Below are positions 1 to 64,000 of a DNA stretch of 64,000 nt, piece after piece. The DNA comes from Gammaproteobacteria bacterium. Lineage in GTDB: Bacteria > Pseudomonadota > Gammaproteobacteria > Steroidobacterales > Steroidobacteraceae. Position 1 is the stretch's first letter. Each line of letters begins with the position of its first letter. The stretch spans positions 186,001 to 250,000 of the forward strand of contig JANYFY010000009.1 of the NCBI GenBank assembly GCA_025359565.1, read 5' to 3'. The notes beneath the pieces are model-generated. The model saw nothing but the letters and a program-made list of their open reading frames with translations. It had not been told where the DNA came from and ran no database searches. Position numbers and translations under genes: made by a program.

Positions 1-767
1 GCCGGGTACTCACTGAGCCTGGAAAATTATTATCTGGGTTAGGGTTTGATTTAGACAGTTGGCATGCGGATTCCATTGTGGGTGCAGTGCCAGCGCAGAG
101 TGCAGGTGCGAGTGCAGGATTGAGAGCAGGCGATCATTTGTTGTCGGTGGATGGTCGGACTATTAATAATAGTTCGCAATTTGTGGCTGCGGTGAATGCG
201 GCTTTAAATCGTGTGATCACCATCCAATATGCCAGGGCAGGTGTATCGGCTAGTACATCGGTGCGAGTGCCACAAGTTTTAGATCAAGGTCGCTATATTG
301 GTCGACTAGGTATTGCGCTGGCAGAAGGTCCCCGCTCATGGCCGGCGGGTGTTCTGATCACTCAGCGATTGGGTTTAATCGATGCAACTTTCGCTGGAAT
401 CGCTAAGACATGGGAAATGTCATCAATGACCGTGCGGATGCTATGGCGAATGGTCACGGGTCAAGTGTCCGCGAAGAACATTAGCGGACCCATCAGTATT
501 GCCGAGTTTGCAGGAATTAGTGCTTTGATGGGTGGCGCCGCATTCTTATCGTTTCTTGCCATTATCAGCGTGAGCTTGGGGGTCTTAAATTTGATGCCGG
601 TGCCGTTACTCGATGGCGGTCAGGTCGTGTACCAGATAGTAGAGGCTGTTAAGGGAAGTCCACTTTCTGAGCGCACGCAGATATTCGGGCAACAGGTCGG
701 CATCGCTTTGCTACTCGTACTGATGAGTTTGGCTTTCTATAATGATATTTCAAGACATTTAAACTAA
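1..767 (+). CDS. rseP: Site-2 intramembrane protease RseP, 3' part (5' end outside window)
   Basis: The reading frame is open from base 3, so the gene starts upstream of the window and only about 255 C-terminal residues are present. RseP is an inner-membrane zinc metalloprotease that cuts RseA within the membrane after its first cleavage, which frees sigma-E. Visible are a PDZ domain (VGAVPAQSAGASAGLRAGD, then LLSVDG) and the C-terminal membrane region with the diagnostic NLMPVPLLDGG motif, whose Asp is a zinc ligand in the family. The HExxH motif lies outside the window. bamA follows after 40 bases, as in most gammaproteobacteria. Its substrate RseA is encoded at 37226 in this window. Confidence 0.95.
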   Translation, partial: RVLTEPGKLLSGLGFDLDSWHADSIVGAVPAQSAGASAGLRAGDHLLSVDGRTINNSSQFVAAVNAALNRVITIQYARAGVSASTSVRVPQVLDQGRYIGRLGIALAEGPRSWPAGVLITQRLGLIDATFAGIAKTWEMSSMTVRMLWRMVTGQVSAKNISGPISIAEFAGISALMGGAAFLSFLAIISVSLGVLNLMPVPLLDGGQVVYQIVEAVKGSPLSERTQIFGQQVGIALLLVLMSLAFYNDISRHLN

Positions 768-807
768 TGGATGATCATGATGACAAATTGCCTCTGGTTT
801 TTAGCGC

Positions 808-3252
808 GTGCGTCCTAATTTAAGGTGCTTAGGGTTGATCGGGCTCTTTGCAGCACCGCTCGCCTTACACGCACAGGTAGCGCAGGAGCCTTTTACGGTC
901 GGCGACATTAGAGTGGAGGGATTGCAGCGAATTTCAGAAGGGACGGTGTTCAATTACCTACCTGTGAATATTGGTGATCGCCTCGATGGTCAGCGGATTG
1001 GCGAGGCGATGCGAGCGCTTTATACAACTGGGTTTTTTCGTGACGTTGAGCTGCGTCGTGATGGCAACACGCTCATTGTTGTCGTGATCGAGCGGCCGTC
1101 AATTGCTAAATTTGAGCTTAAGGGCAATAAGGATATTAAAACGGAGGATTTGCAGAAAAGTTTGCGTAACGTAGGATTGGCTCAAGGTAAAACTTTTGAC
1201 CGATCAGTGCTTGATGAAGTAAAACAATATTTGACCGATCAATATTTTAGCCGCGGGAAGTACGCGGTGCGCGTGGATACCAAGGTAACCGATTTGCCTG
1301 GCAATAAAGTAGATGTCGTGGTTGACATTAAAGAGGGTAAACGTTCGAAAATCCGTCAAATTAATCTGGTCGGTAATACTAAATTCAAGGAGCAAGATGT
1401 CCTCGACAATTTTGAGTTAAAAACTCCTAATTGGTTATCTTGGTATAAACAGGATGATCGGTATTCGCGTGAGTCGTTGACCGGCGATTTGGAAAAGTTA
1501 CGCTCCTATTATATGGATCGTGGCTATGCTAATTTCCAAATCGAATCCACCCAGGTCGCCATAGCGCCAGAAAAAGACGATATGTTCATCACGGTGAATG
1601 TCAACGAGGGTGAAGTATTTAAAGTATCCGAAATTAAACTTGCGGGGACTCTTGTAGTCCCGGAAGCCGAACTGCGAAAATTATTACTGATTAAACCAGG
1701 TGATGTTTTTTCTAGAAAATTGGTCACAAGTTCGCAAGAGCTCATGAGTTATCGTCTGGGTGCTGATGGTTATGCTTTTTCTAAAATTGATCCGGTGCCC
1801 ACTGCGGATAATGGGAAAAAAACCGTATCTCTAACTTTTTTTATTGAACCTGGTAATCGTGTGTATGTGCGGCATATTAATTTTAATAATACGACTGCCA
1901 TCAATGATGAAACCTTGCGGCGTGAAATGCGCCAGTTGGAAGGTGCTTGGTTGTCGAACTCTGCCCTGGAGCGATCCAAAGAGCGGTTACAACGCGAGCC
2001 TTATGTCGAGAAAGTCGATTTTGAGACGAAGCCCGTGGCGGGCAGCGCGGATCTGGTAGATGTGGACTATAACGTCAAGGAAGGATTGCCCGGCCAATTT
2101 GGCGGTGGCATCGGATATTCCGAGTCGCAGAAATTCAGTTTGAACGGCAATTTCGTGCACAGTAATTTTATGGGTACCGGAGATCGGGTGGCTCTTGAAG
2201 TGAACGCGGGCAAGTACAGCAAAAGCTACGTTTTTTCTCATACTAATCCGTATACCACGATTGACGGGGTGTCGCGCACGGCCTCGCTATCAATTAGAGA
2301 CATCAAGCAATTTGTGTCGGCCTCATCGAATTTTTCCACCAAACAGTACACGGCGGCGGAGTCCTGGTCTTATCCCATCTCAGAGTACCAGGGCCTACAA
2401 ATCGGAATTTCTGCGAATAAGTCTTCGTTGGTGGTACGCGAGGGCTACAGCGCCTTGCAGTCCGTTAATTGGGTCAAGTCGAACGGAAAGTCATTTGAAC
2501 GGGCGCTCGCTGATACTAATGGCGATGGTGTTATTAACTCATTAGACAATCCCTATACGGTATTTGGCACTAATTTTTATACCTACGAGCTCAGCGGCGG
2601 GTGGTCCTATGATTCGCGAAATCGGGCCTTATTCGCCGATCGTGGTATGCATCAAGTGCTGTCTGGCCGCTTTGCCATACCTTTAAGTGATGTTCAGTAT
2701 TACGCGTTGAACTATGAGTTCGTAAAGTATTTTCCAATCTGGAAGAAATGGATTTTTTCCTTAAATGCATCCTATGACTATGCCTCCGCACTCGGTAAAA
2801 CAACTGCTGTTCCTCCGTACTTGAATTATTTCGCGGGCGGGCCGGATAGCGTTCGTGGTTTCCGAGAGAGCCGTTTAGGTCCGCGTGATAACATTGGAAT
2901 AGGCAATCCGTATGGCGGAAATTTTCGAGTGGTCAATCGGGCTGAGCTGATCTTCCCGGTACCCGATAAATGGCGAAGTGCTGCCCGGGTCAGTTGGTTC
3001 TTTGATTTAGGAAATGTGTTTCAAACGGGCAATAAAGTCCAGTTTCTGGGCGTGGATGACGTAACTCCGGTTAATTACCATTTCAGTTATACTCAGCTGA
3101 AGCGATCTACGGGGTTAGCCGTGCAATGGCTGGCGCCCTTGGGATTGTTCCGATTTTCGTATGGAATCCCCTTACACACGTTCCCGGGCAATACGGTTCG
3201 GTTCGGCGATGAAGTGGAACGATTCCAGTTTTCGATCGGTCAGGCGTTTTGA
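808..3252 (+). CDS. bamA: Outer-membrane beta-barrel assembly factor BamA
   Basis: BamA is the central subunit of the BAM complex, which folds beta-barrel proteins into the outer membrane. The 814-residue product has a signal peptide (about residues 1-22, ending LALHA), five POTRA domains (about 23-420) and a C-terminal 16-strand barrel. The conserved loop-6 motif SVRGF is present, and the protein ends in Phe (FSIGQAF), the usual barrel C-terminal signal. The start is GTG at 808; an in-frame stop at 802 rules out any earlier start. The length matches the family (E. coli 810). It lies between rseP and skp. Confidence 0.97.
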   Translation: MRPNLRCLGLIGLFAAPLALHAQVAQEPFTVGDIRVEGLQRISEGTVFNYLPVNIGDRLDGQRIGEAMRALYTTGFFRDVELRRDGNTLIVVVIERPSIAKFELKGNKDIKTEDLQKSLRNVGLAQGKTFDRSVLDEVKQYLTDQYFSRGKYAVRVDTKVTDLPGNKVDVVVDIKEGKRSKIRQINLVGNTKFKEQDVLDNFELKTPNWLSWYKQDDRYSRESLTGDLEKLRSYYMDRGYANFQIESTQVAIAPEKDDMFITVNVNEGEVFKVSEIKLAGTLVVPEAELRKLLLIKPGDVFSRKLVTSSQELMSYRLGADGYAFSKIDPVPTADNGKKTVSLTFFIEPGNRVYVRHINFNNTTAINDETLRREMRQLEGAWLSNSALERSKERLQREPYVEKVDFETKPVAGSADLVDVDYNVKEGLPGQFGGGIGYSESQKFSLNGNFVHSNFMGTGDRVALEVNAGKYSKSYVFSHTNPYTTIDGVSRTASLSIRDIKQFVSASSNFSTKQYTAAESWSYPISEYQGLQIGISANKSSLVVREGYSALQSVNWVKSNGKSFERALADTNGDGVINSLDNPYTVFGTNFYTYELSGGWSYDSRNRALFADRGMHQVLSGRFAIPLSDVQYYALNYEFVKYFPIWKKWIFSLNASYDYASALGKTTAVPPYLNYFAGGPDSVRGFRESRLGPRDNIGIGNPYGGNFRVVNRAELIFPVPDKWRSAARVSWFFDLGNVFQTGNKVQFLGVDDVTPVNYHFSYTQLKRSTGLAVQWLAPLGLFRFSYGIPLHTFPGNTVRFGDEVERFQFSIGQAF

Positions 3253-3280
3253 TAAAATTACTCGAGGCTTAAAAACTATT

Positions 3281-3853
3281 ATGTCGACTTTTAACGTTAA
3301 ACTTTCCTTACTAGCTTATGGTCTTTGTGGCTTGTTAATGTCCTCTGGCGCCGGCGCGGAAGCTAAGATGGGCGTAGTTAATTTCCAAAAACTACTAGAA
3401 GATGCACCGCAGACCAAGACCGCTTTAGCGGCTCTTGAGAACGAATTTGCGCCACGACGTCGTGAACTTTTAACCATGCAGAATGACTTAAAAGCGCGCG
3501 ATGAGAAATTGCAGCGTGAAGGGGCTGTGATGTCAGAGGCAGATCGCGCTAAGGCGGAAAAGACACTGCGCGACCAACAGCGTGAGTTCTCACGTAAGGC
3601 CAGCGAGTTTCAGGACGACGCTTCGACCCGGCGTAACGAGGAGATTGGTAAAGTACAGCGCTATTTAGTGCAGGAAATACAAGTTTACTCGGGCGCACAA
3701 GCATTCGATTTGGTGCTGGGCGAAGGCGTGTTTTATGCTAAGCCAGCCTACGATATAACGGCTAATGTTCTTGCAGTTCTGGCGACCAAGCCTAATACCT
3801 TACCGGCCGCAAGTCCCGCTGTCGCGCCGAAGCCTGCACCTATTAGCAAGTAG
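3281..3853 (+). CDS. skp: Periplasmic chaperone Skp/OmpH
   Basis: This is a 190-residue Skp-family chaperone that holds unfolded outer-membrane proteins in the periplasm for delivery to BamA. It has a signal peptide (about 1-26, MSTFNV to GAGA), a short beta segment (KMGVVNFQKLL) and a long charged alpha-helical arm (about 60-130) rich in Arg, Glu and Lys. A Pro/Ala-rich tail ends the protein. The frame stays open upstream into bamA, but ATG 3281 gives a proper signal peptide and has GAGG at 3264-3267, so it is preferred. It sits 28 bases after bamA. lpxD, which often follows skp, is missing here. Confidence 0.9.
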   Translation: MSTFNVKLSLLAYGLCGLLMSSGAGAEAKMGVVNFQKLLEDAPQTKTALAALENEFAPRRRELLTMQNDLKARDEKLQREGAVMSEADRAKAEKTLRDQQREFSRKASEFQDDASTRRNEEIGKVQRYLVQEIQVYSGAQAFDLVLGEGVFYAKPAYDITANVLAVLATKPNTLPAASPAVAPKPAPISK

Positions 3854-3896
3854 GTTCTGTTAGCAGGCGAGGGCGATCAGGCAAAAAGGAGCCCGA

Positions 3897-4391
3897 ATGA
3901 CAACATCTTTCAAGATGGATATCGAAGCGATTATGAGGCAGTTGCCGCATCGATACCCTTTCTTGCTGGTCGATCGGGTGCTCGAATGCGTACCCGGAAA
4001 GTACATTCACGCAATCAAGAATGTGACCTTTAATGAACCGTTTTTTCCGGGACATTTTCCCCACCGACCGGTGATGCCGGGTGTAATGATTATAGAGGCA
4101 TTGGCCCAAGCGGCGGGAATTTTAGCTTTTAAGACCGTGGGTGTGGTACCCGACACCGAAACACGTTTTTATTTTGTGGCCATCGATAATGCGCGGTTTC
4201 GCAAACCCGTAGAACCCGGGGATCAAATACTGCTTAAAGCCACTCTTAAAAGAGCGTTTAAAGGGATATGGAAATTTAGTGGCGTGGCAGAAGTTGAGGG
4301 TGCAGAGGTGGCTTCGTGTGAATTGATGGTTGCCCCGGAGACCCGAGTGTCGGAGCCCAAGGCTATAGTGCGCGAGGGAGGACTTGGATGA
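3897..4391 (+). CDS. fabZ: 3-hydroxyacyl-ACP dehydratase FabZ
   Basis: FabZ dehydrates beta-hydroxyacyl-ACP in type II fatty-acid synthesis, in the cytosol. The 164-residue hot-dog-fold protein carries the family signatures HRYPFLLVDRV and FFPGHFPHRPVMPG. The catalytic His is in GHFP and the catalytic Glu in MIIEALAQAAG. A strong ribosome site, AAGGAG at 3886-3891, supports ATG 3897. The stop overlaps the lpxA start by four bases (ATGA), which suggests translational coupling. FabZ and LpxA compete for beta-hydroxyacyl-ACP, so adjacent expression makes sense. The N-terminus is slightly longer than in E. coli (151 residues). Confidence 0.96.
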   Translation: MTTSFKMDIEAIMRQLPHRYPFLLVDRVLECVPGKYIHAIKNVTFNEPFFPGHFPHRPVMPGVMIIEALAQAAGILAFKTVGVVPDTETRFYFVAIDNARFRKPVEPGDQILLKATLKRAFKGIWKFSGVAEVEGAEVASCELMVAPETRVSEPKAIVREGGLG

Positions 4392-5158
4392 TTGATGCGC
4401 GCGCGGTGATTTCGCCGCAGGCGGAAATTGCCTCGAATGTGGCGGTGGGTGCATTTAGCATTATAGGTCCGGATGTAGCGATAGGCTCCGGCACCTGGAT
4501 AGGTCCTCACGTAGTGATTAACGGGCCGACGCGAATAGGGATTGATAATAAGATTTTTCAATTTGCTTCATTGGGTGATGCGCCTCAAGATAAAAAATAT
4601 AGGGGCGAGCGTACCCGATTAGAAATTGGCGATCGGAATGTTTTCCGTGAATTTGTCACGGTCAATCGCGGCACTACCCACGATAAGGGTGTGACTAAAA
4701 TTGGTAATGATAATCTTTTGATGGCCTATGCCCATGTGGCGCACGATTGTTGTGTGGGCGATAAGATCGTTATGTCAAATTGCGCGACGTTAGGCGGGCA
4801 TGTAGAGCTTGCTGACTGGGTGATTATGGGAGGCTTCTCCGCGGTCCATCAATTCACCAAAATAGGGGTCCACTGCTTCATTGCCAATAATACGGCGGTT
4901 ACACGCGATGTACCTCCTTATATTATGGCCGTAGGCCAACCAGCCGTTCCCCATAGTGTGAATTCCGAAGGATTGAAGCGCAGGGGATTCACAGAGGATC
5001 AAATTCGCAATATCCGGCGTGCGTATCGACTTTTGTATCGGTCTGGGCTGAAGTTGCAAGTAGCGTTGGATGAACTCGATAAGATCGCGGTAACCCAGGC
5101 CGAGATTCGACCGTTCGTTGAGTTTATCAAACTAAGTTCACGCAGCATTGTCCGTTAA
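4388..5158 (+). CDS. lpxA: UDP-GlcNAc O-acyltransferase LpxA
   Basis: LpxA catalyses the first step of lipid A synthesis, moving a 3-hydroxyacyl chain from ACP to the 3-OH of UDP-GlcNAc. The 256-residue protein consists of left-handed beta-helix hexapeptide repeats plus a C-terminal helical domain. The catalytic His is H119 in AHVAHDC, equivalent to E. coli H125. By my alignment E. coli G173, the acyl-chain ruler, is Asn167 here (FIANNTAV) and H191 is Pro185. A bulkier ruler residue suggests a chain shorter than C14, which is an inference. It is coupled to fabZ by a four-base overlap. Confidence 0.96.
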   Translation: MIDARAVISPQAEIASNVAVGAFSIIGPDVAIGSGTWIGPHVVINGPTRIGIDNKIFQFASLGDAPQDKKYRGERTRLEIGDRNVFREFVTVNRGTTHDKGVTKIGNDNLLMAYAHVAHDCCVGDKIVMSNCATLGGHVELADWVIMGGFSAVHQFTKIGVHCFIANNTAVTRDVPPYIMAVGQPAVPHSVNSEGLKRRGFTEDQIRNIRRAYRLLYRSGLKLQVALDELDKIAVTQAEIRPFVEFIKLSSRSIVR

Positions 5159-5162
5159 GCGG

Positions 5163-6338
5163 ATGCTCTCCTGCCTGCGAGTGGGTTTGGTGGCGGGTGA
5201 GGCGTCTGGCGACACCCTGGGCGCTGATCTCATGAAGGCCCTACGGGCGCTCGCTCCCGAAGTGGTTTTCTTCGGCGTAGCCGGACCTAAGATGCTGGCG
5301 CAGGGTTGCGAGCTTTGGGAGCCAGCTGAGTCACTAGCCGTTATGGATTTGTGGGATGTCGTGCGTAATTTTCCGCGTCTTCTACGCTTACGCGCGAGTA
5401 TTAGGGGCAAATTTATCGCCGCCCGTCCGGACATCTTTATAGGTATTGATGCGCCTGATTTTAATTTAGGGTTGGCGCGACAATTACATTTGGCTGGAAT
5501 TCCGACTGTTCAGTATGTGAGTCCGCAAATTTGGGCTTGGCGACAAGGTAGGGCGCGAACTCTGCACCAAGCGGTGGATTTGGTACTTTGTTTGCTTCCA
5601 TTTGAAAAACGTTTCTATGATGGCCAAGGTATTCGAGCTGAATTTGTCGGACACCCGTTGGCGGATATGATTCCGCTAACACCTGATCGAGCGGCGGCCC
5701 GGCGTCTATTGGGCTATTCGGCGGAACCATCGGTAGTTGCGCTACTGCCGGGTAGTCGCCGTGGTGAGGTGGTTAGGCTCGCAAGAGATTTTGCATTAAC
5801 GGCGAAATGGATGGCTCAGCATCGCGCAGGTTTGGAGTTCATCGCGCCCATGGCAAGTCACGCCACGCGTGAAATTTTCGCAACCACCCTGCAGCAGGTA
5901 GCCCCTGGCGTATCGGTTAAATTTATCGATGGGGAAGCTCAGGCTGCGTTGATTGCAGCTGACGTGGTACTTGTGACCTCGGGCACCGCTAGTTTGGAGG
6001 CTGCGCTTTGTAAGCGTGCCATGGTGGTTATCTATCGCATTGGGCCTGTTTACGCCTGGTTGTTACGGCGTTTAAAACTCGTAAAAATTAAATTCTTTGC
6101 TCAGCCTAATTTATTAGCTGATAAGCGGATTGTGTCCGAGTATTTTCAGGAGTCGATTGATCCTGAGGTGATTGGTGCTGAACTTCTTAAGTCGCTGGAT
6201 GATGCAGCGGGGCGGGATGCGCTGGAGAGGGACTTTATACGCATTCACCATGAGTTAAAGCGCGACGCCAGTGCTACCGCGGCGCGGGCCATCTTGTCTT
6301 TATTGAGCTCTTTGCATGTGGCGAATCGCGGGAGTTGA
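5163..6338 (+). CDS. lpxB: Lipid-A-disaccharide synthase LpxB
   Basis: LpxB is a GT19 glycosyltransferase that joins lipid X to UDP-2,3-diacylglucosamine at the inner face of the cytoplasmic membrane. Motifs seen are [14 protein letters not shown] near the N-terminus, [22 protein letters not shown] and the donor-site [10 protein letters not shown]. The product is 391 residues from ATG 5163, close to E. coli (382). A TTG at 5148 in the same frame would add five residues and overlap lpxA by 11 bases; neither start has a clear ribosome site. The 3' end overlaps rnhB by 23 bases. Confidence 0.95.
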
Positions 6339-6900
6339 CGAAGCGGGGCGTGGACCGCTCGCCGGGCCCGTAGTCGCGGCGGCGGTAATCTTACGTACTG
6401 GTCGGCCTATCGCCGGACTTGCGGATTCCAAATTGCTTCCCGCCCGAACACGTGAACTCTTAAGTGTCGTGATTAAGGACGAGGCTGTTTGTTTTGGTAT
6501 CGGTTGGGCGGATGGTGCAGAAATAGACACCCTTAATATATTGCAGGCTACTTTTCTTGCCATGCGCCGTGCTGTGCTTGCCATGCGGATACTACCTGAC
6601 GAACTTTGGGTTGACGGAAATCGTTTGCCTAGCCTGCACGGTTTTGGAAAAAAACTGGTGGCACGTGCGATCATTGCTGGGGATGCGACTGAAGCTGCGA
6701 TAAGCGCGGCATCCATACTCGCAAAAACTGCTAGAGATAGTTATATGAATCAGATGGATACAATATACCCTCAATATTGTTTCGCAAGTCACAAAGGCTA
6801 TCCAACGCAAACTCACCGACAGCTGTTGGCACTGCATGGGGCCTGTCCTCTGCATAGACGTTCATTTGCACCGGTGCGTCGAGTGCTTAAGGCGCTATGA
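6316..6900 (+). CDS. rnhB: Ribonuclease HII
   Basis: RNase HII cleaves RNA in RNA-DNA hybrids and starts removal of misincorporated ribonucleotides. The 194-residue protein has the N-terminal signature [14 protein letters not shown], containing the Asp-Glu metal pair, followed by LADSKLL and ELWVDGN, which supply further acidic ligands. The length is typical (E. coli 198). ATG 6316 lies inside the end of lpxB (23-base overlap). The stop overlaps the dnaE start by four bases. The order lpxB-rnhB-dnaE is conserved across gammaproteobacteria. Confidence 0.95.
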
Positions 6901-9900
6901 GCAGCCTCGCTTCAAGCAGCTTCGTACACTTGCGCGTGCACACCGAATACTCATTGGTGGATGGCATCGTGCGCGTGCCGGAACTAATGGCTGCGGTGGC
7001 AGACGCTCACATGCCGGCGGTGGCACTCACCGACCAGAGTAATTTGTTTGCCATGGTCAAGTTCTACCGCCAGGCGATGCTCGCTGGCGTTAAACCGGTC
7101 ATTGGCGTTGATGCCTGGATTCGCGAGGTGGGGGAACGTGCGCCGCCGTCTAGGGTGGTATTTCTATGCCAAAACCTCGTGGGCTACCGGCATCTTACGC
7201 AATTGGTGTCGCGCTCTTATCTTGAGGGTCAGTTGCGCGGTCCGCCCATGTTGGAGCGCGCCTGGCTCAATCAGGAAAGTTTGGGCGGTCTCATCGTGCT
7301 GTCGGCTGGCCTAGGCGGTGATATTGGGCAGGCATTTGCGCGCGGTCGCGAGGACGAGGTCAACCGAGCGCTAGAGCGTTGGCGAAAATTGTGCGGCGAC
7401 CGGTTCTATCTAGAAGTACAACGCACTGGGCGGGCCGGAGAAGAAGCGTACAACGAAGCCGTGTTGGACCTGGCGCAAAGTCGTGGCGTGGCTGCGCTCG
7501 CTACTAATGACGTGCGGTTTTTGGCTCGCGGCGAATATGAAGCGCATGAGGCAAGAGTGTGTATCCATGAGGGAGCACAGCTTGCGGATCCTAGTCGGGT
7601 ACGTAAATTTTCCGAGGACCAATACCTTAAATCGCCGCAGGAAATGGCCGTGTTATTTGCGGATTTTCCAGAACTACTAAGCAACACCGTCGAGGTCGCT
7701 CGTCGTTGTTCGCTGGAAATCAAGTTAGGCGCCTCCATGTTGCCAGATTATCCGGTCCCCTCTGACGGCAATCCCACCCAGTTTTTGCGTGACGAATCAG
7801 TGCGTGGATTGCAAAAAAGGCTCAGTGTGCACGCGGATCACGCGAAGGTGATGCGTGCGGAATATGAAGCTCGATTAGATCTCGAGTTAGGTGTTATTTG
7901 CAGCATGGGTTTTGCGGGTTATTTTTTGATAGTCGCCGACTTCATACGCTGGGCCCGTGCGAATGGTGTGCCGGTGGGGCCCGGCAGAGGGTCCGGAGCG
8001 GGTTCGTTGGTCGCCTATGTACTTGGCATCACGGACTTAGATCCCATCGAACACGATTTGTTGTTTGAGCGTTTCCTTAATCCCGAACGCGTTTCAATGC
8101 CGGATTTCGACGTTGATTTTTGTATGGAGGGCCGCGACCGAGTGATTGAGTATGTGGCCAATAAATATGGCCGCGAGCGCGTTTCCCAGATTATTACCTA
8201 CGGCACTTTAGCCGCGAAGGCCGTGGTTCGCGATGTTGGACGGGTGCTCGGGCACAATTACGGGTATGTCGATAAAATTGCGAAACTCATTCCTTTTGAG
8301 ATCGGGATTACGCTGGATAAAGCGCTTGAGCAGGAAGAAGAACTTAAACGGCTCTATCACGCCGACAGCGATGTACGCGAGCTGATTGATTTGGCTCGAG
8401 TCTTGGAAGGGTTGGCGCGTAATGCCGGTACTCACGCAGGTGGCGTAGTCATCGCCCCTTCGGTGTTGACGGACTACACCCCCTTGTATTGTGAAGAAGG
8501 TGGCGACACGGTGACCCAGTTCGACAAAGATGATGTCGAAGCCGCGGGTTTGGTTAAATTTGACTTTCTAGGGTTACGAACACTCACGATCATCGATTGG
8601 GCGCTGCGCGATATCAATGCCGGACGGGCTTTGTGCGGCGAGGCTTCGTTGATTTTAAGCGATCTGCCTATGGATGATGTGAGGACCTATCAATTATTGA
8701 AGAGTTGTAAAACCACTGCAGTGTTCCAACTGGAGTCGCGTGGGATGAAGGATCTGATTAGGCGCCTGCAGCCCGATCGTTTTGGAGACATCGTCGCATT
8801 GGTGGCTCTATTTCGGCCGGGGCCTTTGCAGTCCGGCATGGTGGAAGATTTTATTGCCCGTAAGCATGATACCAGCGGTTCAGCCATCGATTATTTGCAT
8901 CCAGACTTAAAGCCCGTGCTTAAGGCAACTTACGGCGTGATTTTGTACCAAGAACAAGTGATGCAAATTGCGCAAATCTTGGCGGGATATACCTTGGGGG
9001 GAGCGGATCTCTTGAGACGTGCGATGGGTAAGAAAAAAGCTGAAGAAATGGCCGATCAGCGTTCGATTTTTGTGGGCGGTGCGGTGGCGCGCGGAGTGAT
9101 TGAGGCACGCGCCACTTATATCTTCGATTTGATGGAAAAATTTGCAGGCTACGGGTTTAATAAATCGCACTCAGCGGCTTATGCCATGTTGTCTTATCAA
9201 ACGGCCTGGCTTAAAGCGCATTATCCAGCGGCCTTCATGGCAGCGGCATTGTCTTCCGACATGGATAAAACCGACAAAGTTGTGACCTTGATCGACGAAT
9301 GTGCTGGGCTGCAATTGAGCGTATTGCCGCCCGATGTCAACCAATCGGTCTATGCATTTAAGGTCGCGGGACCCGCTAGCATCCGCTATGGATTGGGCGC
9401 GATTAAGGGCGTTGGCGCGGCAGCGGTGGAAGCGATCATTGCTGAGCGGATGAACGGTGCATTTAAGAGTCTTCCTGATCTATGTCGCCGCATCGACTTG
9501 CAGCGCGTCAATCGACGGGTATTCGAGGCGATGATTCGTGCGGGAGGCCTAGATGCGATTGGTATTAATCGAGCCGTGCTATCCGCTGAACTCGACAGCG
9601 CCATGCAAATGGGCGAGCAAAACTCGCGCGCGCTGAGCATGGGCCAAGTGGACTTATTCGGTCTTACTACGACTCACCTAACCTTAAGTCAAAATACCCC
9701 GGTCGCTGATTGGAGCGAATCGGTGCGCTTGGCCGGGGAGCGTGAAACTTTGGGTTTGTTCCTCAGCGGTCATCCCATCACACCGTACGAGCCGGATCTA
9801 CGGTTTCTAGTCAGTGCGCGTTTAGTAGATATCGGTGGACCAAAGCCGCAGGCGCCCGCCGAGGGGCGCGCTTGGAGCGCGGGAAAGCCCGCTACTGTAG

Positions 9901-10421
9901 GTGGTTTAGTACTTGAAATTCGTCGGCGACCCAATCGAGTCACGTTGGTGTTAGACGATCGCAGCGCCCGTATCGAGATTAGCTTATTTGATGAGGTGTA
10001 CCAGCAGCATCGGGATATTATTGTTAAAGATGCGATATTGATTGTGGAGGGTACTTTACGGTTTGATGACTTTATTGAAGCTTGGCGACTACAGGCTAAA
10101 TCGCTGATGGATATTGATAAAGCTCGGGAACGATTCGCGCGCCGCTTATGGCTGCGATGGCCGTCTGAATTCGACGGTCCTGTGGGGATTAATCGATTTG
10201 AGGAGTTGCTAAGGCCACATCTGCAAGGCCCTTGCGGCGTGAGTATTGCCATGAGTCGCGAAGGGTATTCAGGGCGTCTTAATTTGGCGCAAGAGTGGTC
10301 GGTACGACCGACTCGTGCTTTACTGGATAAGCTGACCTCGCTGGTGGGGCGCGACGGTTGGCATCTGGTGTATGGTCAAAAAAGTGATGTACGAAGCGAG
10401 GAATCTTCTTCATGGCGATGA
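6897..10421 (+). CDS. dnaE: DNA polymerase III alpha subunit
   Basis: DnaE is the catalytic subunit of the replicative polymerase. The 1174-residue protein has an N-terminal PHP domain ([15 protein letters not shown]), the palm motifs [14 protein letters not shown] and PDFDVDF with catalytic Asp403 and Asp405, and FDFLGLRTL carrying the third Asp. A helix-hairpin-helix region and an OB-fold follow in the C-terminal part. QVDLF at about 917-921 matches the internal beta-clamp-binding motif. It starts in an ATGA overlap with rnhB and overlaps accA by 10 bases. Length agrees with the family (E. coli 1160). Confidence 0.98.
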
Positions 10422-11371
10422 ATTTTCTAGAGTTTGAGCAGCCAATTGCTGAGGTCGAAGCAAAGATAGAAGAGCTTAAATTCTTAGGCTCGGATGCGAG
10501 TAGTAACATTTCGGATGAAATCAAGCGTTTGCAAGGCAAAAGTCGAGCGCTCACGAATAGCATTTTTGCAAATTTAAGTCCGTGGCAGATTACTCAGTTG
10601 GCCCGCCACCCCCAGCGTCCTTACACGCTGGATTATGTTGCAATGATTTTTACTGATTGGCAGGAATTGCATGGTGATCGTATGTATAGCGATGACCTGG
10701 CAATCGTCGGTGGATTGGCGCGATTGGATGGGATGTCGATCATGTTGATCGGTCAACAGAAGGGTCGCGACACCAAAGAACGGGTACGACGCAATTATGG
10801 GATGCCGAAACCGGAAGGCTATCGTAAGGCGCTTCGGCTCATGCAGATGGCGGAACGCTTTAGACTGCCTATTGTGACCTTGATAGATACGCCGGGCGCC
10901 TACCCGGGAATAGGGTCTGAGGAGCGCGGACAGAGCGAAGCAATCGCCCGAAATTTATTCGAAATGTCTAATCTGGCCGCGCCTATATTATCGGTCGTTA
11001 TCGGTGAGGGAGGCTCTGGTGGAGCACTTGCTATCGGTGTCTGCGATCGCCTTGTGATGCTGCAATTTAGCGTCTATTCGGTTATTTCGCCGGAAAGTTG
11101 TGCCTCCATTCTGTGGAAAAGCACTGAGAAAAAAGAAATAGCGGCGGATGCGATGGGTGGTACCGCAGAGCGGTTAAAGAAGCTAGGTTTAGTAGATGAA
11201 GTGATTAAGGAGCCGCACGGAGCTGCGCATCGAGACCCCGTGGCGATGGCGGAGACACTTAAGGCCAGTCTAGTGAAAAATCTGGGTGAACTGACTCGTC
11301 AGCCTATTCCAAAGCTCCTGGACGCCCGTCAGGCCCGGCTGCGTTCGTTTGGTGTGTTTCGCGAATCTTAA
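10412..11371 (+). CDS. accA: Acetyl-CoA carboxylase carboxyltransferase subunit alpha
   Basis: AccA pairs with AccD (not in the window) to form the carboxyltransferase that makes malonyl-CoA, the first committed step of fatty-acid synthesis. The 319-residue protein matches the family in length and sequence: [14 protein letters not shown] at the N-terminus, [21 protein letters not shown], and [14 protein letters not shown], where the Gly-rich turns form the oxyanion and CoA site. The start at 10412 lies inside dnaE (10-base overlap). tilS follows after five bases. The dnaE-accA-tilS order is the usual one. Confidence 0.97.
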
Positions 11372-11376
11372 AAGCG

Positions 11377-12708
11377 ATGACGTTTAACGCGGCCTCCTTG
11401 CATGAATTTTTGGGGGCTCATATATCAGGGGTGAGTGGGTGGGTGGTCGCTGTCAGCGGCGGTGCGGATTCGAGCGCATTGCTTGCTGCTCTGTGTCAGG
11501 GACGTGGCGTTTGCGCTTTACCGCTGCGAGCGGTCCACGTGAATCATGGTCTACAATCCGCTGCTGCTCTATTTCACGAGTGCTGCGTGAAGCTTGCGCA
11601 GCATTTTAAAATTCCATTGACTGAGTTGTCAGTAATCGTTGCGGCGGGTCCCGGCGTTTCGTTGGAAGCTGCGGCCCGCGAAGCCCGATATGCTGCGTTA
11701 GCCGCCGATCTTCGGCCCGGCGAATGCTTGCTCACCGCGCATCATCAGCAAGATCAAGCTGAAAGCTTATTATTGCAAGCCTTGCGTGGTGCGGGCCCTA
11801 AAGGGTTATCCGGTATGCCCGCAATACGTCCACTAGGGCAGGGTTGGCATTTAAGGCCCTTGCTAGAAGTGGCGCAGTGCGATTTGCGTGATTTTTATGC
11901 TGCACTTAATTTAACTTCTGCTCACGATCCCATGAATGATGATTTGCGCTTTGATCGGGTTTATTTGCGCAAGCTGTGGCCTATGATTGAGAGTCGGTGG
12001 CCAGGAGCTTCGAGCGCTTTAGCTCGCGCAGCGCAGCACGCAGCGCAAGCCCAGGTATTTTTAGAGGATGCGGCAAGACGAGATTTAGCTTGCGTGCGCG
12101 ATGGTGATCGGATCATGGTTTCAGGCCTGCGAGGATTGCCTGACGCCGCGCGTTTAAATGTTCTACGTTATTGGATCAGCTCCACCGGTGCGTTGTTGCC
12201 CTCTACGTCACGATTAAAAGAAGCATTAAGGCAAATACTGAACGCGCAGTCTGATCATCTTCCGGTGGTTTTCTGGGGCGAGCATGCGTTGCGCCGTTAT
12301 CGGGATCGTGTATTTCTGACACCGAAGAAGTTGCCGGTCTTCGATCAGATTTTGCGTTGGAGCACGCGAAGTGATGCGGAGTTAGATCTGGGTAACGGGC
12401 TTGGGAAGCTATGCTGGATCCCGCAGCAAGGAGGCTTAGACTTGGATCGATTGCCGAAAAATTGTCTGGTACACGGGCGCATGGGTGGAGAGCGAATCAA
12501 GCTGGGATTACATTCGAGCACCCAAACTTTGCAGCATCTGTATCAACGCCACGGCATTCTCCCTTGGATGCGCTCAGCGCTACCCCTGATTTATATAGAG
12601 GAGTCATTAGTTGCCGTAGGGGACCTTTGGGTGGATGCACGGTGGTGCGTGTCCAAGGACGCGCTGGGCGTTGGCGTTCTGTGGTTGCAGGCGCCAGTTT
12701 GCGCTTAA
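11377..12708 (+). CDS. tilS: tRNA(Ile)-lysidine synthetase TilS
   Basis: TilS modifies C34 of the CAU-anticodon tRNA-Ile to lysidine, so that it reads AUA codons and is charged with isoleucine. The 443-residue protein has the N-type ATP pyrophosphatase P-loop AVSGGADSSALLAAL near residue 30, followed by VHVNHGL and TAHHQQDQAESLLLQ. The C-terminal domain is the TilS substrate-binding region (MGGERIKLGLHSSTQTLQ). The length is close to E. coli (432). It is the last gene of a tightly packed block: 133 bases separate it from pyrG, and a candidate terminator lies in that gap. Confidence 0.95.
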   Translation: MTFNAASLHEFLGAHISGVSGWVVAVSGGADSSALLAALCQGRGVCALPLRAVHVNHGLQSAAALFHECCVKLAQHFKIPLTELSVIVAAGPGVSLEAAAREARYAALAADLRPGECLLTAHHQQDQAESLLLQALRGAGPKGLSGMPAIRPLGQGWHLRPLLEVAQCDLRDFYAALNLTSAHDPMNDDLRFDRVYLRKLWPMIESRWPGASSALARAAQHAAQAQVFLEDAARRDLACVRDGDRIMVSGLRGLPDAARLNVLRYWISSTGALLPSTSRLKEALRQILNAQSDHLPVVFWGEHALRRYRDRVFLTPKKLPVFDQILRWSTRSDAELDLGNGLGKLCWIPQQGGLDLDRLPKNCLVHGRMGGERIKLGLHSSTQTLQHLYQRHGILPWMRSALPLIYIEESLVAVGDLWVDARWCVSKDALGVGVLWLQAPVCA

Positions 12709-12771
12709 GAGGATTGTTGCCGAGCGCGCGATCTGATACCTTAAGCTCCCGTCGAATTCCTAAAAATTTCC

Positions 12772-14488
<1,717 letters not shown>

Positions 14489-14498
14489 ACCGGCGAAT

Positions 14499-16627
<2,129 letters not shown>

Positions 16628-16652
16628 GGTATCGTGCTAAGCTACTGACCTT

Positions 16653-16973
16653 ATGAGGATTTTTGCTCTTGCCTTGGGGCTATTAATGGTCCTGCTTCAG
16701 TATCGCTTGTGGGCTTCAGATCAAGGCCTGCGAGAAGTGTCGCGCTTGCAAGCCGCAGTTGAGGTTCAAGCCGCTGCGAATCATGACCAGTCGGCTCGCA
16801 ATCGACAACTGATAGCGGAAGTCAGCGATCTCAAGGGTGGCCTCGCGGCGCTTGAAGAGCGGGCTCGTAGCGAACTTGGCATGGTTGGCAATAGTGAGAC
16901 TTTTTATCAAGTGGTGACCTCGGCGCAGGGTCCGAGCGCATCGGCTTCCGCTCTTACCGCTCGCGTGGAATGA
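16653..16973 (+). CDS. ftsB: Cell division protein FtsB
   Basis: FtsB is a small bitopic protein that joins FtsL and FtsQ in the divisome. The 106-residue product has one N-terminal membrane segment (about 2-18) and a coiled coil (about 25-70, heptads rich in Leu, Ala, Glu) ending in the family signature LEERARSELGMV. A short Ser/Ala-rich tail follows. It lies in the conserved eno-ftsB-ispD position, and its stop overlaps the ispDF start by four bases. Confidence 0.92.
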   Translation: MRIFALALGLLMVLLQYRLWASDQGLREVSRLQAAVEVQAAANHDQSARNRQLIAEVSDLKGGLAALEERARSELGMVGNSETFYQVVTSAQGPSASASALTARVE

Positions 16974-18184
16974 ACAATTTAAGGGTTGAGCCGCGCATCT
17001 GGGCTGTGATTCCGGCAGCCGGACGTGGTGAACGTTTTGCTTCGGACGCGGTAGCGGTCCCTAAACAGTATGCCCCTTTATTGAATGCCACGTTGCTTGA
17101 ATGGTCGGTGCGTCCGATTTTGGCGGAGGCCCGCATTGAAGCGGTGGTGGTGGTGCTGGCGCCCGCTGATTGTAGGTGGCCGAGCGTAGCGTTAAAACTT
17201 GTTCCAAGCGGTTTAACGAAGGGTGAATTACCTTTAAAGTTGATGTGTGCGGTGGGAGGCAGCAGCCGACAGCAATCAGTACTTAACGGATTGGAATACC
17301 TTGTAGGTCGGGCGGCAGCCCAAGACTGGGTGATGGTGCACGACGCGGCGCGTCCGTGTGTTACGGGGTATGAGTTGCACGCAATGTTTGACGCACTCGA
17401 CGCGGGTGCCCCGGGGGCGGTACTAGGATGCCCCATAGTCGATACGGTGAAGCGGCAGCAAGGTTCTACGCTTGCTACCGTTGATCGCCAAGGATTGTGG
17501 CGGACCTTAACGCCGCAAATTTTTAGGTTTGAGGAATTACGTCAATCCTTAATTGATGCGGCTCGCCGCGGCGTGACAGTAACCGATGAAGCGCAAGCCA
17601 TGGAGCGCACCGTAACCCCCGTCATGGTGCTGGGCTCGATCTTTAATATTAAAGTGACGCGGCCGGAAGATTTAACCCTCGCAGCAGAGGTTTTGAAGAT
17701 GCACGATAAAGCGACAATGCGGGTGGGACAAGGAATGGATGCGCACGCGTTCGGCACCGGCGATCATGTCATGCTCGGGGGAGTGCGCGTGGCTAATCCG
17801 CGCGGGGTCGTCGCGCATTCTGACGGCGACGTAGTCATTCATGCCTTATGCGACGCCTTACTCGGTGCACTGGGGCAAGGAGATATTGGTCAGCATTTTC
17901 CGGATAGCGATCCGCGTCATCAAGGGGCTGACAGCCGTGTTTTCCTGCGTGAAGTAGCTGCGCGCATGCGACTTGCAGGTCTCTCGCTCGTGAATGCGGA
18001 TGTTACCGTGTTGGCCGAAGCTCCGCGAATCGCACCGCATCGGGCCTCCATGGCGGCCACGCTCGCGGCGGATCTTGGAACCGACGCGGCGCGTATCAAT
18101 ATTAAGGCCACTACTACTGAAAGACTTGGATTTATTGGGCGCGGCGAAGGTCTGGCAGCTCAAGCGTGTGTATTGCTCGCTTGA
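16970..18184 (+). CDS. ispDF: Bifunctional IspD-IspF (MEP cytidylyltransferase / MEcPP synthase)
   Basis: This 404-residue protein is a fusion of two MEP-pathway enzymes of isoprenoid synthesis. Residues 1 to about 240 are IspD, with IPAAGRGERF, KQYAPLL, VHDAARPCV and DEAQAME. Residues about 247-404 are IspF, with GQGMDAHAFG, AHSDGDVVIHALCDAL, IGQHFPDSDP and TTTERLGFIGRGEG. No stop or start separates them, and the junction is only a few residues. Most gammaproteobacteria keep two adjacent genes; the fused form is best known from alpha- and epsilonproteobacteria. IspE, which acts between the two steps, is not encoded here. Confidence 0.95.
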   Translation: MNNLRVEPRIWAVIPAAGRGERFASDAVAVPKQYAPLLNATLLEWSVRPILAEARIEAVVVVLAPADCRWPSVALKLVPSGLTKGELPLKLMCAVGGSSRQQSVLNGLEYLVGRAAAQDWVMVHDAARPCVTGYELHAMFDALDAGAPGAVLGCPIVDTVKRQQGSTLATVDRQGLWRTLTPQIFRFEELRQSLIDAARRGVTVTDEAQAMERTVTPVMVLGSIFNIKVTRPEDLTLAAEVLKMHDKATMRVGQGMDAHAFGTGDHVMLGGVRVANPRGVVAHSDGDVVIHALCDALLGALGQGDIGQHFPDSDPRHQGADSRVFLREVAARMRLAGLSLVNADVTVLAEAPRIAPHRASMAATLAADLGTDAARINIKATTTERLGFIGRGEGLAAQACVLLA

Positions 18185-19257
18185 CTTATCCGACCCAATG
18201 GACCGGTATTGCGATGACGCCCGCACGTGCGCATGGTGCGCCGCTGCCGGTGGCAGATTTGAAGACTCAGCTCGAAGATTTTCGCGTTGAGGAAATATTG
18301 TCGTTTGAACCTTCTGACTCGGGTCCTCATTATCTATTACGGGTGGAAAAATCGGGTGCGAATACCCGCTGGGTGGCGGCGCAGCTAGCGCGACACGCCG
18401 GTGTGCCTGTTAGCGATGTTGGATATGCCGGCCTGAAAGATCGTCATGCGATTACGGTGCAATGGTTCAGCGTGCCAAGTGCGGCGAAGCCCCTCGAGTT
18501 TTGGACTATGTTACGCACTGCCGAATTTAAAGTGTTGCTGGTGCGAGCTAATCTACGTAAATTAAAGCGCGGCGCGTTGAGTGGCAATCGATTCCAAATA
18601 CGCTTGCGTGAAGTGGCATGGTCGCGCGAGCAACTTGAACTCAAACTACAGGCACTCCGTACTCGCGGAGCGCCCAACTATTTTGGGCCTCAGCGTTTTG
18701 GTCGAGAGGGTTATAACCTGAGTCGCGTCGCTACCTGGGTGCAAAATGGACAAGCGCCGAATGGACGTGCAGAAAGAAGTTTTGCCCTGTCCGCAGGCCG
18801 TTCGCTGATATTCAATGCGCTACTTGCGCGACGCGTTGAGGCGGGTGATTGGTCGGTCCTATTGGCGGGTGATTTAGCTAACTTAGAGGGCAGCGCCAGT
18901 CATTTCCCGGTGACGCAGGTCGACGAAGAATTGCAGCGTCGTTTGCGCGAGTTTGATATCCACCCGACCGGACCGCTGTGGGGTGGTGGTGAGTTACGCA
19001 CTGCTGGACAGCCATTGCTACACGAACTTACTGTTGCAGAATCCTTTAAATCCGTGGGTGATTTATTGGTAGCGGAAGGTCTTATGCAGGAGCGGCGAGC
19101 GCTACGCTGCCACGTGCGCGACCTCTCGTCCCGTGCGGACGCGGGTACTTTGACACTGAGTTTTACCTTAGGGCGTGGCCAATTCGCGACAGCAGTGCTG
19201 CGTGAGCTTTGTGAGTTACGATCCATTCCCGAATTGGAGTCGGACGGAGATGAATAG
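18181..19257 (+). CDS. truD: tRNA pseudouridine(13) synthase TruD
   Basis: TruD makes pseudouridine at position 13 of tRNA-Glu. The family signature with the catalytic Asp is visible as GYAGLKDRHAIT, and GPQRFGREGYNL and the TRUD insertion-domain region follow. The product is about 358 residues (E. coli 349). The start is uncertain: TTG 18181 overlaps the ispDF stop by four bases (TTGA), like other couplings here, while GTG 18166 or ATG 18214 are also possible. It follows ispDF as in the canonical ispF-truD-surE order and overlaps the next gene by eight bases. Confidence 0.93.
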   Translation: MTYPTQWTGIAMTPARAHGAPLPVADLKTQLEDFRVEEILSFEPSDSGPHYLLRVEKSGANTRWVAAQLARHAGVPVSDVGYAGLKDRHAITVQWFSVPSAAKPLEFWTMLRTAEFKVLLVRANLRKLKRGALSGNRFQIRLREVAWSREQLELKLQALRTRGAPNYFGPQRFGREGYNLSRVATWVQNGQAPNGRAERSFALSAGRSLIFNALLARRVEAGDWSVLLAGDLANLEGSASHFPVTQVDEELQRRLREFDIHPTGPLWGGGELRTAGQPLLHELTVAESFKSVGDLLVAEGLMQERRALRCHVRDLSSRADAGTLTLSFTLGRGQFATAVLRELCELRSIPELESDGDE

Positions 19258-19867
19258 CATATCGATGAAGCGACTATGGAAAATACTGTTGATTGGGCCT
19301 TTGACGGCGGCTATGCGCCTTACGCGAAACTTAAGAGAAAGTTTGCACAGACTGGTAGCGCATGCATGTCTGTCGGGCGATTTATCCTATCCCCTTCCGG
19401 TTTCGGTTGTTGTGCGTGGAAAATCTTATGTGGATGGCAGCGGAAATATTCTAATTGGCGAAAATGCGCTACTTTATTCGGGCCTACATCTTGAGACTCA
19501 GGGTAACGCACTCATTAATATTGGAAGCGGCGTAGTAATCGCCCGTGGGGTTCACATCGTTGCAATGTCGGGCATCACGATAGGCGCCGGTACGATGATT
19601 GGTGAATATGCAAGTATTCGTGACGCAAATCATCATCGCGAGCTAGGGGTGGCGATTCGCGACGCGGGGCATGTTGCTCGGCAAATTGAAATTGGTCGAG
19701 AAGTTTGGATTGGCCGAGGCGTCAGCGTTTTATCTGGCGTTCGTATCGGGGATAAAGCTACTATTGGTGCGAACGCCGTAGTTACGCATAACGTAGAGGC
19801 TGGAGCAATAGTAGCGGGTGTGCCTGCTGTACCGATTCGGTCAGCAATTACCCAAAATCGTGTTTAA
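19250..19867 (+). CDS. Hexapeptide-repeat (LbH) acyltransferase, acceptor unknown
   Basis: The 205-residue product is a left-handed beta-helix acyltransferase of the maltose acetyltransferase/WcaF kind. Isoleucine-rich hexapeptide turns run from about residue 70 to 190 (ILIGENALL, IGSGVVIARG, ITIGAGTMIGEYASI, IEIGREVWIGRGVSV, VRIGDKATIGANAVV). DANHH and the closing VAGVPAVPI are typical of acetyl-CoA-dependent members, so acetyl transfer is likely, to a sugar or surface polymer. ATG 19250 overlaps the truD stop by eight bases; ATG 19265 is an alternative. No glycosyltransferases lie nearby, so the acceptor cannot be inferred. It is an insertion relative to the usual truD-surE order. Confidence 0.7.
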   Translation: MNSISMKRLWKILLIGPLTAAMRLTRNLRESLHRLVAHACLSGDLSYPLPVSVVVRGKSYVDGSGNILIGENALLYSGLHLETQGNALINIGSGVVIARGVHIVAMSGITIGAGTMIGEYASIRDANHHRELGVAIRDAGHVARQIEIGREVWIGRGVSVLSGVRIGDKATIGANAVVTHNVEAGAIVAGVPAVPIRSAITQNRV

Positions 19868-19870
19868 AAT

Positions 19871-20413
19871 TCAAGTTCGAAGCAACACATAAACCGCTCC
19901 GGTGCCGCCATCAATGGCACGCGCTGACGTAAACGCCATAATTTCTTGATGATGGCGCAACCAAGTATTAACGAGAATTTTAAGCACTGGGCCGCGTGGT
20001 CCTGATCGGTAGCCTTTGCCATGCACGATTCTTACACAGCGCAATCCGGCAGTTTGACTCTGGGAAATAAATTCCCCAAGGAGCAGGCGGGCATGTGATT
20101 GAGTTAAACCATGTAGATCAATATTATTCTCGATCGGGTATAGACCGCGACGCAGACGTCGAATTTCTTGAATGCGAACTTGTGCTCGTTGAAAAGTCAG
20201 AGTTTGATCGGCGGTGACGGCGTCTTTTTCTGCTTCATCGATAGTTAGCATAGTGCGTTCGATGAAGCCACCCGCTGCGGCAGGTCTGCGTCGTGCCGGG
20301 GGTTTGCGTTTGACTAGACCCCGGGGCGGCATTATTGCCTCGATAGGCTTAACTCCGCGTACTGCATTGCGAAACATTTGCACATCGTTTAATAGATCGG
20401 TCTTTTTAGGCAT
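19871..20413 (-). CDS. Smr-domain endonuclease (SmrA/SmrB-like)
   Basis: The 180-residue protein ends in a small MutS-related (Smr) domain of about 85 residues, with the motifs IDLHGLTQSHAR and VRIVHGKGYRS that mark the family's nucleic-acid-binding and nuclease core. The N-terminal half is basic and probably disordered (RKPPARRRPAAAGG). E. coli SmrB cuts mRNA between collided ribosomes, and SmrA is a related endonuclease; which role applies is not clear. It lies on the minus strand, three bases from the end of the acyltransferase gene and divergent from surE across 92 bases. Confidence 0.85.
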   Translation of the reverse strand: MPKKTDLLNDVQMFRNAVRGVKPIEAIMPPRGLVKRKPPARRRPAAAGGFIERTMLTIDEAEKDAVTADQTLTFQRAQVRIQEIRRLRRGLYPIENNIDLHGLTQSHARLLLGEFISQSQTAGLRCVRIVHGKGYRSGPRGPVLKILVNTWLRHHQEIMAFTSARAIDGGTGAVYVLLRT

Positions 20414-20453
20414 GGAAGAGCTCTCGATCAGCTATCGGGGGTCATTGAGTTAC

Positions 20454-20461
20454 AGTATAGT
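20454..20461. promoter_or_regulatory. Candidate divergent -10 elements between smr and surE
   Basis: In the 92-base divergent gap, TATAGT on the plus strand (20456-20461) and TATACT on the minus strand (20454-20459) overlap and could serve surE and smr. No good -35 sequence was found at the standard distance on either strand, so this is weak. Confidence 0.25.
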
Positions 20462-20505
20462 CTGCGGGACGTAGCCCGCCATATAAGGGAATTGACTAAA
20501 ATTTT

Positions 20506-21258
20506 GTGAAAATTCTTGTATCCAACGACGACGGTTATCGCGCAGAGGGTTTGGCAGCACTAGGTGCGGCGCTTCGCCCGCTGGGTGCTGTAGCCATCGT
20601 AGCTCCTGAGCGCAATCGTAGCGGTGCTAGTAATTCTTTGACCCTCGATGTGCCAGTACGTGCTGAGCGCTATGCCACAGATGCGTATTTTGTTACGGGA
20701 ACGCCTACGGACTGTGTGCATTTAGGAATATCTGGCTTGTTCAATTTTGAGCATGACATGGTAGTTTCAGGGGTCAATGACGGGGCAAATCTGGGGGACG
20801 ATACCTTATATTCAGGCACCGTCGCGGCGGCTGTTGAGGGGAGGTTCTTAGGGCTGCCCGCAATCGCGGTATCGCTTTGCGTCGAAACTAATAGTCCACG
20901 CAATTTTGCGGGTGCAGCGCGGGTGGCGGCCGATTTAGTCGGACGTATGATGCGCCGCCCTATGAATGGTGCGCTAATTTTGAATGTGAATGTTCCTGAT
21001 GTGCCGGATGGTGAGTTACGCGGAATGAAAGTGACTCGTTTGGGTAGTCGTCATCGCAGCAAACCGATTGTACCGGCCAAAGATCCGAGGGGTCGTGATG
21101 TGTATTGGGTGGGGGCGGCGGGTAAGGGTCAGGATGCCGGTCCAGGCACCGATTTTCATGCGATTGCCGAAGGGTTTGCGTCTGTGACGCCCCTGCAAAT
21201 TGATCTTACTCGTCACGCGGCATTGGTGGAACTAAAGACTTGGCTTAATCTTGAGTAG
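20506..21258 (+). CDS. surE: 5'/3'-nucleotidase SurE
   Basis: SurE is a metal-dependent nucleoside monophosphatase linked to stationary-phase survival. The 250-residue protein has the diagnostic N-terminal ILVSNDDGY (Asp-Asp metal ligands), [14 protein letters not shown] (Ser ligand) and [13 protein letters not shown] (Asn ligand). The length matches the family (E. coli 253). The start is GTG at 20506, directly before KILVSNDDG. It opens the surE-pcm-nlpD block and is followed by pcm after four bases. Confidence 0.96.
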
Positions 21259-21262
21259 CTTT

Positions 21263-21928
21263 ATGGAAGGCTCACGTCTCAGCGGTATCGGCATGACATC
21301 GGCCCGTACACGAGAGCGTTTGGTGCAGAGGCTCATGGAGCAAGGCATTCTTGATTCGAGAGTCTTGGATCGTATTCGCTCTGTACCCCGGCATTTGTTT
21401 ATGGATGAAGCGTTAGCAACGCGTGCGTATGAGGATACTGCGTTACCGATAGGCTTTGGGCAGACTATCTCGCAGCCCTTGATCGTTGCGCGTATGACGG
21501 AGGCGTTATTGGCGGCAGGCACGCCAAAAAAAATATTAGAAATAGGCACGGGATGCGGTTATCAAACTGCAGTGCTGGCGCCATTGATTGAGGAAATCTA
21601 TACTATTGAGCGGATTGCGAGTTTATTGGGGCGTGCACGCCGGAGTTTGCGAGAGCTTAAGATTCGCAATGTCAATTTTCGCCATGCTGATGGTAATTTG
21701 GGATGGGTCGCGCGAGCGCCTTATGACTGCATACTGTTAACCGCTGCACCCCACGATGTGCCGCAGGCTCTACTCGATCAGCTGGGATTGGGAGGGCGAC
21801 TTATCGCGCCGGTAGGTCCTGAAGGTCACCAAGAGTTACTGCGTTTTACTAGAGAAGAGGCTGGCATACGGCGTGAGGCGCTTGGCGCGGTGAGTTTTGT
21901 GCCTTTATTGTCGGGATTGCAGCGCTAG
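21263..21928 (+). CDS. pcm: Protein-L-isoaspartate O-methyltransferase
   Basis: Pcm methylates isoaspartyl residues in aged proteins so that they can revert to aspartate, using S-adenosylmethionine in the cytosol. The 221-residue product has the family motifs [26 protein letters not shown] (SAM loop) and [15 protein letters not shown] 21263 is chosen because the segment [10 protein letters not shown] just after it resembles the N-terminus of related enzymes; TTG 21251 would overlap surE. It sits four bases after surE and two before the NlpD-like gene. Confidence 0.94.
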
Positions 21929-21930
21929 CA

Positions 21931-22638
21931 TTGAATCTCACTCGGATTCGCTGGGCGTTAACGATGATCTTGCTCGTGGGCGGGTTGGTATTAGCCGCTT
22001 CCCAAAAGTCCGATACCTATGCTGTTCAAGCTCAAGATACGTTGTATAGCATCGCATGGCGGCACAATCTGGATTTTAGAGATCTGGCTAAGTGGAATAA
22101 CCTTAACCCTGATTTTCATATCGTTGTAGGTCAGTTATTGAATTTAAGGTCTGGGATGACAGTAAGCTTCCTCGCTCAGGTTACCCGGCCGCGGCCACCG
22201 GTCAAATCTACCCCACCACTTAAATCTACCCCACCGCTTTCCCACGCACCCGCACTTGAACAAGGATCCGTGGTTCCCGCTAACCGACCTTGGGTATGGC
22301 CTACACAATTAAATTCCCGACCACTAAAAGTGCCCGGTGGAGGTATTTTCTTAACTGGCCAGCTCGGCCAGGACATTCGCGCGAGTTCTACGGGGCGAGT
22401 AGTTTACGCCGGCAATGGAATCCGGGGTTACGGAAATTTGGTGATCATTAAACACGGCGATAATCTACTCTCTGCCTATGCGCATAATCGGGAACTCCTG
22501 GTGCAAGAGGGTAAGATGGTGGCAGCGGGTGAAGTAATTGCGCATATGGGAGAAGGCCCTCATCATAAAACGGTGTTGTATTTTGAGATTCGTCGTAATG
22601 GAAAGCCTGTGGATCCGCTGACCTATTTACGGAATTAA
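21931..22638 (+). CDS. nlpD: NlpD/EnvC-like LysM-LytM protein without lipobox
   Basis: The 235-residue product has an N-terminal hydrophobic signal segment (about 8-22), a LysM peptidoglycan-binding domain (YAVQAQDTLYSIAWRHN, about 30-73), a Pro-rich linker with two KSTPPL repeats, and a C-terminal M23/LytM domain (about 135-235). LytM metal ligands look lost: the GQLGQDI segment lacks the first His and VLYFEI replaces the usual His-x-His. Such inactive LytM factors activate amidases at the septum, as NlpD does for AmiC. Unlike E. coli NlpD there is no lipobox Cys. The start is TTG 21931, or ATG 21964. rpoS does not follow. Confidence 0.85.
   Translation: MNLTRIRWALTMILLVGGLVLAASQKSDTYAVQAQDTLYSIAWRHNLDFRDLAKWNNLNPDFHIVVGQLLNLRSGMTVSFLAQVTRPRPPVKSTPPLKSTPPLSHAPALEQGSVVPANRPWVWPTQLNSRPLKVPGGGIFLTGQLGQDIRASSTGRVVYAGNGIRGYGNLVIIKHGDNLLSAYAHNRELLVQEGKMVAAGEVIAHMGEGPHHKTVLYFEIRRNGKPVDPLTYLRN
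22204..22239 (+). repeat. Two tandem 18-bp copies in the NlpD-like linker
   Basis: Positions 22204-22221 and 22222-22239 are 18-base copies differing at one base; each encodes Lys-Ser-Thr-Pro-Pro-Leu in the linker between the LysM and LytM domains. The copy number could vary between strains without breaking the frame. Confidence 0.85.
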
Positions 22639-22995
22639 TATGGCCACTACGCGACGAAATTCGCCAATCAAAACGTTGAAAGTTCGGCATGCAGCGCCAG
22701 TATCCATAACTTCGAATCCCACTCCCGCGCTTAAAAATTGGTTGGACCATTGTGCGGCTGGAAAAATTTGCTGCATGCCGGAGCCCAGAATTACCAATTC
22801 TGGATTTAGGGTTAATACATAAGTGATATGTGCAGCCTTTAAGTCGCTTAACTCCCGAAGCCCTGGCTCAATTTGTATATTGTGCGCGTCTACTATCACA
22901 GCGCTGTTTATTGACTGGTCATTAATGATGATTTCGGGAGTTGAGTAAGCGCGTATGCGATTTACATTTCCACTCAAATTCTGGGTGAGGCGCAT
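22627..22995 (-). CDS. Mth938-like (DUF498) domain protein
   Basis: The 122-residue protein is a stand-alone Mth938-like domain: INDQSINSAVIV near residue 25, PELVILGSG at about 65, and the closing signature MDTGAACRTFNVL then GEFRRVVAIL. Proteins of this family include the human complex I assembly factor NDUFAF3 and the Xanthomonas protein Xcc1710; the bacterial role is not settled. It starts three bases after the stop of the large lipoprotein gene, so the two are probably co-transcribed. Its 3' end overlaps the convergent nlpD-like gene by 12 bases. Confidence 0.85.
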   Translation of the reverse strand: MRLTQNLSGNVNRIRAYSTPEIIINDQSINSAVIVDAHNIQIEPGLRELSDLKAAHITYVLTLNPELVILGSGMQQIFPAAQWSNQFLSAGVGFEVMDTGAACRTFNVLIGEFRRVVAILIP

Positions 22996-22998
22996 ATT

Positions 22999-25575
22999 TT
23001 AAGGCGCGAGTCCATACACAGTAAGTTGACTTTCGCCTCCTACGTAGACGTGCCCATTGGCGACAATCGGAACCGTAAATTTTACCGCGCCACCGCTCAT
23101 ATCTTGGACGAGAGTATTACTCGAGTAAAGCGTCGTGCTCAGGTTGCTTGCATCGTAGGCTCGCAGCACGGCGGGACCTTGAAGCGCATTTGCGTTGGCG
23201 ACATTGTCAAGCGTCCATAGGATTGCAGGCCCGGTAGGCGTAGCGGAAATCATCGGCGATGTGCCAGGGTAACCGTAGGTCTCACTGGATTGACTGGACG
23301 GTGCGGCCACTGGATGAGCCGGTGCGACCGCTGGACTCGATGCGACTAGACCTGCACTTATGGGTAGAGCAACCACGGGGGTGCCTATCTGCGAAGCGTA
23401 GAGGGTGCCATTCCAAAATGCAGCCGTCATGCTTAGACAATGTGAAAAACAGCTATAGGGTGTCGGCAAATCAAGATACTGGACAGTGTTGTCTGCCATT
23501 GGGCTAAACCCAGACATATTGGACCGATCTATCATCCATAAGTGTGCGAGTTTGTCGAATCCTATTAGGACGTTAGGGTGGCCTATTGGCCCCGCACCAT
23601 CGGGTATCACTGTGATGCCTCCGGAACTGATGTCAAGGTCGTTCTGGCTCCACAGCGCATTTTGCGAGGGCGTGTAGAAATCTTGCACCGCAAGGGTAGT
23701 CGGGTTTAAGTTTACAAAGCTTTCACCAAAATCATTATTCAGTGCCAAGGCTGGCAGTTTATTGCTTGAATTATCGAATAAACCGTTTCCGGTGGAGAGA
23801 AAAATATTGCCGTTTAAATCGATTGCAGGTGCTCCGCCGGACATCCAAATACCGCCCTGACTGCCATTAGGGGTGACGTTAAAAACGGCGACTTGAAGCA
23901 TGGTGGTTTTGTCGTAGCTGATAACCCATCCATGGTACGGGCCGTTATCGCAGTGCGAACCCCATGCGATATAAATATTACCCTGGCTCAGCGCAAGGCC
24001 GGGCCGCTGATTTTGATATTGGGGATTAAAGGTAACGGTGGCTGTTCCGTCTCCGGCTCCGAGCACCGTTGCGGTAATTTCTGTTGGCGAGTTCACGCGT
24101 TCTGCACCTGTCGATAGATTTAACGCATGTAGGCGCTGGAAATAATTAGCGCTCTCTTTGGTTTTCCCGACAACATATAACGTCAACGTAGATGAATCAA
24201 TCACTGGAGTTCCGGTAATTCCGTATTCGACCATCACGTCGGTACATCCAACGTCAGCGCTAGTAACGGTAGTGACGCTCGGGGGGTTGATAAAACTATC
24301 TTTCCAGTAGGTAATGCATGCGGGGCTGTCGGCATCAAAGGCATACACAGAATCGTGCATAGTCACAATGATGACGACATTGTGGGTACCGCCACCAATA
24401 GATAAGTTCGCCACATACAGCGGTTGTGCGTATACGGCTCCATCGACCGGGCATGACCATTGTTTTCCAAAGTTACCGCCCGAAACGCTTGCGGAGTTAA
24501 GCGCATATTCCTGGAGGTTCTGTCCAGTACGCGCACCATCGACGTGATAAGTCCATATCCCAGCCAGATCGGTTACGGCAACGGTGGTGCCTGCGCTATA
24601 ACTGGCGTTAAGCGGACTGGCAACGCTCACCACATGAACGCCCGGGATTTTCCCCGGTGTATAGAGTCCGGAGTTTGTTATCGTTCCTGCGCCAACGGTA
24701 CCGCCCGTTACTCCATCCACGCTCCAGTTGAGGGTCGTGCCACTCGGCGCAGTAGTCGTAAATTGCTCTATTTGCGATTGAGTCAACGCAATAGTTTGCC
24801 GAATGATAGACAGTTGCTGACTTGGTGTGGTGACCTGAATTGCACTCGATAAGGTCGATATATTGGGCGGCATTGATTTATCGAACGCTGCTACTTGATA
24901 AGCGTATTGCGTACTAGCTAGCAAATCCGTGTCCATGTAAGTCGAGCTTGCTGTAGATGCATGCTTAACACCATTTTGATATATATAGTAGCCCGCGACA
25001 CCCGTGCCGCCCGGATTAGGTAAATCGGTGGCCGCATTCCAGGTGAGTAAGACTGTGTTAGCGGTCAAATTCGATGCGCTCACGCCGGTTGGTATTGTAG
25101 GGGATTGTTGGTCTGCGGTGGTGGAGACGGCGAGCGCGGGCGAGGATGGTACTGATTCATTAATCGGAAGCGCTTTATCAAAAGCGGAAACGGCATAGGA
25201 ATACACGGCCCCACCCGTAAGTCCGGTATCGGTGAAATTGGTTCCGGTGACCGTCGCAATATTAATGCCGTTGCGGTACACATGGTATCCTCCGATCCCG
25301 CTTCCGCCGGGATTGGGTTGGTCGGTTGACGCCAACCAAGAAATACCAATACTGCTCACCGAAATAGTTGTTTGAGCTAAATTTGCCGGCACCGTGGGGG
25401 CTTGGGTGTCACTCGCTGGGGGGGCCGGTAGCGTTACAGGTGGCGCCGGCGTTACGGGTGGCGCTGCCGTACTGCCGCCACCTCGACCACAACCGGCGAT
25501 GATGAGGAAGCTGAAGAAAATACTAAAAATACGGGAAAAATACGGATTTTTCGATTTAAATAGTTGAAAATGCAT
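22999..25575 (-). CDS. Large lipoprotein with two FN3 domains and a quinoprotein-like beta-propeller
   Basis: The 858-residue product has a lipoprotein signal (FLIIAGC, lipidated Cys at about 29) and a Pro-rich spacer. Two related fibronectin type III domains follow (about 58-150 and 153-250, both containing NPGG and an AFDK element), then an Ig-like segment (to about 330) and a PQQ-dehydrogenase-like beta-propeller (about 335-858, for example WTYHVDGARTGQN, TMHDSVYAFDADS, EYGITGTPVID). I recall similar propeller proteins mainly from Acidobacteria. No enzyme activity can be assigned. ATG 25575 is preferred over an upstream start at 25644 because it gives a normal lipoprotein signal. It looks like an acquired gene in a core region. 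Confidence 0.8.
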   Translation of the reverse strand: MHFQLFKSKNPYFSRIFSIFFSFLIIAGCGRGGGSTAAPPVTPAPPVTLPAPPASDTQAPTVPANLAQTTISVSSIGISWLASTDQPNPGGSGIGGYHVYRNGINIATVTGTNFTDTGLTGGAVYSYAVSAFDKALPINESVPSSPALAVSTTADQQSPTIPTGVSASNLTANTVLLTWNAATDLPNPGGTGVAGYYIYQNGVKHASTASSTYMDTDLLASTQYAYQVAAFDKSMPPNISTLSSAIQVTTPSQQLSIIRQTIALTQSQIEQFTTTAPSGTTLNWSVDGVTGGTVGAGTITNSGLYTPGKIPGVHVVSVASPLNASYSAGTTVAVTDLAGIWTYHVDGARTGQNLQEYALNSASVSGGNFGKQWSCPVDGAVYAQPLYVANLSIGGGTHNVVIIVTMHDSVYAFDADSPACITYWKDSFINPPSVTTVTSADVGCTDVMVEYGITGTPVIDSSTLTLYVVGKTKESANYFQRLHALNLSTGAERVNSPTEITATVLGAGDGTATVTFNPQYQNQRPGLALSQGNIYIAWGSHCDNGPYHGWVISYDKTTMLQVAVFNVTPNGSQGGIWMSGGAPAIDLNGNIFLSTGNGLFDNSSNKLPALALNNDFGESFVNLNPTTLAVQDFYTPSQNALWSQNDLDISSGGITVIPDGAGPIGHPNVLIGFDKLAHLWMIDRSNMSGFSPMADNTVQYLDLPTPYSCFSHCLSMTAAFWNGTLYASQIGTPVVALPISAGLVASSPAVAPAHPVAAPSSQSSETYGYPGTSPMISATPTGPAILWTLDNVANANALQGPAVLRAYDASNLSTTLYSSNTLVQDMSGGAVKFTVPIVANGHVYVGGESQLTVYGLAP

Positions 25576-25717
25576 GGTGAAAAACTGACCTTTCAGAGTT
25601 CCGCGGCTATATCTGAACTCTAGTGGGTTATGCGCGAATTGCATTGTAGGAGTTCCATCGCTTTATCGCTTGGCGATGTAACATATTCACTTTGCGGTGG
25701 TTTGAGAATAAAAATAC

Positions 25718-26644
25718 TTGCTAGCAGTGTATTTGCGTTTTTCACGAATCAGCGCGCAGCCGCAGCCGCAGAGGTGTGCGTTGCTGGAGCGCGCTTTGGC
25801 GGGAGCTTACGCGACGGCGGTAGTGGCTGATTGGCGCGCCGATGCGGCCGCATTGGTTGCGCCCCAAGCCGAGGCAATGCCATCCATTGCGAACGCAGTC
25901 TGGGCGCAGAGTGAGGATGCAATCGACGGCTTTGGATACCTTGCCACACTGGTGTATCTGGTTGCCGGTATGCGTGATGTGCGCTTAAGTAGCCAAGGTA
26001 TTTTAAGCGTGTCGAGCGCAGAGGCCGAAGAATTAGCAGCATCATTTAATCGAACTATGAAGGGTGCTGGGTATCGTTTGCAGGTCGTGCGCAGTGGTCA
26101 ATTGGTCTGTGTTTTTAATCAACCCCTTCACGCCGCTACTTGCGACCCCGAAGCCGCATTGGGTCGTGATATTTGGGGTTTTCAACCCACAGGGCCGGAC
26201 GCGACGCGCCTGCGCCTATTGATGAGTGAAATTGAAATGTGGCTGTTTGAACATTCTGTGAATAAGGCGCGAGCGAAGCGTGGGCTACCCCCTATCAGTG
26301 GGCTGTGGTTGTGGGGCGGCGGTACACTCTCGTCGCCTATGCCGGCGTTAACTGGCTGGGTGGGGGGCGATGATGTCTTGTTTGGAGCGTTCCCGAGGCA
26401 GCAGGTATTTCCGGATCGAATATTAAATTCAGGCGTGGTAATAGTTAAAGAATATCCGGGTACCGACTCGTGGGTAGAGGTTGAACGCCTTTGGTTGCGG
26501 CCGGCGCTCGGTGCGTTGCGAACCGGGCGGATTTCGCGCTTGTATTTGTCCGCCGCTGACCGGACCTATTTATTACGACCGCTCTCGAGTTGGCGGCTAT
26601 GGCGGCGTGGGAAGCCTTGGTGGGAATATTGGAATGAGTATTGA
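25718..26644 (+). CDS. RpfE-like / phosphoglycerate-mutase-like regulatory protein
   Basis: The 308-residue protein resembles the RpfE family found next to recJ in Xanthomonas. The recognisable features are a central EMWLFEHSVNKARAKRG stretch followed by ISGLWLWGGG, which in the family lies in a fold related to cofactor-independent phosphoglycerate mutase. Function is not established, even in Xanthomonas. The start is uncertain: TTG 25718 or GTG 25727 with no clear ribosome site. The 142 bases between it and the divergent lipoprotein gene hold no promoter I could support. Its stop lies within the recJ start region (11-base overlap), so the two are coupled. Confidence 0.65.
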   Translation: MLAVYLRFSRISAQPQPQRCALLERALAGAYATAVVADWRADAAALVAPQAEAMPSIANAVWAQSEDAIDGFGYLATLVYLVAGMRDVRLSSQGILSVSSAEAEELAASFNRTMKGAGYRLQVVRSGQLVCVFNQPLHAATCDPEAALGRDIWGFQPTGPDATRLRLLMSEIEMWLFEHSVNKARAKRGLPPISGLWLWGGGTLSSPMPALTGWVGGDDVLFGAFPRQQVFPDRILNSGVVIVKEYPGTDSWVEVERLWLRPALGALRTGRISRLYLSAADRTYLLRPLSSWRLWRRGKPWWEYWNEY

Positions 26645-28343
26645 AATTCGGCGTCGCGTCGCGAGCCTCACTAGCCATTTTATTTCCGACTTGCCTCCGT
26701 TGCTGAAACGGATGTACTCGTCGCGTGGCGTGCTAAATGACCAGGATCTGGACCTTTCGTTGGATCGATTGTTGCCAGTAAGCTCCTTGCAAGGGGTCGA
26801 TGCGGCAGCAATTCTGTTGTCGAAGCACCGCGAGCGGGGGCGAGTGCTAATCGTAGGCGATTTTGATGCGGATGGTGCTACTAGCACTGCCTTGATGGTG
26901 CGTGCCCTGCGTTCCTTAGGGTTCGCACAGGTGGATTTTTTGGTGCCAAATCGTTTTCGCTACGGTTACGGGCTGACGCCCGAAATCGTGCGCCTGGCAG
27001 CAACTCGTCAGCCCACCTTGCTGGTGACTGTGGACAATGGGGTATCGAGTATTGAGGGAGTAGCCGCGGCCCATGCTTTAGGTATCCCGGTATTGGTGAC
27101 GGATCATCATTTGCCTGGCACGACACTCCCGGATGCCGAGTGCATGGTCAATCCCAACTTAAGAGGTGCAACATTTGCGAGTGCCGCGTTAGCGGGTGTG
27201 GGCGTCACTTTTTATGTGGTGGCTGCGCTGGCGCGATTGCTGGAAGTAAAAACTTTTAGAGCGGCGGATTTGCTGGATTTGGTGGCGCTAGGCACAGTTG
27301 CAGATGTCGTGCCGTTAGATCGCAATAATCGGGTTTTGGTGGAGCAAGGATTGCGGCGTATCAGGGTGCAGCGGTGCGTTCCCGGCATTCGCGCGTTGCT
27401 AGAGTTAGGCTTTAGAAAAATTGATCAGGCGTGCGCAGCGGATTTAGGTTTCGCGGTGGCGCCGCGCTTGAATGCCGCCGGGCGACTCGACGATATGAGT
27501 ATAGGGATCGAATGCCTGTTAGCCGATGATCCCAAGCAGGCGTTGCGCTTAGCAGGAGTACTTACCCAGCTGAATGAAGAGCGGCGCGACATTGAGAAAA
27601 GAATGCAAGGAGAAGCGATCAATATTGCAGCCGGGATCCGCTTTAGTGAAAGTGGCGAGGAGTCCTATGGGCTATGTCTTTTTGACGCCGGTTGGCATCA
27701 GGGAATCGTCGGATTGGTGGCGGGTAGAATAAAGGATCGATTACATCGACCCGTGGTCGCTTTTGCGCGCAACGCGGATGGATCGTTGCGGGGTTCGGCG
27801 CGCTCGACCTCGGGTGTGAATATCCGCGATGCGCTTGAAAGAATTTCAGTGCGATACCCAGGTTTGGTTGATAAGTTTGGCGGTCACGCGATGGCCGCTG
27901 GGTTGACGTTGCAAGAATCGAATTTGACCGTCTTCCGGCAGGCGTTTTCAGAAGAAATTGCGGCAAGATCTGGCCCTGAATCACTGCTTGGTGTGATTTA
28001 TTCTGATGGCGAACTTAGCCCTCACGAATTGTCGATCGACACTGCGCGGCTATTGCGGGCCGCCGGGCCGTGGGGTCAAGGGTTTCCAGAACCCATTTTT
28101 GACGGTGAATTTAGCGTTGTTGACGCCAGAATTGTCGGCGAGAAACATTTAAAATTGCGGGTACGCTGTGCCTCTGATGGAGTAGTGCTAGATGCTATTG
28201 CTTTCGGTTATTTGGGAGGAGGCATGGAAAATTCACTGATTCGCGCTGGAAAAACTGTGCGTTTGGCTTACCGACTTGAGGTGAATGAGTACCTTGGACA
28301 GGAGCGAATTCAGCTGAATTGCCAGCACGTGCAGCTCGCCTAA
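26634..28343 (+). CDS. recJ: Single-stranded-DNA-specific 5'-3' exonuclease RecJ
   Basis: RecJ degrades single-stranded DNA 5' to 3' in RecF-pathway recombination, base excision and mismatch repair. The 569-residue protein shows the DHH phosphoesterase motifs GDFDADGATSTA, TVDNGVSS and VTDHHLPG, then the DHHA1 motif FGGHAMAAG, and a C-terminal OB-fold. ATG 26634 gives the usual N-terminus (IEIRRR) and overlaps the rpfE-like gene by 11 bases; a longer frame upstream is only a reading through that gene. The length matches E. coli (577). prfB follows after 42 bases. Confidence 0.96.
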   Translation: MSIEIRRRVASLTSHFISDLPPLLKRMYSSRGVLNDQDLDLSLDRLLPVSSLQGVDAAAILLSKHRERGRVLIVGDFDADGATSTALMVRALRSLGFAQVDFLVPNRFRYGYGLTPEIVRLAATRQPTLLVTVDNGVSSIEGVAAAHALGIPVLVTDHHLPGTTLPDAECMVNPNLRGATFASAALAGVGVTFYVVAALARLLEVKTFRAADLLDLVALGTVADVVPLDRNNRVLVEQGLRRIRVQRCVPGIRALLELGFRKIDQACAADLGFAVAPRLNAAGRLDDMSIGIECLLADDPKQALRLAGVLTQLNEERRDIEKRMQGEAINIAAGIRFSESGEESYGLCLFDAGWHQGIVGLVAGRIKDRLHRPVVAFARNADGSLRGSARSTSGVNIRDALERISVRYPGLVDKFGGHAMAAGLTLQESNLTVFRQAFSEEIAARSGPESLLGVIYSDGELSPHELSIDTARLLRAAGPWGQGFPEPIFDGEFSVVDARIVGEKHLKLRVRCASDGVVLDAIAFGYLGGGMENSLIRAGKTVRLAYRLEVNEYLGQERIQLNCQHVQLA

Positions 28344-28385
28344 GGACTAAAGATGCGCATATGTTCTATGCTAGGATCTTAAATT

Positions 28386-29481
28386 ATGGAACTCAATCAA
28401 ATAAAACGTTATATCAAAGAACTCGAAGAGCGTACATTGTCTTTAAGGAGGTATCTTTGATTACGATAACAAGCACGAACGACTTCAGGAAGTCACCCGC
28501 GATCTCGAACAGCCCGACGTGTGGAACAAGCCGGAGCGAGCTCAAGAGTTAGGTCGCGAACGCGTCCAACTTGAGGCCGTTGTTGACACCCTTGATAAAT
28601 TATCGCGCGGATTAGTAGACGCCGGCGAGTTGCTCGAGCTGGCTGCGCTAGAAAATGATGTACAAACGGCTGCCGAAATAGAAGCTGATACCGCAACTTT
28701 AGCCAGCGAGGTGGCGCGTCTAGAATTCCAGCGCATGTTTCCTGGCAAAATGGATTCACACAACGCTTTTCTCGATATCCAAGCAGGAGCGGGGGGCACT
28801 GAAGCTCAGGATTGGGCCGCCATGTTGTTACGTATGTATTTGAAATGGGCTGACTCGCATGGTTTTAAGACGGAGATAATCGATCAAAGCGATGGTGAAG
28901 TTGCCGGAATTAAGGGAGTGACTATTGGCCTGACCGGTGACTATGCTTATGGTTGGTTACGTACGGAGACCGGCGTACATCGTTTAGTGCGTAAGTCCCC
29001 GTTTGATTCCGGAAATCGACGACACACGTCGTTTGCGTCGGTGTTTGTCTCGCCGGAAGTGGATGATGATATTGACATTGAGATTAATCCCGCCGATTTG
29101 CGAGTAGATGTTTATCGTTCGAGCGGCGCAGGGGGGCAACACGTTAATAAAACCGAGTCTGCGGTACGTATTACACATGAACCCACCGGCATCGTAGTAG
29201 CCTGTCAAGGGGAGCGTAGTCAGCACAAGAATAGATCGACCGCGATGAAAATGTTGAAATCAAAGCTCTACGAACTTGAGTTTAACAAGCGCAATGCGGC
29301 TGCCAAGGTGCTCGAAGACTCCAAATCTGACGTGAGCTGGGGTCATCAGATTCGCAGCTATGTTTTAGATCAATCACGAATTAAAGATTTGCGTACCGGT
29401 ATTGAGATTGGCAATACCACCGCCGTATTGGATGGTGCGCTCGATGAATTTATGCAAGCTAGTCTTAAGCAGGGTTTATGA
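28386..29481 (+). CDS. prfB: Peptide chain release factor 2, with programmed +1 frameshift
   Basis: RF2 ends translation at UGA and UAA. The first 24 codons (ATG 28386 to CTT 28455-28457) are followed by an in-frame TGA (28458-28460). Skipping T 28458 gives the second frame, [12 protein letters not shown] onward, for 364 residues in all (E. coli 365). The stop-recognition motif SPF (RKSPFDSG) and the catalytic GGQ ([12 protein letters not shown]) are intact. This is the classic RF2 autoregulation, not a mutation. The 3' end overlaps lysS by four bases, as in the common prfB-lysS pair. Confidence 0.97.
28445..28460 (+). promoter_or_regulatory. RF2 programmed +1 frameshift site
   Basis: AAGGAGG (28445-28451) is a full anti-Shine-Dalgarno match placed three bases before CTT TGA (28455-28460). 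The E. coli site has AGGGGG at the same distance. When RF2 is scarce the ribosome pauses at the UGA and slips +1 on CUU, so RF2 sets its own level. The base after TGA is T here, C in E. coli. Confidence 0.95.
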
Positions 29482-30962
29482 CAGAAATAGATGAAAACCA
29501 TTTGATTGCCGAGCGACGACTTAAGTTGGCCAAGTTGCGCGAACGGGGTAACCCGTTCCCGAATGATTTTCGCCGCAATGCCTTGGCAGGTGAACTGCTC
29601 GCAACCTACGGCACCAGAAGTGCCGAATCGCTGGAGGCAGATGCTGTGGCGGTTAAAGTAGCCGGCCGCATGCTGGCCAAACGCGTTATGGGCAAAGTGA
29701 GCTTTGTGAAAGTGGACGACGTTAGCGGCGCTATCCAGATCTTTTTGCAGCAACAAACGATCGGCGAGGTATACGACGACTTTAAAAGCTGGGATGTGGG
29801 CGATGTGGTGGGTGCCGAAGGTATTTTATTTCGGACTAAGACCGGCGAGTTGTCGGTTCGGGTCAGCAGGCTCTATTTGTTGACTAAGTCCCTTCGGCCC
29901 TTACCCGATAAATGGCATGGTATCGCCGATACCGAACTACGCTATCGGCGTCGTTATGTAGATTTAATTATGAACGAGCAGAGTCGACAGGTGTTTAAGA
30001 CTCGTTCGCGAATCGTGCGCTACATACGGGACTATTTGGATACCCAAGGGTTTCTAGAAGTGGAAACTCCGATGCTACAAACCATTCCAGGCGGGGCGGC
30101 AGCGCGGCCATTTAAGACGCATCACAACGCGCTTAATATGGATATGTACTTGCGGATCGCGCCTGAGCTGTATCTGAAACGACTCACGGTTGGCGGCTTT
30201 GAGCGCGTGTATGAAATCAATAGAAATTTTCGCAACGAAGGCTTGTCCACGCAGCATAATCCCGAATTTACCATGCTGGAGTTATATCAAGCCTATGCTG
30301 ATTACCAAGATATCATGCAGATAGTCGAGCGACTATTTCAGGGTATCGCTGATACCATCACAGGTTCGCGACAAGTTCCCTACCAGGGGCTGCTTTTCGA
30401 TATGGAGCAGTCGTTCGCAAGGCTCAGCATTGAAGAAATTATTATTGCTAGCAATCCCGACTTAGATCCTATGTCGCTTAGGGATTTAGCCTATCTGCGG
30501 CGCTTCTGTGATGCACTAAAAATTCCATTTAAAGCGCATGATGGTGCCGGCAAATTACAAATTGAAATTTTCGAAAAAACTGGCGAGCACACATTAGTGC
30601 AGCCTACCTTTGCATACGCTTACCCCGCCGAAGTCTCGCCGCTGGCCAGGCGCAATGATAAAGATCCGTTTATTACCGATCGTTTTGAGTTCTTTGTTGG
30701 TGGTAGAGAGTTCGCGAACGGATTCTCGGAACTCAATGATGCTGAAGATCAGGCACAGCGCTTTAGAGAACAAGCGGAGCGCAAAACCTCAGGTGACGAA
30801 GAGGCAATGTACTATGACGCGGACTATGTACGTGCGCTTGAGTATGGGATGCCGCCTGCAGGCGGCTTGGGTGTAGGGATTGATCGCCTGGTGATGCTGT
30901 TCACCAATTCCCCTTCTATTCGAGACGTATTGTTATTCCCGCATATGCGCCCTGAGGCTTGA
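29478..30962 (+). CDS. lysS: Lysyl-tRNA synthetase, class II
   Basis: LysS charges tRNA-Lys. The 494-residue protein has an N-terminal OB-fold anticodon-binding domain (about 55-140, [20 protein letters not shown]) and the class II catalytic core, with motif 2 in [18 protein letters not shown] and motif 3 in [16 protein letters not shown]. The length is close to E. coli LysS (505). ATG 29478 overlaps the prfB stop by four bases. murI follows after 18 bases. Confidence 0.97.
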
Positions 30963-30980
30963 GCGAAGCGCAAAGAACCG

Positions 30981-31787
30981 ATGCAGGAAAGATCGCTGCC
31001 TATTGGAGTATTTGATTCAGGGATGGGGGGTATTTCGGTGCTCAAAGCCTTAACCCAAGCCATGCCCGGAGAGGATTTCATATATCTAGGGGATACCGCG
31101 CGCCTCCCGTACGGCACCAAAAGTCCGCAGACTGTAGTTCGGTATTCCTTGCAATGTGCAGCCGCGCTGGCGTCGCGAGGCATTCGCTGTCTGGTAGTGG
31201 CCTGTAACACGGCGTCTACGCCGGCACTACCCGCACTTAGAGCGCAGTATGTTGATTTTCCGATTGTGGGTGTTATACAGCCCGGCGCCCAAGCGGCGGT
31301 TGCCATATCTCGATCCTTGCATATTGCAGTGATCGGCACTGAAGTGACAATCAGTGGAGGGGCATATCAGGCTGCGATTCTGAGCTTGAATTCACGCGCT
31401 CGGGTTAGCGCTTTGGCGTGTCCTTTGTTTGTGGCCCTGGCTGAAGAAGGACTTACCACAGGGCCAATCGCCGAAGCATTGGCGCATCGGTATCTTGATC
31501 CGATTTTTCAAGTCGATAGTCCGCCGGACACCCTGGTGTTGGGATGCACGCATTTTCCTGTTCTGAAAGAGGCCATCCTCGCTGCCCTGCCGAAAGGAGT
31601 CAACATAGTGGACTCAGCGGTTACCACAGCCGCTGCGGTTAAGGCATTATTGCACCCGACCATTAGCCTGACTCGTGGTCGGGTGACATGGCTTGCGACG
31701 GATAATCCGGCGCGCTTTGCCCGAGTCGGCAGCACATTCCTCGGCGAACCTTTGTCACCTGACGCAATCGAGTTGGTTGATCTATAG
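30981..31787 (+). CDS. murI: Glutamate racemase
   Basis: MurI makes D-glutamate for peptidoglycan. The 268-residue protein has FDSGMGGISVLKAL near the N-terminus and the two catalytic Cys: Cys75 in VVACNTAST and Cys189 in LGCTHFPVL, with YLGDTARLPYG between them and the N-terminus. All key residues are present and the length is normal. It follows lysS in the same direction. Its 3' end overlaps the convergent ygfZ gene by six bases. Confidence 0.95.
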   Translation: MQERSLPIGVFDSGMGGISVLKALTQAMPGEDFIYLGDTARLPYGTKSPQTVVRYSLQCAAALASRGIRCLVVACNTASTPALPALRAQYVDFPIVGVIQPGAQAAVAISRSLHIAVIGTEVTISGGAYQAAILSLNSRARVSALACPLFVALAEEGLTTGPIAEALAHRYLDPIFQVDSPPDTLVLGCTHFPVLKEAILAALPKGVNIVDSAVTTAAAVKALLHPTISLTRGRVTWLATDNPARFARVGSTFLGEPLSPDAIELVDL

Positions 31788-32699
31788 ACCATCGCGGGGA
31801 ATTAAAGCATAGGGGAGCGCCAACTCCTCGGCGTCGACGCGAGTACTTTCGATGCCGGATTGGCTTTCGTTCACCATCGCTTGGTTCAATACCGCCAACG
31901 CCTCGAATCCACTTTTCATCGCGATTACTTCGACTATACGACCGCTACGTCCATCCGGTAAGCGTATGCTTTGTCCAATACTCCAAGATCCCTGTGTGCA
32001 AGACGCACTAGGGAATCGTAGGCGATACATGCGGCGTTTGATACGGCCGAGATGTTGAGTACGGGCGATAATTTCCTGACCCGTAAAGCAGCCCTTGGTA
32101 AAGCTGATGCCGTTTATTAAATCCAGGTTGAGCATTTGCGCAACAAAAAGTTCGCTTGTGGCGTGATAAATTTGAGGAATTCCCATCTGAATATCCTGAA
32201 GTCGCCAGTGGCGGGCGAATTGTTCGGCGTTCGTGTGAGCGTCGCCTGAAACTTCGCCAGGGTTCGTGTTCGAGATGCACCAGGCACGGCTAAGATCTTG
32301 GGTTAATCGTGTAGTTGTTACCGTATTAGGGTCTTGACAGGGAGCATTCCCTATTTGACCCGCGACGCACCACTCATTGGTCAAGTCATCAATTTGAACT
32401 TTGGCACGCAGCACAAATTTTTGTAAGCGTTCGCGCGTGGGTTGTACTAGTTCGGACGGTAGCACGGCTATTACGCCAGAGGCGTGAGCTACTAAATTAA
32501 GGACCGCGAGAACTCTTCCTTGAGCATTAGAATACGCGGCCAAAAGGGATTGTCCTGTCGTGAGCAGGCGGGTGTCATTAGACAGTTGTCCTTGTAGGAA
32601 ATTTAGAGCGTCTGATCCGCGAAAACGCAGAATTCCTAAGTACGCCAGGCGTCCATAAGCAATAGGAGCGTTTGCAATAGCAACGTTTGCGATGTTCAT
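31782..32699 (-). CDS. ygfZ: Folate-binding protein YgfZ/GcvT-like
   Basis: YgfZ is a tetrahydrofolate-binding protein related to GcvT that helps assemble and repair Fe-S enzymes. The signature KGCFTGQEIIARTQ, with the conserved Cys, is present at about two thirds of the length. Other family elements are FLQGQLSNDT near the N-terminus and the C-terminal LPDGRSGRIVEV. The product is about 305 residues from ATG 32699; the frame is open further to a GTG at 32762, but the shorter start fits the family. It is divergent from the succinate dehydrogenase operon, whose SdhB is an Fe-S protein, a sensible neighbour. Confidence 0.9.
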   Translation of the reverse strand: MNIANVAIANAPIAYGRLAYLGILRFRGSDALNFLQGQLSNDTRLLTTGQSLLAAYSNAQGRVLAVLNLVAHASGVIAVLPSELVQPTRERLQKFVLRAKVQIDDLTNEWCVAGQIGNAPCQDPNTVTTTRLTQDLSRAWCISNTNPGEVSGDAHTNAEQFARHWRLQDIQMGIPQIYHATSELFVAQMLNLDLINGISFTKGCFTGQEIIARTQHLGRIKRRMYRLRFPSASCTQGSWSIGQSIRLPDGRSGRIVEVIAMKSGFEALAVLNQAMVNESQSGIESTRVDAEELALPYALIPRDGL

Positions 32700-32770
32700 G
32701 CTGAGGATGATGGGGGTATCTTGGCCGGTGTCAACCCAGATTTTCCACTGGACTTCTGGCACAATGTCTT

Positions 32771-32941
32771 GTGAGCAAAGATTTAGTTAACGATCTCGTG
32801 CCGGTAACGCAAGTGGCTTTGGAGGTCGTTGTGATTCCTAAGACAGAGGTTACTCCGGTCATCGAAATTGGTGGACGTGAGGGCCCTGAGCCTACGCGGT
32901 TTGGTGATTGGGAATTACGCGGGCGTTGCATTGATTTTTGA
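32771..32941 (+). CDS. SdhAF4-like succinate dehydrogenase assembly factor (DUF1674)
   Basis: This is a 56-residue gene with a GTG start at 32771, followed nine bases later by sdhC. Its C-terminus, IGGREGPEPTRFGDWELRG followed by RCIDF at the stop, is the hallmark of DUF1674/SDHAF4. The eukaryotic homologue binds the flavinylated SDHA subunit and promotes its assembly with SDHB. The N-terminal half is acidic and hydrophobic without motifs. The gene is easily missed because of its size and GTG start. CTG 32756 is the only other upstream candidate seen. Together with sdhE at 36284 it flanks sdhCDAB with two maturation factors. Confidence 0.85.
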   Translation: MSKDLVNDLVPVTQVALEVVVIPKTEVTPVIEIGGREGPEPTRFGDWELRGRCIDF

Positions 32942-32950
32942 GGAATTCGC

Positions 32951-33340
32951 ATGACCGCACCTAGGCCGTTATCACCGCATTTGCAAATATATCGCTGGCA
33001 AATGAGCAATACATTGTCGGTTCTGCATCGACTCACTGGAATCGTATTATCGCTGGGTTCTCTAGTTTTGTGTTATTGGCTCGTTTCGATCGCCGAGGGT
33101 CCCAGGGCATACAGTTCGGCTTGGCGCTTACTGGCAAGTCCCGCGGGAATATTGGCGTTGATTGGCTGGACCACTGCATTCTTCTATCACTTGTTGAATG
33201 GCGTGCGGCATTTATTCTGGGATTTGGGACGAGGCTTTGAGGCTACCCAAAGAAGGGCCAGTGGTTGGTTGGTGGTGGGGGGTTCGATATGTTTGACGTT
33301 TTGTCTATGGGCCATGATCTGGCACTTTAAGGCTGTATGA
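32951..33340 (+). CDS. sdhC: Succinate dehydrogenase cytochrome b556 subunit
   Basis: SdhC is a membrane anchor of complex II that, with SdhD, binds heme b and ubiquinone in the inner membrane. The 129-residue protein has three membrane helices. It shows the N-terminal signature RPLSPHLQIYRW, the quinone-site LHRLTG, and the heme-ligand region HLLNGVRHLFWD, where His80 matches E. coli His84. It starts nine bases after the SdhAF4-like gene and overlaps sdhD by four bases. Confidence 0.95.
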   Translation: MTAPRPLSPHLQIYRWQMSNTLSVLHRLTGIVLSLGSLVLCYWLVSIAEGPRAYSSAWRLLASPAGILALIGWTTAFFYHLLNGVRHLFWDLGRGFEATQRRASGWLVVGGSICLTFCLWAMIWHFKAV

Positions 33341-33690
33341 AATTGCGTGGTCCTCAGGCGGCCAGTACCCGTCATTGGTGGGTTCAGCGGATCAGCGCTG
33401 TGTGTTTAATACCCTTAAGTATATGGTTTTTAGCTTCGCTTTTGGTACTGCCCCGGTTGAGTTATAACATCGTCAAATTATGGATGGCGGGGTCATTTAA
33501 CGCTTTTTTGGCCGTGTTGTGGGTTGCCGTGCTGACCTATCATTCATATCTCGGCACTACCGAAGTGGTTGAGGATTATGTGGCGCGCGCCGCGACGAAG
33601 CAGCTGAGTCTGTTTTTACTGCGCATCGCGCATGCGCTGGTCGGTGGCGCCGGTATCTTTTCGATTCTGCGCATTAATTTCGGATTGTAA
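33337..33690 (+). CDS. sdhD: Succinate dehydrogenase hydrophobic membrane anchor subunit
   Basis: SdhD is the second membrane anchor of complex II. The 117-residue protein has three hydrophobic helices, with [17 protein letters not shown] in the first. [15 protein letters not shown] (about 68-82) contains the heme-side His and the Asp80-Tyr81 pair that corresponds to the quinone-site Asp-Tyr of E. coli SdhD. It overlaps sdhC by four bases and is followed by sdhA after five bases. Confidence 0.92.
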
Positions 33691-33695
33691 AACTT

Positions 33696-35477
33696 ATGCA
33701 TGAATATTCCTTGGTTGAACATACCTATGATGTGGTGGTCGTGGGTGCTGGTGGTGCGGGTTTACGTGCAACCTTTGGTTTAGCTGAAGCGGGACTTAAC
33801 ACTGCGTGTCTCTCGAAGGTGTTCCCTACACGTAGTCACACCGTAGCTGCGCAAGGCGGCATTTCGGCAGCGTTAGGCAACATGGGTGCTGATGATTGGC
33901 GCTGGCACATGTATGACACTGTTAAGGGATCAGACTGGCTCGGTGATCAAGACGCCATCGAGTTTATGTGTAAGGAAGCGCCGGCGGCGGTGATTGAACT
34001 TGAGCACTATGGTGTACCGTTCTCGCGTACCGAAAGCGGTAAAATATATCAACGACCCTTTGGCGGTATGACCACCCACTATGGCAAAGGTATAGCGCAG
34101 CGAACCTGTGCTGCGGCGGACCGCACGGGCCATGCTATGTTGCATACTTTGTACCAGCAATCGCTCAAACACGACGCGAGTTTTTTTGTCGAATTCTTCG
34201 CTCTGGATCTCATTATGGAGAACGATGAGTGTCGCGGAGTCCTTGCGCTAAATATGGCGGATGGGACTTTGCATCGTTTTCGCGCGCATCAGGTGATACT
34301 TGCCACTGGCGGATATGGCAGGGCTTGGTTTTCCTGCACCTCGGCGCATACCTGCACAGGTGATGGTGGCGGAATGGTATTGCGTGCCGGACTGCCTCTG
34401 CAAGACATGGAGTTCGTGCAATTCCATCCGACTGGTATTTACGGCGCGGGTTGCCTAATTACTGAAGGCTCGCGTGGCGAGGGTGGGTATCTGACCAACT
34501 CAAGCGGCGAGCGATTCATGGAACGCTATGCACCCAATGCTAAGGATTTGGCATCACGCGATGTGGTAAGTCGTTCTATGACTATGGAAATCCGTGAAGG
34601 CCGCGGTGTCGGGAAACTTAATGACCATATTCATTTGCATTTGGAGCATTTAGGCCCTGCGGTCATTAAAGAGCGTCTACCGGGTATTGCTGAGACCGCA
34701 CGTATTTTTGCAGGGGTAGATGTTAATCGCGAACCCATTCCGGTATTGCCTACGGTGCACTACAACATGGGCGGTATCCCCTGTAATGTTCAGGGCGAAG
34801 TGTTTACGAGTGTCAATGGAAGCGAGACTCGCGTGCCTGGCTTAATGGCCATTGGGGAGGCGGCTTGTGTCTCGGTGCATGGAGCCAACCGATTGGGTTC
34901 AAACTCTTTATTGGATTTAGTGGTGTTCGGGCGAGAAGCGGCTAGACACTGCGCTCAAGTGATCAAGCCCGGTACAGCGCATAGAGCCTTTAAAGCGGAT
35001 GCCCATGAGGCCGCAATTAGCCGCCTTGACAAATTTCGGCAGGCTAAGGGTGCCCGTCGAAGCGCGGATTTGCGCCTGGAGATGCAGAAGATTATGCAAA
35101 ATGATGCGGCAGTATTTCGTACTGGCAGCACTTTGAACGAAGGCAAGCACAAATTGGCGGCGGTGTTTGAATCCTTCGCTGACGTGCAGGTCAGTGATCG
35201 TTCGTTGGTGTGGAACACTGATTTGATGGAGACCCTGGAATTGGATAATTTGCTGGGACAGGCGGTGGCAACTTTGCATTCAGCGGAGAATCGGACCGAA
35301 AGTCGTGGCGCTCATGCACGCGAAGATTTTCCGGCTCGTGATGATCAAGAATGGTTGAAGCATTCATTGTGTTGGGTGAGTGCGCGTGGCGAGAGTCGGT
35401 TTGACTATCGGGGAGTTCATTTGAATACCCTGACAAATGAGGTTGAGTCGGTTGCCCCGAAGGCAAGAACTTATTAG
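33696..35477 (+). CDS. sdhA: Succinate dehydrogenase flavoprotein subunit
   Basis: SdhA oxidises succinate to fumarate with covalently bound FAD. The 593-residue protein has the FAD dinucleotide motif [20 protein letters not shown], the flavin-linked His48 in [30 protein letters not shown] around the substrate site, and [15 protein letters not shown] near the C-terminal part of the FAD domain. The length is close to E. coli (588). Flavinylation needs SdhE, encoded at 36284. sdhB follows after 24 bases. Confidence 0.98.
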
Positions 35478-35501
35478 TTGATGTTTTGAGGAGTTGGATC
35501 A

Positions 35502-36287
35502 ATGGCCGAATTTTCCCTTCCCGCCAATTCAAGAGTGAATAAAGACGGTCGAGTGTTCAAGGCTGCGGCGAACGCCCGCAATAGTCGAGTGTTCAAAATT
35601 TACCGTTTTGATCCTGACGATACGGCGAACCCGCGTCTGGATAGTTACGAGATTGACATGGACGATTGCGGTCCCATGGTGTTAGATGCGCTTATTAAAA
35701 TCAAGAATGAGATTGACCCCACGCTGACCTTCCGGCGTTCCTGTCGAGAGGGTATTTGCGGCTCCTGTGCCATGAATATAGATGGTCGCAATGGCCTCGC
35801 GTGTGTGAGCGCCTGTGCGGATGTAAAAGGGGCGGTTAAGATTTATCCTTTACCGCACATGCCAGTTATTAAGGACTTAGTCCCGGATCTGACCCACTTT
35901 TATGCTCAATACGCATCCGTTAAACCCTGGCTGCAGACGCGTACTCCAGCGCCTTTAGCCGGTGAGAGACTGCAGTCCAAAGACGATCAGGCCAAGGTAG
36001 ATGGTCCATCAACTTGTATCTTGTGCGCGTGTTGTTCAACGAGTTGCCCTAGTTATTGGTGGAACAGCGAACGTTATTTGGGGCCAGCGGCTTTGCTAGC
36101 TGCCTACCGCTGGATTGTTGATAGTCGTGATGATGCGACTGGGGAGCGGTTGGATTACTTAGAGGATCCTTTTAGACTGTACCGCTGTCATACCATCATG
36201 AACTGTACCGAAGCCTGTCCTAAGGATCTAAATCCCGCCAAAGCGATTGGTCAAATCAAGCAAATGCTGGCCGAGCGCCAGCATTGA
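35502..36287 (+). CDS. sdhB: Succinate dehydrogenase iron-sulfur subunit
   Basis: SdhB carries electrons from SdhA to quinone through three Fe-S clusters. Ligands for [2Fe-2S] are Cys81, Cys86, Cys89 and Cys101 ([11 protein letters not shown]). For [4Fe-4S] they are Cys172, Cys175, Cys178 and Cys239 ([11 protein letters not shown]). For [3Fe-4S] they are Cys182, Cys229 and Cys235 ([11 protein letters not shown]). The 261-residue protein has an N-terminal extension of about 30 residues compared with E. coli (238), as seen in alphaproteobacterial-type enzymes. GAGG lies upstream of ATG 35502. It overlaps sdhE by four bases. Confidence 0.98.
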
Positions 36288-36541
36288 CTGCAGCGTCGGA
36301 GGCGCTGGGCCAATTGCGTTGGCGATGCCGACGCGGTATGAAGGAACTCGATGTGCTCCTGTCACATTATGTTGACACGGAATATTGCGAAGCTCCGTTT
36401 GAAGAGCAGCAAGCGTTTATACGCTTGCTGGACGTTCAGGATCCGTTGCTTTACGGGTATTTCGTCGCACACAGCCCGGCTCCCGCCGATCTTGCCCAAA
36501 TCGTGCAGCGCGTTGTAAAGCGCCGCTGGCCTTCAGAATGA
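36284..36541 (+). CDS. sdhE: FAD assembly factor SdhE
   Basis: SdhE promotes covalent attachment of FAD to SdhA. The 85-residue protein has the family's RGxxE motif in [11 protein letters not shown] near residue 20, and [22 protein letters not shown] downstream in two parts ([19 protein letters not shown]). The start is TTG 36284, overlapping the sdhB stop by four bases. It closes the succinate dehydrogenase operon. The next 85 bases lead to rpoE and hold a candidate sigma-E promoter. Confidence 0.93.
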
Positions 36542-36558
36542 AGTTCGTAAATTTTGGC

Positions 36559-36584
36559 GAACTATTTCGCAACACGGAGGTCTA
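36559..36584 (+). promoter_or_regulatory. Candidate sigma-E autoregulated promoter of rpoE
   Basis: GAACT (36559-36563) and TCTA (36581-36584) are separated by 17 bases. The known AlgU/sigma-E pattern is GAACTT, 16-17 bases, then TCTGA, so both elements match closely. Transcription would begin near 36590, about 37 bases before the rpoE ATG. Self-regulated expression of rpoE from such a promoter is well established in related bacteria. Confidence 0.6.
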
Positions 36585-36626
36585 CGCTTGCGGGGGACGT
36601 ATTTGCTTGCCGGTTTGGGATTTCGT

Positions 36627-37229
36627 ATGACAGTTGAACATAGTGATCTTCAACTGGTCGAACGGGTCCAGCTAGGTGAGCGCGCGGCGTTTGATTTACT
36701 GGTTTTGCGATACCAGCATAAGGTGCTGAAGCTGATTATGCGTTACGTACACGATGCATCCGAGGCCGAAGACATTGCTCAAGAAGCTTTTGTTAAAGCT
36801 TATCGTGCACTGAAATCGTTTCGGGGCGATAGTGCGTTTTATACGTGGTTGTACCGTATCGCCATTAATACCGCGAAAAATGCTCTGGTGGCTAACAAGC
36901 GGCGGCCCATGGATTACGATTTGGATTTGCAAGACCCGGAAAACTATGACGTGCAAGCACGGCTTGCTGAGTCTGAAACGCCTGAGGCGCTGCTTCTCAC
37001 GGAAGAGATTCGCGATACGGTCAACCGTGCGATTGATCATTTGCCCGAAGATCTTCGTACCGCGATTGTATTGCGCGAACTCGAAGGCTTAAGTTATGAG
37101 GATATAGCACAAACGATGGATTGCCCCGTAGGCACCGTGCGTTCGCGAATTTTTCGAGCGCGCGAAGCCATAGATAAGAAATTACGACCGATTTTTGATG
37201 GCGGCTTAGGTAGACCTGAGGACTCATGA
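36627..37229 (+). CDS. rpoE: RNA polymerase sigma-E factor (RpoE/AlgU)
   Basis: RpoE is the ECF sigma factor for the envelope stress response. The 200-residue protein has region 2 (FDLLVLRYQHKVLKL, EDIAQEAFVKAYRAL, SFRGDSAFYTWLYRIA) and region 4 (LPEDLRTAIVLRELEGLSYE, MDCPVGTVRSRIFRAREAID), very close to E. coli RpoE. The frame opens at 36588, but ATG 36627 matches the family N-terminus and fits the upstream promoter. It overlaps rseA by four bases. It is held inactive by RseA and released by DegS and RseP cleavage in the known pathway. Confidence 0.97.
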   Translation: MTVEHSDLQLVERVQLGERAAFDLLVLRYQHKVLKLIMRYVHDASEAEDIAQEAFVKAYRALKSFRGDSAFYTWLYRIAINTAKNALVANKRRPMDYDLDLQDPENYDVQARLAESETPEALLLTEEIRDTVNRAIDHLPEDLRTAIVLRELEGLSYEDIAQTMDCPVGTVRSRIFRAREAIDKKLRPIFDGGLGRPEDS

Positions 37230-37855
37230 GCGAACAAATTCGTGAACAGATTTCTGCGTTTCTTGATGGAGAATTACCGCGTTCAGAAACCGAACTTTTA
37301 TTGAAGCGGTTGGCGCGCGAGCCTCAGTTACGCGAGACATTTGGGCGGCTTGCGTTAATGGGTGAAGCCATGCGTGGTAAGCAGACTCATACGCTGGTGA
37401 CACGCGGATTTGCTGCGCAAGTTAACCGTGCTATCAACGGCGAATCCATGCTGGCAGCAGATTTTAAAGTGCCGCAGCGTAGATCGGTGTGGCGTCCATT
37501 AGCAGGATTGGCCATAGCCGCAGGGGTTGCAGCAGTGGCGGTGGTGGGCTTGCAGCAGCGAGCCTATACGCCTCAGGTTACGCATATGCCGGCCCCGGTG
37601 CTGCCGCCAGCATTGGCAATGGCACGACCACAGGCGCAATCGCCGGCACCAATAGCGCCGCAAAGGCTTAAGAGCAATGGCGAGGCATTGTCGTATACGG
37701 TTCCGGTCGTGAAGGTTGAAACCGAGGTAGGACTGCCGGCGGCTCGTCTTACGAATTATGTTTTTGCGCATAGTAAATATTCTTCGCCTTTAGGCAGGGG
37801 TAATGTGTTATCGGGCCTTATCGCTGAGGCTGCGAATGAACCGGTGCCGCCATGA
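37226..37855 (+). CDS. rseA: Anti-sigma-E factor RseA/MucA
   Basis: RseA is a single-pass inner-membrane protein that binds sigma-E on the cytosolic side and RseB on the periplasmic side. The 209-residue product has an anti-sigma N-domain (EQISAFLDGELPRSETELLL, about 5-70), one membrane helix (about 91-109, LAGLAIAAGVAAVAVVGL) and a Pro/Ala-rich periplasmic region with a conserved-looking C-terminal end. Length agrees with E. coli (216). It overlaps rpoE and rseB by four bases each, which keeps regulator levels matched. Confidence 0.92.
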   Translation: MSEQIREQISAFLDGELPRSETELLLKRLAREPQLRETFGRLALMGEAMRGKQTHTLVTRGFAAQVNRAINGESMLAADFKVPQRRSVWRPLAGLAIAAGVAAVAVVGLQQRAYTPQVTHMPAPVLPPALAMARPQAQSPAPIAPQRLKSNGEALSYTVPVVKVETEVGLPAARLTNYVFAHSKYSSPLGRGNVLSGLIAEAANEPVPP

Positions 37856-38847
37856 CAATGCCGCGTAATATTTTGGGATTGATGATGTTTAGCTTGTCGG
37901 CACTGGCTTTAGGTGCAGATGATGCGGGCGAGTGGCTTTTAAAAATGAATCATGCGTTGGCGAGCCGAAATTATGATGGAACTTTTTTTCATCTAAATGA
38001 GGGGCGCGTAGAGACTATGCGGATCGTGCATCGGGTGAAGGCGGGGAAGGTGACCGAGCGGTTACTATCTCTAGATGGTTCGGGTCGTGAGTTTGTCCGA
38101 AGTCATGATGAGTTAACCTGTTACCTTCCGGATCAGCATACAGTGTTGGTTGAGCCTAGCCGGGATGGTGGTTCTTTTTTAGGTTCACTGCCACAGTTCA
38201 ATGCAGGCGGTAGTGAGTACTATCGCATTGAGTCGCTGCCAACTACTCGAATTTTAGGGCGAATCGCGCGGGTGATCGCCATCAGTCCTAAAGATGAGTA
38301 TCGATTTGGCTATAGACTTTGGCTAGATGAGAAATCGGGTATGCCTTTAAAAACGCAATTGTGTGACGCGCACGGTCAGGTGCTCGAGCAAATTTTATTT
38401 GCGCGTCTTGACATGCCCGATAGTATTCCTGATAGCGATTTAGCGGCTCATGCTCAGTCGAAGGGTATGCGTTGGGTGCGCCAGGGTGCCGTGCGTGACA
38501 ACACTTCAGCGGCTCTGGAGGCTTTTCGGGCGGGTCATTTGCCGCCGGGATTTCATTTGACAATCTCCGGAATGCAAACTATCGGTGCGGCAACGGTACC
38601 TGCACGCCACTTGGTCTATTCGGATGGAATGGCGACGGTGTCCGTATTTGTGGAAGACGATAAGGTGGAAGACGATAAGGCGCCGGTATCTCAGGATCCG
38701 CCCATGCAGGGTCTGGCGCGTGTAGGGTCGGCTTTTGCGTTTTCGACGGTGGTGCAGGGTCATCAAGTCACGGCTGTCGGTGAGGTTCCTGCTCAGACGG
38801 TGGAGTCTATCGCGCATTCGGTGAGATCTTATTCAACCTCTCACTGA
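37852..38847 (+). CDS. rseB: Sigma-E regulatory protein RseB/MucB
   Basis: RseB binds the periplasmic part of RseA and protects it from DegS; it also senses mislocalised lipopolysaccharide or lipoproteins. The 331-residue protein has a signal peptide (about 1-21) and the MucB/RseB fold with LLKMNHALASRNYDGTFFH near the mature N-terminus and HLPPGFHLT starting the C-terminal domain. A 15-base in-frame tandem duplication adds a second Val-Glu-Asp-Asp-Lys near residue 270. No degP/mucD or rseC follows; lepA comes next after 75 bases. Confidence 0.93.
   Translation: MTMPRNILGLMMFSLSALALGADDAGEWLLKMNHALASRNYDGTFFHLNEGRVETMRIVHRVKAGKVTERLLSLDGSGREFVRSHDELTCYLPDQHTVLVEPSRDGGSFLGSLPQFNAGGSEYYRIESLPTTRILGRIARVIAISPKDEYRFGYRLWLDEKSGMPLKTQLCDAHGQVLEQILFARLDMPDSIPDSDLAAHAQSKGMRWVRQGAVRDNTSAALEAFRAGHLPPGFHLTISGMQTIGAATVPARHLVYSDGMATVSVFVEDDKVEDDKAPVSQDPPMQGLARVGSAFAFSTVVQGHQVTAVGEVPAQTVESIAHSVRSYSTSH
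38650..38679 (+). repeat. 15-bp perfect tandem duplication in rseB
   Basis: Positions 38650-38664 and 38665-38679 are identical 15-base copies, each encoding Val-Glu-Asp-Asp-Lys. The duplication is in frame and adds acidic residues to a surface loop of the C-terminal domain. It looks recent because the copies have no differences. Confidence 0.9.
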
Positions 38848-38889
38848 AGTCACGGTAGTTTAAGTTACGCGCAGAAAGTCGCAGACCCG

Positions 38890-38895
38890 TATAAT
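38890..38895 (+). promoter_or_regulatory. Candidate -10 element upstream of lepA
   Basis: A consensus TATAAT lies 27 bases before the lepA ATG in the 75-base gap after rseB. No good -35 is found at 16-18 bases; TTACGC at 38865-38870 would give a 19-base spacer. It may allow lepA-lepB-rnc-era to be transcribed apart from the sigma-E operon. Confidence 0.4.
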
Positions 38896-38922
38896 CGCCG
38901 GTTTACTCAAACTCGGCACTCG

Positions 38923-40722
38923 ATGAAGAATATTCGCAATTTTTCTATTATCGCTCATGTGGATCACGGCAAGTCCACGCTGGCTGACCGTTTTATTCAG
39001 CATTGTGGCGGTCTCGATGCTCGTGAAATGCAAGCGCAAGTACTCGATTCCATGGACTTGGAGCGCGAGCGCGGCATTACTATCAAGGCGCAAAGCGTGA
39101 CTTTGGCGTTTAAATCTGAGAGCGGCGAGGTCTACCAACTCAATTTTATTGATACGCCGGGGCATGTTGATTTTTCCTATGAGGTTTCTCGCTCGCTGGC
39201 TGCGTGTGAGGGGGCGCTACTGGTAGTGGATGCTGCTCAGGGGGTGGAGGCGCAAAGCGTTGCTAACTGCTACACGGCGCTCGAACAGGGATTGGAAGTG
39301 TTGCCAGTGATCAATAAGATTGACTTACCGTCGGCTGATGCGGCCAAGGTCATTCACGAGATTGAGGAAATCATCGGTATTCCGGCGCAGGATGCGGCGT
39401 TGGTGAGCGCTAAGACGGGTTTGGGAATACCTGAGTTGTTGGAACAATTGATTAAGCGAATACCTGCCCCTTCGGGCCACCCTGAGGGGCCTCTGCAGGC
39501 GCTCATCATTGATTCCTGGTTTGATAATTATGTGGGGGTGGTTTCCTTGGTGCGCGTTATGAATGGTGCGCTGCACACGGGGGCGAAGATTAGGGTTATG
39601 TCGACGGGCCGTAGCCACACTATTGATAAGCTGGGTCGATTCAGTCCTAAACCTATTACACGGGATTCCTTACTCGCCGGGGAAGTCGGGTTTGTGATTG
39701 CGGGCATTAAGGAAATAGACGGGGCGCCGGTGGGCGATACCATTACATTAGAAGCGAATCCCGCAAAAGTGCCTCTGGCGGGGTTTAAGCAGGTCCAACC
39801 CCGGGTATTTGCAGGTCTTTTTCCAGTCAGCTCAGATGATTATGAGCAATTTCGTGAAGCGCTTAAGAAACTTAAGCTCAATGATTCCGCGCTGCATTTC
39901 GAACCGGAAGTGTCCACAGCCCTAGGTTTTGGCTTTCGCTGCGGTTTTTTAGGGTTACTGCATATGGACATTGTCCAAGAGCGGCTTGAGCGTGAATACA
40001 ATTTAGCCTTAATCACCAGCGCGCCAACGGTGATTTACGAGTTGTTGCTCACCGATGGCTCGGTGGTTAATGTCGATAACCCCGCCAAATTACCGCCGCA
40101 GGACCGGATCTCTGAGCTGCGGGAGCCTATCATCACGGCTAATATTTTGGTGCCTCCGGATCATGTAGGGGCAGTGCTTACTCTTTGTAGCGAGAAGCGG
40201 GGAGTACAGAAGAAAATGTTGTTCCTCGGTAGCCAGGTCTCGCTGCAGTACCAGCTGCCGCTCGCCGAAGTGGTGCTGGATTTCTTTGATCGGCTAAAGT
40301 CGGCAAGTCGCGGTTACGCGTCATTTGATTACGAGTTTAGCCACTTTCAGCCTGCACCTCTTGTCAAACTCGATGTATTGATAAATGGTGAGGCGGTAGA
40401 TGCCTTGTCGCTCATCGTGCATCGTGATAATTCGTACAATCGCGGTCGTGATTTGGTTGATAAAATGCAAGAGTTGATTCCGCGGCAAATGTTCGATGTG
40501 GCGATTCAAGCGGCCATCGGCAGTCATATCATCGCACGCGCTAGCGTGAAGGCCATGCGTAAAAATGTGCTTGCTAAGTGCTACGGCGGCGATATTAGTC
40601 GTAAGCGGAAACTGCTTGAAAAACAGAAAGCGGGTAAGAAGCGTATGAAACAAGTCGGTCAGGTGGAGATCCCGCAAGAGGCTTTTTTGGCGGTATTGCA
40701 GGTGGGTAAGAAAGCTAGTTGA
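38923..40722 (+). CDS. lepA: Elongation factor 4 (LepA)
   Basis: LepA is a ribosome-dependent GTPase that acts in translation, probably at initiation or back-translocation. The 599-residue protein has the G motifs [25 protein letters not shown] and NKIDLPSAD, followed by EF-G-like domains and the LepA C-terminal domain ([20 protein letters not shown]). Length equals E. coli (599). lepB follows, the usual lepA-lepB-rnc-era-recO order. Confidence 0.98.
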
Positions 40723-40770
40723 GGCTGTGTATTGTTGGAGTTTTGAGATTTTACTTGTGGGAGTGTTGTT

Positions 40771-41790
40771 GTGAATGACAGTGATAGTCTTTTTCTGGGA
40801 ATTTTGATAGCGGCGATTGCTTGCGTGCTGGTCGTGTTAGTGGACGGCTGGGTGTTGCGGCCGCGACGTGACCCGAGTGCCGCGAGCCTTGAGGAACCTT
40901 GGTTGTCGAAATGGGCCGGCTACCTGCTGGTTGCCTTATCGGCTGCGATGTTATGGCGCTTGTTTAAATATGAAGCCGTTGATTTTAGTTTGATGCTGGT
41001 GGTCGTGGGAGCACTCTCGGGAGTGATTTGGGGTTTGGATCAATTGTTTTTTGCAAAACGTCGTGCGCATCTTGCGCTGGCGGCGGGCACTGCTGAAACT
41101 TTAGTGCGCGAACCTGTGGCAGTTGAATACGCAAGATCGTTCTTCCCTGTCATTATGTTGGTGCTGGTGATTCGATCGTTCGTATTCGAACCCTTCCGTA
41201 TACCGTCGGACTCCATGATGCCAACTTTATTTGACGGTGACTTTATTTTTGTCAGTAAGTTCTCTTACGGTTTGCGTTTACCGGTTGCAAATACTTTAGT
41301 AGTTCCTACGGGTAAACCGCAGCGAGGTGATGTCATTGTGTTTCGCCTACCGCCGAATCCTAAGATTAACTATATAAAGCGTTTGGTCGGGCTGCCGGGA
41401 GACAAGATTCGGGTAGACGAAAATAATCAACTCTATGTGAATAATGTGCCGATGGTGCAGGTTGCGGGCGGGACTTACGGGGGTCCCAAGCAAACCCAAT
41501 GGAATTATTCGGGGGTGCCGATCGCCTACGAACAACTTGATGCCCATCGCCATTTGATTATGTTTGCCAACGGTGGCGTCAAGGTTGGGGAATGGGTAGT
41601 GCCGATGGGACATTATTTTTTTATGGGTGATAATCGTAATAATAGCGAAGATAGTCGCTTTATAGAGAATCCCAAGGCGCCAGGATTTGTGCCAGAACAG
41701 AATTTAGTCGGTAAGGCGGTTCGAGTGTGGCTTAATTTGGATATGCATGATGGGCCTATTTGGAGTCGAATAGGGCATGCAATTCAATAA
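40771..41790 (+). CDS. lepB: Signal peptidase I
   Basis: LepB removes signal peptides from exported proteins at the outer face of the inner membrane. The 339-residue protein has three N-terminal hydrophobic helices (about 7-28, 49-62, 73-93) and a further one before the active site. The catalytic dyad is Ser148 (IPSDSMMPTL) and Lys203 (YIKRLVGLPGDKI). The box GDNRNNSEDSR is near the C-terminus. The start is GTG 40771. It is slightly longer than E. coli (324). Its last 14 bases precede the ribosome site of the next gene. Confidence 0.95.
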   Translation: MNDSDSLFLGILIAAIACVLVVLVDGWVLRPRRDPSAASLEEPWLSKWAGYLLVALSAAMLWRLFKYEAVDFSLMLVVVGALSGVIWGLDQLFFAKRRAHLALAAGTAETLVREPVAVEYARSFFPVIMLVLVIRSFVFEPFRIPSDSMMPTLFDGDFIFVSKFSYGLRLPVANTLVVPTGKPQRGDVIVFRLPPNPKINYIKRLVGLPGDKIRVDENNQLYVNNVPMVQVAGGTYGGPKQTQWNYSGVPIAYEQLDAHRHLIMFANGGVKVGEWVVPMGHYFFMGDNRNNSEDSRFIENPKAPGFVPEQNLVGKAVRVWLNLDMHDGPIWSRIGHAIQ

Positions 41791-41812
41791 TCGGTTTTTA
41801 ATGGAGAAATCT

Positions 41813-42175
41813 ATGCGGTATCGTCAGAAAGGCATGACATTCATCGGGTTACTTTTTGTAATGGTATTGGTTGGTTTCCTCGTTTATGCGGGCATGCGAT
41901 TGGTCCCGGTTTATATTAATTACATGAAAGTGGTGCGGACTATGCAGTCGGTCGCCGCGGAATTTAAGAGTGAAACTCCGGATCAGGCGCGCATGCGTAA
42001 TTCGTTGGATAAGCATTGGGGAATTGAGGACATTACTGGCGTGGAAGCTAAGAATGTTGAGGTTCTTAAGGATAATGATGTAGTGAGTATGCATGTGGTC
42101 TATGACGATGCGGTACCCTATTTAGGCAATATATCGCTGTTGGCACATTTCGATAAGACTGTGAAAGTCGAGTGA
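41813..42175 (+). CDS. DUF4845 membrane protein
   Basis: The 120-residue protein has a short basic N-terminus (MRYRQKGMTFIGLLF), which looks like a type IV pilin leader, one hydrophobic helix (about 8-26) and a small extracytoplasmic domain. DUF4845 proteins commonly lie between lepB and rnc in gamma- and betaproteobacteria; their role is unknown. ATG 41813 has GGAG at 41803-41806, six bases upstream, and is preferred to starts at 41777 or 41801. The 3' end overlaps rnc by four bases. Confidence 0.8.
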   Translation: MRYRQKGMTFIGLLFVMVLVGFLVYAGMRLVPVYINYMKVVRTMQSVAAEFKSETPDQARMRNSLDKHWGIEDITGVEAKNVEVLKDNDVVSMHVVYDDAVPYLGNISLLAHFDKTVKVE

Positions 42176-42882
42176 CGGCGCTGCGCAAATCGGACGAGAC
42201 GCTTACCTGGGCGCGACGTACCTTTGGGCATGATTTTTTACGGCCTGATTTATGCTATGCGGCGCTTACTCATCGTAGCGCCGGAGCCTCGCACAATGAG
42301 CGTTTGGAGTTTCTGGGCGACTCGGTTTTAAATTGTGCGGTGGCGCGATTATTATTTGATGCCTATCCGCAAGCCGATGAAGGAGATTTATCGAGACTGC
42401 GAGCCACCTTGGTGAGTGGAAAAGCGCTGGCTGAAATGGCTGGTGATATTAGCTTGGGCGATCATTTGCGCTTGGGAAGTGGTGAGTTAAAGACTGGCGG
42501 CTTTCGTCGCGCCTCAATACTAGCCGATGCGCTAGAGGCGGTGCTGGGTGCAATTTTTTTGGACGCAGGCTTTGACGCTGCCACTACGGCAGTGGCGGCG
42601 ATAATGGCGGCTCGATTGTCGGATTTGCCCGCAGCTGAGTCTTTGAAAGATCCTAAGACGCGCTTACAAGAAGCCTTGCAAGCTCAAGGATTGCCCCTCC
42701 CGACTTATACCCTGACCAAAGTCGATGGTGAGGCACACGCGCAAAACTTTGCAGTCACCTGTGAGGTACCGGCATGGAAGGTAAGCGCGCCAGGTGAGGG
42801 CGTGAGTCGTCGGGGTGCTGAACAGCTAGCGGCTATGCGGCTGCTGGCGCTTCTTCCGCGTGCAGGAGCGGACATATCATGA
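42172..42882 (+). CDS. rnc: Ribonuclease III
   Basis: RNase III cuts double-stranded RNA in rRNA processing and mRNA decay. The 236-residue protein has the signature NERLEFLGDSVLN and the second metal-site segment ADALEAVLGAIFLDAGF, followed by a C-terminal double-stranded-RNA-binding domain (DPKTRLQEALQAQGLPLPTY). The start is GTG 42172, overlapping the DUF4845 gene by four bases. It overlaps era by four bases, which is the usual coupling. Confidence 0.96.
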   Translation: MTALRKSDETLTWARRTFGHDFLRPDLCYAALTHRSAGASHNERLEFLGDSVLNCAVARLLFDAYPQADEGDLSRLRATLVSGKALAEMAGDISLGDHLRLGSGELKTGGFRRASILADALEAVLGAIFLDAGFDAATTAVAAIMAARLSDLPAAESLKDPKTRLQEALQAQGLPLPTYTLTKVDGEAHAQNFAVTCEVPAWKVSAPGEGVSRRGAEQLAAMRLLALLPRAGADIS

Positions 42883-43778
42883 GCGGCCCCCTTTTTCGCG
42901 CAGGTCATGTAGCCATAGTGGGTCGTCCCAACGTGGGTAAATCGACCTTAGTGAACGCCTTGGTCGGACGTAAAGTGAGTATTGTTGCTCCCAAGCCGCA
43001 AACTACTCGTCACCGAATTCTAGGCGTGGTTAATCGTCCTGAATTTCAATTAGTATTGGTTGATACCCCCGGGTTGCATGAATCTACTCGCCGGGTCATG
43101 AATCAATATATGAACCGAGTGGCTATTTCCTCATCCCAGGATGCAGATGTTATTTTATTGGTGATTGAGGCTATGCGCCTTACGGATGAGGACCTTTGGG
43201 TTTGGGAGCGCGTGCGCGGCTTAAAGCAGCCTTTATTCTTGGTGATCAATAAGGTGGATCGAGTCTTCCCCAAGCAAGAGCTACTGCCTTTTCTTGAAGA
43301 TATGACCCAACGTATTCCAGCTTCCGGAATTCTGCCGGTCTCGGCACTGCAAGCCGATAATTTACAGCGTTTGGTGGAAGTGGTGGGTGCTCGCCTACCG
43401 GTCGGGCCACCGTTATTTGCAGCCGATATCATAACGGATCGCGATGAGCCGTTTCATGCCGCAGAAATCGTACGTGAAAAACTTACCTTGAAGCTGCGAG
43501 AGGAATTACCCTACGGCATCAATGTTCAAATCGAGCGCTTTGCCGATGAAGGCGGAAGAATTATGATTAACGCGGTGATTTGGGTGGAACGGGCGGGTCA
43601 GAAAGCTATTGTTATTGGTCAGGGTGGTGAGCGACTCAAAGAAATCGGGCGTTTAGCACGGATTGAGCTTAATGATCTTTGGCAGCGTTCGGTTCATTTA
43701 GAGCTGTGGGTTAAGGTGAAGGAAAACTGGGCTGATAGCGAAATGGCGCTCAGTCAATTTGGGTACAACAAGCTGTGA
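42879..43778 (+). CDS. era: GTPase Era
   Basis: Era binds 16S rRNA and aids maturation of the 30S subunit. The 299-residue protein has G1 (GRPNVGKST), G3 (DTPGLHES), G4 (NKVD) and a C-terminal KH domain with VIGQGGERLKEIG. Length equals E. coli (301). It is coupled to both rnc and recO by four-base overlaps. Confidence 0.97.
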   Translation: MSGPLFRAGHVAIVGRPNVGKSTLVNALVGRKVSIVAPKPQTTRHRILGVVNRPEFQLVLVDTPGLHESTRRVMNQYMNRVAISSSQDADVILLVIEAMRLTDEDLWVWERVRGLKQPLFLVINKVDRVFPKQELLPFLEDMTQRIPASGILPVSALQADNLQRLVEVVGARLPVGPPLFAADIITDRDEPFHAAEIVREKLTLKLREELPYGINVQIERFADEGGRIMINAVIWVERAGQKAIVIGQGGERLKEIGRLARIELNDLWQRSVHLELWVKVKENWADSEMALSQFGYNKL

Positions 43779-44494
43779 AAGCCGCTCGCGTATGGCTGGC
43801 ACCAGCCTACGTTTTGCACCAGTATGCGTATCGCGACACCAGTCGTATCGTAGAAGTATTGACCCGGCAATATGGTCGCATGACCTTGTTTGCTAGAGGT
43901 GCAAATGCCCCTAAATCTACTTTACGCGGGGCGCTGCGGCCGTTTCAGCGCTTGCTGGTTTCATGGTCAGGAAAATCAGAAGCCTGTCCGCTAGTTGCCG
44001 CTGAAGTGGATGGTGGATTTACGGAGCTTACGGCGACGCGAATTATGAGCGGGTTTTATTTAAACGAACTTTTACTTAAGCTGACAATACGCGGGGATGC
44101 GAATCCGGAAATTTTTGACTCATACGAGAGCTGCATTCAGGCGTTGTGTCAGGGCGACTTAGAGGAACCTACGCTACGATGTTTTGAAAAGCGCTTGCTC
44201 GATCATTTAGGTTACGGTCTGGAGTTGGCGAGTACGGGTTCGGGACAGCCCATTAGAGTCGACCAGCACTATCGGTTTGCCGCCGCCAGTGTTCCGGAAC
44301 CCTGTGTTGCTGAAAGCGACGGTGCCGTGTATGGGCAGTCTTTGGCAGACCTCGACGCGGAGTTTTTTAACGATGCGCGATCCTTACGGGATGCGAAACG
44401 GGTGCTGCGTGCGGCGATTGAGTCGTGTCTTGAGGGGCGTGCCTTGAAATCGCGTGAAATCATGCAGGCCATGCATAGGCGGACTTTAAGCTAA
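43775..44494 (+). CDS. recO: DNA repair protein RecO
   Basis: RecO anneals single strands and works with RecR to load RecA at gaps. The 239-residue protein has an N-terminal OB-fold ([29 protein letters not shown]) and the helical C-terminal domain ([20 protein letters not shown]). The length is typical (E. coli 242). The start is GTG 43775 in a four-base overlap with era. pdxJ follows. Confidence 0.94.
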
Positions 44495-44507
44495 AGGGGT
44501 GAAATTC

Positions 44508-45233
44508 GTGAATCTCGGTGTGAATATCGATCATGTGGCGACATTGCGTCAGGTACGGCGGGCACGCTACCCGGATCCTATCTATGCGGCACTACTAGCG
44601 GAACAGTCGGGGGCGGATAGCATTACATTGCATTTGCGTGAAGACCGACGCCATATTCAAGATCGCGACGTACGGGTAATGCGAGAAGCGTTGCAGACTC
44701 GTATGAATTTGGAAATGGCTGTGACTGATGAAATGGTGAGCATTGCGCAAAAGGTGCAACCACAGGACTGCTGCCTGGTGCCAGAGTCGCGCGCCGAGAT
44801 CACTACCGAGGGTGGCCTGGACGTGCGGGCACTAGGGGCGCGTGTAAGCGCCGCAGTGACGACCTTAGCATCGAGCGGGATTCGGGTTTCGCTATTTATC
44901 GATCCGGATGCATTACAGATAGAAGCGGCTAAGCGAGTCGGAGCACCGGTGATTGAGCTGCATACCGGTGCTTACGCCCATGCTAGCGGCCCAAGCCAAG
45001 CGCGGGAATTGGAGCGATTAAGAAACGCGGCACTTTTAGCGGACTCTTTGGGGCTAGTCGTCAACGCCGGGCACGGACTTACTTATCACAATGTGGGGCC
45101 AATTGCCGCAATCGTACCCATTGTGGAATTGAATATTGGTCACGCGATCGTGGCGCGCGCTATTTTCGATGGCTTGGCATGTGCTGTGCGCGATATGAAA
45201 AACTTAATGCTGGCATCGCGTGTAGCGCTGTGA
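44508..45233 (+). CDS. pdxJ: Pyridoxine 5'-phosphate synthase
   Basis: PdxJ closes the ring of pyridoxine phosphate from 1-deoxyxylulose 5-phosphate and aminoacetone phosphate in vitamin B6 synthesis. The 241-residue TIM-barrel protein shows [58 protein letters not shown] and [11 protein letters not shown] 44508 is preferred because AAGGGG lies eight bases upstream; GTG 44499 would overlap that site. It ends in a GTGA overlap with acpS, the conserved pdxJ-acpS pair. Confidence 0.96.
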
Positions 45234-45616
45234 TTTTTGGCATTGGTATCGATATTCTCAAAACAGAGAGAATCGAACGGATCTACCAGAAGCATGGTCA
45301 GCGTCTTGTTTCTCATTTGTTAATGCCTCAAGAACTTCTTGAATTCGCGACGACTCGGCGCACATCACGATTCTTGGCGATGCGATTTGCCGCCAAAGAG
45401 GCGATTGTCAAGGGCATGGGAACAGGTTTTGCTCAGGGAATCTGGTGGCGAGATGTGGGAATTACAAAAAATTCTTTTGGCAAACCTGTAATCGTTTATT
45501 CAGTGCACGGCGCGAAAACGTGCGATCGATTAGGGATTGGCGAGGGGCATATGACGTTAACTGATGAAGCTGGTTTGGTAGTGGCGGTCGCTGTGTTGAT
45601 GCGTAAAACCGCATGA
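45230..45616 (+). CDS. acpS: Holo-[acyl-carrier-protein] synthase
   Basis: AcpS attaches the 4'-phosphopantetheine arm to apo-ACP. The 128-residue protein has the N-terminal [14 protein letters not shown] with the metal Asp, and [15 protein letters not shown] with the metal Glu. Length fits the family (E. coli 126). GTG 45230 overlaps the pdxJ stop by four bases; the frame is open further upstream in pdxJ but that part is not family-like. It overlaps the next gene by four bases. Confidence 0.95.
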
Positions 45617-46380
45617 ACACCCTAATATTTGACATTGAAACGGTACCGGACACCGAATTGGGTCGACGTTTGTATCATTTGCATGATCTTTCCGATGCAC
45701 AAGTAGCTCAGATCATGTTTACCAAGCGTCGCCAGGAGGTAGGGTCGGATTTTCTCTCGCATGAACAGCATCGGGTCATCGCTATCTCAGTAGTGATGCG
45801 TTCGCGGGACTCACTCAAAGTCTGGAGTCTTGGCGAAGAGAACTCGTCGGAGAAGGATTTAATCGAGCGATTTTTCGATGGGTTAGATAAATTTACTCCG
45901 GACTTGGTGTCATGGAATGGCGCTGGTTTTGATTTTCCGGTTTTGCATTATCGGAGTTTATTGCACAGCGTCACCGCGTCGCGCTATTGGGAAACGGGGG
46001 ATAGCGATTCGAGTTTTCGCTATAGCAATTATTTGAGCCGATTTCATTGGCGTCATATTGATTTGATGGACGTGTTATCGGGTTTTCAAGGACGGGGCCG
46101 AGCTAGCCTTGATGATGTGGCGAGCTTGCTAGGGTTCCCGGGAAAGATAGGCATGCACGGCGCCGACGTTTGGGATACGTATTTGCAAGGTGGACTTACG
46201 CATATCCGAAACTATTGTGAAACCGATGTACTAAATACTTATTTGATTTTCCTACGTTTTGAATTACTGCGAGGTCATTTGAATCCGCTAGAGCATGGCT
46301 TTGAAGTGGCTCGTGTGCGTAAATTTCTTGAAGAGTCCGACGCGGCACATTTACAGGAATTCGCGAAAGCTTGGGCTTAA
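45613..46380 (+). CDS. PolB-like 3'-5' exonuclease
   Basis: The 255-residue protein is a DEDD-superfamily exonuclease similar to the proofreading domain of family B polymerases. ExoI is IFDIETVPD (Asp-Glu), ExoII is LVSWNGAGFDFPVL (Asp), and ExoIII is NYCETDVLNTYLIF (Asp), so the catalytic acids are present. No polymerase domain is attached. Stand-alone members occur widely in proteobacteria, and their substrate is not known. It overlaps acpS by four bases, and rlmD starts one base after its stop. Confidence 0.85.
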   Translation: MNTLIFDIETVPDTELGRRLYHLHDLSDAQVAQIMFTKRRQEVGSDFLSHEQHRVIAISVVMRSRDSLKVWSLGEENSSEKDLIERFFDGLDKFTPDLVSWNGAGFDFPVLHYRSLLHSVTASRYWETGDSDSSFRYSNYLSRFHWRHIDLMDVLSGFQGRGRASLDDVASLLGFPGKIGMHGADVWDTYLQGGLTHIRNYCETDVLNTYLIFLRFELLRGHLNPLEHGFEVARVRKFLEESDAAHLQEFAKAWA

Positions 46381-46381
46381 A

Positions 46382-47692
46382 GTGTCACTAGATGCGATTC
46401 AGGAAGCGGATATTGTGGATCTTGCGCACGATGGGCGGGGTATCGCGCGTATTAATGGCAAGGCCGTGTTTGTTGCGGGCGCTTTGCCGGGTGAAAAGGT
46501 GCGCTTGCGAGTATTTAAACGTCGGCGCCAAATGGATGAGGCGGGCCTCGTTGATGTGTTGGTTGCCTCGCCAGACCGCGTCACACCGGTGTGTGCCCAT
46601 TTTGGGGTGTGCGGCGGTTGCTCGTTACAACATATGTCACCGGCGGCACAGCTCGCTGCTAAACAGCGGCAGCTTCTGGATAGCCTCGCACGTATCGGTC
46701 GAGTTAACCCAGAGACGGTACTTCCCGCCGTAAGTGGACCGCACTGGGCTTATCGTCGTCGTGCTCGTATTGGGGTGAAATACGTGCATAAAAAAGCCCG
46801 TGTACTTGCGGGATTTCGCGAGAGAGAAAAACCTTATATCGCGGACATACAGCGTTGTGAAATATTGAGTGCCCCCTTTGCGATGTTGCCGCAGGATTTG
46901 GCATGTCTGGTGGAAAATTTAAGTATCCGCGAAGAAATTCCGCAGGTGGAGGTTGCTCTTGGTGATCAGCACCACGCGTTGGTATTCCGGGTGATGGCGA
47001 CGCCCGATGCAGCGGACTTAGAGAAGCTGCAAGCATTCAGTGTAAAAGTCGGCGCGCAAATATTTTTGCAGAGCGCGGGTTTGGATAGTATTCGGCCTCT
47101 ACGTAATGATTATCCGCCTCTGTATTACCGTGTGGGGGCGATTTCTACGACTATCGAGTTCGGCCCAGTGGATTTTATTCAAATTAATCGTGAAATTAAT
47201 TTTGCATTGGTGGCTTCGGTAGAATCACTGTTGCAGCCTTCCCCCAAAGATGTGATTCTCGACCTATTTTGCGGGCTGGGAAATTTTACGCTACCACTGG
47301 CGCGCCGCGCGTCGCAGGCGGTGGGCGTGGAGGGTGATGCGGGATTGGTGCAGAAGGCTGGCATTAATGCTGCGCACAATGGGATTGGTAACGCGAGTTT
47401 CTATACGGATAATTTGTTTGAACCTGCAACCTGCGGGAATTGGGTCACCCAACGCTATGATTTGGTGCTTTTGGACCCGCCTCGGGCTGGTGCTATGGAA
47501 ATCTTGGGACATATGTCGCAGTGGCGTCCCCGTCGGGTCGTGTATATTTCTTGTCATCCCGGGAGTTTGGCACGAGATGCCGGGATCCTGGTTGAAACCC
47601 ATGGATTTAAGCTCTTAGGCGCAGGGGTAATGGATATGTTTCCGCATACGGCACATGTTGAGTCAATTGCGGTATTTGAGGCCAGAGCATGA
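46382..47692 (+). CDS. rlmD: 23S rRNA (uracil(1939)-C5)-methyltransferase RlmD
   Basis: RlmD methylates U1939 of 23S rRNA. The 436-residue protein has an N-terminal TRAM domain (DLAHDGRGIARINGKAVFV), a [4Fe-4S] cluster motif in CAHFGVCGGC plus a later Cys (IQRCEI), the SAM-binding ILDLFCGLGNFTLPLA, LVLLDPPRAGA, and the catalytic Cys in YISCHPGSLARD. Length equals E. coli RlmD (433). The start is GTG 46382; the longer frame upstream lies inside the exonuclease gene. It overlaps nagZ by four bases. Confidence 0.94.
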   Translation: MSLDAIQEADIVDLAHDGRGIARINGKAVFVAGALPGEKVRLRVFKRRRQMDEAGLVDVLVASPDRVTPVCAHFGVCGGCSLQHMSPAAQLAAKQRQLLDSLARIGRVNPETVLPAVSGPHWAYRRRARIGVKYVHKKARVLAGFREREKPYIADIQRCEILSAPFAMLPQDLACLVENLSIREEIPQVEVALGDQHHALVFRVMATPDAADLEKLQAFSVKVGAQIFLQSAGLDSIRPLRNDYPPLYYRVGAISTTIEFGPVDFIQINREINFALVASVESLLQPSPKDVILDLFCGLGNFTLPLARRASQAVGVEGDAGLVQKAGINAAHNGIGNASFYTDNLFEPATCGNWVTQRYDLVLLDPPRAGAMEILGHMSQWRPRRVVYISCHPGSLARDAGILVETHGFKLLGAGVMDMFPHTAHVESIAVFEARA

Positions 47693-48735
47693 GTTTAGGC
47701 CCGCTGATGATTGATATATCGGGTACTAGGCTAAATAATGAAGATAAAGAGGTGCTACGCCATCCATTGGTGGGTAGTGTCATATTGTTTACTCGCAATT
47801 ACCAAGACCTGGCCCAGCTTAGCGCGCTGGTGGCCGAGATTCGTGCGATACGAACTCCCGCTTTGTTAATCGCCGTTGACCACGAGGGTGGGCGAGTCCA
47901 ACGCTTTCGAGAGGGGTTTACCCGACTTCCGGCCGCGCGTCTGTTGGGACGACGAATTGGCAGCGAGCGGCGTGAGTCACTGCACATGGCGACGCTAGCG
48001 GGTTGGCTGATGGCCATTGAGCTACGACGGGTGGGCGTGGACTTTAGTTTTGCTCCCTGTGTAGATCTTGATTATGGGTCAAGCGAAGTTATTGGAGATC
48101 GGGCCTTGCATCGCGACCCCGAGGCAGTAGGGACTCTTGCGGTAGCTTACATGGGTGGCATGCGGGAAGCAGGCATGGCCGCTACTGCCAAGCATTTCCC
48201 CGGTCATGGAGCGGTGGTGGCGGACTCCCATGTCGCTTTGCCCGTTGACCGCCGAGCCTTCGCGGATTTAGAGGAGGACATGCGCCCTTATCGTTTGTTG
48301 ATTGATAACCAATTATCGGGCGTGCTGATATCGCATGTTGTATTCCCGCAGATTGATGCGCTACCTGCCAGCCTATCGCCCCGGTGGGTTAGCTCCATTT
48401 TAAGAAGTGACTTGAACTTCCACGGTTGCATATTTGCCGATGACTTAAGTATGGCCGGAGTAGCAAGCTATGGTGATGCACCAGCGCGTACACAATTAGC
48501 CCACGAGGCCGGTTGTGACGTGTTGCCGGTCTGTAACGATCGAAAATCAGTACACGCAGTTCTCGATAATTTTAAACCCGAAGTCAACCCTGCCTCGCAG
48601 GCGCGGTTGGTGAGAATGCGTGCACGCTCAGAGCCGCCATTGAATATTACAAGCAGTATTCAATGGCAAGAAGCAGTGCGGCAGCTCGAGAGTCTGTCGG
48701 CACCGCCGCCCTTGGAATTGCACGGTAGATCATGA
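47689..48735 (+). CDS. nagZ: Beta-N-acetylhexosaminidase NagZ
   Basis: NagZ removes GlcNAc from muropeptides in the cytosol during peptidoglycan recycling. The 348-residue GH3 enzyme shows VDHEGGRVQRF, the catalytic His region KHFPGHGAVVADSH, and the nucleophile Asp in FADDLSMAGV. Length is typical (E. coli 341). No signal peptide is seen, which fits a cytosolic enzyme. It is coupled by four-base overlaps to rlmD and to the PAS-GGDEF gene. Confidence 0.95.
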   Translation: MSLGPLMIDISGTRLNNEDKEVLRHPLVGSVILFTRNYQDLAQLSALVAEIRAIRTPALLIAVDHEGGRVQRFREGFTRLPAARLLGRRIGSERRESLHMATLAGWLMAIELRRVGVDFSFAPCVDLDYGSSEVIGDRALHRDPEAVGTLAVAYMGGMREAGMAATAKHFPGHGAVVADSHVALPVDRRAFADLEEDMRPYRLLIDNQLSGVLISHVVFPQIDALPASLSPRWVSSILRSDLNFHGCIFADDLSMAGVASYGDAPARTQLAHEAGCDVLPVCNDRKSVHAVLDNFKPEVNPASQARLVRMRARSEPPLNITSSIQWQEAVRQLESLSAPPPLELHGRS

Positions 48736-49664
48736 GCGTAGTAGATCTGGATCTGTATCGGCGCTTGGTTGACGCATCGTCGGATGGTGTGGCACTAGTT
48801 GATGCGCTGCATCCGGAGCGCCCCGTGGTTTATGTCAATCCCGCGTTTGAAAAACTAACGGGCTATCCAGCGAGCGAATTGATCGGACGAAACTTGCGAT
48901 TTTTACAAGCCGACGATGTTGAGCAGGATGCTAAGACCAGGCTGCGTGAGGCATTGAAAATTAATGAGCCGTGTCGGGTGTTGCTACGCAATTATCGTAA
49001 AGACGGATCGCTTTTTTGGAACGAATTAAGTGTCTCGCCGCTGCTCGATGCTACGGGCAAGGTGAGTCATTTTGTCGGACATCATCGTGATGCTGGCGAG
49101 CGCTTAAAATCGGATCCACGACATGCGCGAGACTCGTTAAGTGGCGCTCACCAACCGACTACAATTGCTGTTCGTGATGACCGTCTGACGGGTCTATTTA
49201 CCCTACCGTATCTCGAAGAATTATTAAAACGAGATTGGGCTATCGCGCAACGCGAACAACGTAGCATCGCAATTTTTAGTGTCGATATTGATGCGCTAGA
49301 TTTATACAATAGTACTTTTGGTCGAGCTGCGGGTGATTCCACGATTCGTCGGGTGTCTCACTGTGTTTCCGGGTGTCTACGTCGAGCCACTGATGTCACT
49401 GCACGTATTGATGGTGGAAGCCTCATGGCCTTCGCGCCCGGAATAGATTCCCAAAAAGCTTTAGGGCTGGGTAATTTAATGGCTGATCGTGTGCGTGAAA
49501 TGCGAATTCATCATCCAAAATCGATTGTTCTCAGGTATATCAGTGTGAGCGTGGGCGTTTCGGCTATGATTCCTGGCACTGATCACAGTCCGGCTTTGCT
49601 ACTCGAGAAGGCGCAGCAACAGCTCCAAAAAGCCAAGAAATCGGGACGAAATCAGGCTGCTTGA
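48732..49664 (+). CDS. LOV-like PAS plus degenerate GGDEF protein
   Basis: The 310-residue protein has an N-terminal PAS domain (about 5-120) very like LOV photosensors: GRNLRFLQ, NYRKDGSLFWNEL and FVGHHRD. The photoactive Cys of the GxNCRFLQ motif is Leu55, and the signalling Gln near FVG is His, so normal flavin photochemistry is unlikely. The C-terminal domain (about 150-305) follows the GGDEF fold (FSVDIDALDLYN), but the active-site motif reads DGGSL after AR, so cyclase activity is probably lost. No membrane segment is seen. It may be a protein-binding or c-di-GMP-related regulator. It overlaps nagZ by four bases. Confidence 0.85.
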   Translation: MSVVDLDLYRRLVDASSDGVALVDALHPERPVVYVNPAFEKLTGYPASELIGRNLRFLQADDVEQDAKTRLREALKINEPCRVLLRNYRKDGSLFWNELSVSPLLDATGKVSHFVGHHRDAGERLKSDPRHARDSLSGAHQPTTIAVRDDRLTGLFTLPYLEELLKRDWAIAQREQRSIAIFSVDIDALDLYNSTFGRAAGDSTIRRVSHCVSGCLRRATDVTARIDGGSLMAFAPGIDSQKALGLGNLMADRVREMRIHHPKSIVLRYISVSVGVSAMIPGTDHSPALLLEKAQQQLQKAKKSGRNQAA

Positions 49665-49666
49665 TT

Positions 49667-52600
49667 TTAGGCTAATTGCTCTATTAGCTGTTCGACGCGA
49701 GCGAATAATTTCTCGTCCACCCGGGCATCATGCGTGAACCGCAATTTGAGTGGACCTTCTAGGCGGTATTCTTTAGGCCGCGTTTGGATCAATGCGAGTA
49801 AGTGCTTCGCGTTGATTTTATTGTCTTCTGCAAATACGAAGTAACCGCTATTGGTACCTGCGTCGATTTTGCGAATCCCTAATTCCTGAGCGCGCAATTT
49901 TATTTGTCGTGTACGAAATAGCGACTTTGCGGGGTCGGTGAAGGGCCCAAAACGGTCTACCAATTCAACTTTGAGGTCGTCGAGTTCCTCGCGAGATTCA
50001 ACGCCAGCTATGCGTTTGTAGAGGACTAATCGCAAATGTACGTCAGGAACATAGTCGGCTGGAATCAGTGCCGGCAAATGCAATTCAACCTCGGGGCCGG
50101 CATCAATCGGTCTGTCTAGATCGGCTTGCTTGCCAGATTTTAAGGCAGTGACGGCGCGTTCGAGCAGTTCCATGTAGAGGTTATAGCCGATTTCGTTGAT
50201 TTGACCGCTTTGTTCGTCGCCGAGTAATTCCCCGGCGCCACGTATTTCAAGATCATGGGTGGCCAGCGTAAACCCCGCACCTAGTTCTTCTAACGATTCT
50301 AAAGCCTCTAAGCGCTTGACCGCATCGGCGGTCATGGCCTTGTGGGGTGGAGTGATTAGGTAAGCGTAGGCACGATGATGCGATCTGCCGACGCGTCCGC
50401 GCAGCTGATGTATTTGGGCTAGACCAAAACGATCAGCGCGATCAATAATAATGGTATTCGCCGTGGGCACATCAATGCCACTCTCGATAATAGTTGTGCA
50501 TACCAAAACATTGAAGCGACGATGATAAAAATCAAGCATAAGTTGCTCTAATTCTCGCTCGCGCATTTGGCCGTGTCCCACCGCCACGTTCGCCTCAGGA
50601 ACTAATTCACGAATTGCCTGGGCGGTTTTCTCAATAGTCTCGATCGCATTGTGCACGTAATAAATTTGCCCTCCGCGGCGAATTTCCCGTAACGCTGCCT
50701 CCCTGACAATAGTTTCATTCCATTCAAGTACAAAGGTTTTAACGGCTAGTCGTTCAGCGGGCGGTGTGGTAATGAGCGATAAATCGCGTAGACCGCCCAT
50801 TGCCATATTTAAAGTACGCGGAATCGGCGTTGCGGTTAGTGTCAAGACATCAACCTCGGTACGCAATGCTTTCAGCTTTTCCTTATCGCGCACTCCAAAA
50901 CGATGCTCTTCGTCAATAATTACTAATCCAAGGTCCTTAAACTTAACCTTGCCTTGCAGTAGGCGTTGGGTGGCAATGACGATATCGACCACGCCAGCGG
51001 CGACGCCAGCGAGGATGCCTGTCGCTTCTTTGTTCGAACGGAATCGTGAAAGACTCTCGACACGTACCGGCCAGTCGGCGAATCGGTCGGTGAATGTAGT
51101 GTGATGTTGCTGAGCAAGCAGGGTTGTGGGCACTAAAACGGCGACTTGTTTGCCGGCCTGCACCGCGACAAACGCTGCGCGCAGGGCAACTTCGGTTTTA
51201 CCAAATCCCACGTCGCCGCAAATAACCCGGTCCATAGGTTTGTCTGAATTCAGATCAGCGAGGACTTGTTCGATGGCAGTTGCTTGGTCGGCAGTTTCTT
51301 CAAACGGAAACCCGGCTTGGAAGGCGCGATACTCAGCTTCTCCTGCATTAAGTTTAGTGCCGTGGCGGGCTGCGCGGCGTGAATATAGATCTAGTAATTC
51401 GGCGGCGACGTCGCGGATGCGCTGTGCCGCTTTACGGCGTATTTTTTGCCATTGCTCTCCGCCCAGTTTGTGCAGGGGAGCGGTTTCAGCCGGCGCGCCG
51501 GTGTAGCGTGATACGAGGTGTAGCGCTTGAACCGGAACATAAAGTTTGTCGCCATCCGCGTATTCAAGCACTAGGAATTCGCCAGTGTACCCAGCTACGT
51601 CCATGGTCTGTAGGCCGATATACCGCCCGACACCGTAGGCTTCATGGACTACCGGGGCACCTATGCGCAGATCGGTCAGTTCTTTTAAAATCTTGGCGGG
51701 ATCGCGATCGGCGCGGCGACGTCTACGTTCCTGACGAGCTCGATCCCCGAAAAGTTGCGATTCGGTCAATATTTCGAGTGCGGGAGAACTTAAGCGCAGG
51801 CTTGAGACTGCAGCGGAGACGGTAATACCCAATTTCAAATTGCTGTTTAGAAAAGCCGCAAAAGTATCGAAAATCTTGACGTGAACGTCACACTTTCGCA
51901 AAAGTTCTAGTAATAGCTCACGCCGTCCGGCTGATTCGGCGGCAATCAATACTCGGGCACAGGATGCATCTAGGTAGGCAATTAATTCCGTCGCTGGAGA
52001 TGCGGCGCGCGCATCGATACGCACTTTAGAGGGCGCGCTACTTGTGAAATTTTGGATTATTCCCGGGGTCTCTGGTGGCCATTCATGTGCCTGTAATTGA
52101 ATTTTCGGCCACGCGGAGCATTGCGCGCCAAACTCAAGCGGCGATAAGTACAGTTCGGCCGGATCTAAAATCGGTCGTTGTCGATCATGTCGAAGTTGCT
52201 CGTGGCGCGAATTAATTCCATTCCAAAGAGTCTCGATCGTCTGGGTTGCACCAAACATCTCTAGCAATAGGCTGTTAGGCGGCAAATATTCAAATAAATG
52301 CGAGGTTCGCTCAAAAAATAACGGCAGAAAGTACTCAATGCCTCCGGGGCTTAAGCCTTGGGTGACATCACGGTAGATAAATTGTTCCGATAAGTCACCG
52401 CTGAAACGCAGCCGGTAGCGACGGCGGAATTCTCGTATAGAATCTGGATTTAACGGTGTTTCGCGTGCTGGTAATAATTCAATACGGTCAATTTTGTCGC
52501 CCGACCGTTGCGTATCTATGTCGAAAAAGCGAATGCTATCGATATCGCGGTCCAGCAGGTCAATTCTATAGGGGCGCTCCGAACCCATGGGAAAGACGTC

Positions 52601-53110
52601 AATGAGTGAGCCGCGAACGGCAAATTCACCGTGCGCCACGACCTGAGTAACTGCCGCATACCCAGCTACCACTAATTGGCTTTTGAGTACTTCTAAGTCC
52701 AACGATTCACCGACATACACATTAAGGGAATAGGCTTCGACATAGCTGCGCGGTACCAGGCGTTGCATCAGAGTATCGATAGCGATTAGCCAGACGCCGT
52801 GTCTTGCCCGAGGTAACTCAGCGAGAGTCGCCAATCGTGTTGAGATAATATCGGGGTGTGCCGAAAAATTATCGTAGGGTAGTGTTTCAAGGTCGGGAAA
52901 CACTCTAACGGTCAGCGAGGTCGGCGCAAAAAAACTAATTTCATCGCTTAAGGATTCGGCCTGGCGGGTATTTTCCGCGATAACAATCAGCGGACCTGGG
53001 GCGCCTACTGCGGCTTCTGCGATGGCTAGTGATGCTGCCGCACCATAAGCTTTTCCCCATTTGACGCTGCGATCGTTAGCATTGGGTAGGGTAGGGTTTA
53101 GTAGCGGCAT
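49667..53110 (-). CDS. mfd: Transcription-repair coupling factor Mfd
   Basis: Mfd pushes stalled RNA polymerase off damaged DNA and recruits UvrA. The 1147-residue protein (E. coli 1148) has an N-terminal UvrB-like region, the RNA-polymerase-interacting domain (GAPVVHEAYGVGRYIGL), a RecG-like translocase with Walker A GDVGFGKTEVALRAAF (about 630) and the DEEH box, the QLRGRVGRS motif VI, and the C-terminal TRCF domain. It is on the minus strand and ends two bases from the convergent PAS-GGDEF gene. A terminator upstream separates it from the small exported protein gene. Confidence 0.97.
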   Translation of the reverse strand: MPLLNPTLPNANDRSVKWGKAYGAAASLAIAEAAVGAPGPLIVIAENTRQAESLSDEISFFAPTSLTVRVFPDLETLPYDNFSAHPDIISTRLATLAELPRARHGVWLIAIDTLMQRLVPRSYVEAYSLNVYVGESLDLEVLKSQLVVAGYAAVTQVVAHGEFAVRGSLIDVFPMGSERPYRIDLLDRDIDSIRFFDIDTQRSGDKIDRIELLPARETPLNPDSIREFRRRYRLRFSGDLSEQFIYRDVTQGLSPGGIEYFLPLFFERTSHLFEYLPPNSLLLEMFGATQTIETLWNGINSRHEQLRHDRQRPILDPAELYLSPLEFGAQCSAWPKIQLQAHEWPPETPGIIQNFTSSAPSKVRIDARAASPATELIAYLDASCARVLIAAESAGRRELLLELLRKCDVHVKIFDTFAAFLNSNLKLGITVSAAVSSLRLSSPALEILTESQLFGDRARQERRRRRADRDPAKILKELTDLRIGAPVVHEAYGVGRYIGLQTMDVAGYTGEFLVLEYADGDKLYVPVQALHLVSRYTGAPAETAPLHKLGGEQWQKIRRKAAQRIRDVAAELLDLYSRRAARHGTKLNAGEAEYRAFQAGFPFEETADQATAIEQVLADLNSDKPMDRVICGDVGFGKTEVALRAAFVAVQAGKQVAVLVPTTLLAQQHHTTFTDRFADWPVRVESLSRFRSNKEATGILAGVAAGVVDIVIATQRLLQGKVKFKDLGLVIIDEEHRFGVRDKEKLKALRTEVDVLTLTATPIPRTLNMAMGGLRDLSLITTPPAERLAVKTFVLEWNETIVREAALREIRRGGQIYYVHNAIETIEKTAQAIRELVPEANVAVGHGQMRERELEQLMLDFYHRRFNVLVCTTIIESGIDVPTANTIIIDRADRFGLAQIHQLRGRVGRSHHRAYAYLITPPHKAMTADAVKRLEALESLEELGAGFTLATHDLEIRGAGELLGDEQSGQINEIGYNLYMELLERAVTALKSGKQADLDRPIDAGPEVELHLPALIPADYVPDVHLRLVLYKRIAGVESREELDDLKVELVDRFGPFTDPAKSLFRTRQIKLRAQELGIRKIDAGTNSGYFVFAEDNKINAKHLLALIQTRPKEYRLEGPLKLRFTHDARVDEKLFARVEQLIEQLA

Positions 53111-53134
53111 TGCGGTCTAGGGTCAAACTTTTTG

Positions 53135-53173
53135 AAAATAAAGGCCCGCCGCGACAGTTAAGTCTCGGTGGGC
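53135..53173 (-). terminator. Rho-independent terminator between the small exported protein gene and mfd
   Basis: Read on the minus strand, a 12-base stem (53162-53173 with 53144-53155, one mismatch and one G-T pair, six-base loop) is followed by a T-rich run CTTTATTTTC down to about 53134. The stem is GC-rich. It ends transcription of the gene at 53213-53488 before mfd. Confidence 0.7.
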
Positions 53174-53212
53174 TGGTAGATAACTAATTTTTAAGATTTT
53201 ACGTAAAGTTCA

Positions 53213-53488
53213 CTAGGAGGTCGTCACCACGGTGTGCACCACGTGATCGGACTCGAAATAGACGGTAAAACCCACATACTCCCAGCGGCTGATCGGCGGT
53301 ACGCCGACTGCCGGAATCTTGGAGACCGGAGTGCCGAATTTGGCAGCGACTTGGTCCATAGACATGCCGCGCTCTGGCGTTACTACGCTGGCTTCTTTGA
53401 TCGCAATGCCCCCGGGTACCACGATCGTTTCGGCGCAACTCCAACTTGCGATAAACATCGTGACGATCAACAGGCATGGGATTTTCAT
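53213..53488 (-). CDS. Small exported protein, BamE/SmpA-like
   Basis: The 91-residue product has a signal peptide (about 1-19, ending in WSCAET, without a clear lipobox) and a compact mature domain. The motifs ERGMSMDQVAAKFGTP and VGVPPISRWEYVGFTVYFE belong to a small conserved family of proteobacteria, and the first resembles the helix-turn pattern of SmpA/BamE proteins. Function is unknown. AGAGG at 53495-53499 lies six bases before ATG 53488, a good ribosome site. It is divergent from lolC across 63 bases and ends before a terminator, so it is probably a single-gene transcript. Confidence 0.75.
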   Translation of the reverse strand: MKIPCLLIVTMFIASWSCAETIVVPGGIAIKEASVVTPERGMSMDQVAAKFGTPVSKIPAVGVPPISRWEYVGFTVYFESDHVVHTVVTTS

Positions 53489-53505
53489 AGTGCACCTCTG
53501 GTTAA

Positions 53506-53511
53506 ACTATA
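53506..53511 (-). promoter_or_regulatory. Candidate -10 element for the small exported protein gene
   Basis: TATAGT on the minus strand lies 17 bases before the start codon in the divergent gap with lolC. No matching -35 was found, so the call is tentative. Confidence 0.25.
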
Positions 53512-53551
53512 CCATCGCCGCATTTTATCAGCTGTGGTTTAATCGCCGCGC

Positions 53552-54781
53552 ATGTTTCAACCTTTGCCAATTTTTGTCGGTTTACGCTATTCGGTGGCGC
53601 GCGAACACAGTTTTTTTGTGTCTTTTATCACCTGGGTGTCGCTACTAGGCGTCGCGCTGGGGGTTGCCGCGGTTATTACGGTTTTATCGGTCATGAACGG
53701 TTTTGAGTCAGAATTACGCTCGCGGCTGCTGAGCCTGTCCGCACATGCCAAATTAGACAATGCGGGAGCGCCCATATCGAACTGGCAGGAGCAGCTGGAA
53801 CTTATGCGTGGCTCTAAAGGATTACTAGGGGCCGCTCCATTTCTGGACACTGATGCCATGTTAAGCCACCTGCCTGCGATGAGCGGAGCGATTGTGCGAG
53901 GGATCGATCCCACACTAGAAGGACAGGTGTCTGCCATTGCTGATGCCATGCGCGAAGGTAAGTTATCCGACCTTACTGCGGGTTCTAATCGCATTATTCT
54001 CGGCCGAATGCTCGCATATCAGTTGCAAGTCGGTGTTGGCGATTCGTTGACCGTCATGATTCCGGGCCTCGGGTCCACGCCGCGCCTGCAAAATTTTGAC
54101 GTAGCGGGAATTTTTGAAGTGGGTATTCAAGATCACGATAGTGTGTTGGCATTAATTAATTTGCACGACGCTGAAGCGTTTCGTGGCCTCGTGGGTCCTA
54201 CCGGCATTCGTTTAAAATTTGATGATGTAATGAATGCACCTATTTTAGCGCGTGCAACCGCTAAGCGGCTGTTTACGCCGTTACGCGTACAAGATTGGAC
54301 TCAGGAAAACGAGGCCTATTTTCGGGCGATCCGCATTGAAAAGACCATGATGGGGCTTATATTGATGCTAATTGTGGCTGTTGCCATCTTCAATATTGTG
54401 GCAACCTTGGTCATGGTGGTTAGCGATAAGCGTACCGATATCGCAATCTTGCGCACCTTGGGTTTAAGTCCGCGCGGTGTCATTGCGGTATTCATGACTC
54501 AGGGTGTGTTGATTGGTTGGCTGGGAACCGCTATTGGCGTTGCATTGGGATTAGGATTGGCGCTCAACGTCGACGTGATTGTGCCGTTTCTCGAGCACAC
54601 ATTTAGGTTTCATATCATGGATCCGGATGTGTATTACATCTCCGGTATTCCCAGTGAAACTCACGTTGCTGATGTATTGCAGATTGCGATGCTAGCGCTG
54701 CTGCTGTCTTTCTTGGCCACGATATACCCGGCATTTCAAGCGGCAAAAACTCAACCTGCCGAAGCTCTGCGGTACGATTAG
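53552..54781 (+). CDS. lolC: Lipoprotein-releasing ABC transporter permease LolC/LolE family
   Basis: LolC and LolE form the membrane part of LolCDE, which extracts outer-membrane lipoproteins from the inner membrane. The 409-residue protein has one N-terminal membrane helix (ITWVSLLGVALGVAAVITVL), a large periplasmic domain (about 50-270) and three C-terminal helices with the MacB-FtsX-type permease motif DKRTDIAILRTLGLSPRGV. It begins a lolC-lolE-lolD run, with the lolE start touching its stop. Which paralogue is functionally LolC cannot be settled by eye. Confidence 0.9.
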   Translation: MFQPLPIFVGLRYSVAREHSFFVSFITWVSLLGVALGVAAVITVLSVMNGFESELRSRLLSLSAHAKLDNAGAPISNWQEQLELMRGSKGLLGAAPFLDTDAMLSHLPAMSGAIVRGIDPTLEGQVSAIADAMREGKLSDLTAGSNRIILGRMLAYQLQVGVGDSLTVMIPGLGSTPRLQNFDVAGIFEVGIQDHDSVLALINLHDAEAFRGLVGPTGIRLKFDDVMNAPILARATAKRLFTPLRVQDWTQENEAYFRAIRIEKTMMGLILMLIVAVAIFNIVATLVMVVSDKRTDIAILRTLGLSPRGVIAVFMTQGVLIGWLGTAIGVALGLGLALNVDVIVPFLEHTFRFHIMDPDVYYISGIPSETHVADVLQIAMLALLLSFLATIYPAFQAAKTQPAEALRYD

Positions 54782-56028
54782 TGAAATATTGGTATGAGGG
54801 ATTTATCGGCCTTCGCTATTTGCGCGCCGCTCCGCGTCGTGGTTTTGTATCATTGATTGCGGGGATAGCAATTGCGGGACTAGCGCTGGGCGTTGCGGTA
54901 CTAATCGTAGTTTTATCGGTGATGAATGGATTTGAAGAAGAACTGCGCACGCGAATATTGGGATTGACCGCCCATGCAACAATTTCAGGTCTTGAAGGAC
55001 ACATTGCTAATTGGCAAGCGCACGTGGATAAATTGGCGCGCTTTCCAGGGGTCGTCAGCGCGGCACCTTATGTTGAAGAGCAGGCCATGGTTACGCATGG
55101 GGAAAAGTCTGCGGGGATATTACTTCGGGGAATAGAGCCTACGCAGGAAATGCAGGTATCGGATTTAGAACAGCACTTGGCGAATGGACATCTGAATAGT
55201 TTAGCGGTCGGGACTTATCGCGCCATATTGGGTAAAGCTTTAGCAGAAGAGCTTCATGTTGGCGTCGGAGATCACGTGGTGGTGATGGTCGCGCAAGGGA
55301 ATGTTACGCCCATTGGCGTGCTACCGAGAATGCGTAGTTTTTATGTCAGCGGAATTCTTTCGGTGGGAATGTATGAGTATGATAAACGGATTGTTTTAGT
55401 TGCAATGGCTGACGCTGCAAAACTACTGCGCATGGGTGATGAGGTTACCGGTATACGGCTGAAGCTTGCCGACCTTTATGCGGCACCACGCCTGGTACGC
55501 GCTGCCGCTATTGCTCTCGGGGGTGGGTTCTATGTTGAAGACTGGACACACCAGCATGTGAATTTTTTCCGATCTATTGAGATTACTAAGCGCATTCTCT
55601 TTGTAATCCTCTCGTTAGTTATAGGTGTCGCAGCCTTTAATATTATTTCAACTATGGTTATGGTCGTAAAAGATAAGCGCCGCGATATCGCGATTTTGCG
55701 TACCTGTGGCGCTTCGGCACGGAGTATCTTGTCTATTTTTGTAGTGCAAGGAAGTTTAATCGGTACGCTTGGGATTATCCTGGGTGTCATTTTGGGAGTT
55801 CTAGTCGCGGAAAACTTGCAAGGCTTAGTGCACGCATTAGAACATCTGCTGGGTTTGAAATTCTTGGACGCGCGCGTGTATTTTATGAGTGATTTGCCGG
55901 CGCATGTCAGACTAAGAGATGTCTTGCAGATTTGTGGTGTCGCATTGGTGTTGGCTTGTATTTCTACCCTGTACCCGGCGTGGCGCGCGGCGCGTTTGAT
56001 GCCGGCGGAGTCTTTGCGTAATGACTGA
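54781..56028 (+). CDS. lolE: Lipoprotein-releasing ABC transporter permease, second subunit
   Basis: This is a 415-residue paralogue of the preceding permease with the same layout: N-terminal helix ([20 protein letters not shown]-like segment near residues 20-45), periplasmic domain and three C-terminal helices, including [19 protein letters not shown]. Having two different permeases points to a heterodimeric LolCE as in E. coli rather than a LolF homodimer. The start is GTG 54781, sharing one base with the lolC stop. It overlaps lolD by eight bases. Confidence 0.88.
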
Positions 56029-56728
56029 AGAAAATAATGCGTCAACCCGTAAGTTAGTGCTTGAGGGTTCTGACTTGGTAAAAGAATTTGTGCAGGGTGG
56101 CGTTACTTTGCAGGTTTTACGCGGCGCATCTATTCGGGTCTACAGCGGCGAGCGAATCGCTATCGTAGGGGCTTCAGGTTCTGGGAAAACCACTCTGCTA
56201 CAAGTGCTGGGTGGATTAGATTTGACGACCCGAGGGAGCGTTACCATTGCGGGCACCGCGATGAATCAAATGAATGATACCGAGCGGGGAACTTTGCGCA
56301 ATTTAGCAGTTGGATTTGTGTATCAATTTCACCATTTGCTGCCCGAATTTACTGCGCTTGAGAATGTAGCGATGCCATTATTAGTTAGGCGTATGCATGC
56401 TCAGCGCGCGCGCGACGCAGCGGCCAGCCTCTTGTCGCGCGTCGGATTGGGACAGCGACTGCAACACCGTCCTTCGCAGCTCTCGGGCGGTGAGCGTCAG
56501 CGAGCTGCGGTGGCGCGTGCACTGGTAACTCGACCTCAATTAGTTCTCGCTGACGAGCCGACCGGTAATTTGGACGGTGTCAATGCGGCTCAGGTGTTTG
56601 AACTCATGTTAGAACTGAACCGTGAATTACAGACTAGTTTGGTAATTGTGACCCATGACGAGCGGTTGGCGGCTCGCTTGGATCGGGTCTTGATGCTGGT
56701 GGATGGTGTTTTAGTTGAGCGCCATTAG
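56021..56728 (+). CDS. lolD: Lipoprotein-releasing ABC transporter ATP-binding protein LolD
   Basis: LolD powers lipoprotein release by the LolCDE complex. The 235-residue protein has Walker [14 protein letters not shown]-loop [12 protein letters not shown], the signature [15 protein letters not shown], Walker [13 protein letters not shown] and the switch His in IVTHDERLA. Length equals E. coli (233). It comes last in the run, while in E. coli the order is lolC-lolD-lolE. Its 3' end overlaps the convergent DUF2062 gene by four bases. Confidence 0.95.
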
Positions 56729-57261
56729 TGCCACTTTCTTTGCCGTCGACGCCATTGATAGCTGACCCGGACACGCCAGAGGCACTTAGCCAGAAAATAT
56801 CCTAAAGCGGCGGTGGTGAGTCCCAAGACCAGTGCTCCTAGAAATAATGGTGCCCATAACTGATTTAGATGTGCCCAGATAGTTCGATGGCTGAGCTCAT
56901 TTAGGAAGGGTGTTAAATCTACGCCTAAAAGCCTGGCTCCTACCCATATAGAGCCGACTAATTGTGGTAACCAGGTGAATGGATTGCTGATAAACACGGT
57001 GGCGAATAGCACCGGAAGGTTGAGTCGAAACACGATACCGCAAAGGGCTCCCACTACAAGGTGCACAGGCAATAGTGGGATTGGCGGGATAAAAGCGATC
57101 AATAGTCCCACCGCAAATGCTCGAATAACGCTGCGACGGTGAAAAGTCCAGCAGGTTGGATAGTTAAAAAAAGCCGAAAAAGGTTGTAATAGGCGGTGTT
57201 TTTCCAGGGTTTCGCGGTTCGGGGTGAATTTTTTTAACCAGTGCTGCATTTTTCGCATCAT
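56725..57261 (-). CDS. DUF2062 membrane protein
   Basis: The product of about 178 residues belongs to DUF2062, small inner-membrane proteins of unknown function. Features are [21 protein letters not shown] with its Pro-rich turn, a conserved ISNPFTWLP motif and three or four hydrophobic helices, ending in a very basic tail ([11 protein letters not shown]). The frame opens earlier (57318), but the ATG codons at 57261 and 57258 fit the family N-terminus better. It is divergent from exbB, and the gap between them holds an inverted repeat. Confidence 0.8.
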
Positions 57262-57284
57262 ACAACGGCAATAGCTTTTTGAAT

Positions 57285-57302
57285 GAGACTGTCTCAACAG
57301 TC
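57285..57302. promoter_or_regulatory. Inverted repeat between the DUF2062 gene and exbB
   Basis: GACTGT-CTCA-ACAGTC (57287-57302) is a perfect six-base inverted repeat, overlapped by GAGAC-T-GTCTC (57285-57295). It lies about 55 bases before the exbB start, with a possible -10 (TATCAT, 57313-57318) just after. The position suits an operator for exbB or the divergent gene, but the regulator is unknown. Confidence 0.35.
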
Positions 57303-57354
57303 GTCGCTCAAGTATCATGGGGCGACCAATTCAGACTTAAGAGCGAGGACATCC

Positions 57355-57978
57355 ATGTGGGAGATCATCCGCGCAGGCGGCGGCTTCATGTGGCCGATAA
57401 TTTTGTGCTCTATTGCCTCGGTGGCGATAATTCTGGAGCGTCTATGGACTTTGCAGAGCAGCCGGGTGATTCCGCATGACCTCGCGCAGAAGGTGTGGAA
57501 TTGGATCGAAGCAGATCAATTAAACGACAAATTAATCCAAGCGTTGGAGCGAAACTCCCCGCTGGGTAAATTATTAGCAATCGGGCTTATTAACCGCCAT
57601 CGGCCGCGTGCTTTGATGGTCGAGCGTTTGGAGGACGGTGGCCGGCACGTGGTGCATGAACTAGAGCGATTTCTGAATTCCTTAGGTACTATTGCGGCAG
57701 TCTCGCCACTGCTGGGACTTCTAGGCACTGTTGCCGGAATTATTCATGCCTTCAACGCGATCACAGCCAATGGAATCGGTGATCCGCGGATTCTATCGGG
57801 TGGCATTGGTGAGGCGCTTATAACTACGGCGGCGGGTCTTACGGTGGCTATTCCCTCGTTGATCGCCTATCGATTTTTGCGTGGCAAAGTCGAACGCCTT
57901 GTGGTTCGTATGGAAAAAGAAGCCATGAAGTTGGTAGATGCATTGGATGAACGCGGCCAATCCCATTCGAGTAATTAA
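57355..57978 (+). CDS. exbB: ExbB/TolQ-type proton channel subunit
   Basis: ExbB with ExbD uses the proton motive force to energise an envelope partner such as TonB. The 207-residue protein has three membrane helices (about 12-32, 105-130, 145-170), with the family segment GTIAAVSPLLGLLGTVAGII and GIGEALITTAAGLTVAIP. GAGGAC lies just before ATG 57355; longer upstream starts lack support. It forms an operon with exbD, msbA and lpxK. No tonB gene is in the window, so the partner is not shown. Confidence 0.93.
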   Translation: MWEIIRAGGGFMWPIILCSIASVAIILERLWTLQSSRVIPHDLAQKVWNWIEADQLNDKLIQALERNSPLGKLLAIGLINRHRPRALMVERLEDGGRHVVHELERFLNSLGTIAAVSPLLGLLGTVAGIIHAFNAITANGIGDPRILSGGIGEALITTAAGLTVAIPSLIAYRFLRGKVERLVVRMEKEAMKLVDALDERGQSHSSN

Positions 57979-57981
57979 GTC

Positions 57982-58404
57982 GTGAATTTGCGTCCCCGCC
58001 ACCGTGAAGATCCTGAGATAAATTTAATTTCACTCATCGATGTGCTGTTGGTTTTATTGGTATTTTTTATGGTGTCGACTACTTTTCAACAAGAAGGTCG
58101 GGTCAAGGTTCAATTGCCGCAGGCTAGCGAGATTCCACTACCGCGTGGTTCGAGCGAGCCTTTAGTCATTACCGTGACGGCGGAGGGGGGTTATCGCGTC
58201 AATGAACGTACACTTATTAATACTAGTGCCGATACGTTACGAGCGGCCTTGCTAAAAGAGGCGGGAGTCAATCGTGGACCTATTACTATTCGCGCGGATG
58301 CACGCTCGACGCATCAGGCGGTTGTGACAGCTATGGATGTAGCGGGTCGTTTGGGCTTCGCGCAGCTTAACATTGCCACTATTCACCCGGAGTCTAGCCC
58401 TTGA
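57982..58404 (+). CDS. exbD: ExbD/TolR-type proton channel subunit
   Basis: ExbD is a bitopic partner of ExbB. The 140-residue protein has a short cytosolic N-terminus, one membrane helix with the essential Asp (INLISLIDVLLVLLVFFMV, about 13-32) and a periplasmic domain of the TolR fold (PLVITVTAEGGYRVN, ITIRADARSTHQAVVTAMDV). The start is GTG 57982, three bases after exbB. The stop overlaps the msbA TTG start by four bases. The exbB-exbD-msbA-lpxK order occurs in many gammaproteobacteria. Confidence 0.93.
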   Translation: MNLRPRHREDPEINLISLIDVLLVLLVFFMVSTTFQQEGRVKVQLPQASEIPLPRGSSEPLVITVTAEGGYRVNERTLINTSADTLRAALLKEAGVNRGPITIRADARSTHQAVVTAMDVAGRLGFAQLNIATIHPESSP

Positions 58405-60137
58405 GTGAGGTTGATTCGTGGTCAATTTATCAACGCTTATTGCGCTATGCCCGGCCTTACCTTGGGATGTTTCTAGTAGGTGTATTGGGAATGGTGTTGT
58501 TTGCAGCCACTGAAGGCGCGATGGCATTCTTCGTAAGAGAATTTTTAAACGGCACATTTATCAAGAGAAATCCGAGCATTCTTTGGGATATACCCATCGG
58601 TGTAGTGGTGCTTTTTGCATTCCGCGGAATTGGTGACTTCGTGTCCAACTATTTCCCCGGTTGGGTAGGACGGCAAGTGATCAAGGGATTGCGCCAAGAT
58701 GTGTTTTCTCATTACCTGCGCCTACCTACCGCCTATCTTGACGGTCAACAATCAGGGCATTTGTTGTCCAAGCTTACTTATAATATCGAGCTGGTTGCGG
58801 ATGCGGCCACCAATGCGTCAATTTCATTGATTCGCGACAGCCTTACGATTGTGGTGTTGTTGGGCAATTTGTTCTATCTGAATTGGCAATTAGCGGTGTA
58901 CAGCATCGCAGCCGCGCCGTTGATTGCCTGGTTGATGCAAATAGCTAATCGTAGCTTTAGACGCTACAGCGCTCGTATTCAGAGCTCAATGGGTGATATC
59001 ACTCGAGTGGCTAAAGAGGCTATAGATGCGCATCGTTTAATTAAGATTTTTAATGCTGAAGACCATCAAATTCATCGATTTGAACAGGTCAATGAAATGA
59101 ACCGCGCGTCGAATATGAAATTGCTTCGTGCTAAATCGATTAGCAACCCCGTGGTGCAGTGTATTGCATCAATAGGTCTCGCCAGCGTCTTATACGTGGC
59201 GATACGGCAAGTGTTCGCACATAGCATGCAAATGGCAGAATTTTTGGCATTTTTAACGGCGCTCATGATGATCCCCGCGCCCTTGAGACGCTTAGTTAAT
59301 ATTAGTGGCCCATTGCAGCAGGGCATTGCCGCCGGCCAGAGTGTTTTTGAATTGCTAGATAATGTTACGGAAGGCACCGGCGGCAGTCGGCGGCTATTGC
59401 GCGCGCGCGGCGAGATTGAGTTTCGCAACGTCTCATTTGAGTATTCAAGTGATAAGGATGCCGTATTGCACCAGGTCAGTTTTCACGTGAAGCCCGGTGA
59501 AACAGTGGCGATTGTAGGTCGTTCTGGTAGCGGCAAAACTTCGCTGGTAGGTTTAGTGCCGCGTTTTTACGATGTGAGCGCAGGGTCGGTTTTATTAGAC
59601 GGATTTGATGTGCGTGATTACAGACTTACTGACCTGCGCTCGCAAGTCAGTCTTGTCAGTCAGGACGTGGTTTTATTCAATGATACGATTCGTAATAACA
59701 TCGCCTTCAATGCGGTGGGTAAAAGCGACGCGCAAGTTGAGGCGGCTGCGCGAGCTGCAAATGTGATGGAGTTCATCGCTCAACAACCCGAAGGATTTGA
59801 TACGCCTTTGGCCGATCGCGGGCTAAATTTATCGGGCGGTCAGCGACAACGGATTTCTATCGCACGCGCTTTGCTGAAGGACGCACCCATTCTCATATTA
59901 GATGAGGCGACCGCAGCGCTCGACAACGAGTCAGAGCGGCGCGTACAACAGGAACTGAGTGTGCTAATGCAGGGCCGCACAACCTTGGTTATTGCGCATC
60001 GGTTGTCGACCGTGGAGGGTGCGGATCGCATTATCGTCTTGGATAATGGGCGAATCGTAGAAACTGGGACGCACCATGAATTGCTAGCGAAGAACGGGGT
60101 GTATTCTTTGCTGCACGGAATGCAGTTTAACGTGTAG
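58401..60137 (+). CDS. msbA: Lipid A export ATP-binding/permease MsbA
   Basis: MsbA flips lipid A-core across the inner membrane. The 578-residue half-transporter has six membrane helices (about 20-310) and a nucleotide-binding domain with Walker A GRSGSGKTSLV, signature LSGGQRQRISIARAL, Walker B ILILDEATAALD and the switch His IAHRLSTVE. Length equals E. coli (582). The start is TTG 58401, coupled to exbD. lpxK follows after 18 bases, the standard msbA-lpxK pair. Confidence 0.95.
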   Translation: MSEVDSWSIYQRLLRYARPYLGMFLVGVLGMVLFAATEGAMAFFVREFLNGTFIKRNPSILWDIPIGVVVLFAFRGIGDFVSNYFPGWVGRQVIKGLRQDVFSHYLRLPTAYLDGQQSGHLLSKLTYNIELVADAATNASISLIRDSLTIVVLLGNLFYLNWQLAVYSIAAAPLIAWLMQIANRSFRRYSARIQSSMGDITRVAKEAIDAHRLIKIFNAEDHQIHRFEQVNEMNRASNMKLLRAKSISNPVVQCIASIGLASVLYVAIRQVFAHSMQMAEFLAFLTALMMIPAPLRRLVNISGPLQQGIAAGQSVFELLDNVTEGTGGSRRLLRARGEIEFRNVSFEYSSDKDAVLHQVSFHVKPGETVAIVGRSGSGKTSLVGLVPRFYDVSAGSVLLDGFDVRDYRLTDLRSQVSLVSQDVVLFNDTIRNNIAFNAVGKSDAQVEAAARAANVMEFIAQQPEGFDTPLADRGLNLSGGQRQRISIARALLKDAPILILDEATAALDNESERRVQQELSVLMQGRTTLVIAHRLSTVEGADRIIVLDNGRIVETGTHHELLAKNGVYSLLHGMQFNV

Positions 60138-60155
60138 AAGAATAAAACTAGCCTT

Positions 60156-61151
60156 ATGGCGATACAATCTTGGCTTAATCGCGTTTGGTACGGGGAGCAT
60201 CGTACATACCGATGGTTAGTGCCGTGGTCAATTATTTACGGGCGTCTAGTGCAACTACGGCGCGCAGCGTATCGCTATGGGTTACGTAAAACCACGCAAC
60301 TCTCGATACCGGTGATTGTGGTGGGAAACTTAAGCGTGGGTGGGACGGGAAAAACTCCGTTGGTATGTTGGCTAGTGTCACGTTTAAAGGAGCGTGGGTT
60401 CAAACCCGGTGTAGTTACTCGCGGCTACGGAGGTTCATCGCATCTACATCTGGTTGTACCGGGTGACGACGCGACAATCGTGGGGGACGAGGCACTCCTA
60501 TTGGCGCGGCGCACCGCGGCGCCGGTAGCTATCGGGCGCAATCGCCCCGCGGCGGCGCGATTGTTGGTGGCGGCAGGTTGCGACGTGGTAATCAGCGATG
60601 ATGGCTTGCAGCACTATGCGCTGGCGCGCAACTGTGAAATATTAGTAATTGACGGCGAGCGGCTCTTTGGCAATGGTTGGCTTTTGCCGGCGGGACCCTT
60701 ACGTGAGCCGGTAGAGCGAATGCATGGCGTGGATGTGGTGGTTGTCAATGGTGTCGATAGTGATCTGGCGGCCTCAATTAGTATGCATTTGAAGGCTTCG
60801 TTCGCAATCCGAGTGTTGGGTAATAAATCTGTCGATTTGGATTCCTTTCTGGGAACGTCGGTGCACGCTGTGGCGGGAATTGGCAATCCGGAGAGATTTT
60901 TCAATCTTTTGCGCGGTTTTGGTATCAACATTATCCCTCATCCTATGTCAGACCACGCGCGTCTACGGCGTCAAGATATTAACTTCGCCGATAGTTTGCC
61001 GGTGTTTATGACCGAGAAAGACGCCGTAAAATGTGCCGAGATCGCCGATGAGCGCCATTGGCAAGTCCCCGTGGATGCCTGCTTTAATGCTGTAGATTCT
61101 AGTACCCTGCTAGATACGGTAATGCGAAAAATTGCGCTGCACAACTCCTAA
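60156..61151 (+). CDS. lpxK: Tetraacyldisaccharide 4'-kinase LpxK
   Basis: LpxK phosphorylates the lipid A disaccharide at position 4'. The 331-residue protein has a P-loop VVGNLSVGGTGKTPLVCWL near residue 50, the VVTRGYGG segment, DEALLLARR and a mixed-fold C-terminal domain with MTEKDAVKCAE. Length equals E. coli (328). It sits between msbA and the small Trm112-like gene, as in E. coli (msbA-lpxK-ycaR-kdsB). Confidence 0.95.
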   Translation: MAIQSWLNRVWYGEHRTYRWLVPWSIIYGRLVQLRRAAYRYGLRKTTQLSIPVIVVGNLSVGGTGKTPLVCWLVSRLKERGFKPGVVTRGYGGSSHLHLVVPGDDATIVGDEALLLARRTAAPVAIGRNRPAAARLLVAAGCDVVISDDGLQHYALARNCEILVIDGERLFGNGWLLPAGPLREPVERMHGVDVVVVNGVDSDLAASISMHLKASFAIRVLGNKSVDLDSFLGTSVHAVAGIGNPERFFNLLRGFGINIIPHPMSDHARLRRQDINFADSLPVFMTEKDAVKCAEIADERHWQVPVDACFNAVDSSTLLDTVMRKIALHNS

Positions 61152-61166
61152 GAGAAAGAGGTTTCT

Positions 61167-61361
61167 ATGGATAAGCGATTGTTAGAAATTTTAGTTTGTC
61201 CGATTTGCAAAGGTAAATTACGACTAGTCGGTAGCGGAGGCGACATGCAGTTAGTGTGTCGCGGTGATCGCTTGGCGTACCCAATAACGGATGGAATCCC
61301 GATTATGTTGCCCGAGGATGCACGTACGTTGAGTCCCGACGATCCATTATGTTCCACGTAG
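61167..61361 (+). CDS. Trm112/YcaR-like small zinc-ribbon protein
   Basis: The 64-residue protein has LLEILVCPICKGKLRL (two Cys), a third Cys in QLVCRGDRLAYPI and ITDGIPIMLPEDAR, the standard YcaR pattern. Eukaryotic Trm112 activates methyltransferases, while the bacterial role is unclear. It lies between lpxK and kdsB as in E. coli, and its 3' end overlaps kdsB by 13 bases. Confidence 0.9.
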   Translation: MDKRLLEILVCPICKGKLRLVGSGGDMQLVCRGDRLAYPITDGIPIMLPEDARTLSPDDPLCST

Positions 61362-62116
61362 TGATCCCAGCGCGATTCGCAGCGACTCGGTTACCGGGTA
61401 AGCCTTTGCTGAGAATCGAGGGGAAGTCTTTGCTGCAATGGGTCTGGGAAAGTGCGCGTGACAGCGGCGCAATTTCGGTGATTGTCGCAACGGATGATGT
61501 GCGTATACAAACCGCAGCGCGAGCCTTTGGGGCTGATTGCGAATTGACATCGACCGCATGTGAGTCTGGCACTGACCGCGTCGCCGAGGTAGTCAGGCGT
61601 CGGGGATTTGCAGATTCGGATCTGGTTGTGAATTTGCAGGGCGATGAGCCGTTTACCCCGCCTACACTAGTGCATGATCTGGCCAACGTGCTGATGAATA
61701 ACCCTACAGCTGAGATCGCCACGGTTATAGCACCTATCGGTTCGCTCCAAGAATTTCTCGACCCGAATATCGTCAAAGCACTATGCGCGCGCGATGGTCG
61801 TGCATTGTATTTTAGCCGCGCGCCGGTGCCATGGCCGCGCGATCATTTGCAAAATGGTTCGCCTATGAGTTTCACCGGTGCTTGGCGTCATATAGGTATT
61901 TATGGATACCGGGTCGCCAGCCTGTTGAAATTTTCTAGTTGGTTGCCGACAGCGCTGGAAAAAACCGAAAAGCTTGAACAATTACGGGCTTTAGAGAACG
62001 GCATGTTAGTTCATTTATTGGCACTCGTCGCCTCGCCGCCTGCTGGGGTTGATACTTTGGAAGACTTACAGCGCGTGCGTGAATTCGTGGCGAAGCGTTC
62101 TTTGGCGCGTATTTAA
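61349..62116 (+). CDS. kdsB: 3-deoxy-manno-octulosonate cytidylyltransferase
   Basis: KdsB activates Kdo as CMP-Kdo for the lipopolysaccharide core. The 255-residue protein has VIPARFAATRLPGKPLL (nucleotide loop), VATDDVRI, ACESGTDRVAEV, VVNLQGDEPF and HIGIYGYR. Length is typical (E. coli 248). ATG 61349 lies inside the preceding small gene. Its upstream partner KdsA is encoded at 14499. The stop shares one base with the next start codon. Confidence 0.96.
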   Translation: MFHVVIPARFAATRLPGKPLLRIEGKSLLQWVWESARDSGAISVIVATDDVRIQTAARAFGADCELTSTACESGTDRVAEVVRRRGFADSDLVVNLQGDEPFTPPTLVHDLANVLMNNPTAEIATVIAPIGSLQEFLDPNIVKALCARDGRALYFSRAPVPWPRDHLQNGSPMSFTGAWRHIGIYGYRVASLLKFSSWLPTALEKTEKLEQLRALENGMLVHLLALVASPPAGVDTLEDLQRVREFVAKRSLARI

Positions 62117-62901
62117 TGCCATTTACGATTTCTCATGTCGCGGTTGCGTTGCCGTTCGCACGTAAGCTTTCCCAGTGGCGAATACTGTCGGCTTCCGTCA
62201 TTGGCACCATGCTGCCAGATTTTAGTTATCTATTGCCATGGCACTTGGTGCGGTCCGAAACTCATAGTGCGGCCGCGCTGTTAACTTTTTGTCTTCCGAT
62301 GGGCCTTGCAAGTTACTGGATTTTTCAGCGAGTAATTAGAGCTCCGCTACTCGAGTTATTACCAGACGAAACCTACACACGTTGGTGCAGGCCGCCAGAT
62401 CTCGGACGTTTGCGCCAGTGGGGATTTGCGGTGTGTGGTCTGCTAGGCGGTGCTGTCAGCCACTTAATTTGGGATGGATTTACTCACGAAGGGGCCCGCG
62501 GAGTGCGAATGTTTCCAGCACTGGATGATCCGCTGCTCGATGTGGGTGGTCATCAATTGCTCGGTTTCAAGCTCATGCAGCAAGCGAGTTCATTGTTAGG
62601 CTTGGTCGTGGTGTTATGGCTTTTATGGCGCACACTACGGACTGCAATTACCTTGCAGCATACTGGCGCAATGAAACGATTACTCGGTGAGCGCGAACGG
62701 CGTGCTTGGATAGGGGCGTATTCGATCACCACGATAGGATTGGGTGTCGCGTGGATGTGGTCAATGCGCTTTTGGGGATATCACAGCCACCACTTTGGAG
62801 CCGCCAATGATTTAGCGATCAGTGGCCTACGGGGTTTGGCGAGCTCGCTAGTGGCTATCAGTTTATGCTTGCAAATCCGTCTGCGTGCAGCGCCATCATA
62901 G
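62116..62901 (+). CDS. DUF4184 membrane protein
   Basis: The 261-residue product belongs to DUF4184, recognised by the N-terminal MPFTISHVAVALPFAR, the LPDFSYLLPWH segment and GGAVSHLIWDGFTH, with several His and Asp residues that resemble YdjM-type membrane hydrolases. About six hydrophobic helices are seen. Function is unknown. Its start shares one base with the kdsB stop, so it is co-expressed with lipopolysaccharide genes, which may or may not reflect its role. The stop codon lies inside a strong stem-loop facing the end of rne. Confidence 0.8.
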   Translation: MPFTISHVAVALPFARKLSQWRILSASVIGTMLPDFSYLLPWHLVRSETHSAAALLTFCLPMGLASYWIFQRVIRAPLLELLPDETYTRWCRPPDLGRLRQWGFAVCGLLGGAVSHLIWDGFTHEGARGVRMFPALDDPLLDVGGHQLLGFKLMQQASSLLGLVVVLWLLWRTLRTAITLQHTGAMKRLLGERERRAWIGAYSITTIGLGVAWMWSMRFWGYHSHHFGAANDLAISGLRGLASSLVAISLCLQIRLRAAPS

Positions 62902-62912
62902 CGCTGCACGCA
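62882..62912. terminator. Perfect 12-bp stem-loop between convergent DUF4184 and rne genes
   Basis: TGCGTGCAGCGC (62882-62893) and GCGCTGCACGCA (62901-62912) are exact reverse complements around a seven-base loop that contains most of the DUF4184 stop codon. Neither side has a T tract, so it is not a classic intrinsic terminator, but its site between two convergent genes suggests a shared 3' end or an RNA-stabilising structure. Confidence 0.5.
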
Positions 62913-62930
62913 AAGCTTCTAGAGTTGCCG

Positions 62931-64000
62931 TTAATGCTCGTCCGGTCCGTTACGCGTAACCGGGCTGGGCGTGGATGACCAGACGACATATTTATCATTG
63001 TCGTTGCTGGTACCGGCGCTTGGCACGCTAGCCTCTCGCGGTGCGGGTGCGGGTGCGGGTGCGGGTGCGGCTGCGGCGGGTGCCGGTGCGACGGGCGCGC
63101 TGTCGGTAAAATGAGCTGCCTGGGCTACAGAGGGTGTTGCTGTCCCTTGCGCGGGTGACGCTACTGGGTCGCGCGGCCCGTCGGAGCCTGTGTTACCCGC
63201 TGTGCTACTCGCAGTGCCGCTATTGGGCTCACCACTATCGCTTCGGCCACGCCCGCGGCCACGCCGTCGTCGGCTACGGCCACTACCACTGCCACTGCGC
63301 TCACTACCCTGTTCATTGCGAGGGCCCTCAGGGCGCGGTGGTTGATCCGGGCGCGGTGGTTGATCCGGGCGCTGTGGTTGATCGGGGCGGGGCGGTTGAG
63401 CGTCGCGCGGCGGTGCGTCACTCCGGGACGCATCATTACGCGGCGCAGGTTCATTGCGGCGGGCACTGACATCAGTACGATTATCACTGCGCGGGCGGTC
63501 TCGGCGTGGCTCGTCGCGTCGGGGTTCGCGGGGTCCTTCGCCGCGGGGGTTACGGTTTCGATCGCGGTCTCGATTGCGGTCAGTGCCGCCGCTTCGATAC
63601 CGATCATGGCGCACGTCACGATGTTGACGTTCGCGCGGCGTAGGGCTGCTAGCTGTGGGTTTAGGGTCCGCCGATATTGCGGAATCGCCGCCGAATAAAT
63701 ATCGCCACAGACGCACTAATACACCTGCCTGCGGGGCAACCGGAGCGATCGATGCAGCGATGGGGATCGGCATTGGGATAATCGGCGCTGAGGCCACCGG
63801 CAAAATACTCGGTACGACGGGGGCTTCGGCTTGAGGTTTCTTATCGCGACTACCGATATTGGAATCGTCAACGGTGGGTTGATCCGCGAGTTGATAACTT
63901 GGAGTCGCGCTATCGTTTAGTTCTTTTTCGTCATCACGAATGCGTCGTAGTGAATACGCCGGCGTTTGCATGTGTGGGTTGGGAACTATGACCAAGGATA
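62931..64000 (-). CDS. rne: Ribonuclease E, C-terminal part (5' end outside window)
   Basis: The frame is open to the window edge, so the catalytic half lies beyond it. The stretch VIVPNPHMQTPAYSLRRIRD matches the end of the RNase E catalytic half, which scaffolds mRNA decay at the inner membrane. The rest is a long low-complexity tail: a Pro/Ala segment, an Arg/Asp/Pro-rich RNA-binding-like region (RNRDRDRNRNPRGEG), RSRRRRGRGRGRS, and a C-terminal end WSSTPSPVTRNGPDEH. Such tails carry degradosome contacts and vary between lineages. It converges on the DUF4184 gene. Confidence 0.9.
   Translation of the reverse strand, partial: SLVIVPNPHMQTPAYSLRRIRDDEKELNDSATPSYQLADQPTVDDSNIGSRDKKPQAEAPVVPSILPVASAPIIPMPIPIAASIAPVAPQAGVLVRLWRYLFGGDSAISADPKPTASSPTPRERQHRDVRHDRYRSGGTDRNRDRDRNRNPRGEGPREPRRDEPRRDRPRSDNRTDVSARRNEPAPRNDASRSDAPPRDAQPPRPDQPQRPDQPPRPDQPPRPEGPRNEQGSERSGSGSGRSRRRRGRGRGRSDSGEPNSGTASSTAGNTGSDGPRDPVASPAQGTATPSVAQAAHFTDSAPVAPAPAAAAPAPAPAPAPREASVPSAGTSNDNDKYVVWSSTPSPVTRNGPDEH
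63041..63076 (-). repeat. Hexanucleotide repeat in the rne tail
   Basis: Five exact copies of GTGCGG (63041-63070) and one variant (63071-63076) encode an alternating Ala-Pro run near the RNase E C-terminus. The unit length keeps the frame, so slippage would only change linker length. Confidence 0.85.
63331..63402 (-). repeat. 18-bp tandem repeat in the rne tail
   Basis: About four 18-base units start at 63331, 63349, 63367 and 63385. The first two are identical and the others diverge. On the coding strand they give Arg-Pro-Asp-Gln-Pro-Pro-type repeats within the disordered, Arg-rich region of RNase E. Confidence 0.85.

Follow-up and report, generated by a model that had tools for sequence, protein, structure and literature searches.

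A probably blind relative of LOV-activated diguanylate cyclases keeps its I-site and is a candidate c-di-GMP receptor in the Steroidobacteraceae

What a protein is retained for when the residues expected for light sensing and for catalysis have both been replaced is the question raised by a LOV-GGDEF protein encoded in the 64,000-nucleotide stretch of DNA analyzed here (the window; Table 1). Residues 150–308 of this protein matched PF00990 with 98 bits (Pfam), and the nearest solved structure was the LOV-activated cyclase MsLadC (8c05), which aligned over residues 7–309 (E = 1e-59). The same structure was the top Foldseek match of an AlphaFold2 model of the full protein. The model had a mean pLDDT of 90.2 and a pTM of 0.55, with a disordered linker at residues 127–145; thus, the relative placing of the PAS and GGDEF domains is unreliable. 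The LOV fold was recovered by Foldseek and VIA-align, and the GGDEF domain superimposed on WspR (3bre) with a Z score of 27.8 and an rmsd of 1.2 over 164 residues (VIA-align). Scans for tRNA and Rfam matches across the whole window yielded none.

Table 1. Features of the LOV-GGDEF locus, in window coordinates
Feature	Position	Strand	Basis
nagZ	47689..48735	+	Glyco_hydro_3; 4 bp overlap with the LOV-GGDEF gene
Gene for LOV-like PAS and degenerate GGDEF domains	48732..49664	+	ORF, 310 aa, ATG start
LOV-like PAS domain, residues 7–125	48750..49106	+	Pfam PAS; short-LOV and 8c05 matches
Leu55 replacing the adduct-forming Cys (GRNLRFLQ)	48894..48896	+	Alignment to 8c05
His118 replacing the signalling Gln	49083..49085	+	Alignment to 8c05
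GGDEF domain, residues 148–308	49173..49655	+	PF00990; VIA-align to WspR 3bre
R174 (WspR R198), second I-site arginine	49251..49253	+	Gapless alignment to 3bre
R218xxD221, I-site RxxD (WspR R242/D245; MsLadC 218-RGSD-221)	49383..49394	+	Alignments to 8c05 and 3bre
DGGSL replacing GG[D/E]EF (active site lost)	49410..49424	+	Alignment to 8c05 (GGEEF there); homologue alignment
HHPKS loop, family signature HHPR[S/A]	49509..49523	+	Order-wide P262 72/72, H260 69/72
mfd, convergent neighbour	49667..53110	-	ORF; name presumed from product
PMC numbers in the text refer to excerpts of the publications concerned.

A first-pass annotation of this DNA had proposed that the photoactive Cys is Leu55, the signalling Gln is His and the GGDEF motif reads DGGSL, all within a PAS domain that keeps the LOV-typical strings GRN-x-RFLQ and NYRKDGSLFWN. 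Alignment to 8c05 bore this out: GKNCRFLQ in MsLadC corresponds to GRNLRFLQ, YLGIQKD corresponds to FVGHHRD, and NYRKDGSLFWN is present. The LOV residues G52, N54, R56, F57, L58, Q59, N87, and N97 are all kept. In the GGDEF domain, D185, N193, D202, K302, and R306 are present, and the position of the Lys that follows DxDxF is occupied by D190; we take these six to be metal, base and phosphate positions. With its motif gone, the protein reads as catalytically dead as a cyclase. On the input side, changing the Gln to His or Tyr abolished light signalling in the LOV protein YF1, and the change to His did so in NmPAL (excerpts of PMC9098866). Because of these precedents, we expect the LOV domain of the window protein to be silent. 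Flavin binding may persist in its near relatives, since most pocket residues are present. Taken at the level of its residues, the protein is probably a blind LOV cyclase.

The losses are not peculiar to the window. In a first search of 60 relatives and the source genome, which gave 30 aligned rows including the window, both the Cys and GG[D/E]EF were absent (0/30 each). A near family of 81 rows was then defined as the window plus 80 loci from a pattern scan of genome contigs; the patterns included NLR[LFM]LQ and HHPR, so conservation there is partly selected, and the I-site was in no pattern. Three partial members (L057, L082, and L112) were kept among the 81 rows and dropped from alignment A2. 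The loci include Steroidobacter agaridevorans, Peristeroidobacter soli, P. agariperforans, and Povalibacter uvarum, and on this basis we assign the near family to the Steroidobacteraceae. Column 55 holds Leu in 77 rows, Met in two and Phe in one, so that Cys occurs in 0 of the 80 readable rows, one row not covering the position; the Gln column holds His in 65, Tyr in seven, Gln in one, and other residues in eight. GG[D/E]EF occurs in 0/81 rows. Recurrence of the same losses in homologues makes them more than chance, and the orthologue check suggested by the first-pass annotation gave no indication of a single decaying copy.

To cover the order of the source genome, we used a profile search, which matched 100 of 147 genomes at E = 1e-48 or better; this number is an upper bound, as some matches are other PAS-GGDEF proteins, and the profile itself contains RxxD. 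The order-wide set comprised 72 rows including the window, drawn from 60 profile-matched loci and 15 stretches from earlier matches. Two loci were dropped from the family: L128 (G043), a PAS-GGDEF protein with NAGD in place of RxxD and neither nagZ nor mfd found near it, and L131, a receiver-GGDEF protein with an intact GGEEF. Two intact LOV cyclases, L157 and L167, were removed before counting. GG[D/E]EF was again absent (0/72), and the Cys was retained in a single row, L119. Mean conservation across the ten LOV columns was 0.86 in the near family and 0.35 order-wide; for ten active-site columns, it was 0.40 order-wide, and for all columns, 0.44. The nearest approach to the catalytic motif, DGDEF in L125 (G039:C310:7265-8143), has only the first Gly altered, yet this protein carries Arg at the first metal Asp. 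In other order-wide rows, among them L118, L120, L122, and L126, the LOV signature is gone from the PAS domain and the I-site and an HHPR-like loop are kept. Some order-wide rows end without the last GGDEF helix.

The I-site, which the first-pass annotation did not mention, is intact as R218xxD221 and points to c-di-GMP binding. R174, R218, and D221 align without gaps to the WspR triad and are each present in 81/81 near-family rows. Order-wide, R218 and D221 are found in 72/72 rows and Arg at position 174 in 65/72, the other seven being non-Arg; including the left-out L128 would lower R218 to 72/73. Mean order-wide conservation of the I-site was 0.97. Nine of the 310 columns are invariant in the near family, the triad among them (hypergeometric P = 1.7e-5), and two of the three I-site residues are among the six columns invariant order-wide (D150, G154, Y192, R218, D221, and P262; P = 9e-4), both values overstating independence because the rows share descent. 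The xx positions vary in the 81 rows while R and D stay fixed, and the I-site codons show synonymous variation. A control set combined active relatives with cyclases of the source genome; of its 22 members, 21 had RxxD and 13 the R174 equivalent. Judged from these alignments, RxxD is ancestral, and what is unusual is its persistence past the loss of catalysis. The HHPR[S/A] loop is nearly invariant as well and may be a partner surface.

What these residues do is documented for WspR, in which c-di-GMP is bound by R242 of the core R242xxD245 and, from a neighbouring domain, by R198 (De et al. 2008; excerpts of PMC2270323). A WspR mutant in either arginine purifies essentially nucleotide-free, and a dead GGAAF variant still bound added c-di-GMP, the latter being unpublished data within the same paper. 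The I-site of MsLadC carries the same numbering as that of the window protein (PMC12805367).

The order of the losses was evaluated using a maximum-likelihood tree, built from 111 rows with a quick method, in which a single branch separates 89 family rows from 22 active rows with an SH-aLRT of 100, the only support computed, and with the trait columns included. The intact LOV cyclases L134, L157, and L167, which have NCRFLQ together with GGEEF or GGDEF, lie on the active side near the split. L119 (G038:C62:9639-10463), in which NCRFLQ with its Cys is present and the GGDEF motif is absent, is nested within the family beside Cys-less rows. Read most simply, this quick tree suggests a single loss of the catalytic motif, followed by two or more losses of the Cys. 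Because the Cys survives in this one divergent member, the failure of the output probably preceded that of the photosensor. L119 may represent an intermediate, one that perhaps still senses light although its cyclase is dead.

Three successive genes of the window, namely an rlmD-like gene, nagZ and the LOV-GGDEF gene, overlap by 4 bp at each junction, and mfd is convergent; the names rlmD and mfd are ones we presume from the products. The coupling to nagZ proposed in the first-pass annotation proved tight in the Steroidobacteraceae and looser elsewhere in the order. Of the 80 near-family loci, found without using neighbours, 75 have a co-oriented nagZ upstream, 73 of them within 100 bp; four of the remaining five have no room for nagZ and one is without it. 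A convergent downstream mfd match was found at 51 of the 80, the others being too short or without a match. Among 58 order-wide loci, nagZ is on the same contig in 51 and within 1.7 kb in 50, at distances of ≤31 bp (4 loci), 100–300 bp (8), 700–850 bp (11), and 1300–1610 bp (27). In L121, a phosphoribosyltransferase and a phosphorylase gene intervene between nagZ and the LOV-GGDEF gene. The same locus has a CsiV-like (peptidoglycan-binding) gene between the LOV-GGDEF gene and mfd (L121:3227-3967, + strand), so that cell-wall genes flank both sides in that one relative. Across 232 genomes of the class, compared by eye, nagZ and profile places occurred together only in G000, G042, and G036 among the matches listed, all three belonging to the order of the window genome. 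Thus, the location near nagZ is old, and it is mainly in the Steroidobacteraceae that the two genes are directly paired. Among the papers available for searching, none joins nagZ, GGDEF and mfd.

The source genome has 16 GGDEF matches, the window protein included. By comparison of the listings by eye, all 100 profile-matching genomes hold at least six GGDEF matches, whereas the gene is absent from all 26 genomes (of 147) in which no GGDEF domain was matched. This co-occurrence is weak support, as it partly reflects shared lineage: the GGDEF-free genomes cluster in a few lineages. These members of the order, with no GGDEF match at E = 1e-10 and including G033, G041, G047, and G048, are apparently without c-di-GMP synthesis.

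The explanation toward which we lean, with somewhat better than even confidence, is that the window protein derives from a LOV-activated diguanylate cyclase and would now act as a c-di-GMP receptor or scaffold. The I-site stays fixed while LOV and catalytic residues drift, which argues for a receptor rather than a dying gene. In this mechanism, c-di-GMP from the other cyclases of the cell would bind the I-site and would probably do so in the form of an intercalated dimer bridging two GGDEF domains. Bridging would alter the dimer/tetramer state or uncover a contact site for a partner, possibly the HHPR loop, and the LOV domain would serve as a dimerisation module, no longer as a light switch.

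A rather unlikely alternative, and one with precedent in MsLadC, is that the I-site is retained for docking, either between proteins or between the PAS and GGDEF domains, and that the protein acts structurally, as a partner to another enzyme, a role also raised in the first-pass annotation. In the dark state, 218-RGSD-221 of MsLadC packs on the LOV core, where its role may be structural, and the GMGG and RAGG variants relieve inhibition (PMC10396304, PMC12805367). I-sites can also serve protein contacts (PMC12805367), and a paper cited in that publication reports a cyclase I-site to be needed for effector interaction. However, the LOV-side contact positions of MsLadC, which map to residues 46, 66, and 79, are poorly kept (mean conservation 0.46 across the near family, 0.27 order-wide), the xx positions vary where R and D do not, and the second ligand arginine, R174, is kept as well. 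We consider it quite improbable that the protein senses flavin redox state or, weakly, light, with the Cys-less LOV domain signalling via the flavin semiquinone to the dead GGDEF domain. Such signalling by Cys-less LOV proteins is on record, and the window protein keeps eight of the nine other LOV residues listed in that source, all but Gln (excerpts of PMC4682037), in keeping with the high near-family conservation of the LOV columns. Nevertheless, the substitution of that Gln is the one that blocked signalling in YF1 and NmPAL (PMC9098866), and in most of the order's other families LOV and flavin-pocket residues are gone and the I-site is kept; the flavin or redox sensing suggested by the first-pass annotation is weakened to that extent.

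The remnant active site could alternatively bind GTP as a sensor, and the near family does keep the metal Asp D185 in 75/81 rows, N193 in 64/81, D202 in 76/81, and K302 in 72/81. Order-wide, however, conservation at these positions drops to 0.21, 0.33, 0.71, and 0.13, respectively (72 rows), which leaves this possibility very improbable. As for a decaying or neutral gene, no recognizable copy was found in 20 fetched stretches downstream of nagZ. Nineteen of these came from genomes without a profile match, so the gene is dispensable in some lineages; in the other, G049 (445 bases), the copy sits on another contig. Against decay, reading frames are open across the 81 rows, the I-site is invariant, and dN/dS was 0.046–0.265 in 10 close pairs of relatives, nine of them at or below 0.125. 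The estimate rests on pairs among relatives, as dS between the window and nine relatives was saturated. These close pairs are under purifying selection. With the losses common to homologues, we rejected decay, which we regard as scarcely credible; the retained non-catalytic role envisaged in the first-pass annotation is supported.

A larger scenario, doubtful at present, would be a single conversion of a light-activated c-di-GMP synthase into an order-wide receptor family, with output lost first, photochemistry lost later in separate lineages, and the product-feedback pocket kept as the input; in the Steroidobacteraceae, the family would be tied to cell-wall recycling via its coupling to nagZ. 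If true, a feedback-inhibition site can persist after its enzyme has lost activity and take on the role of a receptor, in a transition traceable across one order where intact cousins survive. For such genes, domain matches alone may mislead into photoreceptor or cyclase labels.

Among the papers available for searching, we found no description of such a receptor derived from a LOV-activated cyclase. The available text of a review of Xanthomonas c-di-GMP proteins (PMC6637768) describes no such protein there, and the sources retrieved contained nothing relevant on Steroidobacter with c-di-GMP. Among known systems, MsLadC shares the domain order, alignment over its full length, and RxxD at 218–221. 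LadC homologues are defined by Cys and GG[D/E]EF (PMC10396304), and MsLadC also has the Gln, whereas the window protein is without all three. BAT-LOV likewise has a LOV-like domain without Cys and responds to flavin reduction (PMC4682037); in the window protein, the Gln is additionally changed to His. WspR shares the GGDEF fold and I-site triad but is catalytically active and carries a receiver domain. Further parallels are proteins with a degenerate GGDEF domain. SgmT of Myxococcus xanthus has a dead GGDEF domain with an intact I-site through which it binds c-di-GMP, in an architecture of GAF, kinase, receiver, and GGDEF domains (PMC3509222), whereas the input of the window protein is LOV-like. 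PopA of Caulobacter, mentioned in the same source, combines the same two features in a response regulator. CdgA of Bdellovibrio has a degenerate motif (GVNEF), keeps RxxD, shows no cyclase activity, and binds c-di-GMP with a Kd of about 2 μM; it is a polar protein of a predator for which the excerpts of PMC3271064 mention no LOV origin, in contrast to the LOV-derived window protein. As in degenerate-GGDEF receptors, the window protein has a dead site, an intact RxxD and the second I-site arginine R174, its c-di-GMP binding being putative. Thus, c-di-GMP receptors that combine catalytic inactivity with an intact I-site are already known, and one derived from a LOV cyclase would be a new variant of them.
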